A DNA stretch of 64,000 nucleotides, taken from NCBI RefSeq assembly GCF_004124235.1, contig NZ_CP032487.1, forward strand, positions 2,480,001 to 2,544,000, read 5' to 3'. The notes under the pieces are model-generated. The model saw only the letters and a list, made by a program, of their open reading frames with translations. It did no database searches and was not told the DNA's origin. The stretch is from Yersinia hibernica. Lineage in GTDB: Bacteria; Pseudomonadota; Gammaproteobacteria; Enterobacterales; Enterobacteriaceae. Of this stretch, positions 1 to 64,000 are shown piece after piece (position 1 is the stretch's first letter; the number at the start of each line of letters is the position of its first letter). A program made the position numbers and the translations under genes.

Positions 1-641
1 AAATTACCATCAGGCTGATGGTGAACTTTTATAAACTCGACAGGAATATGTGCAGCAGTAAAACGTTTTTCTATTTCGTCTATAACATGACCGGCAGCAC
101 CATTGCCAGAATTAATAACCAGTTTTAGTGGTCGGGTGAAGTTTTTGAAATCAATATAGCCCATTAAATGGTCAACGTACTCTTTGAGCACTGAAATCTT
201 TTTGTAGCGGCCTCTATTATTCTTATCAACTACTTTAAAATCATTCTGCTCAGCAAGTCTTTGGATATCACGTAGGCCAGTATCACCACTAATAGGCTTA
301 GCATCTTCACGTACCAGTTTCATACCATTATAATCCATTGGATTATGGCTGGCTGTCACTTCAATCCCACCATCGACACCTAAGTGGAAAGTTGCGAAAT
401 AAACTTCCTCTGTCCCACTTAAGCCAATATCTAAAACATCACTACCAGCATCCATCAGCCCTTCGGCCAGCGCCATTTTTAATGCTTCACTGGTTAAACG
501 GACATCACCGCCGATAACAATAGTTTTGGGCTTCAAATATTCACCAAAAGCTCGGCCAATACGGTAAGCGATATCCTCATTCAATTCTGTACCTAATTGA
601 CCACGGATATCATACGCTTTAAAGCACGTTAAGGTATTCAT
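1..641 (-). CDS. manB: Phosphomannomutase ManB/CpsG, 3' part outside window
   Basis: Interconverts mannose-6-phosphate and mannose-1-phosphate on the way to GDP-mannose for surface polysaccharide. The first 213 codons are visible, read leftward from an ATG at 639-641 ([14 protein letters not shown]). The phosphohexomutase active-site loop TASHNP is present with the phosphoserine at about residue 98, and a metal-loop precursor region follows. The gene runs off the left edge. It lies 13 bp downstream of manC and is almost certainly co-transcribed with it from the promoter behind the JUMPstart element. Family assignment is firm. ManB versus CpsG naming depends on the polysaccharide cluster beyond the window. 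Confidence 0.93.
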
Positions 642-654
642 TGTTTCCTCTAAA

Positions 655-2073
655 TCAGCAGCGGCCATAATGGTCTTTAATTCTGATAATATCGTCATCA
701 CCCAGATAAGAACCTGACTGAACTTCTATAAGCTCAAGTGGTATTTTCCCGGGATTTTCTAACATATGAAGTGAACCAATAGGAATAAAAGTAGACTGAT
801 TTTCAGTGATTAAGAATGTTTTTTCCCCAATCGTGACTTTGGCTGTTCCGGATAACACAATCCAATGCTCTGCCCGGTGATGATGCATTTGCATAGAAAA
901 CGAACCGCCCGGTTTAACCGTAATACGGTTGACGTTAAAACGTTGTTCATTTACAACAATATCACACCGGCCCCACGGGCGATAAGTTTCCCGATGGCGA
1001 CGATATTCACTTCGTTTCGTTAGTTTAAGATGCTCAACAATCTTTTTAACATCTTGCACCTTAGATTTATCAACAACCAACACAGCATCTTTGGTACTAA
1101 CAATAACTAAATTATCCACCCCAACTGCCGCGACTAATTTTTCATCGGTGTTGATATAACAATTCTGGGTGTCATGTAAGAACGTATCCCCGGTAATAGC
1201 ATTACCTGATTTATCTTTGTTACTCACATCCCACAGTGCAGACCATGAACCAACATCGCTCCACCCCGCATCCAGCGGTACAACTACCGCGTTACTGGTT
1301 TGCTCCATCACCGCATAATCGATAGATTCATCCGGGCAAGCACTGAATTTATCTTTATCGATAGTAATAAAGTCTTTGTCGGAGTCAGAGTCTTTCATTG
1401 CGGCTTTACATGCGTCAAGAATATCTGGCCTGAACTTTTCTAACTCTTGAATATATCGTTTGGCGCGGAACATAAACATGCCACTATTCCAATAATACTC
1501 ACCTGAACGAATATATTGTTCTGCTGTTTCTAGGCTAGGTTTCTCAACAAAGCGCCCAACTTTAAAAGCTTCTGAAATATCATTAACGATCGCGTCGCCA
1601 CGTTGTATATAACCATAGCCTGTTTCCGGGCCAGTAGGCACAATCCCGAATGTAACTAGGCTGTCTTTTTTCGCAAATGGAATAGCACTGGTGATTGCCT
1701 GATGGAAAGCATCGCGATTATTAATGATATGGTCGGCAGCTAACACCAACATAACTGGATCATCGCCTTGGGATACGGCGTTTAAGGCAGCCAATGCAAT
1801 GGCTGGCGCGGTGTTACGACCTACGGGTTCTAATATTATATTGTGTGACAACTTATTGATCTGCCGCAACTGTTCGGCAACTAAGAACCGGTGCTCTTCA
1901 TTACAAATAACCACCGGTTCTCTAACAGAAATTCCCTCTAAACGATTTACAGTCTCCTGCAGCATCGAATTTACCCCATGTAACCGCAAGAACTGCTTAG
2001 GGTAAAGCTCTCTTGACATCGGCCACAGACGACTACCTGTTCCGCCAGCCATAATCACCGGAAGTAACATCAT
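655..2073 (-). CDS. manC: Mannose-1-phosphate guanylyltransferase ManC/CpsB
   Basis: Makes GDP-mannose from GTP and mannose-1-phosphate in the cytoplasm. At 472 residues it has the usual length of the bifunctional-type ManC family. The N-terminal nucleotidyltransferase signature GGTGSRLWP starts near residue 10, the sugar-binding FVEKP motif is present, and a C-terminal cupin part contains the HHHRAEHW segment. Two adjacent ATGs (2073 and 2070) are possible starts; the AGGA box ends 3 nt before the first and 6 nt before the second, so the second may be favoured. It is the first gene after the JUMPstart/ops element, with manB directly downstream. Confidence 0.95.
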
Positions 2074-2175
2074 ATATCCTTAAACATTATAAAGTTGCGG
2101 ACTAAAAGTGCCACACTAAAAATGAGAACAATAATCATTTCTATTGAAATAATAACCAGCATAATTAATAGATTT

Positions 2176-2215
2176 AACAACGCTACCGCCCTTGGCTTTA
2201 CAGCTACCAATAGCT
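2176..2215 (-). promoter_or_regulatory. JUMPstart with ops element (RfaH recruitment site)
   Basis: Read on the minus strand, the segment contains GGTAGCTGTAAAGCCA followed by GGGCGGTAGCGTT. This matches the JUMPstart element, including the ops core GGCGGTAGCG (2180-2190). These elements sit in the leader of long capsule, O-antigen and related operons, where RfaH is loaded onto paused RNA polymerase to prevent premature termination. Here it lies about 105-140 bp ahead of manC and points into it. The match is seen directly; RfaH control is inferred from the family. Confidence 0.88.
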
Positions 2216-2554
2216 ATTTGGTCATATTTCCAGCATTTGTGTGTGTTGCTAAATTATAGACGCATGATTCTGCTGAGCAAATTATACCCATATAATGATT
2301 TCTACTGATTATGCATTATATAACATTAATTTTAACTAGGAAATGTCTGTTAGTTTTCGTGACCTATCTCTAGGGCCTTTTTTTACATTATAGAATAGTT
2401 TCAATAATTTACATTTTTTCTTTCTTTTTTTTCCCCATATTCTTTATGATGAATATCATCTATTTCTTATATTTAAATTTGAAAATTTGATGCTATAGGC
2501 TCATTATTCGCTTCAGTGGCATTGGCCGTAGAAATAAAAGGTGAAGTTAGCTAT
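2216..2554. other. AT-rich intergenic region between divergent manC and yegH
   Basis: The stretch is strongly AT-rich with runs of T and A around 2375-2440. It must hold the promoters for the leftward manC operon (upstream of JUMPstart) and for rightward yegH. No promoter is clear enough to place. No coding potential was recognised. Confidence 0.5.
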
Positions 2555-4141
2555 ATGGAATGGATCGCGGATCCTACTATTTGGGCCGGGCTAGCAACGC
2601 TGGTGGTGCTCGAAATTGTGTTAGGTATCGACAACCTAATATTTATTGCCATTTTGGCCGAAAAACTACCCCGTCATTTACGAGATAAAGCCAGAGTAAC
2701 AGGGTTGCTCTGCGCATTACTCATGCGTTTGCTGCTATTGGCGTGTATTTCATGGTTAGCAACATTAACTGCGCCATTCGTCACACTTTCTGGGCATCCG
2801 TTCAGTGCGCGCGACTTAATTATGTTGGTCGGGGGGATATTCCTGCTATTCAAAGCCACAATGGAGCTCAATGAGCGGCTTGAGGGCAAGGATCATCAAC
2901 AAAATCAGCAACGTAAAGGGGCCCGTTTCTGGCCCGTCGTAGCACAAATTGTGGTGCTAGATGCTATTTTCTCCCTCGATTCCGTGATTACTGCCGTTGG
3001 TATGGTAGACCACCTCGCGGTAATGATGGCGGCAGTCTGTATTGCCATTGGGTTGATGTTATTGGCCAGTAAGCCATTGACTCGCTTTGTAAATGCACAT
3101 CCGACTATCGTCATTTTATGCTTAAGTTTCTTGCTGATGATAGGCTTTAGCTTAGTGGCTGAGGGCTTTGGCTACCATATTCCGAAAGGCTACTTGTATG
3201 CTGCAATTGGTTTCTCCGTAATTATTGAGTCGCTGAATCAGTTTGCACAATTCAACCGCCGCCGCTTTCTGTCGACTGTCCGCCCATTACGCGAAAGGAC
3301 TGCAGAAGCCGTGCTGCGAATGCTCAGTGGCAAACATGAAGAGGCTGAGTTAGATAACCATACCGCTAATCTGATTGCTGATAACACCAGCACCGGTCAA
3401 GAGGTGTTCAATGAGCAGGAACGCCGCATGATAGAACGGGTGTTGGGGCTAGCACAGCGGACAGTCAGCAGCATCATGACCTCACGCCATGATGTTGAAT
3501 ATCTTGATTTAAATGATCCGCCTGAAAAACTAACTCAGTTGCTGACCAAAAATCTGCATACCCGAATTGTGGTCACGGAAGATAGCTCAACAGATGAACC
3601 GCTGGGTGTGATTCATGTGATTGATTTGTTGAAGCAGCAATTAGCCAATGAAAAACTCGACTTGCGGGCGCTGATTCGCCAGCCTTTAATTTTCCCCGAA
3701 CAAGTTTCTTTGCTAATGGCCCTTGAGCAATTCCGTCAGGCACAAACGCACTTTGCCTTTGTGGTCGATGAGTTTGGCTCTATCGAAGGGGTGGTGACCC
3801 TGACGGATGTCATGGAGACTATCGCGGGTAATCTGCCCGTCGCAGGTGAAGAATTAGATGCCCGTCATGATATTCAGCAAACCGATGATGGCTGCTGGAT
3901 AGCCAACGGCTATATGCCGTTGGAGGATTTGGTGCTTTATCTACCACTGCCAATAGATGATAAACGTGAATACCATACATTGGCTGGATTATTGATGGAG
4001 TACACCCAGCGAATACCTAAAGTGGGTGAGCAACTGAAAATTGGCGACTATCTCTTTGAGCCCATTGAAGTTAGCAGCCACCGTATCTTAAAAGTGAAGA
4101 TAACCCCGCTGAAGGCCCCTGACCCTGATTATGAAGTGTGA
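2555..4141 (+). CDS. yegH: YegH-type TerC/CBS/CorC-domain membrane protein
   Basis: Inner-membrane protein of 528 residues, very similar to E. coli YegH. The N-terminal half is a TerC-like multi-pass domain starting [13 protein letters not shown] with the acidic motif [11 protein letters not shown] and a second [10 protein letters not shown] motif. It is followed by two CBS domains (roughly residues 285-410) and a C-terminal CorC/HlyC transporter-associated domain. An upstream in-frame GTG at 2516 would add 13 residues; the ATG at 2555, preceded by AAAGGTGAAG, matches the E. coli N-terminus and is preferred. Function is not established; TerC relatives are linked to metal ion export. The position beside a polysaccharide cluster and asmA matches E. 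coli. Confidence 0.92.
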
Positions 4142-4199
4142 CCGGCGACAGAATAAAATGCTGAGCCGCAGCAATTTATTGAGAAAATAGTGAAGGATA

Positions 4200-4234
4200 A
4201 AGCCGGGCAGCTTCTTGTCGCCCGGCTTTTTTAT
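4200..4234. terminator. Intrinsic terminator between convergent yegH and dcuC
   Basis: AGCCGGGC (4201-4208) pairs with GCCCGGCT (4220-4227) and is followed by a run of T. It ends the rightward yegH transcript. The A-rich left flank is short, so use by the leftward dcuC transcript is uncertain. Confidence 0.85.
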
Positions 4235-4249
4235 TGCACTTTGCCACCG

Positions 4250-5608
4250 CTACAAATGCACCGGAACCAGAATTTCTGTCGCCACAATCACCACCACCAG
4301 CCCAACCAAGACCGGAACTGAGGTGCGTTTCACCACTTCAAAAGGTGAGATTTTCGCCATCCCCGCGACAGCCACCACCACCCCTGAAACCGGGGATAGT
4401 GTGCGGCCTAGATTGGAAGCTTGCAGCATTGGAATAACCAGATAAGCCGGATTAATCCCCATTTGCGCGGCAAGTTTTGGAATCAATTCAACAAAGGCAT
4501 AAAACGGCGCATTACCAGAGCCGGTCGTCATCGCCGCCAACATGGTGATGGTGACCAATACCAGCATCATGATGATGCCGCCAGTACCGAAAGATTGTGC
4601 TAACCCAATCAGCCCGCTGATAAAGCCAACAGTGCTTAATCCCTGGGCAAATATCCCAGCGGCCACTAACAGCATCACCACCGTGGCGAATGCATCCGCC
4701 ATCCCCCGATAAGCGACCTCCAAGCCAGCGAAAACAGTTTTAGCATTAAAACAGCGCAGGAACTCAATCACCGCGGCAATCAACATGCAGATGACCAATA
4801 CTGAGATGATATGCAGTTCTGGGCCCCATTTGCCATCAAATATCAGCACACCAATGATGGGGGTGAAGGGTAAAATGGCATAAAAACCAGGAGCATGGGT
4901 TGTAATATCATTGACATCCATCATCTCATGCTTTTCCTGGCTTTTATTGTCCAGATAACGTTGCCAAAAAAAGTGGGCGATAGCCATACAGACAATCGCG
5001 GCAATGGAGATAGGTAATGTGGTTTTAAACGCAAAATCGACCAGCGGCATTTCAGAAGCTTTCGCCGCCAGCACCACATCGCCGGACGTGGGGGCCAAAA
5101 TAATAGCCGCCGGCGACGCGCAAATGGCAGCAGCTGCGCCGCGGCTGATGCCAACATTGACCATCACCGGGAACAGTGTTGCCATCAGTAATACCCCTAG
5201 GCCGGTGGCGGATGACACAGCCAAAGACATTAAGCAGGCTACAATATAGGCCGCCACCATCAATAAATACGGTGAATTGATCATTTGTAGTGGTTTGGAT
5301 GCTAGCTTCACCACCACATCATTGGCACCAATGTGCGTCATATAGGCGGCAAATCCGCATAACATCATGATCATCATGCCGAGGTCGCCACCACGGCTCA
5401 TCAGCAAAATTTTGACATACTCGACAATATCTGTCGCCCGCCAACCGGTTGGCGTTGCACTGGCGGGTAATATGTTTTTCCCCATCAAGGCGCTGATAAT
5501 TAATAACAATAAACCGCCGACCATCAGTACGCCGGTGGCTGAGTAGCCTTTAATAATGTACCGGCCGACACCGATGGCAACCACAATCCCAATCAAAAGA
5601 TCTAACAT
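4250..5608 (-). CDS. dcuC: Anaerobic C4-dicarboxylate transporter DcuC
   Basis: Multi-pass inner-membrane carrier of the DcuC family, 452 residues, nearly collinear with E. coli DcuC (YIIKGYSATGV near the start; TLSPVSGVVVAVAGMAKISPFEVVKR near the end, given here only in part). DcuC mainly exports succinate during anaerobic growth. An open frame continues upstream to 5749, but the ATG at 5606-5608 is preceded by an AGGGTGT box and gives the family N-terminus, so it is preferred. This is a single-gene unit, convergent with yegH. An anaerobic role fits the formate hydrogenlyase locus elsewhere in the window. Confidence 0.93.
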   Translation of the reverse strand: MLDLLIGIVVAIGVGRYIIKGYSATGVLMVGGLLLLIISALMGKNILPASATPTGWRATDIVEYVKILLMSRGGDLGMMIMMLCGFAAYMTHIGANDVVVKLASKPLQMINSPYLLMVAAYIVACLMSLAVSSATGLGVLLMATLFPVMVNVGISRGAAAAICASPAAIILAPTSGDVVLAAKASEMPLVDFAFKTTLPISIAAIVCMAIAHFFWQRYLDNKSQEKHEMMDVNDITTHAPGFYAILPFTPIIGVLIFDGKWGPELHIISVLVICMLIAAVIEFLRCFNAKTVFAGLEVAYRGMADAFATVVMLLVAAGIFAQGLSTVGFISGLIGLAQSFGTGGIIMMLVLVTITMLAAMTTGSGNAPFYAFVELIPKLAAQMGINPAYLVIPMLQASNLGRTLSPVSGVVVAVAGMAKISPFEVVKRTSVPVLVGLVVVIVATEILVPVHL

Positions 5609-5948
5609 ACACCCTCTCTCACCGAATACTCGCCTGTGGCTAAATACCCCTCGCTTTCGACACCACAACGCGGCTCGTGGTGTGCAAATTACATGGGTAT
5701 AAATCATTATTGTTGTTAAAACGCAGAAATCGCTCTGCACTCTGCCCAAAGTCTGGCGGTGAGTTTATGACATCTATCAATGATTCACAGAGATTTTAGA
5801 AACAAATATTAGTTTGTGAGTAAGAGAGAGGATTTTATATTTAGAAAAGCGAGATTGGCGATCAATGCAGCAACAAAAAGACAACAAATAAAGTCATAAC
5901 CCAATATCGATAAGTTAATCGCCCTACCGATATTGGGGGATACGTAAG
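5609..5948. other. Intergenic region asmA/dcuC with a stem-loop
   Basis: CCCAATATCG (5900-5909) pairs perfectly with CGATATTGGG (5928-5937), just downstream of the asmA stop, so it probably ends the leftward asmA transcript. The rest of the stretch should contain the dcuC promoter; no convincing FNR or promoter motif could be fixed. Confidence 0.55.
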
Positions 5949-7796
5949 TTAAAGTTTATCAATCAGTTTTTTAAGATCCTGACGTGCGCGGCTCTCTGGA
6001 TTACGTTCAACCCAGTCATTAAGGGATTGTTTAGCCCGCTGTTGTAATTCATTACGCAAGAGTTGCTCAACATTCAGTTGATAACTCAGTTGGGCCCATG
6101 GGCCATAAATGCGCAATGGGATATCGGTGTTTTGCAAAAACTTAACCAGCCTATCCTCACCACTCCAGCCCTGCATTACCCGCACGGACAAATTCATGTC
6201 ACACTGCTGTAGAGGTAAATTGAGCTCGCCATCGCCTTTAATGGCAATAAATGCCGAATCAGCACTGAGGCTTTTCACACTCATGCGCCCTTTGTTCAAG
6301 GCCAGATTAGCGTGTAACTGTTTAACCTCAGTGTAGCGCTCATAGTGCTCCTGGCCTTTAACATCATTGGAGCTGCGGCTGACGGCCTGCTGAATAAGCT
6401 GCTGAATATTCAGCCCCTGCAACTGCGCGCCATTCATACTAAACTGCGCATCACCTTTCCAGCGGTGACTGAATGCATCAACATTGAGGCCATCGCCAGT
6501 TAACTGTGCGGTCATGGAGAATTTACCGGTCATCATCTGCGGTAAACCTGCGGCCAATAACACCGGCCCCAGTTCCATATTATTGACCACGGGTTTTACC
6601 GCGGTAAGCACCTTTTTGCCAGTAACATCCAGTGAGCCTGGCAGTGAAAAATCCCCGCCCAGTGCCTTGCCGGTTAAACGGCTAATCTGCACATCACCTT
6701 GTTGATTAGATGCTTGTAAACTCAGCTGCGTTACGTTTATTGCGCGATAAACCAAATTATTCGCCGTGAGGGTCATTTGCGCCGTAAAGTCACGTAATGG
6801 CTGTAGGTCCTGCCCGACATCATCATCCGCCTGAATAGCAATGACCGGCGCGGTCACGGTCGGCTGTTTGGCCTGATTTTCAGTATTGGCGGTATTTTTC
6901 GGCTCCCAACCAAAAATCGCATCCAGGTTGAGATTATCAGCAGCCAGATTAATAACATACTCAGGAACAGGGCCGAGCGTCGCTTTAGCACTCCCCGTAA
7001 GCTGGTTATTATTGGCCGTAAAGCTCAGTTGATTAAGCAGCAACTGCTGAAGGTCGCGTTGATAACTAGCCTGTAATGTCCCCTCGCCGCTCACCCCGCC
7101 CACAGGAATATCCGCCCCTTCCAATTTATAGGTAAATTGGCTGATATTGGCGCTGAACTGCTGTGGGTAATGGCTCATATCGGCGTCGGCAACCATCGAA
7201 AAAGTGACATCCCGCTGATTACGATTAACACGGCTGGCAAGGGTAATGTGAACTTGGCGCTGGGCATCTTGGCTAAGCTCAAGATTAATATCGCGGACAT
7301 TGACTTGATCATTATCTGTCCGTTGCCAAATTAGCAAGCTATCTGCTACCTGCACTCTATTGATATCAAGCTTCCAAGCACGATGTTCATCCAGCGGCGC
7401 ATTACCTGCCGGGGCCACCGGCCCCCCTGGTTGTTGCTGAGCTTCACTGTCAGGTGTTAGGCGGATAACCGCCCCTTTTAGCATCACTTGCTTGACATCA
7501 AGCTGGTGCGACAGCAGTGGCCAAAGTTTGACATCAAGACGCATATTTTCGGCACTGACCACTGGAGTTGCGGCTCCGGGGGCTGTTAGCGCCGTCCTGC
7601 CGGCGATAATGCTAAGTTGCGGCCAAACATGCCAACGCAAATCCCCTTCCAGTTGCAGATGATAGCCACTTTTTCTTTCGACCTGTTTGACCATATAAGC
7701 ACGAAAGTCATTAGGATTTACTAGCAATACCAATGCGCTCATTCCTGCAACCAATACCACTAGCAGAATAATTAACGTTGTTAGTAATCGTCTCAT
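5949..7796 (-). CDS. asmA: AsmA, inner-membrane anchored AsmA-like lipid-transfer family protein
   Basis: Protein of 615 residues with one N-terminal membrane anchor (about residues 5-27, LTTLIILLVVLVAGMSALVL) and a long periplasmic beta-rich domain of the AsmA family. E. coli AsmA affects outer-membrane assembly and LPS levels, and its family is now linked to phospholipid transport to the outer membrane. An ATG 18 nt further upstream exists, but MRRLLTTLIIL at 7796 matches E. coli. It lies downstream of dcd in the conserved udk-dcd-asmA order. Confidence 0.92.
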   Translation of the reverse strand: MRRLLTTLIILLVVLVAGMSALVLLVNPNDFRAYMVKQVERKSGYHLQLEGDLRWHVWPQLSIIAGRTALTAPGAATPVVSAENMRLDVKLWPLLSHQLDVKQVMLKGAVIRLTPDSEAQQQPGGPVAPAGNAPLDEHRAWKLDINRVQVADSLLIWQRTDNDQVNVRDINLELSQDAQRQVHITLASRVNRNQRDVTFSMVADADMSHYPQQFSANISQFTYKLEGADIPVGGVSGEGTLQASYQRDLQQLLLNQLSFTANNNQLTGSAKATLGPVPEYVINLAADNLNLDAIFGWEPKNTANTENQAKQPTVTAPVIAIQADDDVGQDLQPLRDFTAQMTLTANNLVYRAINVTQLSLQASNQQGDVQISRLTGKALGGDFSLPGSLDVTGKKVLTAVKPVVNNMELGPVLLAAGLPQMMTGKFSMTAQLTGDGLNVDAFSHRWKGDAQFSMNGAQLQGLNIQQLIQQAVSRSSNDVKGQEHYERYTEVKQLHANLALNKGRMSVKSLSADSAFIAIKGDGELNLPLQQCDMNLSVRVMQGWSGEDRLVKFLQNTDIPLRIYGPWAQLSYQLNVEQLLRNELQQRAKQSLNDWVERNPESRARQDLKKLIDKL

Positions 7797-7860
7797 GACA
7801 TCCTCTTGTCTCATCGGGCTAAAAAGTCCAAACAGGCTAAAATCTCAGTGCGAGAAGTGG

Positions 7861-8442
7861 CTAGTCTTTATCAATTCGACTGGCTACAGCGCCTTGTTGG
7901 CCACGATATTTGGCATCCTGACGGCTATTATAAGGGCGGGCCGCCGGGCCGGAGAGTGGCTCAAAACTGAGCGCACCAATTAACATTCCAGGGCGCAGTG
8001 CCAATGGCAGCTTACCTGAATTATAGAACTCCAGCACAATCCTGCCTTGCCAACCGGGATCTATCCGGTGGGCGGTCACATGCACCATCAAGCCCAGGCG
8101 AGCCAGTGAAGAGCGGCCATCAAGCCAGCCGACCAAATCATTCGGAATAGTCACTGATTCCAGTGTGACCGCCAGCGCCAACTCACCAGGATGCAGGAAG
8201 AATGCCTCCCCTTCCGGCAGAATGATTTCATCACTCATCACCCGTTCCAGCGCCGCGCTAACTTCATCTTTCGGGCCGCTTAAGTCAATAAATGCGGCGG
8301 TGTGCCCACGGAAAACACGAAATTGATTCCCTAAACGGACATCGACTGTGGCACCATTGATACGTTCTACTGGCGGGCGAGGGTCAATCCCCAGTTTACC
8401 GCTGTCCAGCCAAGCTTCTATGTCACGATCGCACAGTCTCAT
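7861..8442 (-). CDS. dcd: dCTP deaminase
   Basis: Cytoplasmic dCTP deaminase that produces dUTP for thymidylate synthesis. The protein has 193 residues, the length of the E. coli enzyme, and starts [12 protein letters not shown]. The family core [13 protein letters not shown] and the C-terminal [18 protein letters not shown] segment are visible. The in-frame ATG at 8469 would add nine residues absent from the family; the start at 8442 is preferred. It lies between udk and asmA, all on the minus strand. Confidence 0.95.
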
Positions 8443-8527
8443 TGCTAAAATCCCCATCAAAATTCGCATGTTACAGCTTACATACTATGAAAGCTGCCAT
8501 ATTAAGAAGCAAAGATCCAGACGAACA

Positions 8528-9169
8528 TTACTCAAAGAACTGACTGATTTTTGCTTTTAGAATATCGATCGCAATTCGGTTTTTGCCGCCGCGTGGAACG
8601 ATAATGTCAGCATATTGCTTGGAAGGCTCGATAAATTGCAGGAACATTGGACGCACCGTTTTCTGGTATTGAGCCATCACGGAGTCCATTGAACGGCCGC
8701 GTTCATTGACATCGCGCTTCATACGGCGCATTAAACAGATATCCAGCGGGGTATCGACAAAGATAGAGAAGTTCATCTCTTGGCGCAGGCGGATATCAGT
8801 CAACAGCAAGATACCCTCTAGAATAATGACTTTTTTCGGCTCTAAATGGACCGTTTCTTTTTTGCGCGTATGCTCAGTGTAACTATAAAGCGGCAGCTCA
8901 ATCGACTTACCCGCCTTCAGCGCTTGCAAATGCTCCAGCAGTAAATTGTGGTCCATGGCGCTGGGATGGTCATAGTTAGTTTTGACCCGCTCTTCCATGG
9001 ACAGGTGACTCTGGTCTTTGTAATAACCATCCTCAGGAATGACACCAATATGTTGGTCACCAACTTGTTCACGTAATTCACGATACAGCGTACTGGCGAT
9101 AAGACTTTTTCCGGAAGCAGAGGCACCCGCTATCCCGATAATGACGCACTGGTGTGCTTTGTCAGTCAT
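8528..9169 (-). CDS. udk: Uridine/cytidine kinase
   Basis: Phosphorylates uridine and cytidine to UMP and CMP in pyrimidine salvage. With the start at 9169 ([15 protein letters not shown]) it has 213 residues, equal to E. coli Udk. The P-loop GASASGKS lies near residues 15-22. An upstream in-frame start at 9217 lacks support. Order with dcd and asmA is the enterobacterial one. Confidence 0.95.
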
Positions 9170-9267
9170 AAAATTAAAGACCTGATTACTAAGTGTGAAG
9201 GGAGACAAAGCACACAAGGTGCTTCGAGCGCGCTAATTATAAGGAGTTAACGAGTTTGATGCCAGCA

Positions 9268-9302
9268 CTAACCCCCGGCATCTGCACGACACGCGGGGGT
9301 TA
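9268..9302 (-). terminator. Stem-loop downstream of apbC
   Basis: TAACCCCCG and CGGGGGTTA form a 9-bp GC-rich stem eight bases past the apbC stop on the minus strand. No clear T tract follows on that strand, so it may act as a 3' stabiliser or weak terminator before udk. Confidence 0.5.
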
Positions 9303-9309
9303 CAGATGA

Positions 9310-10422
9310 TTATACCGCGCGGAATGAGATTTCCGTCGGAATGGCTTCACCCTGCCAATACATCTCAGCTGCCACATTGGATGCCAGTTGGCGATAGATA
9401 TCAGCAAATTCGCTATCCGGATGGCTGACAACGGTTGGTTCGCCGCGGTCGAGGTCTTCACGCAGTGAGATATGCAGCGGAATTTGCCCCAGTAGCTTGC
9501 AATGGTATTTCTGTGCCAGTTTTTCTGCGCCACCAGTACCAAAAATAGGCTCCAGATGGCCGCAATTACTGCAAATATGCATGCTCATATTTTCAATAAT
9601 ACCCAGCACCGGCACATGAACTTTCTCGAACATCACAATGCCTTTCATGGCATCAATCAGAGCAATGTCCTGCGGCGTAGTGACCACCAGCGCGCCCGTG
9701 ACCGGGATATTCTGTGACAGTGTCAGTTGGATATCGCCCGTTCCCGGCGGCATATCAATGACTAAATAATCCAAATCCGGCCATAAGGTATCTTGCAGCA
9801 TCTGCATCAAAGCCTTGCTGGCCATAGGCCCGCGCCACACCATGGCGTTTTCATCGGTGACCAAATACCCAATCGAGTTAGTGGCAATTCCATGGGCCAT
9901 AATGGGTGCCATATGCTTGCCATCCGGGGAAGTTGGCCGCTGATTCATCGTCCCCAGCATATTGGGGATCGAAGGGCCATAAATATCAGCATCCAGAATG
10001 CCGACTTTGGCCCCCTCCTCCGCCAATGCTAGGGCGAGATTCACGGCGGTACTGGATTTCCCCACCCCACCTTTACCGGAGCTAACGGCCACAATATTGC
10101 GCACGCCTTTAACCCCGGGCTGATCATTGGCACGTTTTAGTGTGGTGATATTATGAGAAAGCTTCCAGTCAATAGCCTTGGCACCGGTCAGCGCCAGCAA
10201 CTCTGCGCTGACTGACTCTTTTAAGATGTCAAAACCAAATTGCCAGGCAAAAGGCATCACCAGTTCGATATGCAGCACATTGTCCAATAAAGCACAGTGA
10301 TGAACAGCGCGCAGCTCAGTGAGGCTCTTTTGCAGGGTTGGGTGTTTAAAGGCCGCAAGAACCTTGGAAATTTGTGATTGCAGCAGGTCAGGTTTGGTCT
10401 GCTCGGGGGATTTTTGGCTCAT
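9310..10422 (-). CDS. apbC: Iron-sulfur cluster carrier ATPase ApbC/Mrp
   Basis: P-loop ATPase of the Mrp/NBP35 family, 370 residues, that carries and transfers Fe-S clusters. An N-terminal MIP18-like domain (about residues 1-90) is followed by the deviant Walker A GKGGVGKSS near residues 115-123 and the conserved CSNCG motif (CxxC) that binds the cluster, near residue 285. It is divergent from metG, as in E. coli. Confidence 0.94.
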   Translation of the reverse strand: MSQKSPEQTKPDLLQSQISKVLAAFKHPTLQKSLTELRAVHHCALLDNVLHIELVMPFAWQFGFDILKESVSAELLALTGAKAIDWKLSHNITTLKRANDQPGVKGVRNIVAVSSGKGGVGKSSTAVNLALALAEEGAKVGILDADIYGPSIPNMLGTMNQRPTSPDGKHMAPIMAHGIATNSIGYLVTDENAMVWRGPMASKALMQMLQDTLWPDLDYLVIDMPPGTGDIQLTLSQNIPVTGALVVTTPQDIALIDAMKGIVMFEKVHVPVLGIIENMSMHICSNCGHLEPIFGTGGAEKLAQKYHCKLLGQIPLHISLREDLDRGEPTVVSHPDSEFADIYRQLASNVAAEMYWQGEAIPTEISFRAV

Positions 10423-10679
10423 CCCGGCTCCTTGAATTTATCGTTATTAACCAACAATAGTGTACCAGAACTCCACCATACCTGTGTGGGCCTAATAGAG
10501 AGAAAACGGAATTAGCCCACATAACCTGCAGTGTTAATAACCAAATATGCTGAAAATAGGCTAAAACAGCATTGTTATGACTTAAGGCAAGGTGTGGGTT
10601 GCCTTACCCTAGCGACAAACCAGCATATCGGTTAACATCAAAGACCCTTTAATCGACATAAAGAAAGCAATTTCCCACT
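10423..10679. other. apbC/metG divergent intergenic region
   Basis: About 257 bp holding the promoters of both divergent genes. An A-rich stretch with AAAGAAAG lies close to the metG ATG. No riboswitch or operator could be recognised. Confidence 0.4.
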
Positions 10680-12710
10680 ATGGCTCAAGTCGCGAAAAAA
10701 ATATTGGTGACGTGCGCGCTACCATACGCTAACGGTTCTATTCATCTCGGCCACATGCTCGAGCACATCCAGGCAGACATCTGGGTCCGTTTCCAGCGAA
10801 TGCGCGGCAACCAGGTTCATTTTATCTGTGCAGATGATGCCCACGGCACCGCTATCATGCTGAAAGCTCAGCAACTGGGTATCGAACCGGAGCAGATGAT
10901 TGCCGAAATGAGCCAGGAGCACCAACAGGATTTCGCCGGTTTCGCTATCAGTTATGATAACTATCACTCAACTCACAGTGATGAAAACCGTGAACTGTCG
11001 AGCCTAATATACCGCCGCCTGAAAGCAAACGGTTATATCAAGAACCGCACTATTTCTCAGCTTTATGATCCTGAGAAAGGTATGTTCCTGCCCGATCGCT
11101 TTGTAAAAGGCACCTGTCCGAAGTGTAAATCAGCGGATCAATATGGCGATAACTGTGAAGTCTGTGGCGCGACCTACAGCCCGACTGAACTTATTGACCC
11201 CAAATCTGCGGTTTCCGGCGCGACACCAGTAATGCGCGAATCTGAGCATTTCTTCTTCGACCTGCCGGCTTTCAGCGATATGTTGCAAGCTTGGACACGT
11301 TCTGGCGCGCTGCAAGAACAAGTTGCGAACAAAATTCAGGAATGGTTTGAATCTGGTCTGCAGCAGTGGGATATCTCCCGCGATGCCCCCTATTTTGGTT
11401 TTGAAATACCTGATGCGCCCGGTAAATATTTCTATGTCTGGCTTGATGCGCCAATCGGCTATATGGGCGCATTCAAAAACCTGTGCGATAAGCGCAGTGA
11501 TTTGGATTTTGATGAGTTCTGGCGTAAAGATTCCACAACCGACCTGTATCATTTTATCGGTAAAGACATTGTTTATTTCCATAGCCTATTCTGGCCCGCC
11601 ATGCTGGAAGGCAGTCATTTCCGCAAGCCGACTAACTTGTTCGTCCACGGCTATGTCACGGTAAATGGCGCAAAAATGTCAAAATCCCGTGGTACATTTA
11701 TTAAAGCGGGCACTTACCTAAAACACCTGGATGCCGATTGCCTGCGCTATTACTATGCGGCGAAACTTTCCTCGCGCATTGATGATATCGACTTGAACCT
11801 CGAGGATTTTGTCCAGCGCGTGAATGCCGATATCGTCAATAAAGTGGTGAACTTGGCCTCACGAAATGCCGGTTTTATCAACAAACGTTTTGCTGGCAAG
11901 TTAGCTGACCAACTTGCTGATCCGGCGTTGTATAAAACCTTTACCGATGCAGCCGCCAGTATTGCAGAGGCCTATAGCAACCGCGAGTCAAGCAAAGCGA
12001 TTCGTGAAATTATGGCGCTGGCTGATGTGGCCAACCGCTATGTTGATGAACAAGCCCCGTGGGTTGTGGCAAAAGAGGAAGGCCGTGATGCCGACTTACA
12101 AGCCATTTGCTCCATGGGTATCAACTTGTTCCGGGTGCTGATGACTTATCTCAAGCCGGTATTGCCTGCACTGACTGAACGTACTGAAGCTTTCCTCAAT
12201 ACTGAATTAACATGGGATAGCATCGAACAACCGCTGCTGGGTCATCAGATTAATGCCTTTAAGGCACTGTTTAACCGCATTGATATGGATAAGGTGAATG
12301 AAATGGTCGCCTCTTCTAAAGAAGATATGGCAGCAGCAACGGCCACCATCACTGGCCCGCTAGCCGATGATCCGATTCAGGAAACTATCAGTTTTGATGA
12401 TTTTGCTAAAGTGGATATGCGTATCGCGTTGATTCAACAAGCAGATTTCGTCGAAGGCTCAGATAAGCTATTGCAACTGAAATTGGATCTCGGTGGCGAA
12501 ACTCGTCAGGTCTTCTCGGGTATCCGTTCAGCTTACCCAGATCCCAAAGTATTAGAGGGGCGACTCACGGTGATGGTTGCAAATTTAGCACCACGCAAAA
12601 TGCGCTTCGGTATTTCTGAGGGAATGGTGATGGCAGCAGGCCCTGGGGGCAACGACATCTTCTTGCTCAGCCCAGACCATGGTGCTCAACCCGGCATGCA
12701 AGTGAAGTAA
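10680..12710 (+). CDS. metG: Methionyl-tRNA synthetase
   Basis: Charges tRNA-Met with methionine. It has 676 residues, the full length of the dimeric enterobacterial enzyme. The class I HIGH-type motif HLGH is at residues 22-25 and KMSKS at 332-336. A zinc knuckle (CPKC ... CEVCG) lies near residues 146-162. The C-terminal tRNA-binding domain (from about residue 575, [12 protein letters not shown]) is complete. It stands alone, divergent from apbC, and is followed by its own terminator. Confidence 0.97.
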
Positions 12711-12731
12711 AGTCGAACTGAGAAACGAAAG

Positions 12732-12765
12732 TGCCGGTCATGGGAAACCTGACCGGCATTTTTAT
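12732..12765 (+). terminator. Intrinsic terminator of metG
   Basis: TGCCGGTCA (12732-12740) pairs perfectly with TGACCGGCA (12750-12758), followed by TTTTTATT. It lies 22 bp past the metG stop. Confidence 0.9.
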
Positions 12766-12787
12766 TGTCACTTATTGATTAAAAAAA

Positions 12788-13636
12788 TCAGCACTCTGTT
12801 TTGACTATTGGTGACCTATCTCGCTGCCATGCCTCTAACCAAAACAGCATATTAGTGAATAAACTTAACGAGAAGATCAGGAATAAAATATTATCCAGTA
12901 AAGAAACCTTAACCAGCGCATCAATAATTATATTCTGATGGTGTTTTACTTCTACAAATCCTGATGAGAAAAACCAAAACACCCCGGCGGCACCCAATAA
13001 ATTTAATGCCACAACTGGCCAATGCCATTTGGTCAGTAAAAAGAAAATCCACGACAACATCATCAGCGAGATGATGGAATCATCCAATTCAAATAGTAGA
13101 AAAAAGCTGATGTATAATAAGGAAAAACAGACCAATGCCAATCCAAATGGATACTCATTAGGTAAGGCCGAAGCCAACTGTGTTCTGCGCTCACATCTAA
13201 GTGGTTTAATATCACAAATATTTATAGCGATAAAATAGAGTAAAAATAAACCTAATAACGATATGGTCAATAAGCCGTGCGAAAAATAATAGCCGAACGG
13301 AAGAAGATGAAACATTAATAAATAGGGACTTAACTTTTGGCTAGCCAAACGGTTTGAGCAAGGCAACAGTAACACCAATGAAAGCATGGCGGGGAAAGAC
13401 GAAACTGACAGAGCCAGGATATCATCAATCAAGTCAGGGAATATGATGGTTACCAGAAATACAATGGTCATCAATGCTAATAAATAGCGTACAAATAAAA
13501 ACAGACATTCGCTGCGAGACATATAACGATAAGTTGGGCTATCCATCATGCTGTTATTGATAAAATAATCCAAATTCAGCTGCGCCATATCAGCGCTATC
13601 CCTTCTGAATTTGTATAGGCTGCTAATTTTACCCAT
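12788..13636 (-). CDS. Unknown multi-pass membrane protein
   Basis: 282 residues, not recognised. After a polar N-terminus of about 40 residues there are about seven hydrophobic stretches long enough to cross the membrane, for example near residues 48-66, 72-92, 110-140 and 255-272. No catalytic motif or known domain is apparent. The DNA is more AT-rich than neighbouring metG. It stands alone, convergent with metG, with 450 bp of non-coding DNA upstream. The composition and hydrophobic pattern support a real gene; the function is unknown. Confidence 0.6.
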   Translation of the reverse strand: MGKISSLYKFRRDSADMAQLNLDYFINNSMMDSPTYRYMSRSECLFLFVRYLLALMTIVFLVTIIFPDLIDDILALSVSSFPAMLSLVLLLPCSNRLASQKLSPYLLMFHLLPFGYYFSHGLLTISLLGLFLLYFIAINICDIKPLRCERRTQLASALPNEYPFGLALVCFSLLYISFFLLFELDDSIISLMMLSWIFFLLTKWHWPVVALNLLGAAGVFWFFSSGFVEVKHHQNIIIDALVKVSLLDNILFLIFSLSLFTNMLFWLEAWQRDRSPIVKTEC

Positions 13637-14088
13637 GGTGATTTTAATCCTTTAAATATCATTAAACTTAAAATAGTGAAAATTCACTTATATTATAGTA
13701 AGTAAGCTCTATTATTTATTGTTATTCCCATACTCTATTTAGAAAATCATTGCTGGTTAGGCAGTGAAATAAAATATTAACACGGATATTTGTTGTAGTA
13801 AAAATAACACCGCATCACCATCAGATAAATCCACCAAAATAGAAAGGTCATTGCGGCTAGTAGCCTTCATTATACTTATCTCTTTCTGCATTTTGTTGTT
13901 TATTTAAGCTATCCAAACTAAAAGATATAACGCGATCCAAAAATTCATAACAAAGTTAATTCCTTATCAAAATAGTTATGGTTATGATGCTGCATAGAGA
14001 CAGATAGACGTCTAGACATAAAGACAGCCATAACAATGATAGCAACCTATACCTTGCATCACTTACCAACACCATGACGGAGTTCCGG
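13637..14088. other. AT-rich intergenic region of 450 bp
   Basis: Separates the unknown membrane protein gene from the divergent binding-protein gene. It is AT-rich with no open frame worth calling and no repeat or operator that could be recognised. Confidence 0.4.
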
Positions 14089-15165
14089 ATGAAAAGAATT
14101 GCTTCCCCATTACTGGCCCTCAGCCTACTGACGGCCCTGCCAGTCTTCGCCGCGAGCACCGCCACACTCGCCCCTATCCCTGATGCAATCGCCAAACATC
14201 AAGGGCCGATTAAAATTGCCGTCATCCGCAATTTAGGTTCTGACGACAACACCACACAGTTCCTGTCTGGTGTATTGAAAGAGGGCAAAAAGCTCGGCTT
14301 CAAAGTCGATACTTTCCTGAGTAACGGCGATGATGCACGTTTTCAGGACTTTGTTAATCAGGCTATTAGCCAAAAATATGATGGGATAATTCTTTCCCAG
14401 GGCCGTGATCCTTATTCAACTGAACTGGTTAAGCGTATTGCCGCCAACGGTATTGCGGTGTCGGTATTTGATACTGCCATTCAGGGTGATATCCCCGGCC
14501 TGACGGTCACCCAGCAGGATGACGCCTCGCTGACCAATGAATCTTTCGGTCAGTTAGTCAAAGACTTCAACGGCAAAGCCAATATTATCAAACTCTGGGT
14601 TGCCGGTTTCCCACCAATGGAACGTCGTCAAGCAGCTTATCAGGCTCTACTGAAACAGAATCCGGGTATTACTGAACTGGAATCTATCGGTGCCGTTTCA
14701 TCCGATGTGCAAGGGGATACCGCGAACAAAGTCGGTGCGGTTTTGGCAAAATACCCGAAAGGCAAAATCGATGCCATCTGGGGAACGTGGGATGCTTTTA
14801 CACAAGGGGCTTATAAAGCCTTGCAGGAAAATGGCCGTACTGAGATCAAATTGTACAGCATTGATATCTCAAATCAGGATCTGCAACTGATGCGCGAAGC
14901 TAATAGCCCATGGAAAGTCAGTGTTGCTGTTGACCCTAAGCTGATTGGCGCGGTTAACTTACGCCTGGTTGCCAAGAAAATTGCCGGTGAAGAGACCCCT
15001 GCCAGTTATGAATTCCGTGCCGCCTCTATCCCGCAAGCATTGCTGGCAAGCCAACCTGGCCCAGTTAACGTCGCGGGTTTGAGTAAAATTATTCCTGGCT
15101 GGGGCCAGTCAGATGATTTCAATTCCCCGTGGTTTGCTACCCTCGCGGCTAAAAACGGCCAGTAG
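14089..15165 (+). CDS. Periplasmic sugar-type substrate-binding protein
   Basis: 358 residues, with a clear Sec signal peptide (MKRIASPLLALSLLTALPVFAAS). It then shows the two-lobed periplasmic-binding-protein fold of the ribose/galactose type (IKIAVIRNLGSDD, DGIILSQG, AIWGTWDAFTQGAYKAL). The GGAG box lies 8 nt before the ATG at 14089; an ATG at 14074 would put polar residues ahead of the signal peptide. No permease or ATPase gene is nearby. The next gene is an LVIVD-repeat protein 46 bp downstream. It may feed a distant ABC system or work as a sensor partner, in the way TorT does; the ligand is unknown. Confidence 0.8.
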   Translation: MKRIASPLLALSLLTALPVFAASTATLAPIPDAIAKHQGPIKIAVIRNLGSDDNTTQFLSGVLKEGKKLGFKVDTFLSNGDDARFQDFVNQAISQKYDGIILSQGRDPYSTELVKRIAANGIAVSVFDTAIQGDIPGLTVTQQDDASLTNESFGQLVKDFNGKANIIKLWVAGFPPMERRQAAYQALLKQNPGITELESIGAVSSDVQGDTANKVGAVLAKYPKGKIDAIWGTWDAFTQGAYKALQENGRTEIKLYSIDISNQDLQLMREANSPWKVSVAVDPKLIGAVNLRLVAKKIAGEETPASYEFRAASIPQALLASQPGPVNVAGLSKIIPGWGQSDDFNSPWFATLAAKNGQ

Positions 15166-15211
15166 TCAGCCCTTAAAGCCCCATATAGCCCATTGATTTG
15201 GAGAGCAATAG

Positions 15212-16465
15212 ATGGCAGCGCAAGGATACTTGCCGACACCGGAATACAGCCGCAATATGCGGCTGATTGGTCATAGCGACCAGGGCGGTAAACCCGATGG
15301 CGTACAGGTTATGGTGCATCGGGGTTACGCCTATGTCGGCCATATGGTGTCGCAGGGTGTATCAATTATTGATGTACGAGATGCAAAAAACCCCCGTCCA
15401 GCTGGCTTTATCGCCGCCCCGCCCAATACATGGAATGTGCACTTACAGGCCCATGATGACCTGCTATTGGTCATTAATGCCCGCGATCTCTTCGCTGATG
15501 CCAGCTTTGCCCAAGAGAAAGTGTATTACACCCGCTCGGTCGCCCAAACGGTCAATACCCGGCAGGAGGGCCGCAGTTGGAGTGCTGGATTACGTATTTT
15601 TGATATTTCGACGCCAGATAAGCCCCGTGAGATAAGTTTTCTACCACTGGATGGCATTGGCATCCACCGCATCTGGTATGTCGGCGGGCGCTGGGCCTAT
15701 GTTTCCGCCCTATTGGATGGCTACAGTGATTATATCTTCCTAACCATTGATTTGGCCGACCCACAAAAGCCGCAAGTTGCCGGGCGCTATGCTTTACCCG
15801 GCATGCATACGGCGGCGGGTGAAGTAGCAAATTGGCCCGAAGGTAAGCGCTATGCACTACATCACGCCATTGTTAGCGGCGACACCGCATATGGCAGTTG
15901 GCGCGATGGCGGTTTGACTCTGCTGGATGTCAGTAACCGCGCGGCACCCAAATTAATCAGCCACCGCAACTGGAGCCCCCCCTTTGGCGGCGGCACTCAT
16001 ACCGCGCTGCCGCTGCCCGACCGCAACTTATTGGTGGTGCTGGATGAGGCGGTATTGGATAATCAGGAAGATGGTGAAAAACACATTTGGCTGTTCGATA
16101 TTCGCGAGCCAACTAATCCGGTAAGCATCTCGACCTTCCCAGTGCCTGATGAGCAAAATTATGTGAACAAAGGCGCGCATTTTGGCCCCCATAATCTACA
16201 TGAAAATCGGCCGGGCAGTTTTATCAGCTCGACACTGATTTTCGCCACCTACCAGAATGCCGGAGTACGTGCTTATGATATCAGCAACCCCTACCAGCCG
16301 AAGGAGACCGGGGCTTTGGTGCCAGCTGCGCCGGAAAAAATGATCGATAAGCGGCCAGGTCGCCCGCAAGTTATTCAGTCATGTGATGTGTTTGTCGATG
16401 CGCAAGGGATTATCTACAGCACCGATTATAATGCTGGGCTATCTATCATCGAATATTTAGGTTAA
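15212..16465 (+). CDS. LVIVD-repeat beta-propeller protein
   Basis: 417 residues with about six or seven repeats of the LVIVD type. Each has a strand and turn such as GVSIIDVRDAKNP, GLRIFDISTPDKP, GLTLLDVSNRAAP, IWLFDIREPTNP and GVRAYDISNPYQP, which predicts a beta-propeller. No signal peptide is visible, which is odd next to a periplasmic binding protein. A GGAGA box precedes the ATG. Spacing of 46 bp suggests co-transcription with the binding-protein gene. The biochemical role is unknown; LVIVD proteins are mostly uncharacterised. Confidence 0.8.
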   Translation: MAAQGYLPTPEYSRNMRLIGHSDQGGKPDGVQVMVHRGYAYVGHMVSQGVSIIDVRDAKNPRPAGFIAAPPNTWNVHLQAHDDLLLVINARDLFADASFAQEKVYYTRSVAQTVNTRQEGRSWSAGLRIFDISTPDKPREISFLPLDGIGIHRIWYVGGRWAYVSALLDGYSDYIFLTIDLADPQKPQVAGRYALPGMHTAAGEVANWPEGKRYALHHAIVSGDTAYGSWRDGGLTLLDVSNRAAPKLISHRNWSPPFGGGTHTALPLPDRNLLVVLDEAVLDNQEDGEKHIWLFDIREPTNPVSISTFPVPDEQNYVNKGAHFGPHNLHENRPGSFISSTLIFATYQNAGVRAYDISNPYQPKETGALVPAAPEKMIDKRPGRPQVIQSCDVFVDAQGIIYSTDYNAGLSIIEYLG

Positions 16466-16477
16466 TTATCTATTAAA

Positions 16478-16515
16478 AGCAGGTCGATTTAGGTCGATCT
16501 GCTGTTTGTAAAAAA
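16478..16515 (+). terminator. Probable terminator after the LVIVD gene
   Basis: AGCAGGTCGA and TCGATCTGCT form a stem with one G-U pair just past the stop, followed by GTTTG and a mixed A/T run. It is a weak terminator candidate. Confidence 0.5.
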
Positions 16516-16667
16516 TTTTCTTCCTCCCCCCTCTTTTTCTCATCGTAATAGTCTACTGTAATGGTCTGAGCCGCCATGTCGTTAACTATGCGAATAACTC
16601 TGTTGAGTGAAAAATCGCCTAGAAACAAGCCACTGCCCAAATAATAAAAAATAAGAAAGAAAATACC

Positions 16668-17885
16668 ATGAAAGGATTTCCATCGCGTGTAACCAACCTG
16701 CTGATTGCCTCACTGGTCTTAACTATTGGCCGAGCCGTGACCCTGCCCTTTATTACTATCTATCTGGCGGAGCACTTTCAGTTAGCACCTGATAGGGTGG
16801 GGCTGGTATTGGGCGCGAGTTTGACCTTGGGCATTTTCACCAGCCTCTATGGCGGCTATCTGGTGGATAAATTCAATAAAAAGCAGTTGATTCTGCTGGC
16901 AATCACCTTATTCTCAGCGACTTTTTTTTCCCTGCCGTGGGTTGCGCACCCGGCGTGGATCATCCTGATTTTGGCCCTGTTACATTCGGCGTATTCCGTC
17001 TACAGCATCGCCATTAAAGCCTGCTTTGCTGACTGGCTACCGGTCAATGAGCGCATCAAAGCATTTTCCGCCAATTATACTCTGGTCAATGTGGGCTGGG
17101 CGGTCGGGCCGGGATTGGGGGTTTTAGTCATCAGTTTAGGGCCGCAAGTGCCTTTTATTATTTCGGGCATACTGGCGCTGTTGGTTGCCATCACCTTGAA
17201 ATTCAGAATAGACAGCACCGATATGTCAGCCACTGAACATCCACAGACTGAATCCGTACCCGATTTTCGCCAAACATTCCGTATTTTGCGCAGTGACAAG
17301 CGGCTGATTTACTTCACTATTGGCAGCATGCTCAGTGCCATTGTCTTTGGCCAATTCTCCGGTTATCTCTCCCAATATCTGATAACCGTCTCTGATGCCA
17401 AATTTGCCTACCAAGTCATTGGCGCGGTGATGACGGTCAATGCGGTCATTGTGATTACCTTACAATACTTATTAAGCCGCCGAATGAATCAGCAGAACTT
17501 AATGCGCTGGCTGATGCTCGGGACGCTATTCTTTATTATTGGCTTGTTCGGGTTTATGGCGGCTCAGCAGTCAATCCCCCTATGGATGCTAGCAATGGCA
17601 ATTTTCTCATTGGGCGAGATTATTGTTATCCCGGTCGAATACCTGTTTATCGATTTTATTGCTCCGGCAAATCTTAAAGGCAGCTATTATGGAGTTCAGA
17701 ATCTTGGCCAATTAGGCGGCGCTGCCAACCCGGTGCTGTGTGGTTTCTTGCTAGCCTATACCGCACCACAAATGATGTTCTATATGCTAATAATCGCGGC
17801 AATTTTAGGGCTGGCATTTTTCTATCGCGGTTACCGGCTGGCAAAAACACAGGCAGAACAATCAGCTAACACCGCGACAATTTGA
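16668..17885 (+). CDS. MFS transporter, YdeE-like
   Basis: 405 residues with 12 predicted membrane segments and the MFS pattern (GGYLVDKFNKKQ between segments 2 and 3). It resembles E. coli YdeE, a dipeptide/sugar exporter family (LLIASLVLTIGRAVTLPF; GEIIVIPVEYLFIDFIAP). The substrate cannot be read from sequence. It is separated from the LVIVD gene by 200 bp including a terminator-like hairpin, so it is probably an independent unit. Confidence 0.8.
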   Translation: MKGFPSRVTNLLIASLVLTIGRAVTLPFITIYLAEHFQLAPDRVGLVLGASLTLGIFTSLYGGYLVDKFNKKQLILLAITLFSATFFSLPWVAHPAWIILILALLHSAYSVYSIAIKACFADWLPVNERIKAFSANYTLVNVGWAVGPGLGVLVISLGPQVPFIISGILALLVAITLKFRIDSTDMSATEHPQTESVPDFRQTFRILRSDKRLIYFTIGSMLSAIVFGQFSGYLSQYLITVSDAKFAYQVIGAVMTVNAVIVITLQYLLSRRMNQQNLMRWLMLGTLFFIIGLFGFMAAQQSIPLWMLAMAIFSLGEIIVIPVEYLFIDFIAPANLKGSYYGVQNLGQLGGAANPVLCGFLLAYTAPQMMFYMLIIAAILGLAFFYRGYRLAKTQAEQSANTATI

Positions 17886-17981
17886 AAGTGACAGGGAAAT
17901 TATTTATTCATAGTGTGATGACTAGCACAGTGCCAAAGTTAATTGTATGATGAATACATTCTGTCACTCAGGACTCCGTTT

Positions 17982-18389
17982 ATGCGCAATGTGACTTCAC
18001 TTTGCTGGCAGTATCTGCGAGCTTTCGCCATTATCTATCTGTGTTTATGGGCGGGTAAGGCGGTGGCCTTGCTGCTGCCCATCACTATTCCTGGCAGTAT
18101 TATCGGCATGCTGATTTTGTTTGCCCTGCTTGCCTCGCAAATTTTACCCTCAACCTGGGTAAAACCCGGCTGCCACCTGCTCATCCGCTATATGGCACTG
18201 CTGTTCGTGCCTATCGGTGTCGGTGTTATGCAATATTATGACCAACTGACCAAGCAATTCGGCCCGATTGTGGTTTCCTGTTTTGTCAGCACGCTAATAG
18301 TGATGTTGGTGGTGGCTTACAGCTCACATTACGTCCACCGTGAGCGCAAAGTGATAGGTTCTCCGACCCACACCGAGGAGGACAAATGA
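17982..18389 (+). CDS. yohJ: YohJ, LrgA/CidA-family membrane protein
   Basis: 135 residues, four predicted membrane helices, holin-like CidA/LrgA family (UPF0299). The core [15 protein letters not shown] and the segment [19 protein letters not shown] match E. coli YohJ. The ATG at 17982 is chosen; the frame is open from a TTG at 17943, but that extension is not in the family. The stop overlaps the start of yohK (ATGA), so the two are translated together. LrgAB-type pairs are discussed as murein-hydrolase modulators and as pyruvate or glycolate transporters. Confidence 0.92.
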
Positions 18390-19081
18390 TCAATAATTTA
18401 TGGTGGTCACTGCCACTGACACTTATTGTCTTCTTCAGCGCACGCCGCTTGGCGCGCTGGCTGAAAATGCCGCTGCTAAACCCATTACTAATATCAATGG
18501 TTGTTATTATTCCATTGTTGCTAGTGACCCATATGCCTTATGCCCACTATTTTGCCGGTAGTAAAATTCTCAACGACCTGCTGCAACCTGCCGTAGTGGC
18601 ACTGGCCTTCCCACTGTATGAGCAATTACACCAAATTCGAGCTCGCTGGAAATCAATCATTAGCATCTGTTTTATTGGCAGTATTACCGCCATGGTCAGC
18701 GGCACCGCAGTGGCCTTATGGATGGGAGCAACGCCCGAAATTGCCGCTTCAGTCTTGCCCAAGTCCGTCACTACGCCGATCGCCATGGCCGTGGCCGAAT
18801 CCATTCATGGGTTGCCCGCCATCAGCGCGGTATGTGTGATTTTTGTGGGGATTTTAGGGGCGGTATTTGGTCACAGCTTGTTGAATCTATTAAAAATCAC
18901 CACTAAAGCTTCACGCGGTTTGGCCATGGGCACGGCTTCACACGCCCTCGGGACTGCCCGTTGTGCCGAGATGGATTTTCAAGAAGGCGCTTTCAGTTCG
19001 CTGGCATTGGTCATCTGTGGGATTATTACCTCACTCTTGGCGCCATTCCTGTTTCCGGTGCTGCTACACTTGTTTGGCTAA
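18386..19081 (+). CDS. yohK: YohK, LrgB-family membrane protein
   Basis: 231 residues, LrgB/CidB family, multi-pass inner-membrane partner of YohJ. The conserved [19 protein letters not shown] and [20 protein letters not shown] blocks are visible. It overlaps yohJ by 4 bp. cdd follows after about 150 bp, as in E. coli. Confidence 0.94.
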
Positions 19082-19228
19082 TATCAGTAATATTGCGGCA
19101 TAAATTTGAGATACATCTCCCATTTAAGATTTTACTTGCATGAATTTCACATACAACGGGATCCATATCACACCAGGGAAGCACCAAGCTGCCTAGAATA
19201 GTTTGCCGTAACTATTGGAGAAAACTCT

Positions 19229-20113
19229 ATGCAAGCACGTTTTCATGAAGCTTGGGCTAAGTTGCCCACGTCACTGCAATCTGCACTTGAACCCATCTTG
19301 AGCGCAAACGATTTCCCTGCCATGCTAACAGCTGAGCAAGTGAAAACGGTGAAAGGTATCAGTGGGTTGGATGACGATGAGCTGGCATTTGCATTACTAC
19401 CGCTCGCCGCCGCTTGTGCATTAACACCTATCTCCCATTTTAAGGTGGGGGCCATTGCTCGCGGTATCAGCGGTAATCTCTACTTTGGTGCCAATATGGA
19501 GTTCAGCGGCGCGCCATTGCAACAAACCATTCATGCCGAACAGTGCGCGGTCACTCATGCTTGGTTACGGGGCGAGGCCAGTTTGGTCTCTATTACTGTC
19601 AATTACACCCCGTGTGGCCATTGCCGCCAATTTATGAATGAACTGAACAGCGGAACAGGCCTGCATATCCATCTACCGGGCCGCCCTGCTTCAACATTGG
19701 GACAATATTTACCAGACTCTTTCGGCCCAAAAGATTTGGCTATCACTACCTTGCTGATGGACCCTGTAGATCACGGTTATCAAGTCACAGAGACTGACGC
19801 CCTGACTCAGGCGGCACTTGACGGCGCCAATCACAGCCATGCGCCTTATAGCCTTGCCCACAGCGGTGTGGCGCTAGAAACCAGCGATGGCAACATTTAT
19901 GCTGGCCGTTATGCGGAAAATGCGGCGTTTAACCCAAGCTTGCCCCCCCTGCAAGCGGCATTGATTCTGACCAACCTTTCCGGCACCGACTGTAGCGCCA
20001 TCCGCCGTGCCGTGCTGGTTGAAGCCAGCCGCCCAATCTTAACGCAGTGGGATGCCACTCAAGCCACACTGGCAGCCCTTGGCTGCACTGATGTAAAACG
20101 CGTGACATTTTAA
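19229..20113 (+). CDS. cdd: Cytidine deaminase
   Basis: Deaminates cytidine and deoxycytidine to uridine and deoxyuridine. It has 294 residues, the length of the two-domain enterobacterial dimeric enzyme. The zinc and catalytic motifs are HAEQCAV (His/Glu) and PCGHCRQF (two Cys) in the N-terminal catalytic domain. The C-terminal domain is the inactive duplicate. It lies downstream of yohJK. Confidence 0.95.
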
Positions 20114-20129
20114 TCAGATAGCACCAAAC

Positions 20130-20165
20130 CGGGGTTATCTGACTAACCCCGATGATTGCTTTTAT
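20130..20165 (+). terminator. Probable terminator of cdd
   Basis: CGGGGTTA (20130-20137) pairs with TAACCCCG (20144-20151) over a 6-nt loop, with a loose T run starting about ten bases later. It lies 17 bp past the cdd stop. Confidence 0.6.
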
Positions 20166-20461
20166 CTGCGCGCTCACTGATTTGCTTACATAGCCTACTA
20201 AGCCACAGTGAGATGGCTGGTGCGGTGAAAACGGCCATTTCCCTTGTTCAGGAATTCATCATCCAATCAATCGCGTCAGCGGCTCAATGCAGGGCTAACT
20301 GAGCGGCAAAATTTGCAACTTAATTCGCACTTTTGCCGATAATTGACATATTTAACTAACAAAAGCTGTACATATTTCTCTTATCTTTTAGGATCAACGC
20401 AACCATTACTGTCTAGACCCAAAGTCAGTGGAGTTACAGGTTGCCAGCCAGCGAACACACT
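20166..20461. other. Non-coding cdd/maeA spacer
   Basis: About 300 bp between the cdd terminator and an intergenic repeat copy. No gene was recognised; it may include the maeA promoter. Confidence 0.35.
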
Positions 20462-20540
20462 CAGATGAGCTTATTCCAGTAAGTCATTCAGGTGAGTGAG
20501 CACAGCGAGATCCCCTGCGACTTCAAGGATGAAAGGTATA
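20462..20540. repeat. Degenerate copy of the dispersed intergenic repeat, upstream of maeA
   Basis: The segment has the same plan as the tandem 126-bp units after maeA: GATGAGCTTA-TCCAGTAAGTCATTCAGGTGAG, then a CAGC-rich middle, ending CTGCGACTTCAAGGATGAAAGG. The inner part resembles the ERIC core. It ends about 20 bp before the maeA ATG, so it would be part of the maeA leader or promoter region. Confidence 0.6.
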
Positions 20541-20544
20541 ATAA

Positions 20545-22260
<1,716 letters not shown>

Positions 22261-22268
22261 ATATTATC

Positions 22269-22605
22269 GGCCAGTGAAATAATCCCGATGAGCTGACTCC
22301 AGTCAGTGATTCGGGTTATTGAGTGCTGCCAACACAGCTGTAGCTTGAAAGATAACAAAGGACATCCCCAATAGATTTCAAGTGACGGCAAGGCGGCCAG
22401 TGAAATAATCCCGATGAGCTGACTCCAGTCAGTGATTCGGGTTATTGAGTGCTGCCAACACAGCTGTAGCTTGAAAGATAACAAAGGACATCCCCAATAG
22501 ACTTCAAGTGACGGCAAGGCGGCCAGTGAAATAATCCCGATGAGCTGACTCCAGTCAGTGATTCGGGTTATTGAGTGCTGCCAACACAGCTGTAGCTTGA
22601 AAGAT
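22269..22605. repeat. Tandem array of a 126-bp intergenic repeat, 2.7 copies
   Basis: Units start at 22269, 22395 and 22521 with GGCCAGTGAAATAATCCCGA. The first two are 126 bp and appear to differ by one base in their tails (AATAGATTTC versus AATAGACTTC). The third is cut after 85 bp (GCTTGAAAGAT). Each unit carries an ERIC-like inner palindrome (GAGCTGACTCCAGTCAGTGATTC) and the family end CTTGAAAGAT. Because 126 is a multiple of three, the minus strand shows an in-frame repetitive open frame, which is not thought to be a gene. Confidence 0.95.
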
Positions 22606-22665
22606 GATGGGGATAGGTATTGCGCAACATCGGCGGGTACAGTAGCCTTGCAATATCACCAGTGA

Positions 22666-23439
<774 letters not shown>

Positions 23440-23487
23440 TTTTGAATGAATTTTTGCTTTCTTATTTGACGCTAAACACCATCAAAA

Positions 23488-23679
23488 ATGTTGCCGACCA
23501 AGGCTGTAGGCCGCATGAACACGGCGAAAGGGGCTGCCGAGCTGAGTGCGTCTGGCCCCGGTTCAGTTAGCCGGCAAACTGCCGGGGCGGCGGAATATTT
23601 CGTGCCGTGCGGGATTGCAGGGGTGCAGCTAGCTTGGGTGGTGGATTCGTCGCAGGTCAAGTCAGCGATAACCCACTAA
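23488..23679 (+). CDS. Doubtful small GC-rich ORF, 63 residues
   Basis: An ATG-started frame between sanA and hypC encodes a small Ala/Gly/Ser-rich protein with no signal peptide and no known motif. The opposite strand is open too, as expected in GC-rich DNA. The local GC content is clearly higher than in the AT-rich flanks, so the segment may be a conserved non-coding element or RNA, or the end of a displaced gene. There is no obvious ribosome-binding site. Confidence 0.25.
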   Translation: MLPTKAVGRMNTAKGAAELSASGPGSVSRQTAGAAEYFVPCGIAGVQLAWVVDSSQVKSAITH

Positions 23680-23717
23680 TCACCAAATCACGTCCCCCCA
23701 TCAGTGCAGCCATAAAA

Positions 23718-23996
23718 CTATCCCCGCTGCCCTAAAAATGCCGCGACATCACTTTCAACCTCCCCCATTTCTTGTAATAACTGTAATGTTTCCAATGCCT
23801 CATCTTCATCTAACCGGCTCATGGCAAAGCCCACATGCACCAAAACCCAATGGCCGATGAGTGCATAACTTGCCGGTGCATCCGCAGCCACCAGCATAAT
23901 ATTCACCGCACGGCGCACACCACAAACATCCACCCAAGCCGTACCCGGCTGAGTCTCATCCAGCGCGACAATTTGCCCCGGGATCCCTATGCACAT
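23718..23996 (-). CDS. hypC: Hydrogenase maturation chaperone HypC/HybG
   Basis: 92-residue chaperone that carries the Fe(CN)2CO unit with HypD and binds the hydrogenase large-subunit precursor. The essential N-terminal Cys2 is present (MCIGIPGQIV), followed by the OB-fold pattern and GHWVLVHVGFAMSRLDEDEA. It lies downstream of hypA, 40 bp apart, transcribed away from the hyf operon. Only hypA and hypC are here; hypB, hypD, hypE and hypF must be elsewhere. Confidence 0.93.
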   Translation of the reverse strand: MCIGIPGQIVALDETQPGTAWVDVCGVRRAVNIMLVAADAPASYALIGHWVLVHVGFAMSRLDEDEALETLQLLQEMGEVESDVAAFLGQRG

Positions 23997-24036
23997 AATC
24001 TGGCTCCCACGCTATCAGGGCATAAAAAAAGTAAAT

Positions 24037-24384
24037 TCATTCCACCTCCAACCGCTTAAGTATCACGCCATCATCAGCCGCACCCAGGTGTAAATGGCTC
24101 CCGGCACACCATGGGCAGCGAGTGACTTTATTGCTAAGCAAATTAACGTGTCGCTGACAGTCATGACACCATACTTGCGATGCTTGCTGGCTAAGATGCA
24201 AAACACAACCTTCAGCCAAAGTGCCACGGCACACCAATTCAAAACAAAATTCCAGTGCCTGCGGCTCGACACAAGAAAATGCGCCAGTTTCCAGCCATAC
24301 CCCGGTAATTCTCTGCGCACCATGCAACCGTGCCTGCTGTTCCATCATGGCAATCGCGTTTTGGCACAAGGTTATCTCATGCAT
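24037..24384 (-). CDS. hypA: Hydrogenase nickel-insertion protein HypA
   Basis: 115 residues. With HypB it delivers Ni to the [NiFe] hydrogenase precursor. The protein must start MHE because His2 binds nickel, which settles the start at the ATG 24382-24384 rather than the GTG three bases upstream. The zinc site is two CxxC pairs (CHDC and CPWC) in the C-terminal half. GVWLETGAFSCVEPQALEF matches E. coli HypA closely. A sigma-54 promoter lies about 37 bp upstream. Confidence 0.95.
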   Translation of the reverse strand: MHEITLCQNAIAMMEQQARLHGAQRITGVWLETGAFSCVEPQALEFCFELVCRGTLAEGCVLHLSQQASQVWCHDCQRHVNLLSNKVTRCPWCAGSHLHLGAADDGVILKRLEVE

Positions 24385-24420
24385 CACCCTTCTCCCAATA
24401 GCGGCTCTCTGGCAAAAACA

Positions 24421-24437
24421 TGCAAGGACAATGCCAG
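24421..24437 (-). promoter_or_regulatory. Sigma-54 (-24/-12) promoter of hypA-hypC
   Basis: Minus-strand sequence CTGGCATTGTCCTTGCA has GG and GC separated by exactly 10 bp and a perfect TTGCA -12 box. It lies about 37 bp upstream of the hypA start. Activation by the FhlA-type protein encoded at 39370-41529 is inferred. Confidence 0.82.
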
Positions 24438-24518
24438 TAATATAATATCGCCCGCCGGCTCGCCACTTACCCTAACAAGCTAATAAATAAGCTTATTTAC
24501 CACTAGCCATGGGTGATG

Positions 24519-24590
24519 AATTCGTAACAGAGATAAACACTGTCGAAGTGTCATCGGCAAACTCCAGTTTCGTCACTAATGTCGACATTT
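24519..24590. promoter_or_regulatory. Candidate activator (FhlA-type) binding region
   Basis: Between the two divergent sigma-54 promoters are several related motifs: TTCGTAAC (24521), TGTCGAAGTGTCA (24541), TTTCGTCAC (24568) and the palindrome TGTCGACA (24580). FhlA sites in E. coli are built from TTTCGT/ACGAAA- and TGTCGA-like half-sites. The clustering and position 80-210 bp from both promoters suit an upstream activating sequence shared by hypA and hyfA. Confidence 0.4.
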
Positions 24591-24704
24591 AACCCCGCCA
24601 AATACACTGTTTTTGCTGCCGTTTAAATCCCCTGGCTTTTATCTGCCCCCCCTAATGCACAGCTGACGGGCTCTCACCGCTCTTTTGCTGCTGCGGCTAA
24701 CGTA

Positions 24705-24721
24705 CTGGCACAGAATATGCT
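24705..24721 (+). promoter_or_regulatory. Sigma-54 (-24/-12) promoter of the hyf operon
   Basis: CTGGCACAGAATATGCT fits the -24/-12 consensus with GG and GC exactly 10 bp apart and a full TGGCAC -24 box; the -12 box has one change (ATGC for TTGC). It lies about 65 bp upstream of the hyfA start. Confidence 0.82.
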
Positions 24722-24786
24722 TTGGTGCTGGCAAATGATTTCTATCAGCCTGATTGTCACCAAATTTTGTCCCGGAGGGTATGGCT

Positions 24787-25428
24787 ATGAACCGCTTTGT
24801 GATTGCGGAGCCGAGGCTTTGTATTGGATGCAATACCTGCATGGCTGCTTGCAGCCAGGTACATAAAGCCGAGGGATTACAAGAGCATCCCAGATTGACT
24901 GTTATGCGCAATGCCACCGTGACGGCACCGATTCTTTGTCGTCACTGCGAAGATGCTTGGTGCGCACGGGTGTGCCCGGTCAATGCCATCACCCTGACCA
25001 ATAACTCCGTCGAATTAAATGAAACCACCTGCATCGGCTGTAAGCTGTGCGGTATCGCCTGCCCGTTTGGCGCAATCACCCCCGCGGGCAGTAAGCCATT
25101 AGCGGTGCCCGCAAATTTCCCTGAATACATCCCGCTGACTGAGTTATCCGATGTGCCATTTAGCCCAGCCACCATGAATCCGTTTCTCGCCTGGCATGCG
25201 GGGCTTCGCACTGTTGCCGTGAAATGCGACTTATGCAGCTTCCAATCACAGGGGCCGGAATGTGTGCGGGTCTGCCCGACGAACGCCTTGATACTGGTGG
25301 ATGAACACAGCATTGCGCGGGCGAACCACGCTAAACGCCTGGCCGCCGCTGGTGGGTTTGCCAACGAACTGCCCTTTATGGCCGTGAACATTTCGTCCGC
25401 CATCTCTCACGAGGAGCAGAAAAGATGA
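24787..25428 (+). CDS. hyfA: Hydrogenase-4 ferredoxin-like subunit HyfA
   Basis: 213-residue polyferredoxin subunit of formate hydrogenlyase, carrying electrons between formate dehydrogenase and the hydrogenase. Four Cys clusters suit four [4Fe-4S] centres (CIGCNTCMAAC, CRHCEDAWCARVC, CIGCKLCGIAC, CDLCSFQ...CVRVC). GGAGGG at 24774 gives better spacing to the ATG at 24787 (MNRFVIAEP, as in E. coli HyfA) than to the ATG at 24781. First gene of the hyf operon; its stop overlaps the hyfB start. Confidence 0.94.
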   Translation: MNRFVIAEPRLCIGCNTCMAACSQVHKAEGLQEHPRLTVMRNATVTAPILCRHCEDAWCARVCPVNAITLTNNSVELNETTCIGCKLCGIACPFGAITPAGSKPLAVPANFPEYIPLTELSDVPFSPATMNPFLAWHAGLRTVAVKCDLCSFQSQGPECVRVCPTNALILVDEHSIARANHAKRLAAAGGFANELPFMAVNISSAISHEEQKR

Positions 25429-27452
25429 TGAATTCACTTGAGTTATTGTGGCTCTCCTTGCTGCTGTATCTGGCTGGCGCAGTGCTTTCTCTGCTGCTGG
25501 CACGGCGCGAAACCCTGGCAATTTATGCTGCCGGATTAGCATCATTATTGGGCGGGGTTGCCGGGCTGTTCGCCGCCGCCCCGACACTGCTTGGCGGCGG
25601 AATTATCACTTTCATCACGGCCGGGCCTTTCCCATTCGCAGCATTTAGTTTACGGCTTGATCCATTGGCGGCATTTATGCTGATGGTTATCTCACTCTTG
25701 GTCATCATAACTTCAATGTATTCACTGGCTTATGTGCAAGAGTACAAGGGCCGTGGTGCATGGGGGATGGGGGTGTTTATGAATTTATTCATCGCCTCAA
25801 TGGTGGCATTGGTGGTGGTGGATAACGCTTTCTACTTTATTATTTTCTTCGAAATGATGTCGTTGGCCTCCTACTTCTTGGTGATTTCCGACCAAGACGA
25901 CGATGCTATCAGCGCCGGTTTGCTCTATTTTCTCATTGCCCATGCCGGCTCCGTGCTGATTATGATTGCGTTTTTCCTGCTGTATCGCCAAAGCGGCAGC
26001 CTGGAATTTGCCGCCTTCCGGCAGGCCACCCCACAGCCAGTGATGGCCTCGGTTATCTTCTTGTTGGCTTTCTTCGGTTTCGGTGCCAAAGCCGGGATGC
26101 TGCCACTTCACGGCTGGCTCCCGCGCGCGCACCCGGCGGCCCCATCTCATGCTTCCGCGCTGATGTCCGGTGTGATGGTTAAAATTGGTATTTTCGGCAT
26201 CATCAAAGTGGGCATTGATTTGCTCGGTGCCAGCCAATTGTGGTGGGGGGTGGTGGTGCTGGGCTTTGGCGCGGTGTCTTCGGTGCTGGGGGTGCTGTAT
26301 GCATTGGCAGAGCATGACATCAAACGCCTGCTGGCTTATCACACCGTCGAGAACATTGGCATTATTCTGATGGGGGTCGGGGTTGGCATGATAGGGATTG
26401 CCAGCCACCAGCCGGTATTAGCGGCTCTTGGGCTGCTCGGCGCGCTTTACCATCTGCTCAACCATGCTGTTTTTAAAGGGTTGCTGTTCCTCGGTGCCGG
26501 TGCCGTCATCTATCGCGTACACACCAAAGACATGGAAAAAATGGGCGGGCTGGCCAGAAAAATGCCATACACCGCACTGGCTTTTCTGGTTGGATGTATG
26601 GCGATTTCAGCCCTGCCGCCATTCAATGGTTTTGTCAGTGAATGGTTTACCTACCAATCGCTGTTTACCATGACCAAAGACGGCGGCTTCATTATTCGCC
26701 TCGCCGGGCCAATGGCTATCGTGATGTTGGCAATAACTGGGGCATTGGCCGCGATGTGTTTTGTCAAAGTTTACGGCATCAGTTTTTGCGGTTTACCGCA
26801 CACAGAAAAAGCCGCCGTGGCGCGCGAAGTGCCGTGGCCGATGACCAGCGCCATGTTGCTGCTGGCATTACTCTGTTTAGCTCTCGGGATAGGTGCTACC
26901 CATGTCGCCCCGGTGATTGGCCGGATTGCTTCCAGCCTGATAACCACCACGCCAGCGCCGTCCTTGCAAGTGGCTCAAGGTGCTGTTTTGTTCCCGCAGC
27001 ACAGCTCTCAGGCCATGCTATCCACCCTGTATATCTTCTGCGGCTTACTCATCTTGCCACTGGTGATTTTACTGGTCGCCCGTCTCTACAAAGGCCGCCG
27101 ACTGGCATTTCGCCATGGGGGTGACCCCTGGGCTTGCGGCTATGCCTATGAACAGGCGATGACAGTCTCAGCCGGCGGTTTTACCCAGCCACTGCGGGCT
27201 ATGTTTGCCCCACTCTACCGGCTACGCAAAACTCTGGATCCCACCGCAGTAATGCAGCGCGCACTGGAGAGTTCAGTCACTGGCGCGGGCCGGGTAGAAC
27301 CGGTGTGGGATGACAAAGTGGTAATGCCGCTAATCCGCTTTATTCAATGGCTCAGCCAGCGTATTCAATGGCTGCAACAAGGTGATTTCCGCCTCTATTG
27401 TCTGTATGTGGTCGCCGCACTGGTCACCCTGCTCATCATTGCGGCTATTTAA
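25425..27452 (+). CDS. hyfB: Hydrogenase-4 membrane subunit HyfB
   Basis: 675-residue multi-pass protein of the NuoL/MrpA antiporter-like family, one of three such subunits in the membrane arm of hydrogenase-4. The proton-channel core FGFGAKAGMLPLHGWLPRAHPAAPS with its conserved lysine and the HDIKRLLAYHTVENIGII segment are clear (quoted in part). Two adjacent ATGs occur at the start. It overlaps hyfA by 4 bp. AAGGAG for hyfC lies at its stop. Confidence 0.95.
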   Translation: MMNSLELLWLSLLLYLAGAVLSLLLARRETLAIYAAGLASLLGGVAGLFAAAPTLLGGGIITFITAGPFPFAAFSLRLDPLAAFMLMVISLLVIITSMYSLAYVQEYKGRGAWGMGVFMNLFIASMVALVVVDNAFYFIIFFEMMSLASYFLVISDQDDDAISAGLLYFLIAHAGSVLIMIAFFLLYRQSGSLEFAAFRQATPQPVMASVIFLLAFFGFGAKAGMLPLHGWLPRAHPAAPSHASALMSGVMVKIGIFGIIKVGIDLLGASQLWWGVVVLGFGAVSSVLGVLYALAEHDIKRLLAYHTVENIGIILMGVGVGMIGIASHQPVLAALGLLGALYHLLNHAVFKGLLFLGAGAVIYRVHTKDMEKMGGLARKMPYTALAFLVGCMAISALPPFNGFVSEWFTYQSLFTMTKDGGFIIRLAGPMAIVMLAITGALAAMCFVKVYGISFCGLPHTEKAAVAREVPWPMTSAMLLLALLCLALGIGATHVAPVIGRIASSLITTTPAPSLQVAQGAVLFPQHSSQAMLSTLYIFCGLLILPLVILLVARLYKGRRLAFRHGGDPWACGYAYEQAMTVSAGGFTQPLRAMFAPLYRLRKTLDPTAVMQRALESSVTGAGRVEPVWDDKVVMPLIRFIQWLSQRIQWLQQGDFRLYCLYVVAALVTLLIIAAI

Positions 27453-27463
27453 GGAGACAAGCA

Positions 27464-28417
27464 ATGCCAACTACTGATATGCCTGCGGTCTCTATGATTA
27501 TTTTCGCCATTGGGCAGGCGCTGGTCATGCTAGCGCTAGCACCGCTGATGTCAGGTATTTCGCGCATGGTGAAAGCCAGAATGCACTCCCGCCGTGGGCC
27601 GGGCATCCTGCAAGAGTATCGTGATTTAGCCAAATTACTGAAACGCCAGGATGTCGCTCCGGCCAATGCCGGCATTATCTTTCGCCTGATGCCCTATGTG
27701 CTACTGGGCAGTATGTTATTGATTGCCATGGCGTTACCTATTTTCACGTTGGCCTCCCCCTTCGGCGTGGCGGGGGACTTAATAACCCTGCTCTATCTGT
27801 TTGCCCTGTTTCGCTTTTTCTTCTCACTGGCGGGCCTGGACAGCGGCAGTATCTTCGCCGGCCTTGGTGCCAGTCGCGAGCTGACACTCGGGGTGTTGGT
27901 CGAGCCCACCTTGATTCTCTCACTTTTGGTTGTTGGGCTGATTGCCGGTTCCACCAATATCGGCACCATCAGTACTGCACTGTCCCAAGGGCACTGGCAA
28001 TCACCGACCGCCACGGGGCTGGCACTGCTGGCTTGTGGTTTCGCGGTGTTTATCGAGATGGGCAAAATTCCGTTTGATGTCGCCGAAGCTGAGCAAGAAC
28101 TCCAAGAAGGGCCTCTGACCGAATATTCCGGTGCCTCATTAGGGCTGGTCAAATGGGGGATTAGCCTAAAACAAGTGGTGGTGGCCCAGCTTTTCCTCGC
28201 GGTATTTATCCCCTTTGGCAAGTTGGCGGTACTGAGTGGCCCTGGCCTGCTATGGGCATTAGTGGCCGCTGTTATCAAGCTCGTGGTGGTGTTTGTGCTG
28301 GCCTCCATCGTAGAAAACAGTATCGCCCGTGGGCGCTTCCTGTTGACCTCTCGAGTGACCTGGCTGGGGTTTGCCGTCGCCGCCCTGGCTCTGGTTTTCT
28401 ATCTCACCGGTCTTTAA
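27464..28417 (+). CDS. hyfC: Hydrogenase-4 membrane subunit HyfC
   Basis: 317-residue membrane protein of the NuoH/HycD family that connects the membrane arm to the hydrogenase module. Typical segments are SRRGPGILQEYRDLAKLLKR near the N-terminus and EMGKIPFDVAEAEQELQEG in the middle. AGGAG at 27452-27456 places the start at the ATG 27464; the frame is open upstream inside hyfB but not needed. Confidence 0.94.
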   Translation: MPTTDMPAVSMIIFAIGQALVMLALAPLMSGISRMVKARMHSRRGPGILQEYRDLAKLLKRQDVAPANAGIIFRLMPYVLLGSMLLIAMALPIFTLASPFGVAGDLITLLYLFALFRFFFSLAGLDSGSIFAGLGASRELTLGVLVEPTLILSLLVVGLIAGSTNIGTISTALSQGHWQSPTATGLALLACGFAVFIEMGKIPFDVAEAEQELQEGPLTEYSGASLGLVKWGISLKQVVVAQLFLAVFIPFGKLAVLSGPGLLWALVAAVIKLVVVFVLASIVENSIARGRFLLTSRVTWLGFAVAALALVFYLTGL

Positions 28418-28435
28418 GGAGCGAAGAAACCCATC

Positions 28436-29905
28436 ATGGAGAATATGGCTCTTATGAATACAGCCCTTATAAACATAGCCTTGGCAACTATTCTGCTGCC
28501 GTTTGTCGGCGCTATCCTCACGGCGTGTTTGCCGCAGAACATGGCAAAATGGTGTTGTACTTTATTTGCCCTACTGGCCACCCTCGGCACTGTGCTGCTG
28601 GCATATACCTACCTGAGTGGCGGCAAGGTGGATATGACTTTCGACCTGATTCATTACGGTGATATGGCGCTATTCGGCCTGACCATCGACCGCATCAGTA
28701 CCTTGATTGCTTTCGCCGTGGTGTTCCTGGGGTTGTTGGTCAGTATCTATTCCACCGGTTATCTGACCTTGGGTAACCGCGAACATCCGCACGAAGGCAC
28801 CAACCGCTACTATGCGCTGCTGCTGGTATTTATCGGTGCAATGGCCGGGCTGGTATTATCATCCACCCTGCTGGGTCAGTTATTCTTCTTTGAAATCACC
28901 GGCGGCTGCTCGTGGGGATTGATTGGCTACTATCAGAGCCAGAAGTCACTGCGCTCGGCGCTAAAAGCCTTGCTGGTCACCCATGTGGCGGCCATCGGCC
29001 TGTATCTGGCGGCGGCGGTGTTACTGGTCAATACCGGCACCTTTGCCCTGACCGCCTTGGCGCAACTGGATAACACCACCAAAATCATCGTCTTCGGTGG
29101 CATTTTGTTTACCGCCTGGGGCAAGTCGGCCCAGTTGCCACTGCATATCTGGCTGCCAGATGCCATGGAAGCGCCAACCCCGGTCAGTTCCTATCTGCAT
29201 GCCGCCTCGATGGTGAAAGTGGGCGTGTATATCTTTGCCCGCGCCATCTATTCGGCCGGTGATGTGCCCCAGATTATCGGCACGGTGGGCATGGTGATGG
29301 CCGTTATCACCCTGATTTATGGTTTCTTTATGTATCTGCCGCAAAAAGATATGAAGCGGCTGCTGGCCTACTCCACCATCACGCAGTTGTCTTATATTTT
29401 CTTTGCCCTGTCTCTGGCTATTTATGGGTCAAAATTGGCCTTTGATGGCGGTATTGCCTACATCTTCAACCACGCGTTTGCCAAGAGCCTGTTCTTCCTG
29501 GTCGCCGGTGCGCTGAGCTACAGCTGCGGGACCCGCATGCTGCCCAAACTCAAAGGCATCATGGGCAAAATGCCGCTGCTGGGGGGGGGATTTTGTGTCG
29601 CTGCCCTGGCCATTACGGGGGTGCCGCCATTTAACGGCTTCTTCAGCAAATTCCCCATTTTTGCCGCCGGCTTCTCACTTTCTCACCAACATTGGCAGCT
29701 TCTCCCCCTGCTGGTGCTGGCGCTGATTGAATCGGTGGCAAGCTTCGGCTGGTTTCTGTACTGGTTCGGACAAACCGTACCCGGTAAGCCATCGGAGGAC
29801 GTTGCCAGTGCTAAGCCGCTGCCATTAGCCATGCAGGGGGTGCTAGTGGTGCTGGTGATTATGTCAGTGTGCTCAAGCTTTATTGCCGTCGCCTGGCTCG
29901 AATAA
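28436..29905 (+). CDS. hyfD: Hydrogenase-4 membrane subunit HyfD
   Basis: 489-residue NuoM/NuoN-like antiporter subunit specific to hydrogenase-4; hydrogenase-3 lacks it. Conserved blocks are FFEITGGCSWGLIGYYQS, AWGKSAQLPLHIWLPDAMEA and [19 protein letters not shown]. It is about ten residues longer at the N-terminus than E. coli HyfD, with extra ATG codons there (28442, 28451). It lies 18 bp after hyfC. Confidence 0.94.
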   Translation: MENMALMNTALINIALATILLPFVGAILTACLPQNMAKWCCTLFALLATLGTVLLAYTYLSGGKVDMTFDLIHYGDMALFGLTIDRISTLIAFAVVFLGLLVSIYSTGYLTLGNREHPHEGTNRYYALLLVFIGAMAGLVLSSTLLGQLFFFEITGGCSWGLIGYYQSQKSLRSALKALLVTHVAAIGLYLAAAVLLVNTGTFALTALAQLDNTTKIIVFGGILFTAWGKSAQLPLHIWLPDAMEAPTPVSSYLHAASMVKVGVYIFARAIYSAGDVPQIIGTVGMVMAVITLIYGFFMYLPQKDMKRLLAYSTITQLSYIFFALSLAIYGSKLAFDGGIAYIFNHAFAKSLFFLVAGALSYSCGTRMLPKLKGIMGKMPLLGGGFCVAALAITGVPPFNGFFSKFPIFAAGFSLSHQHWQLLPLLVLALIESVASFGWFLYWFGQTVPGKPSEDVASAKPLPLAMQGVLVVLVIMSVCSSFIAVAWLE

Positions 29906-29916
29906 GGGAGTAAAAA

Positions 29917-30567
29917 ATGACCGGAACATTACTCATTAACAATCTTGCCGGGCTGCTGATTATTACCTCGCTGCTGGTAATCATCGTGAAGAAACCCGCG
30001 ACCTCGGCACTGTTTTATGCTGTGCAATCTCTGGTGTTGGTGCTGATTTTTCTGGCATTAGCCGAAACATTACACGCCCACGAACTTTACATGTGGTCAT
30101 TGACCGCCTTTATCACCAAGGTGGTGTTAGTGCCATGGATTATGTATCGCGCGTTTCGCCAGATGGATGACCCCAAGGCCAATGGCGGCGTTATCGGCAC
30201 TGCGACACTCATTTTTATCGCCGCCATCATCATTTTACTGAGCTATTTCGTGGTCGAGCCGGTGCAGTTGCCGATGGTCAGCGCCCTGAAACCGGCACTG
30301 GCGGTGTCACTGGGGCACTTCCTGATTGGCCTGCTGTGCATTGTCACCCAACGCAATATTCTAAAAAACATCTTTGGCTACTGTTTGATGGAAAACGGGG
30401 CACACCTGATGTTAGCGCTGCTGGCCTTCCGCGCACCGGAGTTGGTGGAGATTGGCATCGCCACCGATGCCATCTTCGCTGTGCTGGTGATGACACTAAT
30501 GGCGTGCAAGATTTACCGTACGTTGCATACGCTGGATGTTAAACAACTGACGGCGCTAAAGGGGTAA
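29917..30567 (+). CDS. hyfE: Hydrogenase-4 membrane subunit HyfE
   Basis: 216-residue NuoK/MrpC-like membrane subunit, the same length as E. coli HyfE. It has about six hydrophobic segments; the motif [21 protein letters not shown] is typical of the family (quoted in part). The gap to hyfD is 11 bp and to hyfF 4 bp, so it is translated within the operon. Confidence 0.93.
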
Positions 30568-30571
30568 TGAA

Positions 30572-32191
30572 ATGAGTAATACTGACCTGCTGTTGTTACT
30601 GCTGGCGATACCTCTGATAGCCTCGCTGCTGGCATTTGCTTGCCGGGCATTGGGCGGAGCGGCACGGATGGCTTCCACTTGGGTGCATTTTATCGGTATC
30701 ACCTTGCTGCTCATAGTGGCATTGGCCGCCGTAAGCCGCGTCGCGGTTGGTGGCGAAATTCTGGTCGTTCACAACTGGCTGCATATCGATAGCCTCAGCG
30801 CGCTGTTCCTGGCTATTTTGGCTATTATCGGCTTTATCACCGGCCTCTACTCTCTTGGCTATATGCGCCATGAAGTCAATAATGGCGAAATAACAGTTAG
30901 CACGCTGTGTCACTATTATGGATTTTTCCATCTGTTCTTATTCACCATGCTGCTGGTGGTCACCAGCAATAACCTGATTCTGATGTGGGTCGGGATTGAA
31001 GCCACGACCCTGAGTTCCGCCTTTTTGGTGGGGTTATATGGTCAGCGCTCATCCCTGGAAGCTGCCTGGAAGTACATCATTATTTGTACCGTCGGGGTCG
31101 CATTCGGGCTGTATGGCACTGTGCTGGTGTATGCCAATGCCGCCAATGTGTTAGCGGATCCGGGCAGTGCCATTTTCTGGACGGTGGTCGCCGAGCATGC
31201 CAAAGAGCTGGACCCAAGCCTAATGCATTTGGCATTTGTCTTTATCTTGATTGGCTTTGGCACCAAAACCGGCCTATTCCCGATGCACTCTTGGCTGCCC
31301 GATGCCCACAGTGAAGCCCCCAGCCCCACCAGCGCCTTATTATCCGCCGTGCTACTCAACTGCGCGCTGCTGGTCATTATTCGCTATTACATCATTATCA
31401 GTGCCGCTATTGGCCCGCATTTCCCACAAATGCTGCTGTTGGTGTTCGGTATGATGTCGGTTGCCGTCGCCGCATTCTTTATTCTGGCGCAGCGCGATAT
31501 GAAGCGCCTGCTGGCCTACTCCAGTGTGGAAAATATGGGATTAATTGCCGTGGCGCTGGGGATTGGCGGGCCACTGGGCGTCTTGGCCGCGCTGTTCCAT
31601 ACCCTCAATCATAGCTTGGCAAAAACCTTATTGTTCTGTGGCTCCGGGAATGTGCTGCTGAAATATGGCACGCGGGATATGGGGGCGATTAAAGGCATTA
31701 TCCGCGTGGCACCGCTCACCGCAGTGATGCTGGCCGGTGGCGCACTGGCTCTGGCCGGGATGCCGCCTTTCAATGTGTTTATCAGTGAGTTTATGGTGGT
31801 CGCCGCCGGGGTTAAGGCCGGTCATATCACACTGGTGATTGTGCTGCTGTTGCTGTTAACACTGGTGCTGGCAGGGCTGGTGCGCATGATAGCCAGCACG
31901 GTGCTGGGTACGCCACCGCCGGCAGTGAGCAAAGGTGAACTGGGGATTTTGACCACCGCGCCGATGGCCATTCTGTTGCTGTTGATGCTGCTTCTCGGGG
32001 TACATATCCCCGCCCCGGTCACTCGTTTACTGACTGATGCTGCGCAGATTGTCCTCAATAGTGATGACCCTACGCCAGTTCAACAACACTTTATGCTGCC
32101 GTGGCCAGTTATTTCTGCGGCGCAATCCGCCCCACCTCTCGCAGATACGCATGCTGCTGTGCCATTCACCCCGACTCGTCAGGAGATGTAA
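30572..32191 (+). CDS. hyfF: Hydrogenase-4 membrane subunit HyfF
   Basis: 539-residue antiporter-like subunit of the NuoL/M/N family, unique to hydrogenase-4. Core motifs are [38 protein letters not shown] and [18 protein letters not shown]. It is about a dozen residues longer than E. coli HyfF, with a hydrophilic Pro-rich C-terminal tail. hyfG follows directly: its GTG start is two bases past the stop. Confidence 0.94.
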
Positions 32192-32192
32192 C

Positions 32193-33977
32193 GTGACCCA
32201 CGAAACGCCTATTTCAGCTATTTCTAATAAGCCACACGGCGGTGAAAAACGGGGGGCAGGCTATGTCGCCCGCCTGCGCGAACAATTCCCGACAGTGATT
32301 CTCGACGAAGAGTGGCAAACCGATGATCAACTGACCATTACCATTAAACTCAATAGTTTGCCGGAGGTAGTTGAGTCTCTTTATTATCAACAAGGCGGCT
32401 GGTTGTCGGTGTTATTTGGCAATGATGAGCGCAGTTTGAATGGCTATTTTGCTATTTACTATGTGTTGTCAATGGAGGGGCGCGAGCAATACGGCATTGA
32501 TACTGGCAGGCACTATGGCGACAAATGCTGGGTGATTGTCAAAGCCCTGATTAGCCCAGAACGGCCGGAGTTCCCATCAGTCACTCCCAGAGTCCCGGCG
32601 GCGGTTTGGGGTGAGCGCGAAGTGCGCGACATGTATGGCTTACAACCCATTGGCTTACCTGATGAACGCCGTTTAGTCTTGCCCGATGATTGGCCGGATG
32701 ACCTTTATCCGCTGCGCAAAGACACCATGGATTACCGCCAGCGCCCGACACCGACCAACAACACTGAAACGTATCAATTTGAAAACCAAGCGGGCAGCAG
32801 TAGCCGGGTGGTGCCCATCGGCCCGATGCATATTACTTCCGATGAACCGGGCCACTTTCGGCTGTTTGTTGATGGCGAAGATATTATCGATGCCGATTAT
32901 CGCCTGTTTTATGTCCACCGCGGCATGGAGAAACTGGCGGAAACCCGCATGGGCTACAATGACGTCACTTTCCTGTCCGACCGCATCTGCGGCATTTGTG
33001 GTTTCACCCACAGCGTGGCCTACACCTCTTCCATTGAAAATGCCCTCGGCATTATCGTGCCACCACGGGCGCAGATGATCCGCACTATTTTGCTGGAAGT
33101 GGAGCGGCTACATAGCCATCTACTCAATATCGGTTTGTCGTGCCATTTTGTCGGGTTTGATACCGGCTTTATGCAATTTTTCCGCGTGCGCGAAAAAGCC
33201 ATGACTATTGCCGAGATGCTCACCGGCGCGCGCAAAACATACGGCCTAAATCTGATTGGCGGGGTGCGCCGTGACATTCTGCAAGCCGACCGCATTAAAA
33301 CCCTGCAATTGGTGGCCGAGATGCGCGCCGATATTAGCGAGTTAGTAGACATGCTGATGAGCACCGCCAATATTGAGCAACGCACCGTGGGGGTTGGCAT
33401 GTTAGAGCGCAAAATTGCGCGCGATTTCAGCCCGGTAGGCCCGATGATCCGCGCCAGTGGTTATGCCCGCGATATGCGCCACGACCACCTTTATGCCAAC
33501 TATGCCAATGTCCCTAAAGAGCTATTTAGTCTCGATGGCTGTGATGTGCACTCACGCCTGCTGGTGCGGGTGCGCGAATTTTTCGACTCCCTGGTCATGA
33601 TTGAATATGGGCTAAACCACATGCCGGGCGGCCCACTGCTGGAGGAGAAAGTTCACTATCAGCCATACAAATTTGCCCTCGGCTTTTCAGAAGCGCCGCG
33701 CGGTGAAGATGTGCATTGGAGTATGACCGGCGACAATCAAAAACTGTTCCGCTGGCGCTGCCGGGCTGCCACATACGCCAATTGGCCGGTGCTGCGCTAT
33801 ATGCTGCGCGGCAATACGGTTTCCGACGCGCCATTGATTATCGGCAGCCTCGACCCTTGTTACTCCTGCACTGACCGGGTGACCTTGGTGGACGTGCGCA
33901 AGCAAAAATCCGTCACTGTGCCTTACAAAGAGATTGAACGCTATGGTATTGAGCGCACTCATTCGCCGCTCAAATAG
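32193..33977 (+). CDS. hyfG: Hydrogenase-4 large subunit HyfG ([NiFe] catalytic)
   Basis: 594-residue large subunit with an N-terminal NuoC-like domain (about 1-190) and a NuoD-like [NiFe] domain. The Ni ligands are in RICGICGFTHS and in DPCYSCTDR near the C-terminus. After CTDR exactly 32 residues remain (starting VTLVDVRK), the size of tail that HycI removes from HycE, so the protein is a precursor. The start is the GTG at 32193 with AGGAG seven bases before it; an upstream open frame through the end of hyfF is spurious. About ten extra residues (QYGIDTGRHYGD) occur in the NuoC-like part compared with E. coli as recalled. Confidence 0.94.
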   Translation: MTHETPISAISNKPHGGEKRGAGYVARLREQFPTVILDEEWQTDDQLTITIKLNSLPEVVESLYYQQGGWLSVLFGNDERSLNGYFAIYYVLSMEGREQYGIDTGRHYGDKCWVIVKALISPERPEFPSVTPRVPAAVWGEREVRDMYGLQPIGLPDERRLVLPDDWPDDLYPLRKDTMDYRQRPTPTNNTETYQFENQAGSSSRVVPIGPMHITSDEPGHFRLFVDGEDIIDADYRLFYVHRGMEKLAETRMGYNDVTFLSDRICGICGFTHSVAYTSSIENALGIIVPPRAQMIRTILLEVERLHSHLLNIGLSCHFVGFDTGFMQFFRVREKAMTIAEMLTGARKTYGLNLIGGVRRDILQADRIKTLQLVAEMRADISELVDMLMSTANIEQRTVGVGMLERKIARDFSPVGPMIRASGYARDMRHDHLYANYANVPKELFSLDGCDVHSRLLVRVREFFDSLVMIEYGLNHMPGGPLLEEKVHYQPYKFALGFSEAPRGEDVHWSMTGDNQKLFRWRCRAATYANWPVLRYMLRGNTVSDAPLIIGSLDPCYSCTDRVTLVDVRKQKSVTVPYKEIERYGIERTHSPLK

Positions 33978-33988
33978 AGGGATGAAGA

Positions 33989-34561
33989 ATGTTAAAACTG
34001 GTTAAAACCATCCTGAAAGTCGGCGATACCACGGTAAAATATCCGTTTAAGCCGCTCGAGGTCAGCCACGGATTTCGTGGCAAACCCCAATATGATGCCG
34101 AGCAGTGCATTGCCTGTGGGGCCTGCACCATGGCCTGCCCGGCCAATGCATTGACCATGGCAACCGACCTCACCAGCGGGACTCGTCAATGGCAATTGTT
34201 CCTTGGGCGCTGCATTTTTTGTGGCCGCTGTGAGGAAGTCTGTCCGACCCGCGCCATTGTGTTGTCGCAAGAGTTTGAATTGGCGGTGTTCAATAAAGCT
34301 GATTTATATCAACGCGCTAGCTTCACCCTCGCCCATTGCCAACAGTGCCAGAAACCTTTCGCCCCCAAGAAAGAAGTGGATTATGTCATGGCTCTGCTGA
34401 TTCACTCCGGGATGAGCGCTGAGGATGTCGAGCAACAGCGGCCTCATTTTGAAACTTGCCCTGAGTGTAAGCGCAAACAGAATGTGGTCGGCAATGACAA
34501 TGTTTCTATGAATAACAGCAGGATACCGAATCACCACCATGAGGGGGGAGGCCATCTATGA
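33989..34561 (+). CDS. hyfH: Hydrogenase-4 ferredoxin subunit HyfH
   Basis: 190-residue NuoI/HycF-like subunit with two [4Fe-4S] motifs ([14 protein letters not shown] and [14 protein letters not shown]). An additional C-terminal set of Cys ([15 protein letters not shown]) could bind zinc or another cluster. A His-rich end (NHHHEGGGH) is notable. It overlaps hyfI by 4 bp. Confidence 0.94.
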
Positions 34562-35364
34562 GCCAGCCACATTTGTTAAAACCGGGCTGGGGGCACCATG
34601 TTAGTCAGCCGGTCACTGTTGACCCTGCCATCGCCCAGTTAAAAAGTAAATTACTGAAAGATATCAAACGCTCAGCTTATGTCTATCGGGTGGACTGTGG
34701 CGGTTGCAATGGGTGTGAAATTGAAATTTTCTCATCGATTACCCCGCTGTTTGACACCGAACGGTTTGGCATCAAAGTGGTCGCCTCGCCACGCCATGCC
34801 GACATTTTACTGTTCACCGGTGCAGTGACCCGCGCCATGCGCACCCCGGCATTGCGGGCCTATGAATCCGCTCCGGACCCCAAAATTTGTATCTCTTATG
34901 GGGCCTGTGGCTGTGGCGGCGGGATCTTCCACGACCTGTATTGTGTCTGGGGCGGTAGCGACACCATTGTGCCCATTGATGTTTATATTCCCGGCTGCCC
35001 CCCTACTCCGGCGGCCACGATTTATGGCTTTGCGGTGGCGCTGGGTTTACTGGAGCAAAAACTCACCGCCGAGGATCATCAGGAGGCGGCTGACGAACGT
35101 GTCGCGCTGATTCACCCGGATGCCCCTCTGGCGCTGCGGGTATTGCTAGAGCGCGAGGCCCGCCGCATGGCCGGTTATCGTCATGGCCGAGAAATCACTG
35201 ACAGTTTCTTATCATTGCTGGTTAACCAACCGCTGCAACAGCTAGAACAGCGTTGCCAGAGTTACCTCCACCAGCAAGACGACCCGCGCCTCAGCGAGAT
35301 ATTTGCCAGCTTGCAACAGATAGCCCACAAGCAACTGGCGGGGGGGCATATTGATGGCTGCTAA
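34558..35364 (+). CDS. hyfI: Hydrogenase-4 small subunit HyfI
   Basis: 268-residue NuoB-like small subunit with the cysteines for the proximal [4Fe-4S] cluster: [10 protein letters not shown], the Cys in GACGCGG and the Cys in PGCPPTP. It pairs with HyfG. It overlaps hyfH and hyfJ, and the operon is tightly packed here. Confidence 0.94.
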
Positions 35365-35758
35365 GGTTATTTTTTATGCCCTGAACCAGAAATTCCTCGA
35401 CAGTGATGAAGACTTGCCCGAGCAAGCACAGCAAGTCATGTATTACTCACTGGCTATCGGCCACCATGTCGGCGTGATTGATTGTTTGAAAGCGATTATG
35501 GAGTGCCCACTGGCGGAATATGAGCAATGGTTCAACCAGCTACCCGAGGGAGCAGCACGGCGCAAAATGGCGGGCTTGCTAAAATTTGGCGAAATCACCA
35601 TCGACAGCACCCATAGCCAATTACTGGCCCACGCTTTTGCGCCACTGGCTGAGGATCTAAATTCATTGCACCAGCCCTGGAGCCAACAACTGCTGCAAAC
35701 GCTCTATGATATTGAGCAGGAGCCGGCTATTTACTTAATGGTGAAACGCCGCCAATGA
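35354..35758 (+). CDS. hyfJ: Hydrogenase-4 accessory protein HyfJ (HycH-like)
   Basis: 134-residue HycH/HyfJ family protein, probably needed for assembly or large-subunit maturation. The start is the ATG at 35354 after a G-rich box; a TTG three bases earlier is in frame. The protein begins [15 protein letters not shown] and contains [17 protein letters not shown], characteristic of the family. It overlaps hyfI at the 5' end and hycI at the 3' end. Confidence 0.88.
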
Positions 35759-36228
35759 ATCCTCTCAAGACAGTGACGAATGTTGTCTTAACCGTCGGCA
35801 ATAGCATGATGGGGGATGACGGCGCAGGGCCATTACTGGCCGAGCGCATGGCCCAGCACCCCGTAGCTGGCTGGCAAGTTATCGATGGTGGCTCGGCGCC
35901 GGAAAATGTGGTGCATCGGGTGCGCGCGCTGCATCCAACCCGGCTGATTATCGTTGATGCCGCCGATATGGAGCTGCCCCCAGGGGAGATTCGCATTATT
36001 GACCCGGAGCGGATTGCCGAGATGTTCATCATGAGCACCCATAACTTACCGCTCAATTTTCTTATCGACCAACTGAAAGAAGATATTCCAGACGTTATCT
36101 TCGTCGGTATCCAACCCACATTAGTGGCGTTCTACTTCCCGATGACCGACATCGTCAAACATGCGGTTGAGATTTTGCACCAGCGATTATCAGATTGGCA
36201 GGGTGACGGCGGTTTTAGTCACCTGTAA
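35755..36228 (+). CDS. hycI: Hydrogenase maturation endopeptidase HycI
   Basis: 157-residue protease that removes the C-terminal tail of the large subunit after Ni insertion. The family motif GNSMMGDDGAGPLLAERM contains the conserved Asp that senses nickel, and GGSAPEN and HNLPLNFL are typical. It overlaps hyfJ by 4 bp. E. coli has hycI in the hyc operon and none in hyf, so its presence here makes the operon self-sufficient for cleavage of HyfG. Confidence 0.92.
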   Translation: MNPLKTVTNVVLTVGNSMMGDDGAGPLLAERMAQHPVAGWQVIDGGSAPENVVHRVRALHPTRLIIVDAADMELPPGEIRIIDPERIAEMFIMSTHNLPLNFLIDQLKEDIPDVIFVGIQPTLVAFYFPMTDIVKHAVEILHQRLSDWQGDGGFSHL

Positions 36229-36236
36229 TGATGTGA

Positions 36237-36280
36237 CGGTGTGGCGTCGTCAAATTTGCCGACGTCACCGCCGCCGACAG
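36237..36280 (+). terminator. Possible terminator of the hyf operon
   Basis: An interrupted GC-rich inverted repeat (GGTG...CGTCG and CGACGTCACC) just past the hycI stop is followed by TTTTCCTCTT. It is a plausible end of the hyf-hycI transcript. Confidence 0.45.
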
Positions 36281-36367
36281 TTTTCCTCTTCATTGCTACT
36301 TTCATTAAAATCAATAATTTCATTATAAAACAATAATTTTACTCATTTCCTATGTCATTAACTCAAC

Positions 36368-36384
36368 TTGGCATAAACCATGCA
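36368..36384 (+). promoter_or_regulatory. Sigma-54 (-24/-12) promoter of hydN-fdhF
   Basis: TTGGCATAAACCATGCA has GG and GC exactly 10 bp apart, with TGGCA at -24 and TGCA at -12. It lies about 140 bp before hydN, with a copy of the dispersed repeat between promoter and gene. The E. coli fdhF gene is likewise sigma-54 and FhlA dependent. Confidence 0.75.
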
Positions 36385-36444
36385 ATCTTTAAGTGAATAG
36401 CGATGTCAGGCCATGGCCTATTTTTGCTCATCCGCGGGCGAATC

Positions 36445-36512
36445 TGCCAGAACTCTATTGAATATCCAAGAGAGTGCAGCCAACACCGCTGCAACTTGAA
36501 AGATGAAGGGTA
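36445..36512. repeat. Dispersed intergenic repeat, partial copy upstream of hydN
   Basis: Contains GAGTGCAGCCAACACCGCTG followed by CAACTTGAAAGATGAAGGG, the right half of the repeat family found around maeA. It lies in the leader between the sigma-54 promoter and the hydN ribosome-binding site (AAGGAG), so it would be transcribed. Confidence 0.65.
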
Positions 36513-36525
36513 AGGAGATTAAGCA

Positions 36526-37068
36526 ATGAACCGGTTCATAATTGCAGACCCCAAAAAGTGTATTGGCTGCCGCACCTGTGAGGTGGCCTGCGTGCTGGCA
36601 CACAATGGGGGGGCGTTGGATACTCTGACAAAGGCCAATTTTGCTCCACGGTTGAAGGTGGTTAAGGGGTTGAATGTCAGCACCACTATTATGTGTCGCC
36701 ACTGTGAAGATGCGCCTTGTGCCAATGTTTGCCCTAATGGCGCGATTGTGCGTGCAGCGGATAGCATCCAGGTATTGCAGGAAAAATGCATTGGCTGCAA
36801 AACCTGTGTTGTTGCCTGCCCTTATGGCGCCATGAATGTGGTGACGAGACAGATCGAAGTCATGTTTAACGGCCTATCGCAAGGTTTTTGCCTAAAAGCT
36901 GAAGCACAGAAATGTGATTTATGTGAGGGCCGCGCTGCTGGCCCAGCTTGTATTTCCGTTTGCCCCACTCAGGCCCTGCATTTAATTGGTCGTGACACCA
37001 TGCAGGCCATGCTCCGCAAGAAACAAATGCGCGCGGCGCTGGATGAAGCCAACGAAATGAACTTCTAA
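36526..37068 (+). CDS. hydN: Electron-transfer ferredoxin HydN
   Basis: 180-residue polyferredoxin associated with formate dehydrogenase-H. Four Cys motifs (CIGCRTCEVAC, CRHCEDAPCANVC, CIGCKTCVVAC, CDLCEGR...CISVC) predict four [4Fe-4S] clusters. AAGGAG precedes the ATG. fdhF follows after 85 bp filled by a repeat copy, so hydN-fdhF probably forms one transcript. Confidence 0.93.
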   Translation: MNRFIIADPKKCIGCRTCEVACVLAHNGGALDTLTKANFAPRLKVVKGLNVSTTIMCRHCEDAPCANVCPNGAIVRAADSIQVLQEKCIGCKTCVVACPYGAMNVVTRQIEVMFNGLSQGFCLKAEAQKCDLCEGRAAGPACISVCPTQALHLIGRDTMQAMLRKKQMRAALDEANEMNF

Positions 37069-37080
37069 GCCGATGCTGCC

Positions 37081-37148
37081 AAGTCAGTGATTCGGGTGAA
37101 CACAAGCTGCTGCGGCTGACACCCCGTAGCTTCAAGAATAAAGGATAA
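37081..37148. repeat. Dispersed intergenic repeat copy between hydN and fdhF
   Basis: AAGTCAGTGATTCGGGTGAA, a CTGCGGCTGA middle and GTAGCTTCAAGAATAAAGGA match the internal and right parts of the 126-bp repeat. It fills nearly the whole hydN-fdhF gap and supplies the AAAGGA just ahead of the fdhF start. Confidence 0.65.
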
Positions 37149-37153
37149 TTAAC

Positions 37154-39301
37154 ATGCACAAAGCACTCACTGTCTGTCCTTATTGCGGCTCTGGCTGCAA
37201 AATCAATTTACTGGTCGAAAATGGCAAAGTCGTTGGTGCTGAAGGCGCTAATGGCGTCACCAATCAGGGCGAGTTGTGTCTGAAAGGCTACTACGGCTGG
37301 GATTTTCTCAATGACACCAAGCTGTTAACGCCACGGTTAAAACAACCGATGATCCGGCGGCAAAAAGGCGGCAAACTGGAAGCGGTTTCTTGGGATGAAG
37401 CTATCGAATTCGCCAGTAGTAAACTACGCGAAATTAAAGAAAAATATGGCCCAGAAGCCATTATGCACACCGGTTCTTCCCGTGGGCCGGGCAATGAAAC
37501 CAACTATGTGATGCAAAAGTTTGCCCGCGCAGTCACTGGCAGCAACAATATTGACTGCTGTGCTCGCGTCTGTCACGGCCCATCAGTGGCGGGTTTGCAA
37601 GTGACTCTGGGTAATGGTGCGATGAGCAATTCCATCTGCGAGATTGAAGATACCAAGTGCATTTTGGTATTTGGCTATAACGCAGCGGATTCACACCCCA
37701 TTGTGGCCCGCCGCATTCTCAAAGCCAAAGAGAAAGGCGCGAAAGTGATTGTTTGCGACCCTCGACATATCGAAACCGCACGGATTGCTGATCTGTGGTT
37801 ACCATTGAAAAATGGCTCCAATATGGCGCTGGTCAATGCCTTCGCCAATGTGCTCATTACCGAAGAATTATATGATAAAGACTATGTTTCACGCTATACC
37901 GAAGGTTTTGATGAATATCGTGAAATTGTCGCCAAATACACACCGGAGTATGTCGAGGGCATTACCGGCTTATCCGCACAAACTATCCGTGCAGCGATGC
38001 GCATCTATGCCGCAGCCCCTTCTGCCACCATTTTGTGGGGGATGGGGGTCACACAATGGGGGCAAGGCGTTGATGTCGTTAAAGGATTATCCGGATTGGC
38101 ATTACTGACCGGCAACCTCGGCCGCCCGAATGTCGGTGTCAGCCCAGTGCGTGGGCAAAATAACGTGCAAGGTGCCTGCGATATGGGAGCCTTGCCCAAT
38201 ATGTATCCCGGTTATCAAGCCGTGACTGACCCGGCCACACTTGAGAAGTTTGCTAAAGCCTGGGGAGTTCCTGCTCTGTCCGGTAAAATTGGCTACTCGC
38301 TGACCGATGTCCCACATAAAGTGAAAGAAGGCAAAATCAAAGCTAACTACGTGATGGGCGAAGACCCCCTGCAAACAGAGCCAGATTTATCGATGATGCG
38401 CGCAGCTTTCAGCGAGCTGGAATTGCTCATTGTGCAAGACATCTTTATGACCAAAACTGCAGCCGAGGCGGATGTCATTTTTCCGGCGACCTCATGGGGC
38501 GAGCATGAAGGGGTCTATTCAGCTGCCGACCGGGGCTTCCAGCGTTTTGAAAAAGCGGTTGATCCGCAAGGCGATGTCAAACCGGATTGGGAAATTATCA
38601 GTCTGATGGCAACTGCCCTCGGCTACCCAATGAAATACCACAATACCCAAGAAATTTGGGATGAACTGCGCGAGTTATGCCCGCTGTATTACGGCGCAAC
38701 CTACCAGAAAATGGCCGGTTTAGGTTATGTTCCATGGCCCTGCACCACGGAGGATAGCCCTGGTACACCCTGGTTATATGCCGGTAATAAGTTCGACCGC
38801 CCCGGTGGTAAAGGATTGTTATTTGCCAGCGAATGGCGCGCGCCCATGGAACAAGTGGATGAGGAATATCCCCTGGTGTTGTGTACCGTGCGGGAAGTTG
38901 GCCACTATTCATGCCGCTCAATGACCGGTAACTGTTCGGCATTACAAACACTCGCCGATGAGCCGGGCTATGTCCAAATCAGCCCGCAAGATGCAGATAA
39001 AATGCACTTACAGGACCAGCAATTAGTCTGGGTAGAATCGCGGCGCGGTAAAGTAATTACCCGCGTGTCGGTCAGCGAACGTATCAATGTCGGCGCGGTA
39101 TATATGACCTATCAATGGTGGATTGGTGCTTGTAATGAATTAACACTTGACCATCTGGACCCTATTTCCAAAACACCGGAATATAAATATTGCGCGGTGA
39201 AACTGGAGGCGATTGCGGATCAGAGCTGGGCGGAGAATTATGTTCAGCAAGAGTACAGCCAGTTGAAGGCGCGCCTACGTAGAGAGGCCGAAGTGAGTTA
39301 A
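37154..39301 (+). CDS. fdhF: Formate dehydrogenase-H, cysteine form
   Basis: 715-residue molybdopterin enzyme that oxidises formate to CO2 and feeds electrons to hydrogenase-4. An N-terminal [4Fe-4S] motif (CPYCGSGC near residue 8) and the molybdopterin domains are complete. The active-site segment reads CCARVCHGPSVAG with TGT (37571-37573) coding Cys at residue 140, exactly where E. coli FdhF has selenocysteine encoded by TGA. The catalytic His follows. No in-frame TGA or SECIS-dependent readthrough is needed. It lies downstream of hydN. Confidence 0.95.
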   Translation: MHKALTVCPYCGSGCKINLLVENGKVVGAEGANGVTNQGELCLKGYYGWDFLNDTKLLTPRLKQPMIRRQKGGKLEAVSWDEAIEFASSKLREIKEKYGPEAIMHTGSSRGPGNETNYVMQKFARAVTGSNNIDCCARVCHGPSVAGLQVTLGNGAMSNSICEIEDTKCILVFGYNAADSHPIVARRILKAKEKGAKVIVCDPRHIETARIADLWLPLKNGSNMALVNAFANVLITEELYDKDYVSRYTEGFDEYREIVAKYTPEYVEGITGLSAQTIRAAMRIYAAAPSATILWGMGVTQWGQGVDVVKGLSGLALLTGNLGRPNVGVSPVRGQNNVQGACDMGALPNMYPGYQAVTDPATLEKFAKAWGVPALSGKIGYSLTDVPHKVKEGKIKANYVMGEDPLQTEPDLSMMRAAFSELELLIVQDIFMTKTAAEADVIFPATSWGEHEGVYSAADRGFQRFEKAVDPQGDVKPDWEIISLMATALGYPMKYHNTQEIWDELRELCPLYYGATYQKMAGLGYVPWPCTTEDSPGTPWLYAGNKFDRPGGKGLLFASEWRAPMEQVDEEYPLVLCTVREVGHYSCRSMTGNCSALQTLADEPGYVQISPQDADKMHLQDQQLVWVESRRGKVITRVSVSERINVGAVYMTYQWWIGACNELTLDHLDPISKTPEYKYCAVKLEAIADQSWAENYVQQEYSQLKARLRREAEVS

Positions 39302-39314
39302 TATCCTGCACCTT

Positions 39315-39345
39315 GCCATTCTGGGCATGCCCGGAATGGCTTGAC
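39315..39345. terminator. Stem-loop after fdhF
   Basis: GCCATTCTGGGCA and TGCCCGGAATGGC form a near-perfect hairpin with one G-U pair, 14 bp past the fdhF stop and between the convergent fdhF and fhlA genes. No T run follows, so it may be a 3' stabiliser. Confidence 0.5.
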
Positions 39346-39369
39346 TCACGCCGTTACAGTTTTATCGCT

Positions 39370-41529
39370 TTAGATTATCTCGTCTTCATCTTCAATGCTT
39401 TTTACTGATATTCCTAACCGCTGCATGCGGGATAACAGCGTCGTGCGTTTTAGTCCTAACTTAATGGCAGCCCCTTTCGGCCCAGCGACCACACCATTGG
39501 TTTCGCGTAATACTCGAATAATTCGTGCACGCTCCGATTCTGAAAACTCCGGCTCTTCACTTTCAGGTAATAAATGTGGGTGAACCGCCCTTTCCGCCAC
39601 CGGCTTGGCCACATCCAGTGGCGATAAATGATATTCCAGCTCCTGCAACTGTAAATTCAGCGTAGTGCCACGACTGAGTATCACCGCTCGCTCAATCACA
39701 TTTTCCAGCTCACGAATATTACCCGGCCAGGGTAAACGACTCAGTAAGCGCAATGTCTCGCCCGGAATAGTATCTATGGTACGATTCATGCGTTTGGCTA
39801 TTTTCTGAGTAAAGAATTTCACCAATAAAGGGATATCTTCCGGACGCTCACGTAACGGTGGGATCACAATCGGAAATACATTAAGCCGGTAATACAGGTC
39901 ACTACGATATTCCCGATTCACCATCATCAACTTTAAATCACGATTAGTCGCGGCAATCAACCTGACATCAACCGGAATAATTTTGCTGCCCCCCAGCCGC
40001 TCTATTTCGCGCTCTTGTAGTACCCGTAGGAGTTTCGGTTGTAGTTCGAGAGGAATATCACCGACCTCGTCGAGAAATAACGTCCCACCATCCGCCATTT
40101 CAAATCGGCCAATACGTTGTGATGCTGCTCCGGTATATGCCCCTTTCTCATGGCCAAACAGATCACTTTCCATTAGGCCGGAAGGAATGGCTGCACAGTT
40201 CATTTTCACCATACGTTTATTCTTACGGGCACTTAAATTATGAATAGCCCGCGCGATTAATTCTTTACCTGTGCCAGTTTCTCCGAGGATCAATACCGTA
40301 CAATCACTGGAGGCAACCATTTCAACCTGTTCCAATACCGCTTGAATACCTGCGCTGTGGCCGATAATTTCACCAAACTCTTCATTATGAATAATCTGGT
40401 CAGTCAGATAGAGATTTTCATTAACCAACGAATCTTTCAGACGAGTAATTTCATTGTAGGCGAGAGCATTGTCGACTGCGATGGCGATACGAGCAGCTAT
40501 CTGCCGTAATAGTTTGAGATTACTGTCAGTGAAAATATCACTTTGGCATTGTGCGAGTTTTAATACTCCCAGCATTTTATGCCCGAAGAAAAGTGGCAAC
40601 AGGCAAACCACCTGTAAGCCGGTATCCAGCATATTTGCCAGTTGCTTATCATCGGGCGCCAACAAAGCAATATCGGCCAGGTTAACCTGCAATAATTTCC
40701 GACTGTGTAAAACCTGCCCAGCTAATGTACCAGTCATATCAACCCATGCCTGCTGATGCAGAACGGCTTTACCAGACTGGTAACGGGTAGAAAAAACATT
40801 CAGTTTGTTTTTGTCATTGTGATTGCCACATATTGCCAAACTGATGTAATCAATATTGAAAAAACGGTGTATCTCTTTGGAAACCTCCGCGGCCAATACA
40901 TCTAACTCCAGTTTAGAAATAACAGTATTGGTGACATCCACTAATATCCTAAAGTGATCCCGTTCAAAGCGCAGCCGTTCACGCTCGGAAAACGCCCGAT
41001 TTATTTCAGTAATATTGTCTACTGCAATGGCCACAATCTCTGCCAATAATCCTAGAAAGGCAACAGCTTGTTCATCAAACTCGCTGCTATCAGTTTTAAT
41101 AAACTCAACACAACCCGACCAGTGATTATCATGACCAAGCGGAAAATGGCAGCCAGAGTGTAACTCCTGATAAGGAGGCAGGAAACAAACAGCAGAAAAC
41201 TCCTTTTGCATACGGAGATTATCAGTTTGCAAAAGCACCTGTTGCTGCCATGCCCGCCCGCCAGGCCCCTCGGTAAATAAAATATTTTGCGATCCCACAA
41301 CTGCGCCAGATACATCATCATGGCTGTAGAGGGTCATTTGGTTATACAGGGGATTAAGCAGTAATAAATTGACGCGCTGAAAGCGGACGACAGAAAAAGA
41401 GAGCTTCCTGAGTTCACTAACTAAATCGGTTATATCCCGCAGCAATAATAACTTTTTCGATACTTGGAACAATGTATCTTGCCAGACTTGAGCCAATGTG
41501 GGACGGGGTAGTTTTTTTGCGCTATCCAT
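39370..41529 (-). CDS. fhlA: FhlA/HyfR-type sigma-54 activator of formate hydrogenlyase
   Basis: 719 residues: two N-terminal GAF-like domains (about 1-180 and 190-360, the likely formate-sensing part), a sigma-54 AAA+ domain with Walker A GETGTGKE, the loop GAYTGA (around residue 463, a variant of GAFTGA) and Walker B FLDEVGD. A Fis-type HTH sits at the C-terminus (GVVAGPKGAAIKLGLKRTTL). It lacks the receiver domain of NtrC-type proteins. The location next to hyf/hydN/fdhF and their sigma-54 promoters indicates it activates them. It could equally be named hyfR. Confidence 0.9.
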   Translation of the reverse strand: MDSAKKLPRPTLAQVWQDTLFQVSKKLLLLRDITDLVSELRKLSFSVVRFQRVNLLLLNPLYNQMTLYSHDDVSGAVVGSQNILFTEGPGGRAWQQQVLLQTDNLRMQKEFSAVCFLPPYQELHSGCHFPLGHDNHWSGCVEFIKTDSSEFDEQAVAFLGLLAEIVAIAVDNITEINRAFSERERLRFERDHFRILVDVTNTVISKLELDVLAAEVSKEIHRFFNIDYISLAICGNHNDKNKLNVFSTRYQSGKAVLHQQAWVDMTGTLAGQVLHSRKLLQVNLADIALLAPDDKQLANMLDTGLQVVCLLPLFFGHKMLGVLKLAQCQSDIFTDSNLKLLRQIAARIAIAVDNALAYNEITRLKDSLVNENLYLTDQIIHNEEFGEIIGHSAGIQAVLEQVEMVASSDCTVLILGETGTGKELIARAIHNLSARKNKRMVKMNCAAIPSGLMESDLFGHEKGAYTGAASQRIGRFEMADGGTLFLDEVGDIPLELQPKLLRVLQEREIERLGGSKIIPVDVRLIAATNRDLKLMMVNREYRSDLYYRLNVFPIVIPPLRERPEDIPLLVKFFTQKIAKRMNRTIDTIPGETLRLLSRLPWPGNIRELENVIERAVILSRGTTLNLQLQELEYHLSPLDVAKPVAERAVHPHLLPESEEPEFSESERARIIRVLRETNGVVAGPKGAAIKLGLKRTTLLSRMQRLGISVKSIEDEDEII

Positions 41530-41971
41530 ATATACCCAAAGTAATTAAGCCCAAAAAATGGATGATAACTACTTTAAGGTATTGAAATGAACAAATATAT
41601 ATTAACCCGCGATAAGCTTGATCTGGATTAACAAACTATTTTATCCAGTGACTTCCCTGATATCTTATTATTGAAATCACGTCTCATTCACACCAAAAAC
41701 CAAATAAAACATGATTTTACATAAATTATGCCTAGGCGTTTTATACCTTTCTCTAGCGCCTCGATGTATAGATACATATATAACAATGTGGTTAATACTG
41801 ATTAAAATTATCACCTTAAATATTTATTCTTGCCCCTACTCAAACAGTAAGACATAGAAAGTCGCCTATTTAATGATATGGAATATGCATGAAACTCTTG
41901 TCACTAAAATAAATATTTAAATTTTATCTTACCCTTTCCTTAACATTAAAATAAGCAACAAGGAGTTATCA
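41530..41971. other. AT-rich intergenic region between fhlA and focA
   Basis: 440 bp separating divergent genes. It is very AT-rich with no open frame of note. No -24/-12 element with correct GG-N10-GC spacing was found on the strand of focA, so the focA promoter is not identified. Confidence 0.4.
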
Positions 41972-42817
41972 ATGAGCATTGAAAATCCCTTTGATCTGCG
42001 ACTTCCGGTTGAAATGGCAAAGCTCGCCGAGCAAGTCGGTATATATAAAGCGACTAAAAACCCAGCAACAACCTTTTATTTAGCGATGACAGCAGGGGTA
42101 TTTATTTCTATTGCTTTCGTCTTCTATATAACCGCAACCGCCGGTGTGGCATATGGCCTGGCAAAATTAGTCGGTGGGCTGTGCTTCTCCCTCGGATTGA
42201 TTCTGGTCATAATATGCGGTGCAGATTTATTCACATCCACGGTCCTTATTGTGGTAGCAAAAGCAAGTGGAGAAATCAGTTGGAGGCAATTAGTTGCCAA
42301 CTGGATTAACGTTTATTTTGGGAATTTGATTGGTGCATTATTCTTTGTTGCCCTGATCTGGTTTGCCGGTCAGCACACTGCGGCAAATGGTTTATGGGGC
42401 CTGAATGTACTGCAAACAGCCGATCACAAATTGCATCATACTTTCGTAGAAGCGGTGTGCTTGGGGATTTTGGCTAATTTGATGGTGTGTTTGGCCGTCT
42501 GGATGAGTTATTCCGGCCATACTTTGACGGATAAAATAGTGGTGATGCTACTCCCCATCGGCATGTTTGTTGCCAGTGGTTTTGAGCACAGTATTGCTAA
42601 TATGTTTTTGATCCCTTTAGCTATTGTGATTCGTGATTTTGCCTCGCCCGAGTTCTGGCACGCAATTAATGCAGCACCGAGCCAATTTCCCTCGCTGACG
42701 ATAGCCAATTTTATTATCGATAATTTAATCCCCGTAACCATCGGCAATATTATTGGCGGCGGATTATTAGTAGGGCTGACTTATTGGATTATTTATCTGC
42801 GCAATCCGGCCCACTGA
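41972..42817 (+). CDS. Formate channel of the FocA/FocB family
   Basis: 281-residue formate/nitrite transporter family protein with six predicted membrane helices. Typical segments are GGLCFSLGLILVIICGADLFTS, NLMVCLAVWMSYSGHT and VASGFEHSIANMFLIP, the last carrying the conserved channel His (quoted in part). In E. coli focB lies behind the hyf regulator, so this is best compared with FocB, though FocA cannot be excluded. AAGGAG precedes the ATG. It supplies formate to the cytoplasmic FdhF. Confidence 0.9.
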   Translation: MSIENPFDLRLPVEMAKLAEQVGIYKATKNPATTFYLAMTAGVFISIAFVFYITATAGVAYGLAKLVGGLCFSLGLILVIICGADLFTSTVLIVVAKASGEISWRQLVANWINVYFGNLIGALFFVALIWFAGQHTAANGLWGLNVLQTADHKLHHTFVEAVCLGILANLMVCLAVWMSYSGHTLTDKIVVMLLPIGMFVASGFEHSIANMFLIPLAIVIRDFASPEFWHAINAAPSQFPSLTIANFIIDNLIPVTIGNIIGGGLLVGLTYWIIYLRNPAH

Positions 42818-42875
42818 ATATTTTGCGTCGGATATGATGAGGTCTTCGACAATTTTGACGAATAACATGACGATT

Positions 42876-42914
42876 AAAAAAGCCAGCCGAGTTTCACTCT
42901 GACTGGCTTTATTT
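42876..42914. terminator. Bidirectional terminator between focA-like gene and mglC
   Basis: AAAGCCAG (42879-42886) pairs with CTGGCTTT (42903-42910), with A and T tracts on the two sides, so it can end both the rightward channel gene and the leftward mgl operon. Confidence 0.85.
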
Positions 42915-42930
42915 TACCACTATGAGCCGA

Positions 42931-43941
42931 TTATTTTTTCTTGGCGTATTTCAGTGAATCCAGTGCTACTGCAAAGATAATGATCGCGCCTTTAATAATG
43001 TACTGCCAGTACGGGTTCACACCAATATAAGTTAACCCGTAGTTAATCACGGTAAAGATGATGACACCGGTCACAACACCGATAACCGTACCCACACCAC
43101 CACTGAATGACACCCCGCCCACCACACAGGCAGCAATTGCATCTAACTCATACATAAAGCCCAAGTTATTAGTTGCACTACCGATACGGCCAGCTTCTAA
43201 CATCCCACCAAATGCGTAGAATACACCAGACAGGGCATAAATCATGATTAAGTTTAGTGGCACATTCACACCAGAAACTTTTGCAGCTTCTGGATTACCC
43301 CCGATGGCAAATATATTCTTACCAAAGCGCGTTTTATTCCACAGTACCCAAACAAAGCCAATAGCAATTAAAGCGTAGAATGTAATATAGGACAGTTTGA
43401 AATCACCAAACCGCAAGAATCCTTGGGCAAAAGTTGAGAATGCGGGGTCAAAACCAGCAATCGGTGATGCACCGACGAAGTCGTAATACAGAGAGTTAAT
43501 CCCGTAAACAATAATCATCGTTCCCAATGTGGTAATAAATGGTGTCACATTAAGATAAGCAATGATAATACCGTTGACCAACCCTATTATTGCACCAATC
43601 AAACACACGGTTAAGATAACAACTGGGATGGGCACAGTCTGCAAATCCGGGAAAACTTTATTAACGTTATCCATAGATTGCAGCATTGTTGCCGCTACTA
43701 CCGCAGCTAACCCCACCTGACGACCGGCTGACAAGTCAGTCCCTTGCGTCACAATCAGGCCCGCCACACCGAGCGCTATAATAATGCGCACCGAAGATTG
43801 GGTCAGAATGTTACTTAAGTTCATTAGGCTTAAAAATGTCGGGTCCTTGACAATAATGATTGCCAGTAATACGAATAATACGACATAAATCCCGCCCTCT
43901 TTAAGGTAAGTGAGCATGCTTTTCTTATTTAACGCATTCAT
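42931..43941 (-). CDS. mglC: Galactose/methyl-galactoside ABC permease MglC
   Basis: 336-residue inner-membrane permease of the ribose/galactose ABC family with about ten hydrophobic segments. Blocks GLIVTQGTDLSAGRQVGLAA and VAACVVGGVSFSGGVGTV-like segments are typical. Third gene of mglBAC, 20 bp after mglA. Confidence 0.95.
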   Translation of the reverse strand: MNALNKKSMLTYLKEGGIYVVLFVLLAIIIVKDPTFLSLMNLSNILTQSSVRIIIALGVAGLIVTQGTDLSAGRQVGLAAVVAATMLQSMDNVNKVFPDLQTVPIPVVILTVCLIGAIIGLVNGIIIAYLNVTPFITTLGTMIIVYGINSLYYDFVGASPIAGFDPAFSTFAQGFLRFGDFKLSYITFYALIAIGFVWVLWNKTRFGKNIFAIGGNPEAAKVSGVNVPLNLIMIYALSGVFYAFGGMLEAGRIGSATNNLGFMYELDAIAACVVGGVSFSGGVGTVIGVVTGVIIFTVINYGLTYIGVNPYWQYIIKGAIIIFAVALDSLKYAKKK

Positions 43942-43961
43942 AATAAGAACCTTCGACTAGA

Positions 43962-45482
43962 TTAGAGATGCAAGGATGCAAGGCGTAATATTTCATTTTG
44001 CGTGGTTTGTTTTGTTTCAACAATTCCAGCAACCTGACCATTACTCATTACTAAAATTCTGTCAGTGATCCCTAATAGCTCAGGCATTTCAGAGGAAATA
44101 ATAATAATTCCTTTGTCTTTCTTCGCTAGTTCAGTCATTAACTGATAGATTTCAAACTTAGCACCGACATCAATCCCCCGAGTCGGCTCATCCAACATTA
44201 ATATTTCTGGCTGAGTCAGTAGCCACCGGCCAATAATGACTTTCTGCTGATTACCACCTGACAATGAACCAATACTGGTGCGATGTCCGGGTGTTTTTAC
44301 CCGCATGGCATCGATAACCCATTGGGTATCACTCTTCATGCGCGTATTATCCAGCAGCCCAAGTTTATTCTTATAGTTACGAATATTAGAAATCAGGGAA
44401 TTAAAACCAACATCAAGATAAGCATAAATCCCGGTAGAGCGGCGCTCTTCAGTGACTAATGCAAAACCGTGATTAATAGCTTCATTGGCGCTATGGTTAT
44501 TAATGTTCTTACCATGCAACTTGATCGTGCCAGCTACTTTTTCGCGGATACCAAATAACGTTTCAACAATATCAGTACGTTTGGCCCCGACTAATCCGGC
44601 AATTCCCAGAATCTCACCTTTATGCAGATCAAAGGACACATCGCGGATTGAGGGTTGGCGCAATGAAGTCAAATTTTTCACTTCTAGAATGACTTCACCT
44701 GGCTTGTTGAGGCGATCAGGGAATCGCTGGCTCAAAGATCGCCCGACCATCATGGAGATTATCTGATCCATGGTCAGCCCTTCCAGTGGTTGGGTCGCGA
44801 TCCACTGACCATCGCGCAAAATAGTAATTTCATCGCACAGCTGGAATATCTCTTCCATCTTATGAGAGATATAAACGATTCCACAGCCCCGCTCTTTCAA
44901 TTTGCGGATAATCGTAAATAAATGATTAACTTCTTTCTCAGTTAATGAAGAAGTTGGTTCATCCATAATCACGATTTTGGCATTGTAAGAAAAAGCTTTG
45001 GCAATTTCGATCATTTGCATTTGGGATACAGATAAAGTGGCAACTTTATCTCGTGGATCAATATCAATATCCAATTCATCGAAAATTGCTTTGGTGTCTT
45101 TGTACATTTTATCTTGATCGACAAAGAAACCTTTAGTTGGGTAACGCCCCAACCACATGTTATCCATTACGGTACGTTGTAATACCAGGTTTAATTCCTG
45201 ATGCACCATAGAGACACCATGCTCTAATGCTTCTTTAGAACTTTTAAATTCTATTTCTTGCCCCTGAAAGATAATACTTCCGGAGTCTTTTTTATAGATA
45301 CCAAACAGACATTTTAATAGCGTTGACTTACCTGCTCCATTTTCTCCCATCAAGGCATGGATAGAATTTGGCCGCACTTTAAGATTTACGTTATCTAACG
45401 CCTTTACACCCGGAAATGATTTATTAATACTACTCATTTCCAGCAACCACTCTCGCGGTTGTGCTGTATTAATATCGGCCAT
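43962..45482 (-). CDS. mglA: Galactose/methyl-galactoside ABC ATPase MglA
   Basis: 506 residues with two fused ABC domains. The first has Walker [10 protein letters not shown] and the second the degenerate GLVGAKRTD typical of this family. Signature motifs are [10 protein letters not shown] and LSGGNQQK; Walker B segments are [11 protein letters not shown] and [12 protein letters not shown]. It energises galactose import with MglB and MglC. Confidence 0.95.
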
Positions 45483-45578
45483 AGTTGTACCTGGCTAAGA
45501 ATCGCTACTGAACTCTTGGATATATACCGCAACCGCATCCATTGTTCAGCGCATATTCAAAATAAGGATCAATGCAAA

Positions 45579-45669
45579 AAACCTTCCGCCCTACTGCTGG
45601 TCACCCAATAGCGGGGCCAGAAGGTTAATAATGACTTCTTTGCCCACCGCGTTTATGTTGCGGTGGGCA
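45579..45669 (-). repeat. Two stem-loops in the mglB-mglA gap
   Basis: TGCCCACCGC (45641-45650) pairs perfectly with GCGGTGGGCA (45660-45669). A second hairpin joins AACCTTC (about 45579) and GAAGGTT (about 45625). Hairpins at this place in other enterobacteria protect the mglB message and lower downstream expression, giving more binding protein than transporter; the same role is inferred here. Confidence 0.75.
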
Positions 45670-45691
45670 CCACCTATTACTCTATGGGCTG

Positions 45692-46684
45692 TTATTTAGT
45701 AAATTCAGCCAGGTTATCTTTATCGACACCTACATATGGGATACGTACGATTTTATTCTCGATTTTCCATTTAGTGCCTTCAGCGGCAGGTTTACCATCC
45801 GCCAGGTTTTTCGCCAGATCAAAGGTTGCTTTGGCCTGATTATTCGCGTCATTCAGAACAGTACCGGCCATTTGACCTGATTTCACCAGAGCTAATGCTT
45901 CTGGTAAGGCATCAACACCAAAGACTGGAATACTGGTTTTGTTATGTGCTTTCAATGCTTCAACTGCGCCCATTGCCATGGCATCGTTATTCGCGATAAC
46001 CACTTCAATTTTGTTGGCGTTAGGGCCAGATAACCAAGCATCCATCTTATCTTTAGCCTGCGCGGTATCCCACATTGCGGTATCTAACTGCAATTGTTGT
46101 GTCGGGATGCCTTTCTCATTCAGAGTTTTGATAACATAAGTAGTGCGTGCTTCCGCATCTGGGTGGCCAGGTTCGCCTTTCAACAGCACAAACTGGATTT
46201 TGCCATCTTTGTTCAGATCCCATGCTGGGTTTGCTTTCCAATGTTTGGCAATCAGTTCACCCTGAATCACGCCAGATTCTTTGGAATCAGTCCCTACATA
46301 ATAAGCTTTGTCATAGCTATCCAGCGCTTTACGGGAAGGTTCTTTGTTATAAAACACAATCGGAATATCGTTAGCGCGGGCTTTATCAATGACCACTGGC
46401 GCTGCTGCTGGGTCAACTAAGTTAATTGCTAACGCTTTTACACCTTTCGCCAGCAGCACGTCAATTTGGTCGTTTTGCTTGGATTGGTCATTTTGCGAGT
46501 CATTCATCAGTAAGGTAACGTCAGGAGATGCTTTAGCATCTTTCTCGATAGCTTTACGGACCACGGACATAAAGTTGTCATCATATTTATAAATAGTGAC
46601 ACCAATACGGGTATCAGCTTGAGCCGCCGCACCGAACATCATGCTGGCAACCAGAGTCGCTAATGTGAAAACCTTCTTATTCAT
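45692..46684 (-). CDS. mglB: Galactose-binding periplasmic protein MglB
   Basis: 330 residues with a Sec signal peptide ([23 protein letters not shown]) and the galactose/glucose-binding two-lobe fold ([16 protein letters not shown] at the mature N-terminus). It is the receptor for uptake and for Trg chemotaxis. First gene of the operon, with a transcribed leader of about 270 nt implied by the CRP site and operator upstream. Confidence 0.96.
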
Positions 46685-46961
46685 TTGTATCTCCGGGTTT
46701 ATGTAGGGTAGTACAGGGTGATAACACCATCGCCTTAACGTGAGAAAGACCCATCGTTCAAAGCAGCTGACACTGAATATCTATCGTCCTTGAGCGCATT
46801 CCACTGTGAAAAACTGCCTGAGTCGTCAAAAACCATGTCATTTACAAACTCGCCGTTTGCGGAACTCGTGTTTGTAAATCGCTATTCTAAAACCCGCTAC
46901 CGTGTGTTTTTTTATCCGGTAACTGATGACATATTGATACATTCAGGTAGAAAACCATTAG

Positions 46962-47022
46962 AGCATAGACGGGCCGTTGTTAAGAATCTGTGAATTTTCT
47001 CACAGATTGAAAACGGTTACAC
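46962..47022 (-). promoter_or_regulatory. mglB promoter with CRP site and Gal operator
   Basis: A perfect CRP core TGTGA-N6-TCACA lies at 46989-47004. Immediately upstream for mglB is TTGAAAACGGTTACAC (47007-47022), a full match to the GalR/GalS operator pattern. On the minus strand TATGCT (46962-46967) fits a -10 box at the distance of a class II CRP promoter, giving a start near 46955. This matches the CRP-activated, GalS-repressed mgl promoter of E. coli. Confidence 0.85.
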
Positions 47023-47038
47023 AAGAATAAATACGTAA

Positions 47039-48076
47039 CTAGTGAGCGGCACCACAAATTGCGACAGAGTGCCGTGGCACCAAGGTAGGATTAAAACAAT
47101 AAGTGGCAGCAGGGTCTAGCGCACGGCTAGCACCTTGAAGCGCCAACTCCGTGGCTAAAGTTGCCATAGAAACAATGGGATAGCGCACAGTCGTTAATTT
47201 GGGGCTGGTATAGCGCGCAATTGGGATGTCATCAAAGCCCACCAGCGAAAATTGTTCTGGAACACTGATACCGTTTTCTTTTAATACCGCCAGTGCTCCG
47301 GCGGCCATCAAGTCGTTATAGGCGAACACGGCACTGAGCTGTAAATTACGCCCCAGCAGGTCAACCATGGCCCGCTCCCCCCCGACCAAATCTGGAGTAC
47401 CATAGGCGCGCCAAGTGTCAGGGACAGTAATACCGGCCCCCTCAAGCGCATTAAGGTAGCCGGTCTGGCGCTGTATAGCATCATCAATAGGGTGATTAGA
47501 ACCGAGAAAACCGATGCGCTGGTGGCCCTGTTTGAGCAGCAAGCGACACACCATTTGCGCACCGCTAACATTGTCTAAACCTACACAGCGATGCTCAAAT
47601 CCGGGAATTATCCTATTAATCAGAACCATACCGGGGATTTGGTCTAAAAAGGCAATTAATTCACCATCACTCAATGCCTTAGCATGCACAACTAGCGCAT
47701 TACATCGCTGACGAAGTAGCACCTCAATGGCATGCCGCTCCTTATCTGCCTGATGATAGCTATTGCCAATTAGTAGATATTTTTGATGTTGCTGGGCGAC
47801 AATGTCTACCGCTTTCACCAATGCACCAAAAAAGGGATCTGACACATCCATGACGACCACACCAATTGTATCACTGCTTTGATTGGCTAGAGCTTGGGCA
47901 TTGGCATTTGGCCGGTAGCCCAATTCAGACACCGCTTTTAGCACCGCGGCTCGTGTTTCAGGGCGGATAGCGGCACTATTATTAAGCACTCGGGATACCG
48001 TAGCCAGCGAAACGCCAGCCCGTGAGGCCACATCGCGAATAGTAATACTGTTTCCAGCTGAATGCAGAGTGGCCAT
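47039..48076 (-). CDS. galS: GalS, LacI-family mgl repressor
   Basis: 345 residues. The N-terminal LacI-type HTH ([22 protein letters not shown], quoted in part, near residues 12-33) is followed by the periplasmic-binding-like sugar domain. The position upstream of mglB and downstream of yeiB is that of galS. A few extra residues precede the usual start ([10 protein letters not shown]). It represses mgl in the absence of galactose. Confidence 0.92.
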
Positions 48077-48181
48077 GAATTCATCCTGTGAATCTTATTT
48101 TATCAATAAGTCGCCATGCAGACAGTGAGTACAACCTATCATGGCCGGTGGCCTATCCTACCCAGTTTGTTGAAATTGCCA

Positions 48182-48216
48182 CGTGAAATACGTCACAAGA
48201 AAGAAAACGTTTACAT
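48182..48216 (-). promoter_or_regulatory. galS control region: CRP site and Gal operator
   Basis: CGTGA-N6-TCACA (48182-48197) is a near-consensus CRP site. AAGAAAACGTTTACAT (48201-48216) matches the Gal operator pattern with one mismatch. Both are about 105-140 bp upstream of the galS start, which suggests autoregulation. Confidence 0.7.
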
Positions 48217-48259
48217 ACAAATTTGCAACTGTTCAATCCTGCTGCAGTTATTGGCTTAT

Positions 48260-49456
48260 TCAAGGCTTAGTGTTACGCGCTTGTAACGATTGACCGCAAG
48301 CATAGGCCGTTAACTTGCGCCAGAGCCATTCGACTGGCCCCTGTGGGAAATAATGTAGCCATAACAAGGAGAAAAGAATATTACCTAACCAAACAAATGG
48401 GACGACGGCTAATAATTGCAAACGATCCAATTGTTGATATAGGCCGAGGTGATAGAAGAGCAAAGTGCATATTAATGTCTGTAATAAATAATTGCTCAGT
48501 GCCATCCGGCCAACTTGAGACAGCCAATGACTGACTCGCCAGCCCGACAATGTCGGCCAAAAACCATACAATAAGGCCAGATATCCAATAGCTTGTAATG
48601 GCGCACCTAACTCACGGGGGACTTGTAGTAAAAAACCGGTCCATTGGAAATCCCATCCGACCATCCACTGTAATGCCACACCCGGGATTTGGATAATCAA
48701 TGAAAACGGTATCAAAAAAGCAGCCAATAAACGGTAATGGCGCAAGCTGAATTCGCCACGTAGCCAACCACTGCGCATCAATCCAGCCCCTACTAGCATC
48801 GAACCGGCCAATTCCCAACCATATTGCGCGCCAATAGCAATCAAATTGGATGACAGCAGATCAAGCCGATTTTTCCAGGCCTCGACTCCGCCCTGTAATT
48901 TCCATAATTGCTCATATTGTAAATCTGCTAGCCCCGGTCGCCAGAAGCGGCCTGGCTCCCCGCTGGTGACAAAGCCCAGCAACAATAACACCGCCACTCC
49001 GAGCAAATAGAGCACCGCCCCCGTGCGCAGTAAACTGGCGGCATCTTTGGCATCACGAATCATTCTCCAGCACACTAGCCCAATCAAGCCATAGGCCAGG
49101 AGAATATCGCCATCCCAGAAAAAAATTCCGTGAATCAATCCCAATAACAATAAGAGAGAAAGCCGCGCCCGAATCCAACTTTTGCCGCGTTTCAGGAGCA
49201 GCTCAAGGCCGGCACCAAATAAAATGGCAAAAATAGAGAGAAACTTTGCTTGCGCGATAATATCCAGAATGGCCCATGTCCAGCTATCGGACTCGGAGGG
49301 CAAGCCAAGATAAGCGGGATTAAGATAAGCCGCTTTGGGTAGGCCGAAAGCACTAATATTGAGCAGAAGAATGCCAAGAATGGCCAGACCTCGCGCGCTG
49401 TCTAACGTGGCGATGCGTTGACGCATACCCGACATCCTGTATTTAGGGGCACCCAT
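48260..49456 (-). CDS. yeiB: YeiB, DUF418 membrane protein
   Basis: 398-residue multi-pass inner-membrane protein with the DUF418 pattern (RIATLDSARGLAILGILLLN near the N-terminus; WLSQVGRMALSNYLLQT later). Function is unknown. In E. coli it lies between folE and galS, as here. A second Met (MRQRIATLD) at residue 11 is an alternative start. Confidence 0.88.
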   Translation of the reverse strand: MGAPKYRMSGMRQRIATLDSARGLAILGILLLNISAFGLPKAAYLNPAYLGLPSESDSWTWAILDIIAQAKFLSIFAILFGAGLELLLKRGKSWIRARLSLLLLLGLIHGIFFWDGDILLAYGLIGLVCWRMIRDAKDAASLLRTGAVLYLLGVAVLLLLGFVTSGEPGRFWRPGLADLQYEQLWKLQGGVEAWKNRLDLLSSNLIAIGAQYGWELAGSMLVGAGLMRSGWLRGEFSLRHYRLLAAFLIPFSLIIQIPGVALQWMVGWDFQWTGFLLQVPRELGAPLQAIGYLALLYGFWPTLSGWRVSHWLSQVGRMALSNYLLQTLICTLLFYHLGLYQQLDRLQLLAVVPFVWLGNILFSLLWLHYFPQGPVEWLWRKLTAYACGQSLQARNTKP

Positions 49457-49495
49457 TGGTGCCCACGGGCAAAAGGCTAATTCGCCGTCGTGACG

Positions 49496-50158
49496 TTAGC
49501 TATTATGGCGAACAGCGCGCAGGAATTCCTGACGAGTATTCTGGCTGGATTTGAATAACCCGCCCAAAGATGTGGTGGTGGTGGCACTGGTCGCATCACG
49601 GATCCCCCGTGCTTTGACACAATAATGCACTGCATCGATCGAAACCGCGACATTATTTGTGCCTAATAAGGTCTGCAACGCCAACAAAATTTGCTGTGTC
49701 AACCGCTCTTGAACTTGGGGGCGCTGCGCAAAAAACTGCACGATACGGTTGATTTTGGATAAACCAATCACGCTATCTTTCGGAATATACGCCACGGTCG
49801 CTTTACCATCAATAGTCACAAAATGATGTTCGCAAGTGCTGGTCAGGGTGATATCCCGCACCGTAACCATTTCATCGACCTTCATTTTATTTTCGATCAG
49901 GGTAATTTTGGGGAAATTTTCGTAATCCAGTCCGGAGAAAATCTCATCAACATACATCTTGGCAATACGCCTTGGTGTATCAGCCAGGCTATCGTCAGAT
50001 AAATCAAGGTTTAACAATTGCATGACTTGCGTCATATGTTCCTGAATCCGGATTTTGCGGGTTTCAGCATCTAATTCTTGTTTGCGCAATGGGGTTTCAA
50101 GGCCACGGGCCAGCAGTGCTTCATGAACCAGCTCAGCTTCTTTACTCAGCGATGACAT
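49496..50158 (-). CDS. folE: GTP cyclohydrolase I
   Basis: First enzyme of folate synthesis, converting GTP to dihydroneopterin triphosphate. It has 220 residues from the ATG at 50158 ([19 protein letters not shown]). The zinc and active-site motifs TSTCEHHF and HYCVKARG are present. The upstream frame to 50212 lacks family support. It is adjacent to yeiB, as in E. coli. Confidence 0.96.
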
Positions 50159-50312
50159 TCTTTTCTCCAACAGGCGTACGTATCTGAGCCGGATAAACAT
50201 GATGCAGATCACGCTCAGATTTTGCTCCCCACTTTAGTTGAGAGCAAAATGATTATCCAGTGATTGTTCTTGATAGCCAATGATTGTTCTTCATCTGCTA
50301 TTGTTGTTTTTA

Positions 50313-51485
50313 TCATGATGAAACTGTGGCATCGGCATTGGTGAGCATTTCACGCGCTCGCGCGGGGGTTTTAATCACTAAAGCACCGGCAATCATCAGT
50401 GCCACTATCGCCACATACAAAGCTGGCTCCAGCCGGTGGGCTAATGTGGTAGAAATCGCCGATAATATTGGCCCAACCAACTGCCCAATAGCATAGCCAG
50501 TGGTCAGCAAACCAGCCATATAGCGGGTATGTTCAGGTGCCAGTTCGCGGCCATGCTGCAGTGAAAGTTGCACCACACTGAGGAACCCGCCGCCGGTGAG
50601 TAATGCCCCTAACGCCAACCCACTGACTCCCGGCACCAGTTCGGCACACAATACCCCCAGCGCCTGAACCCACAATGTCAATGCCAGCCGCGTTTGCGCG
50701 GTGAGACAATGGCGCGTCAGAATCCCAATAATGATGCCAATCACCGCGGCCCCACCAAAAACCGGCCAGACAAATTGGGCAAATAAGCTATCCGGAAAGC
50801 GAGCAGTCGCCATCTGTGATAAAAAGGTCGCCGGCAAGATATAACCAAATCCGGCCAGGCTGTAGCTCCACACGAGCCGCTTCAGAGCCGGTGTTAAGAT
50901 TAATGGCAGCGCAGCAATATGTGGGCGATGTAACTCGCCACTGCGCGGTAAATTAATACTAATGGCGGCAATGATAATCAACGCCAATGTGCCATACACC
51001 AGCCAGGCTTCACTAGCCGATAACCCATAGCTATGGATGAGAACTGCCAGCATGCCGCTGATGAATATACCGGCCCCCGGCCCAGCAAAGACCGCCGCAC
51101 TCAGCGCCGGGCGGCCAAAATGCGCCAGCCGCTCATTTGTCCAGGCGGCAATCAGCACCATCGACCAACCGCTGGCCCAACCAATAGCAAACCGCACGAT
51201 TCCATGCCACCACGCCCCATCGACGACCGCCGATAACAACGTTAAAGTTACCGCGCCCCATAGCCCTAGCCACAAACGGCGTTCGACATGGCGGCTAGCC
51301 CGCATGGCATCAAACGCGCCAAACAGATATCCCAGATAATTAAACGCCGCAACCAGCCCGGCCCCAGTCAGGGTGAATTGATGTTCGGCAATCATCAGCG
51401 GCACTTGGGGAGTGAAAGCAAAGCGGCCAATCCCCATGGCCACCACTAATGCCAGAAAACCACTTAATGCAATTCTTAATGCCAT
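50313..51485 (-). CDS. MFS transporter of the YbfB/YjiJ family
   Basis: 390 residues with about 12 hydrophobic segments. The N-terminus MGIGRFAFTPQVPLM and the later GFGYILPATFLSQMA are characteristic of YbfB/YjiJ-type carriers. The substrate is unknown. It is divergent from a LysR gene 135 bp away, which probably controls it. Confidence 0.82.
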   Translation of the reverse strand: MALRIALSGFLALVVAMGIGRFAFTPQVPLMIAEHQFTLTGAGLVAAFNYLGYLFGAFDAMRASRHVERRLWLGLWGAVTLTLLSAVVDGAWWHGIVRFAIGWASGWSMVLIAAWTNERLAHFGRPALSAAVFAGPGAGIFISGMLAVLIHSYGLSASEAWLVYGTLALIIIAAISINLPRSGELHRPHIAALPLILTPALKRLVWSYSLAGFGYILPATFLSQMATARFPDSLFAQFVWPVFGGAAVIGIIIGILTRHCLTAQTRLALTLWVQALGVLCAELVPGVSGLALGALLTGGGFLSVVQLSLQHGRELAPEHTRYMAGLLTTGYAIGQLVGPILSAISTTLAHRLEPALYVAIVALMIAGALVIKTPARAREMLTNADATVSS

Positions 51486-51620
51486 CTGCCCTGCCCGTGT
51501 ATTGCTGTCAGCGTATTGCGCTGCCGGCCGATTAAAAGAAAGTTGCGAATATCATGCCCGAGCATTAGAATCACAAAAAATGAATAATACTCACCAAGTT
51601 CATCACGAAAAGAGAATATT

Positions 51621-52490
51621 ATGGATCTGACTCAGCTGCGCATGTTTTGCTGCGTCGCAGAAACCGGCTCTGTTGCCCGAGCTGCGGAGCAAATGCACCG
51701 CGTTCCGTCAAATTTGACAACGCGCCTGCGCCAGCTTGAGATTGAGTTAGGCGCAGACCTGTTTATTCGTGAAAAACAGCGCCTACGCCTATCCCCCATG
51801 GGCCATAATTTCCTGTGCTATGCCAACCGCATTCTGGCGCTCAGCGAAGAGGCGCTGAGCATTACTCATGCCGGTGAACCCGCGGGCAATTTTCCACTCG
51901 GCTCAATGGAAAGCACGGCAGCGACGCGCCTGCCCAACTTGCTCGCGGCCTACCACCAGCGCTATCCCAAAGTCTCTTTATCACTGATAACCGGGACATC
52001 GGGTGAAATCATTGAACAAGTCCGGGCCGGAACACTGGCAACCGCACTGGTCGATGGCCCAGTACAACATGATGAACTGCACGGCTGCCGTTCTTTCGAA
52101 GAGCAGTTAGTTATCATTTCCTGTCTGGATCACCCGGCGATTGTGCAAGCCCGAGATGCCGTGGATGAAACCCTGTTTGCCTTTCGTCCGAGTTGTTCAT
52201 ACCGACTGCGACTGGAAAATTGGTTCCGCCAGGCGGGCTGTCTACCCGGGCAAATCATGGAAATTCAGTCCTACCACGCCATGCTAGCTTGTGTCGCGAG
52301 TGGTGCTGGCTTGGCGCTAATCCCACATTCAGTATTGGCCCTGTTGCCCGGTCACCAGCGAGTGCAAGTCCATCATCTGCCAGCAGAAATTGCCGAGACA
52401 GCAACCTGGCTCATTTGGCGTAAAGATGCTTTTAGCCCGAATGTTCGCGCGCTTAAGGAACTTATCATGGAACAGATTGAAACTCAGTGA
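51621..52490 (+). CDS. LysR-family regulator, PtrR/YneJ-like
   Basis: 289 residues with the N-terminal winged HTH (CVAETGSVARAAEQMHRVPS, about residues 11-30) and a LysR substrate domain. It resembles E. coli PtrR (YneJ) in the HTH and in LESTAA/GAGLALIPHS-type segments. It is divergent from the YbfB-like MFS gene, its likely target. The effector is unknown. Confidence 0.85.
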   Translation: MDLTQLRMFCCVAETGSVARAAEQMHRVPSNLTTRLRQLEIELGADLFIREKQRLRLSPMGHNFLCYANRILALSEEALSITHAGEPAGNFPLGSMESTAATRLPNLLAAYHQRYPKVSLSLITGTSGEIIEQVRAGTLATALVDGPVQHDELHGCRSFEEQLVIISCLDHPAIVQARDAVDETLFAFRPSCSYRLRLENWFRQAGCLPGQIMEIQSYHAMLACVASGAGLALIPHSVLALLPGHQRVQVHHLPAEIAETATWLIWRKDAFSPNVRALKELIMEQIETQ

Positions 52491-52590
52491 TGGAGCCGCT
52501 AGCAGCACCATAATTCAGACAATACTGTTTGCTGCCATCACGAAAGATCACCTGCAACATATATGATACATAAACAATATATTTATATAA

Positions 52591-53778
<1,188 letters not shown>

Positions 53779-53798
53779 AGCAAGGAGGCAGACAAAGC

Positions 53799-54641
53799 AT
53801 GAATACGTCACTTGAACTTCTCGAAGAGCACCGGATGTTTGGTGGATGGCAGCAGCGCTATCGCCACACCGCCAGCAGCCTGAATTGCAATATGACCTTC
53901 AGCATCTATCTGCCCCCACCGCGGGATGATAATCCACCAGCGGTGCTTTATTGGCTATCGGGCCTGACCTGTAATGATGAAAACTTCACATTGAAAGCAG
54001 GTGCACAGCGGGTTGCCGCGGAGCTAGGATTGGTTCTGGTGATGCCGGATACCAGCCCGCGCGGTGATGAGGTTGCTAATGATGACGGCTATGATTTAGG
54101 CCAAGGGGCAGGATTCTACCTCAATGCAACACAGGCTCCCTGGTCTGAACATTTTCATATGTACGACTACATCAGCCAAGAATTGCCCGCGCTAATCCGC
54201 CAGCACTTTAGTGTCAGTGGCCGGCAGTCTATCTGTGGTCACTCAATGGGCGGCCATGGCGCATTGATGTTGGCCTTGCGAAATCCACAGCTATACCAAT
54301 CCGCATCTGCTTTTGCGCCCATAGTTAACCCCTGCCAGGTGCCGTGGGGCCGCAAAGCTTTTAGTGCGTATTTAGGCGCGGATGAAAGCCAATGGTTACA
54401 ATATGATAGCTGCCATTTACTCGCACATGCGCAAACTCAACTGCCCATGTTGGTGGATCAAGGGGATGGGGATCAATTCCTTGCTGACCAATTGCAACCA
54501 GCGAAATTAGCCGAGCTAGCACGCCAGCATAACTGGCCGCTGACTCTTCGTATTCAGCCGGGTTATGACCATAGCTATTTCACCATAGCGACATTTATTG
54601 AAGATCACTTGCGCTTCCATGCGGAATATTTACATCGGTAA
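53799..54641 (+). CDS. yeiG: S-formylglutathione hydrolase (FrmB/YeiG)
   Basis: 280-residue esterase-D family alpha/beta hydrolase that releases formate and glutathione. The nucleophile elbow GHSMGGHG, the Asp in DQGDGDQF and the His in GYDHSYF form the triad. In E. coli yeiG lies next to folE, so the position supports yeiG; the coupling with frmA gives the same function as frmB. Confidence 0.93.
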
Positions 54642-54678
54642 TAAATATAGCGCTAACAGATATATCAATAATAATCTC

Positions 54679-54699
54679 AAGCCCCTTCGGGGGCTTTTT
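54679..54699 (+). terminator. Intrinsic terminator of frmA-yeiG
   Basis: AGCCCC-TTCG-GGGGCT with a UUCG-type tetraloop, followed by TTTTT. It marks the left boundary of the AT-rich dar island. Confidence 0.93.
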
Positions 54700-54841
54700 A
54701 TTATATAGCAAACACCAGAATTTGACCTATTATGCCAATAACTCACAACCTGTTATTTGAATAATTAATAGTTTAAATCTTACAACTAACATGGCGAAAA
54801 AAACATTGATAAAATTGGAGAAAAGAATTACAAGTAAATAG

Positions 54842-54863
54842 CTTAATGCTGTTCAGCATTAAG
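54842..54863 (+). promoter_or_regulatory. Perfect 10-bp hairpin in the darA leader
   Basis: CTTAATGCTG (54842-54851) and CAGCATTAAG (54854-54863) pair perfectly around TT. It ends 36 bp before the preferred darA start. No T run follows, so it could be an operator palindrome or an RNA structure that affects translation or stability rather than a terminator. Confidence 0.7.
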
Positions 54864-54899
54864 TCACATCTAAAGGAAATCATTAAAATTGAGAGTTAT

Positions 54900-55097
54900 A
54901 TGCACACTTTACATCAACACGATGAGAAAACAAAAAACGCCAATTTAATAATATTAAAAGCCAAGTTGGAATCTTTAGAAAAATCATTTAAGAACAATAC
55001 ATTCACTATAAGTAACGATGATATTGCACACCTAACAAACAGTAATTTCAATAATAAAATAACCGCATGGAATTGGTCAAAAAGTTTTTCACAATAA
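54900..55097 (+). CDS. darA: Darobactin precursor peptide DarA
   Basis: 65-residue precursor with a polar, Lys/Asn-rich leader and the C-terminal end KITAWNWSKSFSQ. Residues 57-63 (nucleotides 55068-55088) read WNWSKSF, identical to the core of darobactin A, the bicyclic peptide antibiotic that jams the BamA insertase of Gram-negative bacteria. In the known system the radical SAM enzyme DarE joins the two Trp and the Lys by ether and C-C links. The frame is open from an ATG at 54846, but that codon is inside a hairpin and lacks a Shine-Dalgarno; the ATG at 54900 with GAGA before it fits known precursor sizes. Genes for transport follow. The maturase is lost, so the peptide is probably not processed here. 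Confidence 0.92.
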   Translation: MHTLHQHDEKTKNANLIILKAKLESLEKSFKNNTFTISNDDIAHLTNSNFNNKITAWNWSKSFSQ

Positions 55098-55119
55098 AAA
55101 ATAATTTAATGACAATGGG

Positions 55120-55151
55120 TTGAGGTGCATTTATTAGCATCTTAACCTCAA
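55120..55151 (+). promoter_or_regulatory. Stem-loop in the darA-darB gap
   Basis: TTGAGG (55120-55125) pairs with CCTCAA (55146-55151), with inner TGC/GCA pairing, 23 bp after the darA stop. It may limit read-through or protect the darA message, so that precursor exceeds transporter. The remaining gap to darB is AT-rich and empty. Confidence 0.5.
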
Positions 55152-55264
55152 TAATTAATCAGCTAACTACCATAATGGAAACATCATATACATTGATATG
55201 ATACAGCAAAAAACGCCAATAATAATATCACTAGACTTTATTAAAACCAGTGAGATATTTCTAT

Positions 55265-57654
55265 ATGCTAACAAGTGAATTTTTCGATGATTTGAAAATC
55301 AACCCAATATCAAACCTATTAGCGATAGTCGTAACTGCTATTGGATTAATCTCATCATTTTTTGTTTTACTTCTTTATTTAACTGATTATCGTATTGAAA
55401 AGCAGCATGACAACTACAAAGATATTTATCGGATAGAAACACAGTTTAATCTACCTAATGGCGATGAAATAAAATCTGCACAAGCCCCCTTACCACTCGC
55501 GGCTGTATTAAAGAATGACAGAAATATCAAGCGGGTGGATTCTATTGTACGTATTTTTACCCGTTTACAATTTAACGGTAGAACACATTCAAATGTTGAT
55601 ATCTATGCAGTAAGTGATGATTTCTTTAATACAATCAATCCGTTACAACAAAAACCACCTCATCTGACGCATAATGAAATTATTATTACCCCAGAGTTTA
55701 ATCGCCAATATCTTCAGTTAGACAATCCGCAAGGGCATATCATTACATTAGGTGATAGAGGGCAATTTCTTATTAAGGATGTGCTTGATCTCGATAAATC
55801 CAGTCGCTTTAAAACTGGAGCTTTCATCATATTTTCTCCAGAATTAATAGCGGGTTACCATGATAAAGGCACGATTGGTATGATACCCATGTCTATCTTT
55901 TTATCACTATGCAGCCGGGTAATGAACCAGACCTCGATCAATTGAACTCGCACGTTAAACAATACGCGCCCCAACTCCCGGGAGCCCCCTTTAGCCCCGA
56001 AGAATTTATTCAATTATCTGTCCGTAATATTGCTGATATCCATTACGATAATGCCCTGCCAGATGAGATAAGCTCAGTTATTTCAACTACACATTTAATT
56101 TTTTTATATACTTCTGGTTTATTTGTTTTTTTAACCACCACCATGAACTTCTTTAGTATTAATAGCCTAATTAATAAAAATAAGAAAAATAGTTTCTATG
56201 TGAAAAAAGCTGTAGGGGCCTCTCAATATCAGCTGTTGAGAGAATCATTTTTCATTGCAACACTACAAACTGTATTTATGTTGCTATTAGTCCTTTTCAC
56301 TTTAACATCACTGATACAGCTATCTGATAGTGCTAGAGAAATTATACTCCTTCAAGGTAGCCGAGACTTATTAACTGCATTCTCTATTACCTTATCTGCA
56401 ACTTATATCACTATTTTACTTACTCATACTTTATTTTTGGTTACTCTCACTCGCCCTAAAAATACCTATTACAGTGATATGTACACTCAACAACCTTGCA
56501 TGCAAAACCTCATATTTTATTACAAATTATCGTTGCAGGAACCATTATTTACTTATGGGCTGGCATAATGACACAACTGCATTTCATGCAGAACAATAAC
56601 TTTGGTTATGAAAAAGAAAACATTATGACATTTGCATTAACTGATGAGCTAAAATCGCAAACATTAATAAATAGGTTAAAAAATGAATTAAATGAAATAA
56701 TTAACATAGACGACATCGCAATGAGCAGTTGGCGACCATTTGATATGTCAATAAATAAAACCTCGGTATACCATAACAATCAACAGGAAAAAGACAAACT
56801 CATTACAGTTAATACTCTTAATGTAAATAAGAGTTTTATTAAAACATGGGGGATAAAAACACTTTCTGGAAATGAAAACCTAATACTACCGAGTACCGAG
56901 TACCGAGTACCGAGTACCGAGTACCGACAGTAATATACATCACGCCATTGCCACTAAGTCTTTTATCGCATTAATGGGGCTAGATACATATGAACAGGTA
57001 CTGAACAACTTATTCTATATTAACGAAAATGGCTCACTACAGACAGTGAGAATCCTAAGCATAGTTGATGATTTTTTTCTTGCAGATCGAGATGAGGCAC
57101 CTTCTCCATTAATTATTTTTATTCAAGATGGTGTTCAGCGTTATGCAGCAATCAAGCTAAATAACCTAAGCGATCTTGGCACTGCAGAGAAAATCTTAAA
57201 ATACTATCATATCAGCCCAGAACAAATAAAATCAGTCCGTAACTTGCATCAAGAACACTTTAACAATGAAAATCTAATAAAAAACACCATTAACACAGTC
57301 ACATCAGTTTCAATTGTATTGATAATAATAAGCACAGTTATAGTTAGCATGGCTGAAGCAAAACGGCTAAATAAGACATTGCAGATAATGGAGTCAATTG
57401 GTGGTTCTATTTATACCAATATAATATTTTTCATACAACATAACCTAATTCATATAATAATAGCCGCAGGAATATCTCTTCCTATCAGTCTTTTACTATT
57501 GCGCCACTGGCTAAATCAGTACCATTGGGTTACTGGCGTATCTTATATTTATGCTACCAGCGCACTCTTTAGTTTCATTTTAAGTATCATTGTCATGATG
57601 ACTATCACACTTATCTTTAGCAATAAGATATTAAAAATCGGGAAAAACAAATAA
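55265..57654 (+). pseudogene. darB: darB, FtsX-type ABC permease, broken by three frameshifts
   Basis: Four consecutive fragments in three frames make up one MacB/FtsX-like permease: 55265-55945, 55909-56568, 56496-56933 and 56974-57654. The first break is at a T5 tract (55898-55902); one added T restores IFFITMQPGNE. The second is at a T4 tract (56515-56518); one added T restores NLIFLLQIIVAG. The third is the 7-bp repeat array at 56888-56927; four fewer copies restores LPSTDSNIHHAIATKSF. After these corrections the length is 2364 nt, a multiple of three, giving 787 residues. N-terminal and internal membrane helices and the C-terminal FtsX helices are recognisable. A GTG at 55250 is another possible start. 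The product would export darobactin with DarC and DarD. Confidence 0.85.
56888..56927 (+). repeat. 7-bp tandem repeat (ACCGAGT)x5 inside darB
   Basis: Five full copies of ACCGAGT (56888-56922) plus ACCGA. The array causes a frame change and a stop 6 bp later (TAA 56931-56933). A single copy, or four, would keep the frame open. A unit of 7 bp shifts frame with each slippage event. Confidence 0.95.
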
Positions 57655-57659
57655 TATTT

Positions 57660-58922
57660 ATGGATACAAAAATTGAACAAAGAAGATTTATAAATAAAAA
57701 TGCTAAATTGGTCATTATCTGCATTCTATTACTGCTTATCGGCAGTCTTTATTCTATTTATTACTTATCAACAACTCAACGCACTTTACTCGTTTCTCGC
57801 GAAGATGTTACTTTTCATATAATCACCCCTGAGGTATATCAAGAATTACTGATTACCAGGGCGATTACAATACCCAAGGAGAGCATAATCATCTCAAATG
57901 AGCATGGTGGAAAAGTCATTGAGATTACAAAACAAACCTTTGACACAGTAACTAAAGGCGATGTTATTGCAAAATTGTCGAACTATGATTTTATGCTGGA
58001 AGCGACATCCAGAATAGCGAGTATCGCTGAAAAAATAAACAATCTTCATAATATGAAAATACTACTTTCACAAGATAATCGAGATACAAAAATAAGATTA
58101 CAAGAAGCAGAACATCAGACAACGGTCATATCAAAAGAGTTAAGAAAGCATCAGATTCTTGATAAAAAATCAATGATTACAAAATCCGAGTTAGAAAATC
58201 AAATCGATATGTTACAAAATTGGCAAACAAAACTAGATATATTGCGCGAACATAATGATAAGAACAAAGAAACATTGCCCTCACAATTTAGAAGCATTGA
58301 GGACTCTATTTCATTACTTGAGAGAATGATGAAAATGACAGAAGAGAGCATGAGCCAGCTTGTGATAACTGCGCCTATAGATGGCACATTATCAGTTTTG
58401 GATATTGAGTTGGGTCAGCAGATAAAGTCTGGAGAAAAAATTGCGGTAATAGATAATTTAGAATCATATTATTTTAATGTTTACTTTAGTGAGTATTATC
58501 TCGATAAGATAATACCTCAGAGCCATATTGTTTCACAAATAAATGGCCAAGAGATCCCACTTCTTATCGAATCAGTCTCTAGTATTGTTGAAAATGGAAA
58601 ATTTAAAGCTAAATTAATACCGTATCAAGATAGCATCTCCCGCCTTAAAAGAGGGCAATCAATTGAAATAAAAATATCATTACAAGAAGATAATAATGTT
58701 GCATTACTAGTACCAACAGAAAGTATTATCTCGGAAAAAAATGGTAACAGCTTCATCTATATTTACCAGTCAGAAAAAAACCAAGCCATTAAGTCAAAGA
58801 TAGATATCAAACGAAAACGCGGGCTAAAAACAGAAGTCACGGCAGGATTAATAGCAGGACAACAGATTGTTATTCCTCCTGATAATAACAATAATGAATA
58901 CGATATTATCGAGTTTAAATAA
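57660..58922 (+). CDS. darC: DarC, HlyD-type membrane-fusion protein
   Basis: 420-residue periplasmic adaptor of the HlyD/MacA type. One N-terminal membrane helix (about residues 15-35, LVIICILLLLIGSLYSIYYL) is followed by a lipoyl-like part, a long coiled coil (about 125-240) and the second lipoyl half (LVITAPIDGTLSVLDIELG) with a beta-barrel. It is intact, AT-rich and lies 5 bp after the darB fragments. The family role is to link the inner-membrane ABC exporter to an outer-membrane channel. Confidence 0.85.
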   Translation: MDTKIEQRRFINKNAKLVIICILLLLIGSLYSIYYLSTTQRTLLVSREDVTFHIITPEVYQELLITRAITIPKESIIISNEHGGKVIEITKQTFDTVTKGDVIAKLSNYDFMLEATSRIASIAEKINNLHNMKILLSQDNRDTKIRLQEAEHQTTVISKELRKHQILDKKSMITKSELENQIDMLQNWQTKLDILREHNDKNKETLPSQFRSIEDSISLLERMMKMTEESMSQLVITAPIDGTLSVLDIELGQQIKSGEKIAVIDNLESYYFNVYFSEYYLDKIIPQSHIVSQINGQEIPLLIESVSSIVENGKFKAKLIPYQDSISRLKRGQSIEIKISLQEDNNVALLVPTESIISEKNGNSFIYIYQSEKNQAIKSKIDIKRKRGLKTEVTAGLIAGQQIVIPPDNNNNEYDIIEFK

Positions 58923-58923
58923 C

Positions 58924-59583
58924 ATGCTAAAAATACAAAATGCTGAAAAGTGTTATATCACTAAAACAATAAAAACCAAGGTTCTTAACCATCTTAATTT
59001 CTCTGTAGAAAAAGGGGATTTTGTTTCGATCATGGGTCCATCAGGATCAGGTAAATCGACACTGCTCAATATCATTGGCATGTTTGATAACTTGGATAGT
59101 GGATCGTTAGCTATCGCGGGGCAAGAAATCACGAACTTGAGCCACTCACAGAAAGTCATTATAAGAAGATCGCTAATAGGGTATATTTTACAATCATTTA
59201 ATCTTATACCCCACTTATCTATCTTTGATAATATTGCTTTACCTCTTAAATATCGTGGTGTCAGCAAAAAAGATCGTATTGAACGAGTAAATCATGTTTT
59301 AAATCTATTCGATATTGATAACCGAAAAAATCATAAACCAATACAATTATCAGGAGGTCAGCAACAACGAGTGGCCATTGCCCGGGCAATGGTATCTAAA
59401 CCCGAATTACTTTTAGCTGACGAACCCACTGGAAATTTAGACAGCAAAAATGTCCATGCGGTACTTCAGCAATTAAAATATATAAATGAAAATGGCACGA
59501 CCATTATTATGGTCACGCATTCAAATGATGCTGCCACTTATGGAAACAGAGTAATAAACATGAAAGATGGACATCTTATATAA
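58924..59583 (+). CDS. darD: DarD, ABC transporter ATPase
   Basis: 219-residue ATPase of the LolD/MacB type. Walker A GPSGSGKS (near residue 40), signature LSGGQQQR and Walker B LLLADEPTGNLD are intact, with the H-loop in VTHS. The start is the ATG at 58924, one base after the darC stop; an upstream in-frame TTG inside darC is not needed. It energises the permease encoded by the broken darB. Confidence 0.88.
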   Translation: MLKIQNAEKCYITKTIKTKVLNHLNFSVEKGDFVSIMGPSGSGKSTLLNIIGMFDNLDSGSLAIAGQEITNLSHSQKVIIRRSLIGYILQSFNLIPHLSIFDNIALPLKYRGVSKKDRIERVNHVLNLFDIDNRKNHKPIQLSGGQQQRVAIARAMVSKPELLLADEPTGNLDSKNVHAVLQQLKYINENGTTIIMVTHSNDAATYGNRVINMKDGHLI

Positions 59584-59587
59584 CTAA

Positions 59588-59854
59588 AGTGATAAAAACA
59601 GTATTTATGGTTCATTACTGCATACAGATTTAGCCGACCTCTTAGCCCTCTCATCCCATAATCAACAAGCCGTCGGTGAGGAAAAAGCAGCTACTCAAAA
59701 AATGCAGTATTGCCGGTGGTTTTCTATTTGTCATGGTGGTTGCCCCCATGACCATATTATAAATCGCAAACATTCTGACGGATATAATGATACATGTTGT
59801 GGGACTGGGCATTTGCTGGCTACCATCCAAAATTATATAGCCAATAACTACTGA
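59588..59854 (+). pseudogene. darE: 3' remnant of darE, radical SAM/SPASM maturase
   Basis: An 88-codon frame without a start codon begins 4 bp after darD and ends at TGA 59852-59854. It reads IYGSLLHTDLADLLA, then CRWFSICHGGCPHDH and YNDTCCG. This is the C-terminal SPASM pattern of radical SAM peptide maturases (C-x5-C-x3-CP, then a later C). The position where the first Cys of a CxxC would stand is Met. The N-terminal part with the CxxxCxxC [4Fe-4S] motif is absent, so a deletion removed most of the gene, with its left end at or just after the darD stop. The gene order after darD and the motif point to darE. Confidence 0.8.
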
Positions 59855-59905
59855 AACCATATTGCTGTAGCTTCAGTAGTATATTATCAGTGTTTATCAT
59901 TTATT

Positions 59906-61225
59906 TTACAAATCAACCTCTTGCCCTTTACGATGTAATTTTAGGGAAACTAGGAATGTCAGGAAGCACATTGCCGATACATACCAAAAGAAGCTGTTTT
60001 CCATATCAAATGACTTGAGTGAAAGCGCCACATATTCGGCACTGCCACCAAACATAGCATTGGCGACAGCATAAGATAAACCAACCCCTAGCGCCCGAAC
60101 CTCGGGTGGAAACATTTCTGCTTTCAGTAATCCACCGATGGAAGTATAGAAACTGACAATAATCAGCGCGGTGACAATCAACATGAAGGCGATATAAGGG
60201 CTAGTCACATCTTTTAGTGCATGCAGAATTGGGACGGTCAATAGCATTGATAATAATGCAAATGTCAGCATAGAGGTGCGCCGACTAATACGGTCGGATA
60301 ATGCACCAAATAACGGCTGGATTATCATGAAAATAAATAGCGCGGCGGTCATCACCAAGCTGGCCGTTTTTACATCCATCCCAGCTGTATTTACCAGATA
60401 TTTCTGCATATAAGTGGTGTAAGTGTAAAAAGAAAGCGAACCACCGGCAGTGAAGCCCAAGACCATAATAAAGGCACGCCGGTTTTTCCACAGCCCTTTT
60501 AAACTACCGGCATCTTTTTTGCTGCGTGTTTTTTCATCCGAAGTTTCATTTAGTGAGCGGCGTAAATATAGTGCAACCACAGCTAGCAGCGCCCCGAGCA
60601 CAAAAGGAATACGCCAACCCCAACTGTGTAATACTTCTGATGATAAGGTTTGCTGTAGCAAAACCAGCACCAATAATGCCAATAATTGGCCGCCTATCAA
60701 TGTGACATATTGGAAGGAAGCATAAAAACCTTTGCGCCCTTTCACGGCGACCTCACTCATATATGTGGCACTAGTGCCATATTCCCCTCCGACGGATAAT
60801 CCTTGGAATAGGCGAGCGACTAATAGCAAAATAGGTGCCAGGCTGCCAATTGAGGCATAAGTTGGCAAGCAAGCAATCATTAATGAGCCAGCACACATCA
60901 TATAAACGGAGATAAGCATGGAGAGTTTACGTCCATGTTTATCGGCAATATATCCAAATAGCCAGCCACCAATTGGCCGCATCAAAAAACCAGCCGCAAA
61001 AACACCCGCTGTTTGTACTAACTGGGTCGTAGGATTATCACTAGGGAAAAAAAGCGGCGCAAAGTAGAGAGCACAGAACGAATAAATATAAAAATCGAAC
61101 CATTCAACCAAATTACCAGAGGATGCTCCAACAATGGCACGGATTCTCTGCCGTGTATCTGCTTGCTCTGTCAGGCGTGCTGATTGTGAAGATTCACTCG
61201 TCTCTAATGATGTTGTTTCAGCCAT
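59906..61225 (-). CDS. kgtP: Alpha-ketoglutarate permease KgtP
   Basis: 439-residue MFS proton symporter for 2-oxoglutarate. It matches E. coli KgtP through most of its length ([44 protein letters not shown]). About 12 membrane helices. The extra N-terminal residues are Ser/Thr/Glu-rich. It is convergent with the dar island and marks its right boundary. Confidence 0.94.
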
Positions 61226-61545
61226 ATTGATACATCTGCCATATCGTTAAACGTCCATGCCAACATAAACTCAGCGCTGAAAAACCTCAGATACTGAGTT
61301 CCCATTTATATATTGTTAGATTGTTATATATTGGTAACAATAGCGTTTCAATCAACGTTATAGTGGAGACTGCAGTTTAGGAAAAACCTTAAATCATCCT
61401 GTGATGCCAAACAGATAAAAATGTCGTTTCGACTTCTGGATAAGAACTTTTTTGTGAACATAGCGACAAAACTGCTGATTGCCAAAGCAATAATAGTCGC
61501 CAGTGCAGATATATCGCTGGCAACTATTACTCGACTCTTTTGGGA
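61226..61545. other. Intergenic region upstream of kgtP
   Basis: 320 bp between kgtP and the downstream end of the DUF924 gene. An imperfect inverted repeat TATTGTTAG...TAACAATA lies near 61310-61330 and could be an operator for kgtP. Nothing else was recognised. Confidence 0.35.
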
Positions 61546-62085
61546 TTAAAATACTGACCCTGGCTGGAGTAAAAAAGCTTGTTCTTCAGCACTGGATACA
61601 CGGCCGAGAATAAGGTTGCGGTGGGGATATCGGCCAAAGCGGTCAATAATTGCTTTATGACGCAATTCGTAATCCAGTTGAACCTCATTACCTAATTCGG
61701 TATATAACTTTAATGCCTGTTGATGAATTAATGGGGATTCTGAATGCATAAAGGGTAAATAGAGAAAACCACGCTGCGTATTTGATAACTGATCCGCTTG
61801 ACCACTTCTGACTGCTTCTTGTGCCAGCACCAATGCCATACCATCGCAGGAAAAAGAGCTGGGTAAATCCCGGAATATATTTCGGCTGAACTGATCCAAT
61901 ATCACTATTTCAGCCAGACGCCCCTCAATATTCTGTCGCCAATGTGCCAATTCCCCTTTAGAGGCCGCTTGCCAAAAAGCGCCAAAACGCTGACGTAAAT
62001 CAGCATCAAAATCTTCATCCTTTTTGAACCACAACTCCGGTTCTATCTCGCTAAACCAGAATTTAAGAATTTTTTGATAGTCCAT
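61546..62085 (-). CDS. DUF924 family protein
   Basis: 179 residues of the DUF924 family, recognised by the N-terminal ILKFWFSEIEPELWFKKD, ILDQFSRNIFRD and FLYLPFMHSE segments. It is an all-helical cytoplasmic protein with no proven role. It is a single gene divergent from moeA. Confidence 0.85.
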   Translation of the reverse strand: MDYQKILKFWFSEIEPELWFKKDEDFDADLRQRFGAFWQAASKGELAHWRQNIEGRLAEIVILDQFSRNIFRDLPSSFSCDGMALVLAQEAVRSGQADQLSNTQRGFLYLPFMHSESPLIHQQALKLYTELGNEVQLDYELRHKAIIDRFGRYPHRNLILGRVSSAEEQAFLLQPGSVF

Positions 62086-62286
62086 GTTCCCCTCCTGTTT
62101 TGCTTGGTAAAAGCAAATACCGATAAAAAAGAGCGCTAGAACTCAAGACACTATCAGACTGCGACCTCTTTGCCTCCCATCAATTCACCCGCATGGCAAT
62201 CTCTGCCATAATGGCGCTCTTATTTGATTATTGCCCTGCACCCGTTATCACTTCTGGCGACGGTGCTTCAGACCACGGAGTTCAGC

Positions 62287-63522
62287 ATGGATAACTGTAA
62301 TACCTCGGATTTACTCTCTCTGGAACAAGCACTGGCTAAAATGCTGTCACAGGTCACACCATTACAATCTACGGAAACCATCGCTCTCACAGATGCTGCG
62401 GGGCGTATCACAGCCCATGCAATTACCTCACCGATTGCCGTACCACCTTTCGCTAATTCGGCCATGGATGGTTATGCTGTGCGCTGTAATGAGCTTAGCA
62501 GCACAATGCCTTTACCGGTGGCGGGTAAAGCTTTTGCAGGTGCGCCATTTAAAGATGAATGGCCCGCCAATAGCTGTATTCGTATCATGACAGGTGCCCC
62601 TATTCCGGCAGGGGCCGATGCTGTCGTCATGCAAGAACAAGCAGTTGTGAGTGAGCAAGGTGTCACTTTTAATGGCCGTATCCATGCAGGGCAAAATATC
62701 CGGCTGGCTGGTGAAGATATCCAGCAAGGAGCGGCGGTTTTTCCCGCGGGTATCAAACTGGGCGTAGCTGAGCTGCCACTGTTAGCATCATTAGGTATTG
62801 CCGAGGTTACTGTTTTTCGTGCATTGAAAGTCGCCATTTTCTCGACTGGCGATGAACTAAAACCGGTCGGACAGCCCTTGGGTGAAGGGGAGATTTACGA
62901 TACTAATCGTTTTGCGGTTCGTTTGATGTTGCAACAGTTAGGTTGTGAAATTATTGATTTGGGTGTCATTCGTGATGATCAACAAGCATTGCGCCAGGCA
63001 TTTGAACAAGCTGATACTGCTGCTGATTTGGTCATCAGCAGCGGCGGAGTTTCAGTTGGCGAGGCGGATTACACCAAGCAGATGCTGGAAGAACTGGGTG
63101 ATATTGGTTTCTGGAAGTTAGCGATAAAACCCGGTAAACCTTTTGCTTTTGGCAAATTAAATCATGCCTGGTTCTGTGGCCTACCGGGTAACCCAGTCTC
63201 CGCGACACTGACATTTTATCAATTAGTACAACCTCTTATTGCTAAGCTTTCCGGCCACTTGGCATGGCATCCGCCATTACGGTTGAAAGCAAAAGCGATA
63301 ACAACGTTGAAAAAAACGCCGGGCCGTTTGGATTTCCAACGCGGGGTTTTCTCAACCAATGCTCATGGCGAACTGGAAGTCAGCACTACGGGTCATCAAG
63401 GTTCACACGTCTTCAGCTCATTTAGCCAAGCCAACTGTTTCATCGTCCTCGAGCGGGAGCGGGGTTCAGTAGATATCGGTGAAACAGTTGAAATAGAGTT
63501 ATTTAATGGCCTACTTAATTAA
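62287..63522 (+). CDS. moeA: Molybdopterin molybdenumtransferase MoeA
   Basis: 411 residues, equal to E. coli MoeA. It inserts molybdate into adenylated molybdopterin. Conserved blocks are [42 protein letters not shown] and GLPGNPVSA. The start at 62287 ([16 protein letters not shown]) gives the family N-terminus; a TTG at 62224 extends the frame without support. The cofactor is needed by FdhF in this window. Confidence 0.96.
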
Positions 63523-63558
63523 TGAATTGTTGGAACAATAAATTACTGGGAGGCCAAT

Positions 63559-64000
63559 ATGTTGCCCGAACTTTCTGATGCACAAACCCTGCGTTATAAC
63601 CGGCAAATCGTCTTACGCGGGTTTGACTTTGACGGGCAGGAAAAACTCAACGCAGCCAAAGTCTTCATTGTTGGCTTAGGTGGCCTCGGGTGTGCGGCGG
63701 CACAATATCTGGCAGTAGCAGGTGTAGGCCATCTTACACTGCTGGATTTTGACACGGTTTCGCTATCCAATTTGCAACGGCAAGTTCTGCATCGCGATGC
63801 TCGTATTGGCATGTCAAAAGTGGCCTCTGCGGCCATGACTTTGGCAGAGATGAATCCCAATCTGGCACTAAAAACTATTGATACTCAATTAGATGATGAG
63901 CAGTTGGCTAGTGCTATAGCGGAGCATCAATTGGTGTTGGACTGTACTGATAATGTCGTCAGCCGTGAGCAACTTAACCGCCTGTGTCATGCCCAACGTA
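63559..64000 (+). CDS. moeB: Molybdopterin-synthase adenylyltransferase MoeB, 3' end outside window
   Basis: The first 147 codons of MoeB, which adenylates the C-terminus of MoaD. The E1-like nucleotide-binding motif GLGGLGCAAAQYLA and the DFDTVSLSNLQRQ segment are clear. GGGAGG precedes the ATG at 63559. The gene follows moeA by 36 bp as an operon and runs off the right edge. Confidence 0.94.
   Translation, partial: MLPELSDAQTLRYNRQIVLRGFDFDGQEKLNAAKVFIVGLGGLGCAAAQYLAVAGVGHLTLLDFDTVSLSNLQRQVLHRDARIGMSKVASAAMTLAEMNPNLALKTIDTQLDDEQLASAIAEHQLVLDCTDNVVSREQLNRLCHAQR

What the first reader, a model, noticed from the sequence alone, without database searches (positions are those of the whole stretch)
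54900..55097. Darobactin A precursor (core WNWSKSF) in a Yersinia-like chromosome
Seen: a 65-residue peptide ends KITAWNWSKSFSQ, and its residues 57-63 equal the seven-residue core of darobactin A. It heads an AT-rich run of permease, membrane-fusion and ATPase genes in the order darA-B-C-D. Established: darobactin is a ribosomally made, radical-SAM-modified BamA inhibitor first found in Photorhabdus, with related operons reported in other genera including Yersinia. Inferred: this locus is a member of that family. The core is unchanged although other genes of the cluster are broken.
Basis: partly seen in the sequence, partly recalled or inferred. Interest (0 to 1): 0.95.

Follow-up and report, generated by a model that had tools for sequence, protein, structure and literature searches.

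The report
Broken darobactin antibiotic cluster in Yersinia
This Yersinia genome still encodes the raw peptide for the antibiotic darobactin A, but the enzyme that turns it into the drug has been deleted except for its tail, so the locus is most likely a decaying remnant of a known cluster.

Summary
Window 54900-55097 encodes DarA: NCBIfam darobactin_RiPP, E 1.1e-21, 76.6 bits against a cut-off of 45. The leader resembles DarA even without the core. darB, darC and darD follow. No other DarE was found in the genome. darB is in four pieces and carries a private 7-bp repeat array. With no synthase, darobactin is very unlikely to be made. The unchanged core is not evidence of function (P of no change about 0.57 at the remnant's rate).

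Of 25 Yersinia genomes, 18 have DarA and 14 a whole DarE. Four, the window included, hold DarA without a whole DarE. One (G015) keeps only the exporter darBCD. All 14 loci with whole DarE keep an unbroken darB; 4 of the 6 without it do not (Fisher P 0.003, not corrected for kinship). This fits loss of synthesis before loss of export. The family is known; this is a decayed member.

The parts
54806..54834 (+). promoter-like element TTGATA-17-TACAAG, 94 bases before the darA start
   Evidence: TTGATA with a 17-base spacer and a TAC/TAA-type -10 stands 86-104 bases before darA in 18 of 18 loci. Promoter function inferred, not tested.
54900..55097 (+). darA, darobactin A precursor peptide (65 aa, core WNWSKSF at residues 57-63)
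   Evidence: NF038004, E 1.1e-21, 76.6 bits, cut-off 45; only copy in the genome. The GGAG ribosome-binding core seen in 14 of 18 loci is not there in the window, nor in G011, G019 and G020, whose darE is whole.
55265..57654 (+). darB, exporter permease, broken into four frame pieces (ORFs 55250-55945, 55909-56568, 56496-56933, 56974-57654)
   Evidence: NF038008 model positions 1-196, 211-411, 415-544, 560-777 of 777 by piece; same
56887..56927 (+). 7-bp tandem repeat array, 5.9 copies, inside broken darB
   Evidence: TRF 100% matches; three-unit pattern found in 1 of 25 Yersinia genomes, at this place only; four relatives shown have no array there
57660..58922 (+). darC, periplasmic adaptor of the exporter, open over its full length (420 aa)
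   Evidence: NF038010, E 4.1e-209, model 1-417/417
58924..59583 (+). darD, exporter ATPase, open over its full length
   Evidence: NF038007, E 7.6e-130, model 1-218/218
59591..59854 (+). darE remnant: C-terminal SPASM part of the radical-SAM synthase, 87 codons, no start codon of its own at the front; the first about 349 codons with the radical-SAM domain are deleted
   Evidence: tblastn with six Yersinia DarE: residues 350 to 434-436, 71-81% identity; NF038005 model 350-432/432, E 5.7e-40, 137 bits against a cut-off of 650; sole DarE match in the genome

Best explanation
The locus is a decayed darobactin A (daropeptide) cluster at the ancestral Yersinia site between frmB and the MFS/DUF924/moeA genes. 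It once made a DarA precursor that DarE crosslinked into the bicyclic BamA inhibitor and DarBCD exported. In this lineage one deletion removed darE from just behind darD to about codon 349 (shown), and darB broke in at least three places, one of them a 7-bp repeat expansion (shown). Without the radical-SAM domain no crosslinks can form, so no darobactin is made (inferred from published work that DarA plus DarE suffice and are needed). darA, darC and darD are still open because the decay is recent (inferred from few private changes). Across the genus the synthase is broken or lost in each of the five decayed loci where the 3' end can be read, while the exporter is unbroken in 14 of 14 loci that keep the synthase, as expected if losing export while still making the antibiotic would be harmful (inferred).
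For: DarA family hit; leader homology; darE stub and no second DarE; darB in four pieces; same site in relatives with whole clusters; nearest sister in the tree, G006, has a whole DarE (support 100), so the loss is on the window's own branch; remnant still 71-81% identical with no stop inside; 4 private changes at 52 otherwise invariant columns, the most of 15 sequences, but G011 with a whole DarE has 3 of 51; among the 120 listed DarE relatives of 396 the best match to the remnant is 81%, so no close intact copy was seen. DarA and DarE as the sole essential genes: PMC8694152, section 5 read.
Against: darC and darD are full length and show little or no relaxation (dN/dS 0.08-0.14 and 0.06-0.11 against other genomes, with dS near saturation; DarC branch twice that of its neighbour G024), and darA's core is intact in all four loci without whole DarE, which could also mean selection on something. 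Only one genome of the species could be read; the databases hold other sequences of the same darA and darC (P0001, 4 members; P0126, 3 members), whose surroundings were not seen, so the loss may not be fixed in the species. Expression and products were not tested.
Confidence: 0.9

Rival explanations
1. darA with darC and darD is kept by selection for another job: the unmodified peptide, or the remaining exporter parts, does something without DarE.
For: darA, darC and darD open and darA core intact; in G015 the whole exporter persists without darA or darE.
Against: darB is broken in at least three places, so the exporter cannot be whole; the core would be unchanged by chance with P about 0.57 at the remnant's rate; in E. 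coli the unmodified DarA of P. khanii is cut down to its leader (PMC9055067, passages).
Confidence: 0.05
2. The cluster is switched on and off: the 7-bp array in darB changes copy number and shifts the frame (phase variation).
For: 5.9 perfect copies of a 7-bp unit inside coding sequence, found in 1 of 25 Yersinia genomes.
Against: darB has two further frame changes outside the array, and darE is deleted, which no repeat change reverses. No second allele of the array was seen.
Confidence: 0.02
3. Sequencing or assembly errors make a working cluster look broken.
For: Reads are not available; short frame changes are typical of some long-read assemblies (general knowledge).
Against: The darE deletion is about 1 kb and neatly bounded; the four flanking genes frmB, MFS, DUF924 and moeA are open; 88% of the window lies in stop-free frames of 150 codons or more; genome 100% complete in 2 contigs.
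Confidence: 0.02
4. The precursor is matured in trans by another radical-SAM enzyme of the cell and darobactin A is still made.
For: DarE enzymes accept varied precursors (PMC9055067, section 8 part 1 read).
Against: The DarE model, loose enough to match 9 of 14 control genomes below its cut-off, finds only the stub in this genome; a full DarE query finds only the stub too.
Confidence: 0.01

Closest known systems
Yersinia daropeptide clusters (Y. frederiksenii, Y. enterocolitica, Y. bercovieri, Y. rohdei and others; Table 1 of PMC8694152, section 5 read)
   Same: Same precursor family, same core WNWSKSF, same gene order darA-B-C-D-E, same chromosomal site in the loci compared here
   Different: The window's DarA is none of the 18 sequences of that table; its darB is in pieces and its darE is a stub
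Darobactin A cluster of Photorhabdus khanii (L061; its DarA equals the P. khanii row of Table 1)
   Same: Core WNWSKSF and order darA-B-C-D-E
   Different: DarA 37% identical over 65 aligned positions; there darBCDE are full-length matches
Other decayed Yersinia dar loci found here: G001, G008, G017, G015, G002
   Same: Same site in the four with frmB, MFS or moeA on the same stretch, and darE broken, cut or absent
   Different: Different lesions: darE split into two frames (G001), only residues 1-69 left plus stops in darB and darC (G008), darE absent plus breaks in darB and darD (G017), darA and darE absent with darBCD open (G015), only the first 84 residues or so of darB left (G002)

Membership tests
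Darobactin / daropeptide RiPP cluster | DarA-type precursor with leader and W-x-W-x-K/R-x-F core near the C terminus | tested here: met
   NF038004 76.6 bits over cut-off 45; core WNWSKSF; leader homology without core
Darobactin / daropeptide RiPP cluster | Radical-SAM/SPASM maturase DarE that installs both crosslinks | tested here: not met
   Only model positions 350-432 of 432 remain, 137 bits against a cut-off of 650; the radical-SAM domain is deleted; no other copy in the genome. By descent a member, by function not a producer.
Darobactin / daropeptide RiPP cluster | DarBCD exporter encoded between precursor and maturase | tested here: inconclusive
   All three genes in place and order; DarC and DarD over their cut-offs, DarB only as four pieces under its cut-off
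Darobactin / daropeptide RiPP cluster | Homologous whole clusters at the same place in close relatives | tested here: met
   14 of 25 Yersinia genomes have DarE over the cut-off; same neighbours in the loci mapped
Darobactin / daropeptide RiPP cluster | Production of a bicyclic heptapeptide that binds BamA | not testable with these tools
   Needs culture, mass spectrometry and a BamA assay

The most novel reading that the evidence does not exclude
In Yersinia the daropeptide locus decays in an addiction-like order: the synthase goes first and only then may the exporter go, because making the antibiotic without export is harmful. Exporter-only alleles such as G015 (Y. mollaretii-like) then persist as immunity against daropeptides of neighbouring strains, and precursor-only loci such as the window are the other end state.
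Probability: 0.25. Interest if true: 0.5.

Novelty: new member of a known kind. Interest (0 to 1): 0.3.

Why it matters
Genome mining that starts from the precursor or its core alone would count this strain as a darobactin A producer; it is very unlikely to be one. Four of 18 Yersinia DarA loci surveyed lack a whole DarE, which may be part of the reason why predicted Yersinia producers gave no compound in a published screen (PMC8694152), although that screen also used species whose genomes here have a whole DarE. The spread of whole, precursor-only and exporter-only loci over one genus makes the question of who pays for and who is protected by DarBCD directly testable.

Tried and rejected
Plasmid-borne copies: tblastn of DarA against 72,556 plasmid records, no match at E up to 1. 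Selection test by dN/dS: pairwise dS is near or beyond saturation for most pairs, so it says little about the window's own branch; private changes at invariant columns were used instead and show at most weak relaxation. Upstream start for darA: the 83-residue frame from 54846 and a start at 54888 were considered; 14 of 18 loci have GGAG six bases before the ATG aligned with 54900, so 54900 was kept. The window has ATT at 54888 where several relatives and a database variant (P0001) have ATG. Phase variation by the 7-bp array was considered and set low because darE is deleted. G023 was dropped from all counts of loss: its frmB contig ends 82 bases after frmB and its DarE piece runs to a contig end, so the locus lies in an assembly gap. 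G009, G016, G021 and G014 have no match to the DarA and DarB models; G009, G014 and G016 none to the DarE model, and G021 only a below-cut-off match. Darc and DarD were not searched genome-wide there. The tree rests on four flanking genes; five genomes (G009, G014, G016, G021, G023) enter with frmB alone, and several deep nodes have support under 70. The DarE model also matches other radical-SAM enzymes: 9 of 14 control genomes below the cut-off, 0 above. BamA of these genomes was not examined.

Full report
1. What is there. The window lies at 2480001-2544000 of the larger contig of a 4,803,435-base, 2-contig genome. NCBIfam NF038004 (darobactin family peptide antibiotic) matches residues 20-64 over the full model, E 1.1e-21, 76.6 bits, cut-off 45. 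With the core and follower removed (first 52 residues) the peptide still matches Y. enterocolitica DarA at 52% (E 1.2e-17); matches to DarA of Pseudoalteromonas (E 7e-6), Photorhabdus (E 0.001) and Vibrio (E 0.1) grow weak. It is the only DarA in the genome, and tblastn found none in the plasmid collection.

2. Neighbours. darB (55265-57654) is in four frame pieces that together match nearly the whole DarB model; darC (57660-58922) and darD (58924-59583) are open and over their cut-offs. A 7-bp unit repeated 5.9 times sits in broken darB at 56887-56927. A three-unit pattern of it occurs in 1 of 25 Yersinia genomes, only here, and the four relatives looked at have no array at that place.

3. 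The missing enzyme. In the six named Yersinia loci with readable 3' ends (L002-L007) a 435-441 aa frame follows darD by 15-18 bases; the one tested, of L002, is DarE at 841 bits. In the window, tblastn with these six DarE finds residues 350 to 434-436 at 59591-59851, 71-81% identical, with no stop inside, eight bases behind the darD stop. Its best model match is DarE 350-432/432, 137 bits against a cut-off of 650. So the start and the radical-SAM domain are gone and only the SPASM tail is left. A DarE query and the DarE model find nothing else in the genome. The control for the model: below its cut-off it matches 9 of 14 control genomes, above it none, so it is loose enough that a diverged copy should have shown.

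4. Genus survey. Of the 25 Yersinia genomes held, 18 have DarA over the cut-off, 14 DarE over the cut-off, 16 DarB over the cut-off. Status of the 25: 14 with DarA, DarB and DarE (G003-G007, G010-G013, G018-G020, G022, G024; in G004 darB runs off a contig end); 4 with DarA but no whole DarE (the window G000, G001, G008, G017); G015 with open darBCD and no darA or darE; G002 with a darB stub; G009, G014, G016, G021 without DarA or DarB match; G023 not scorable because of an assembly gap. The 18 cores are 12 WNWSKSF, 5 WNWSRSF and 1 WSWSKSF, all of them published kinds (PMC8694152). The loci lie beside frmB and before the MFS, DUF924 and moeA genes; the MFS gene is not on the stretches of G004, G005, G007, G018 and G020.

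5. Independent losses. In a maximum-likelihood tree of four flanking genes the window's sister is G006 (support 100), which has a whole DarE; G008 is sister to G011 (100), whole DarE; G014 is sister to G013 (100, but G014 rests on frmB alone), whole DarE. At least these three losses are therefore separate events. The lesions differ as well: C-terminal stub in the window, N-terminal 69 residues in G008, two frames in G001, nothing in G017 and G015. G001 is a draft of 210 contigs and its single frame change could be a sequencing error.

6. Order of loss. Over the 20 scorable loci that hold any dar gene, darB is unbroken in 14 of 14 with whole DarE and in 2 of 6 without it (Fisher exact P 0.003). 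The test ignores kinship, and the categories were set after seeing the data. No locus was seen with whole DarE and a broken exporter; darC and darD were likewise free of stops in all 14. This is what one expects if the exporter protects the producer. In G015 the exporter is open in all three genes and the promoter-like element is kept although darA and darE are gone; its DarC is 92-96% identical to the five database clusters named Y. mollaretii, and its DarC and DarD branches are shorter than those of its sister sequence G013. No DarE named Y. mollaretii is among the 120 of 396 relatives listed. That exporter-only loci are kept for immunity is an inference.

7. Is the core kept by selection? 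At 52 columns that are otherwise invariant the window's DarE stub has 4 private changes, the most of 15 sequences (next 3 in G011, whose DarE is whole); darA has 1 of 17, darC 6 of 127, darD 1 of 117. At 4 of 52 the chance that seven residues stay unchanged is about 0.57. So an unchanged core is expected and says nothing about function. The window does lack the GGAG ribosome-binding core that 14 of 18 loci have, but so do three loci with whole DarE.

8. Literature. The family and its presence in Yersinia are published: PMC8694152 (passages; section 5 read) lists 11 Yersinia precursors among 18 and reports that five predicted producers gave no detectable compound; PMC9055067 (passages; section 8 part 1 of 2) shows Y. 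intermedia DarA crosslinked by its DarE. The searches 'darobactin'+'Yersinia' (24 papers), 'darobactin'+'pestis' (7), at least three of 'darobactin', 'biosynthetic gene cluster', 'Yersinia', 'pseudogene' (62, of which 15 listed), 'daropeptide' (6), 'darobactin'+'DarBCD' (4) and the self-resistance search (6) showed no title or abstract start on decayed dar loci; apart from the two papers above and passages of PMC9125672 their texts were not read. The discovery in Photorhabdus and the BamA mechanism are recalled and also stated in the abstract of PMC8694152.

9. Verdict. A true, recognisable member of the darobactin family by descent; by function most likely a non-producer.

Noticed in passing
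L056 (G046), L057 (G190), L058 (G273), L060 (G308): DarA-like peptides under the family cut-off (28-30 bits) with core WNWSKGF, followed by darBCD matches and darE matches (darE cut short in L056; L057 runs off the stretch). The core word WNWSKGF is in 0 papers of the library. G308's contig length equals that of an 'uncultured Cedecea sp.' entry.
   Followed up: partly
L062 (G258): DarA over the cut-off with natural core WNWSKAF next to darBCDE matches; contig length equals a Martelella alba entry. The word WNWSKAF is otherwise in one paper of the library, on engineered darobactins (PMC10107326, listing only).
   Followed up: partly
L040 (G015): Exporter-only locus: darBCD open, darA and darE absent, promoter-like element kept; DarC 92-96% identical to clusters named Y. 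mollaretii.
   Followed up: partly
L028 (G001): DarA identical to the 'Y. aldovae, type D' row of Table 1 in PMC8694152, but darE lies in two frames (residues 1-215 and 211-434). Y. aldovae ATCC 35236 was one of the five strains screened without success there; whether G001 is that strain, and whether the break is real, is not known.
   Followed up: partly
window 54888-54890: The window has ATT four codons before the darA start; a database variant of the same peptide (P0001, contig of 3807 bases) has Met there, so other sequences of this lineage exist and vary.
   Followed up: no
window 54806-54834: TTGATA-17-TACAAG stands upstream of darA with TTGATA unchanged in 18 of 18 loci, and is also kept in G015, where darA is gone.
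   Followed up: partly
window 23440-24753: The only stretch of more than 600 bases in the window not covered by a stop-free frame of 150 codons or more.
   Followed up: no
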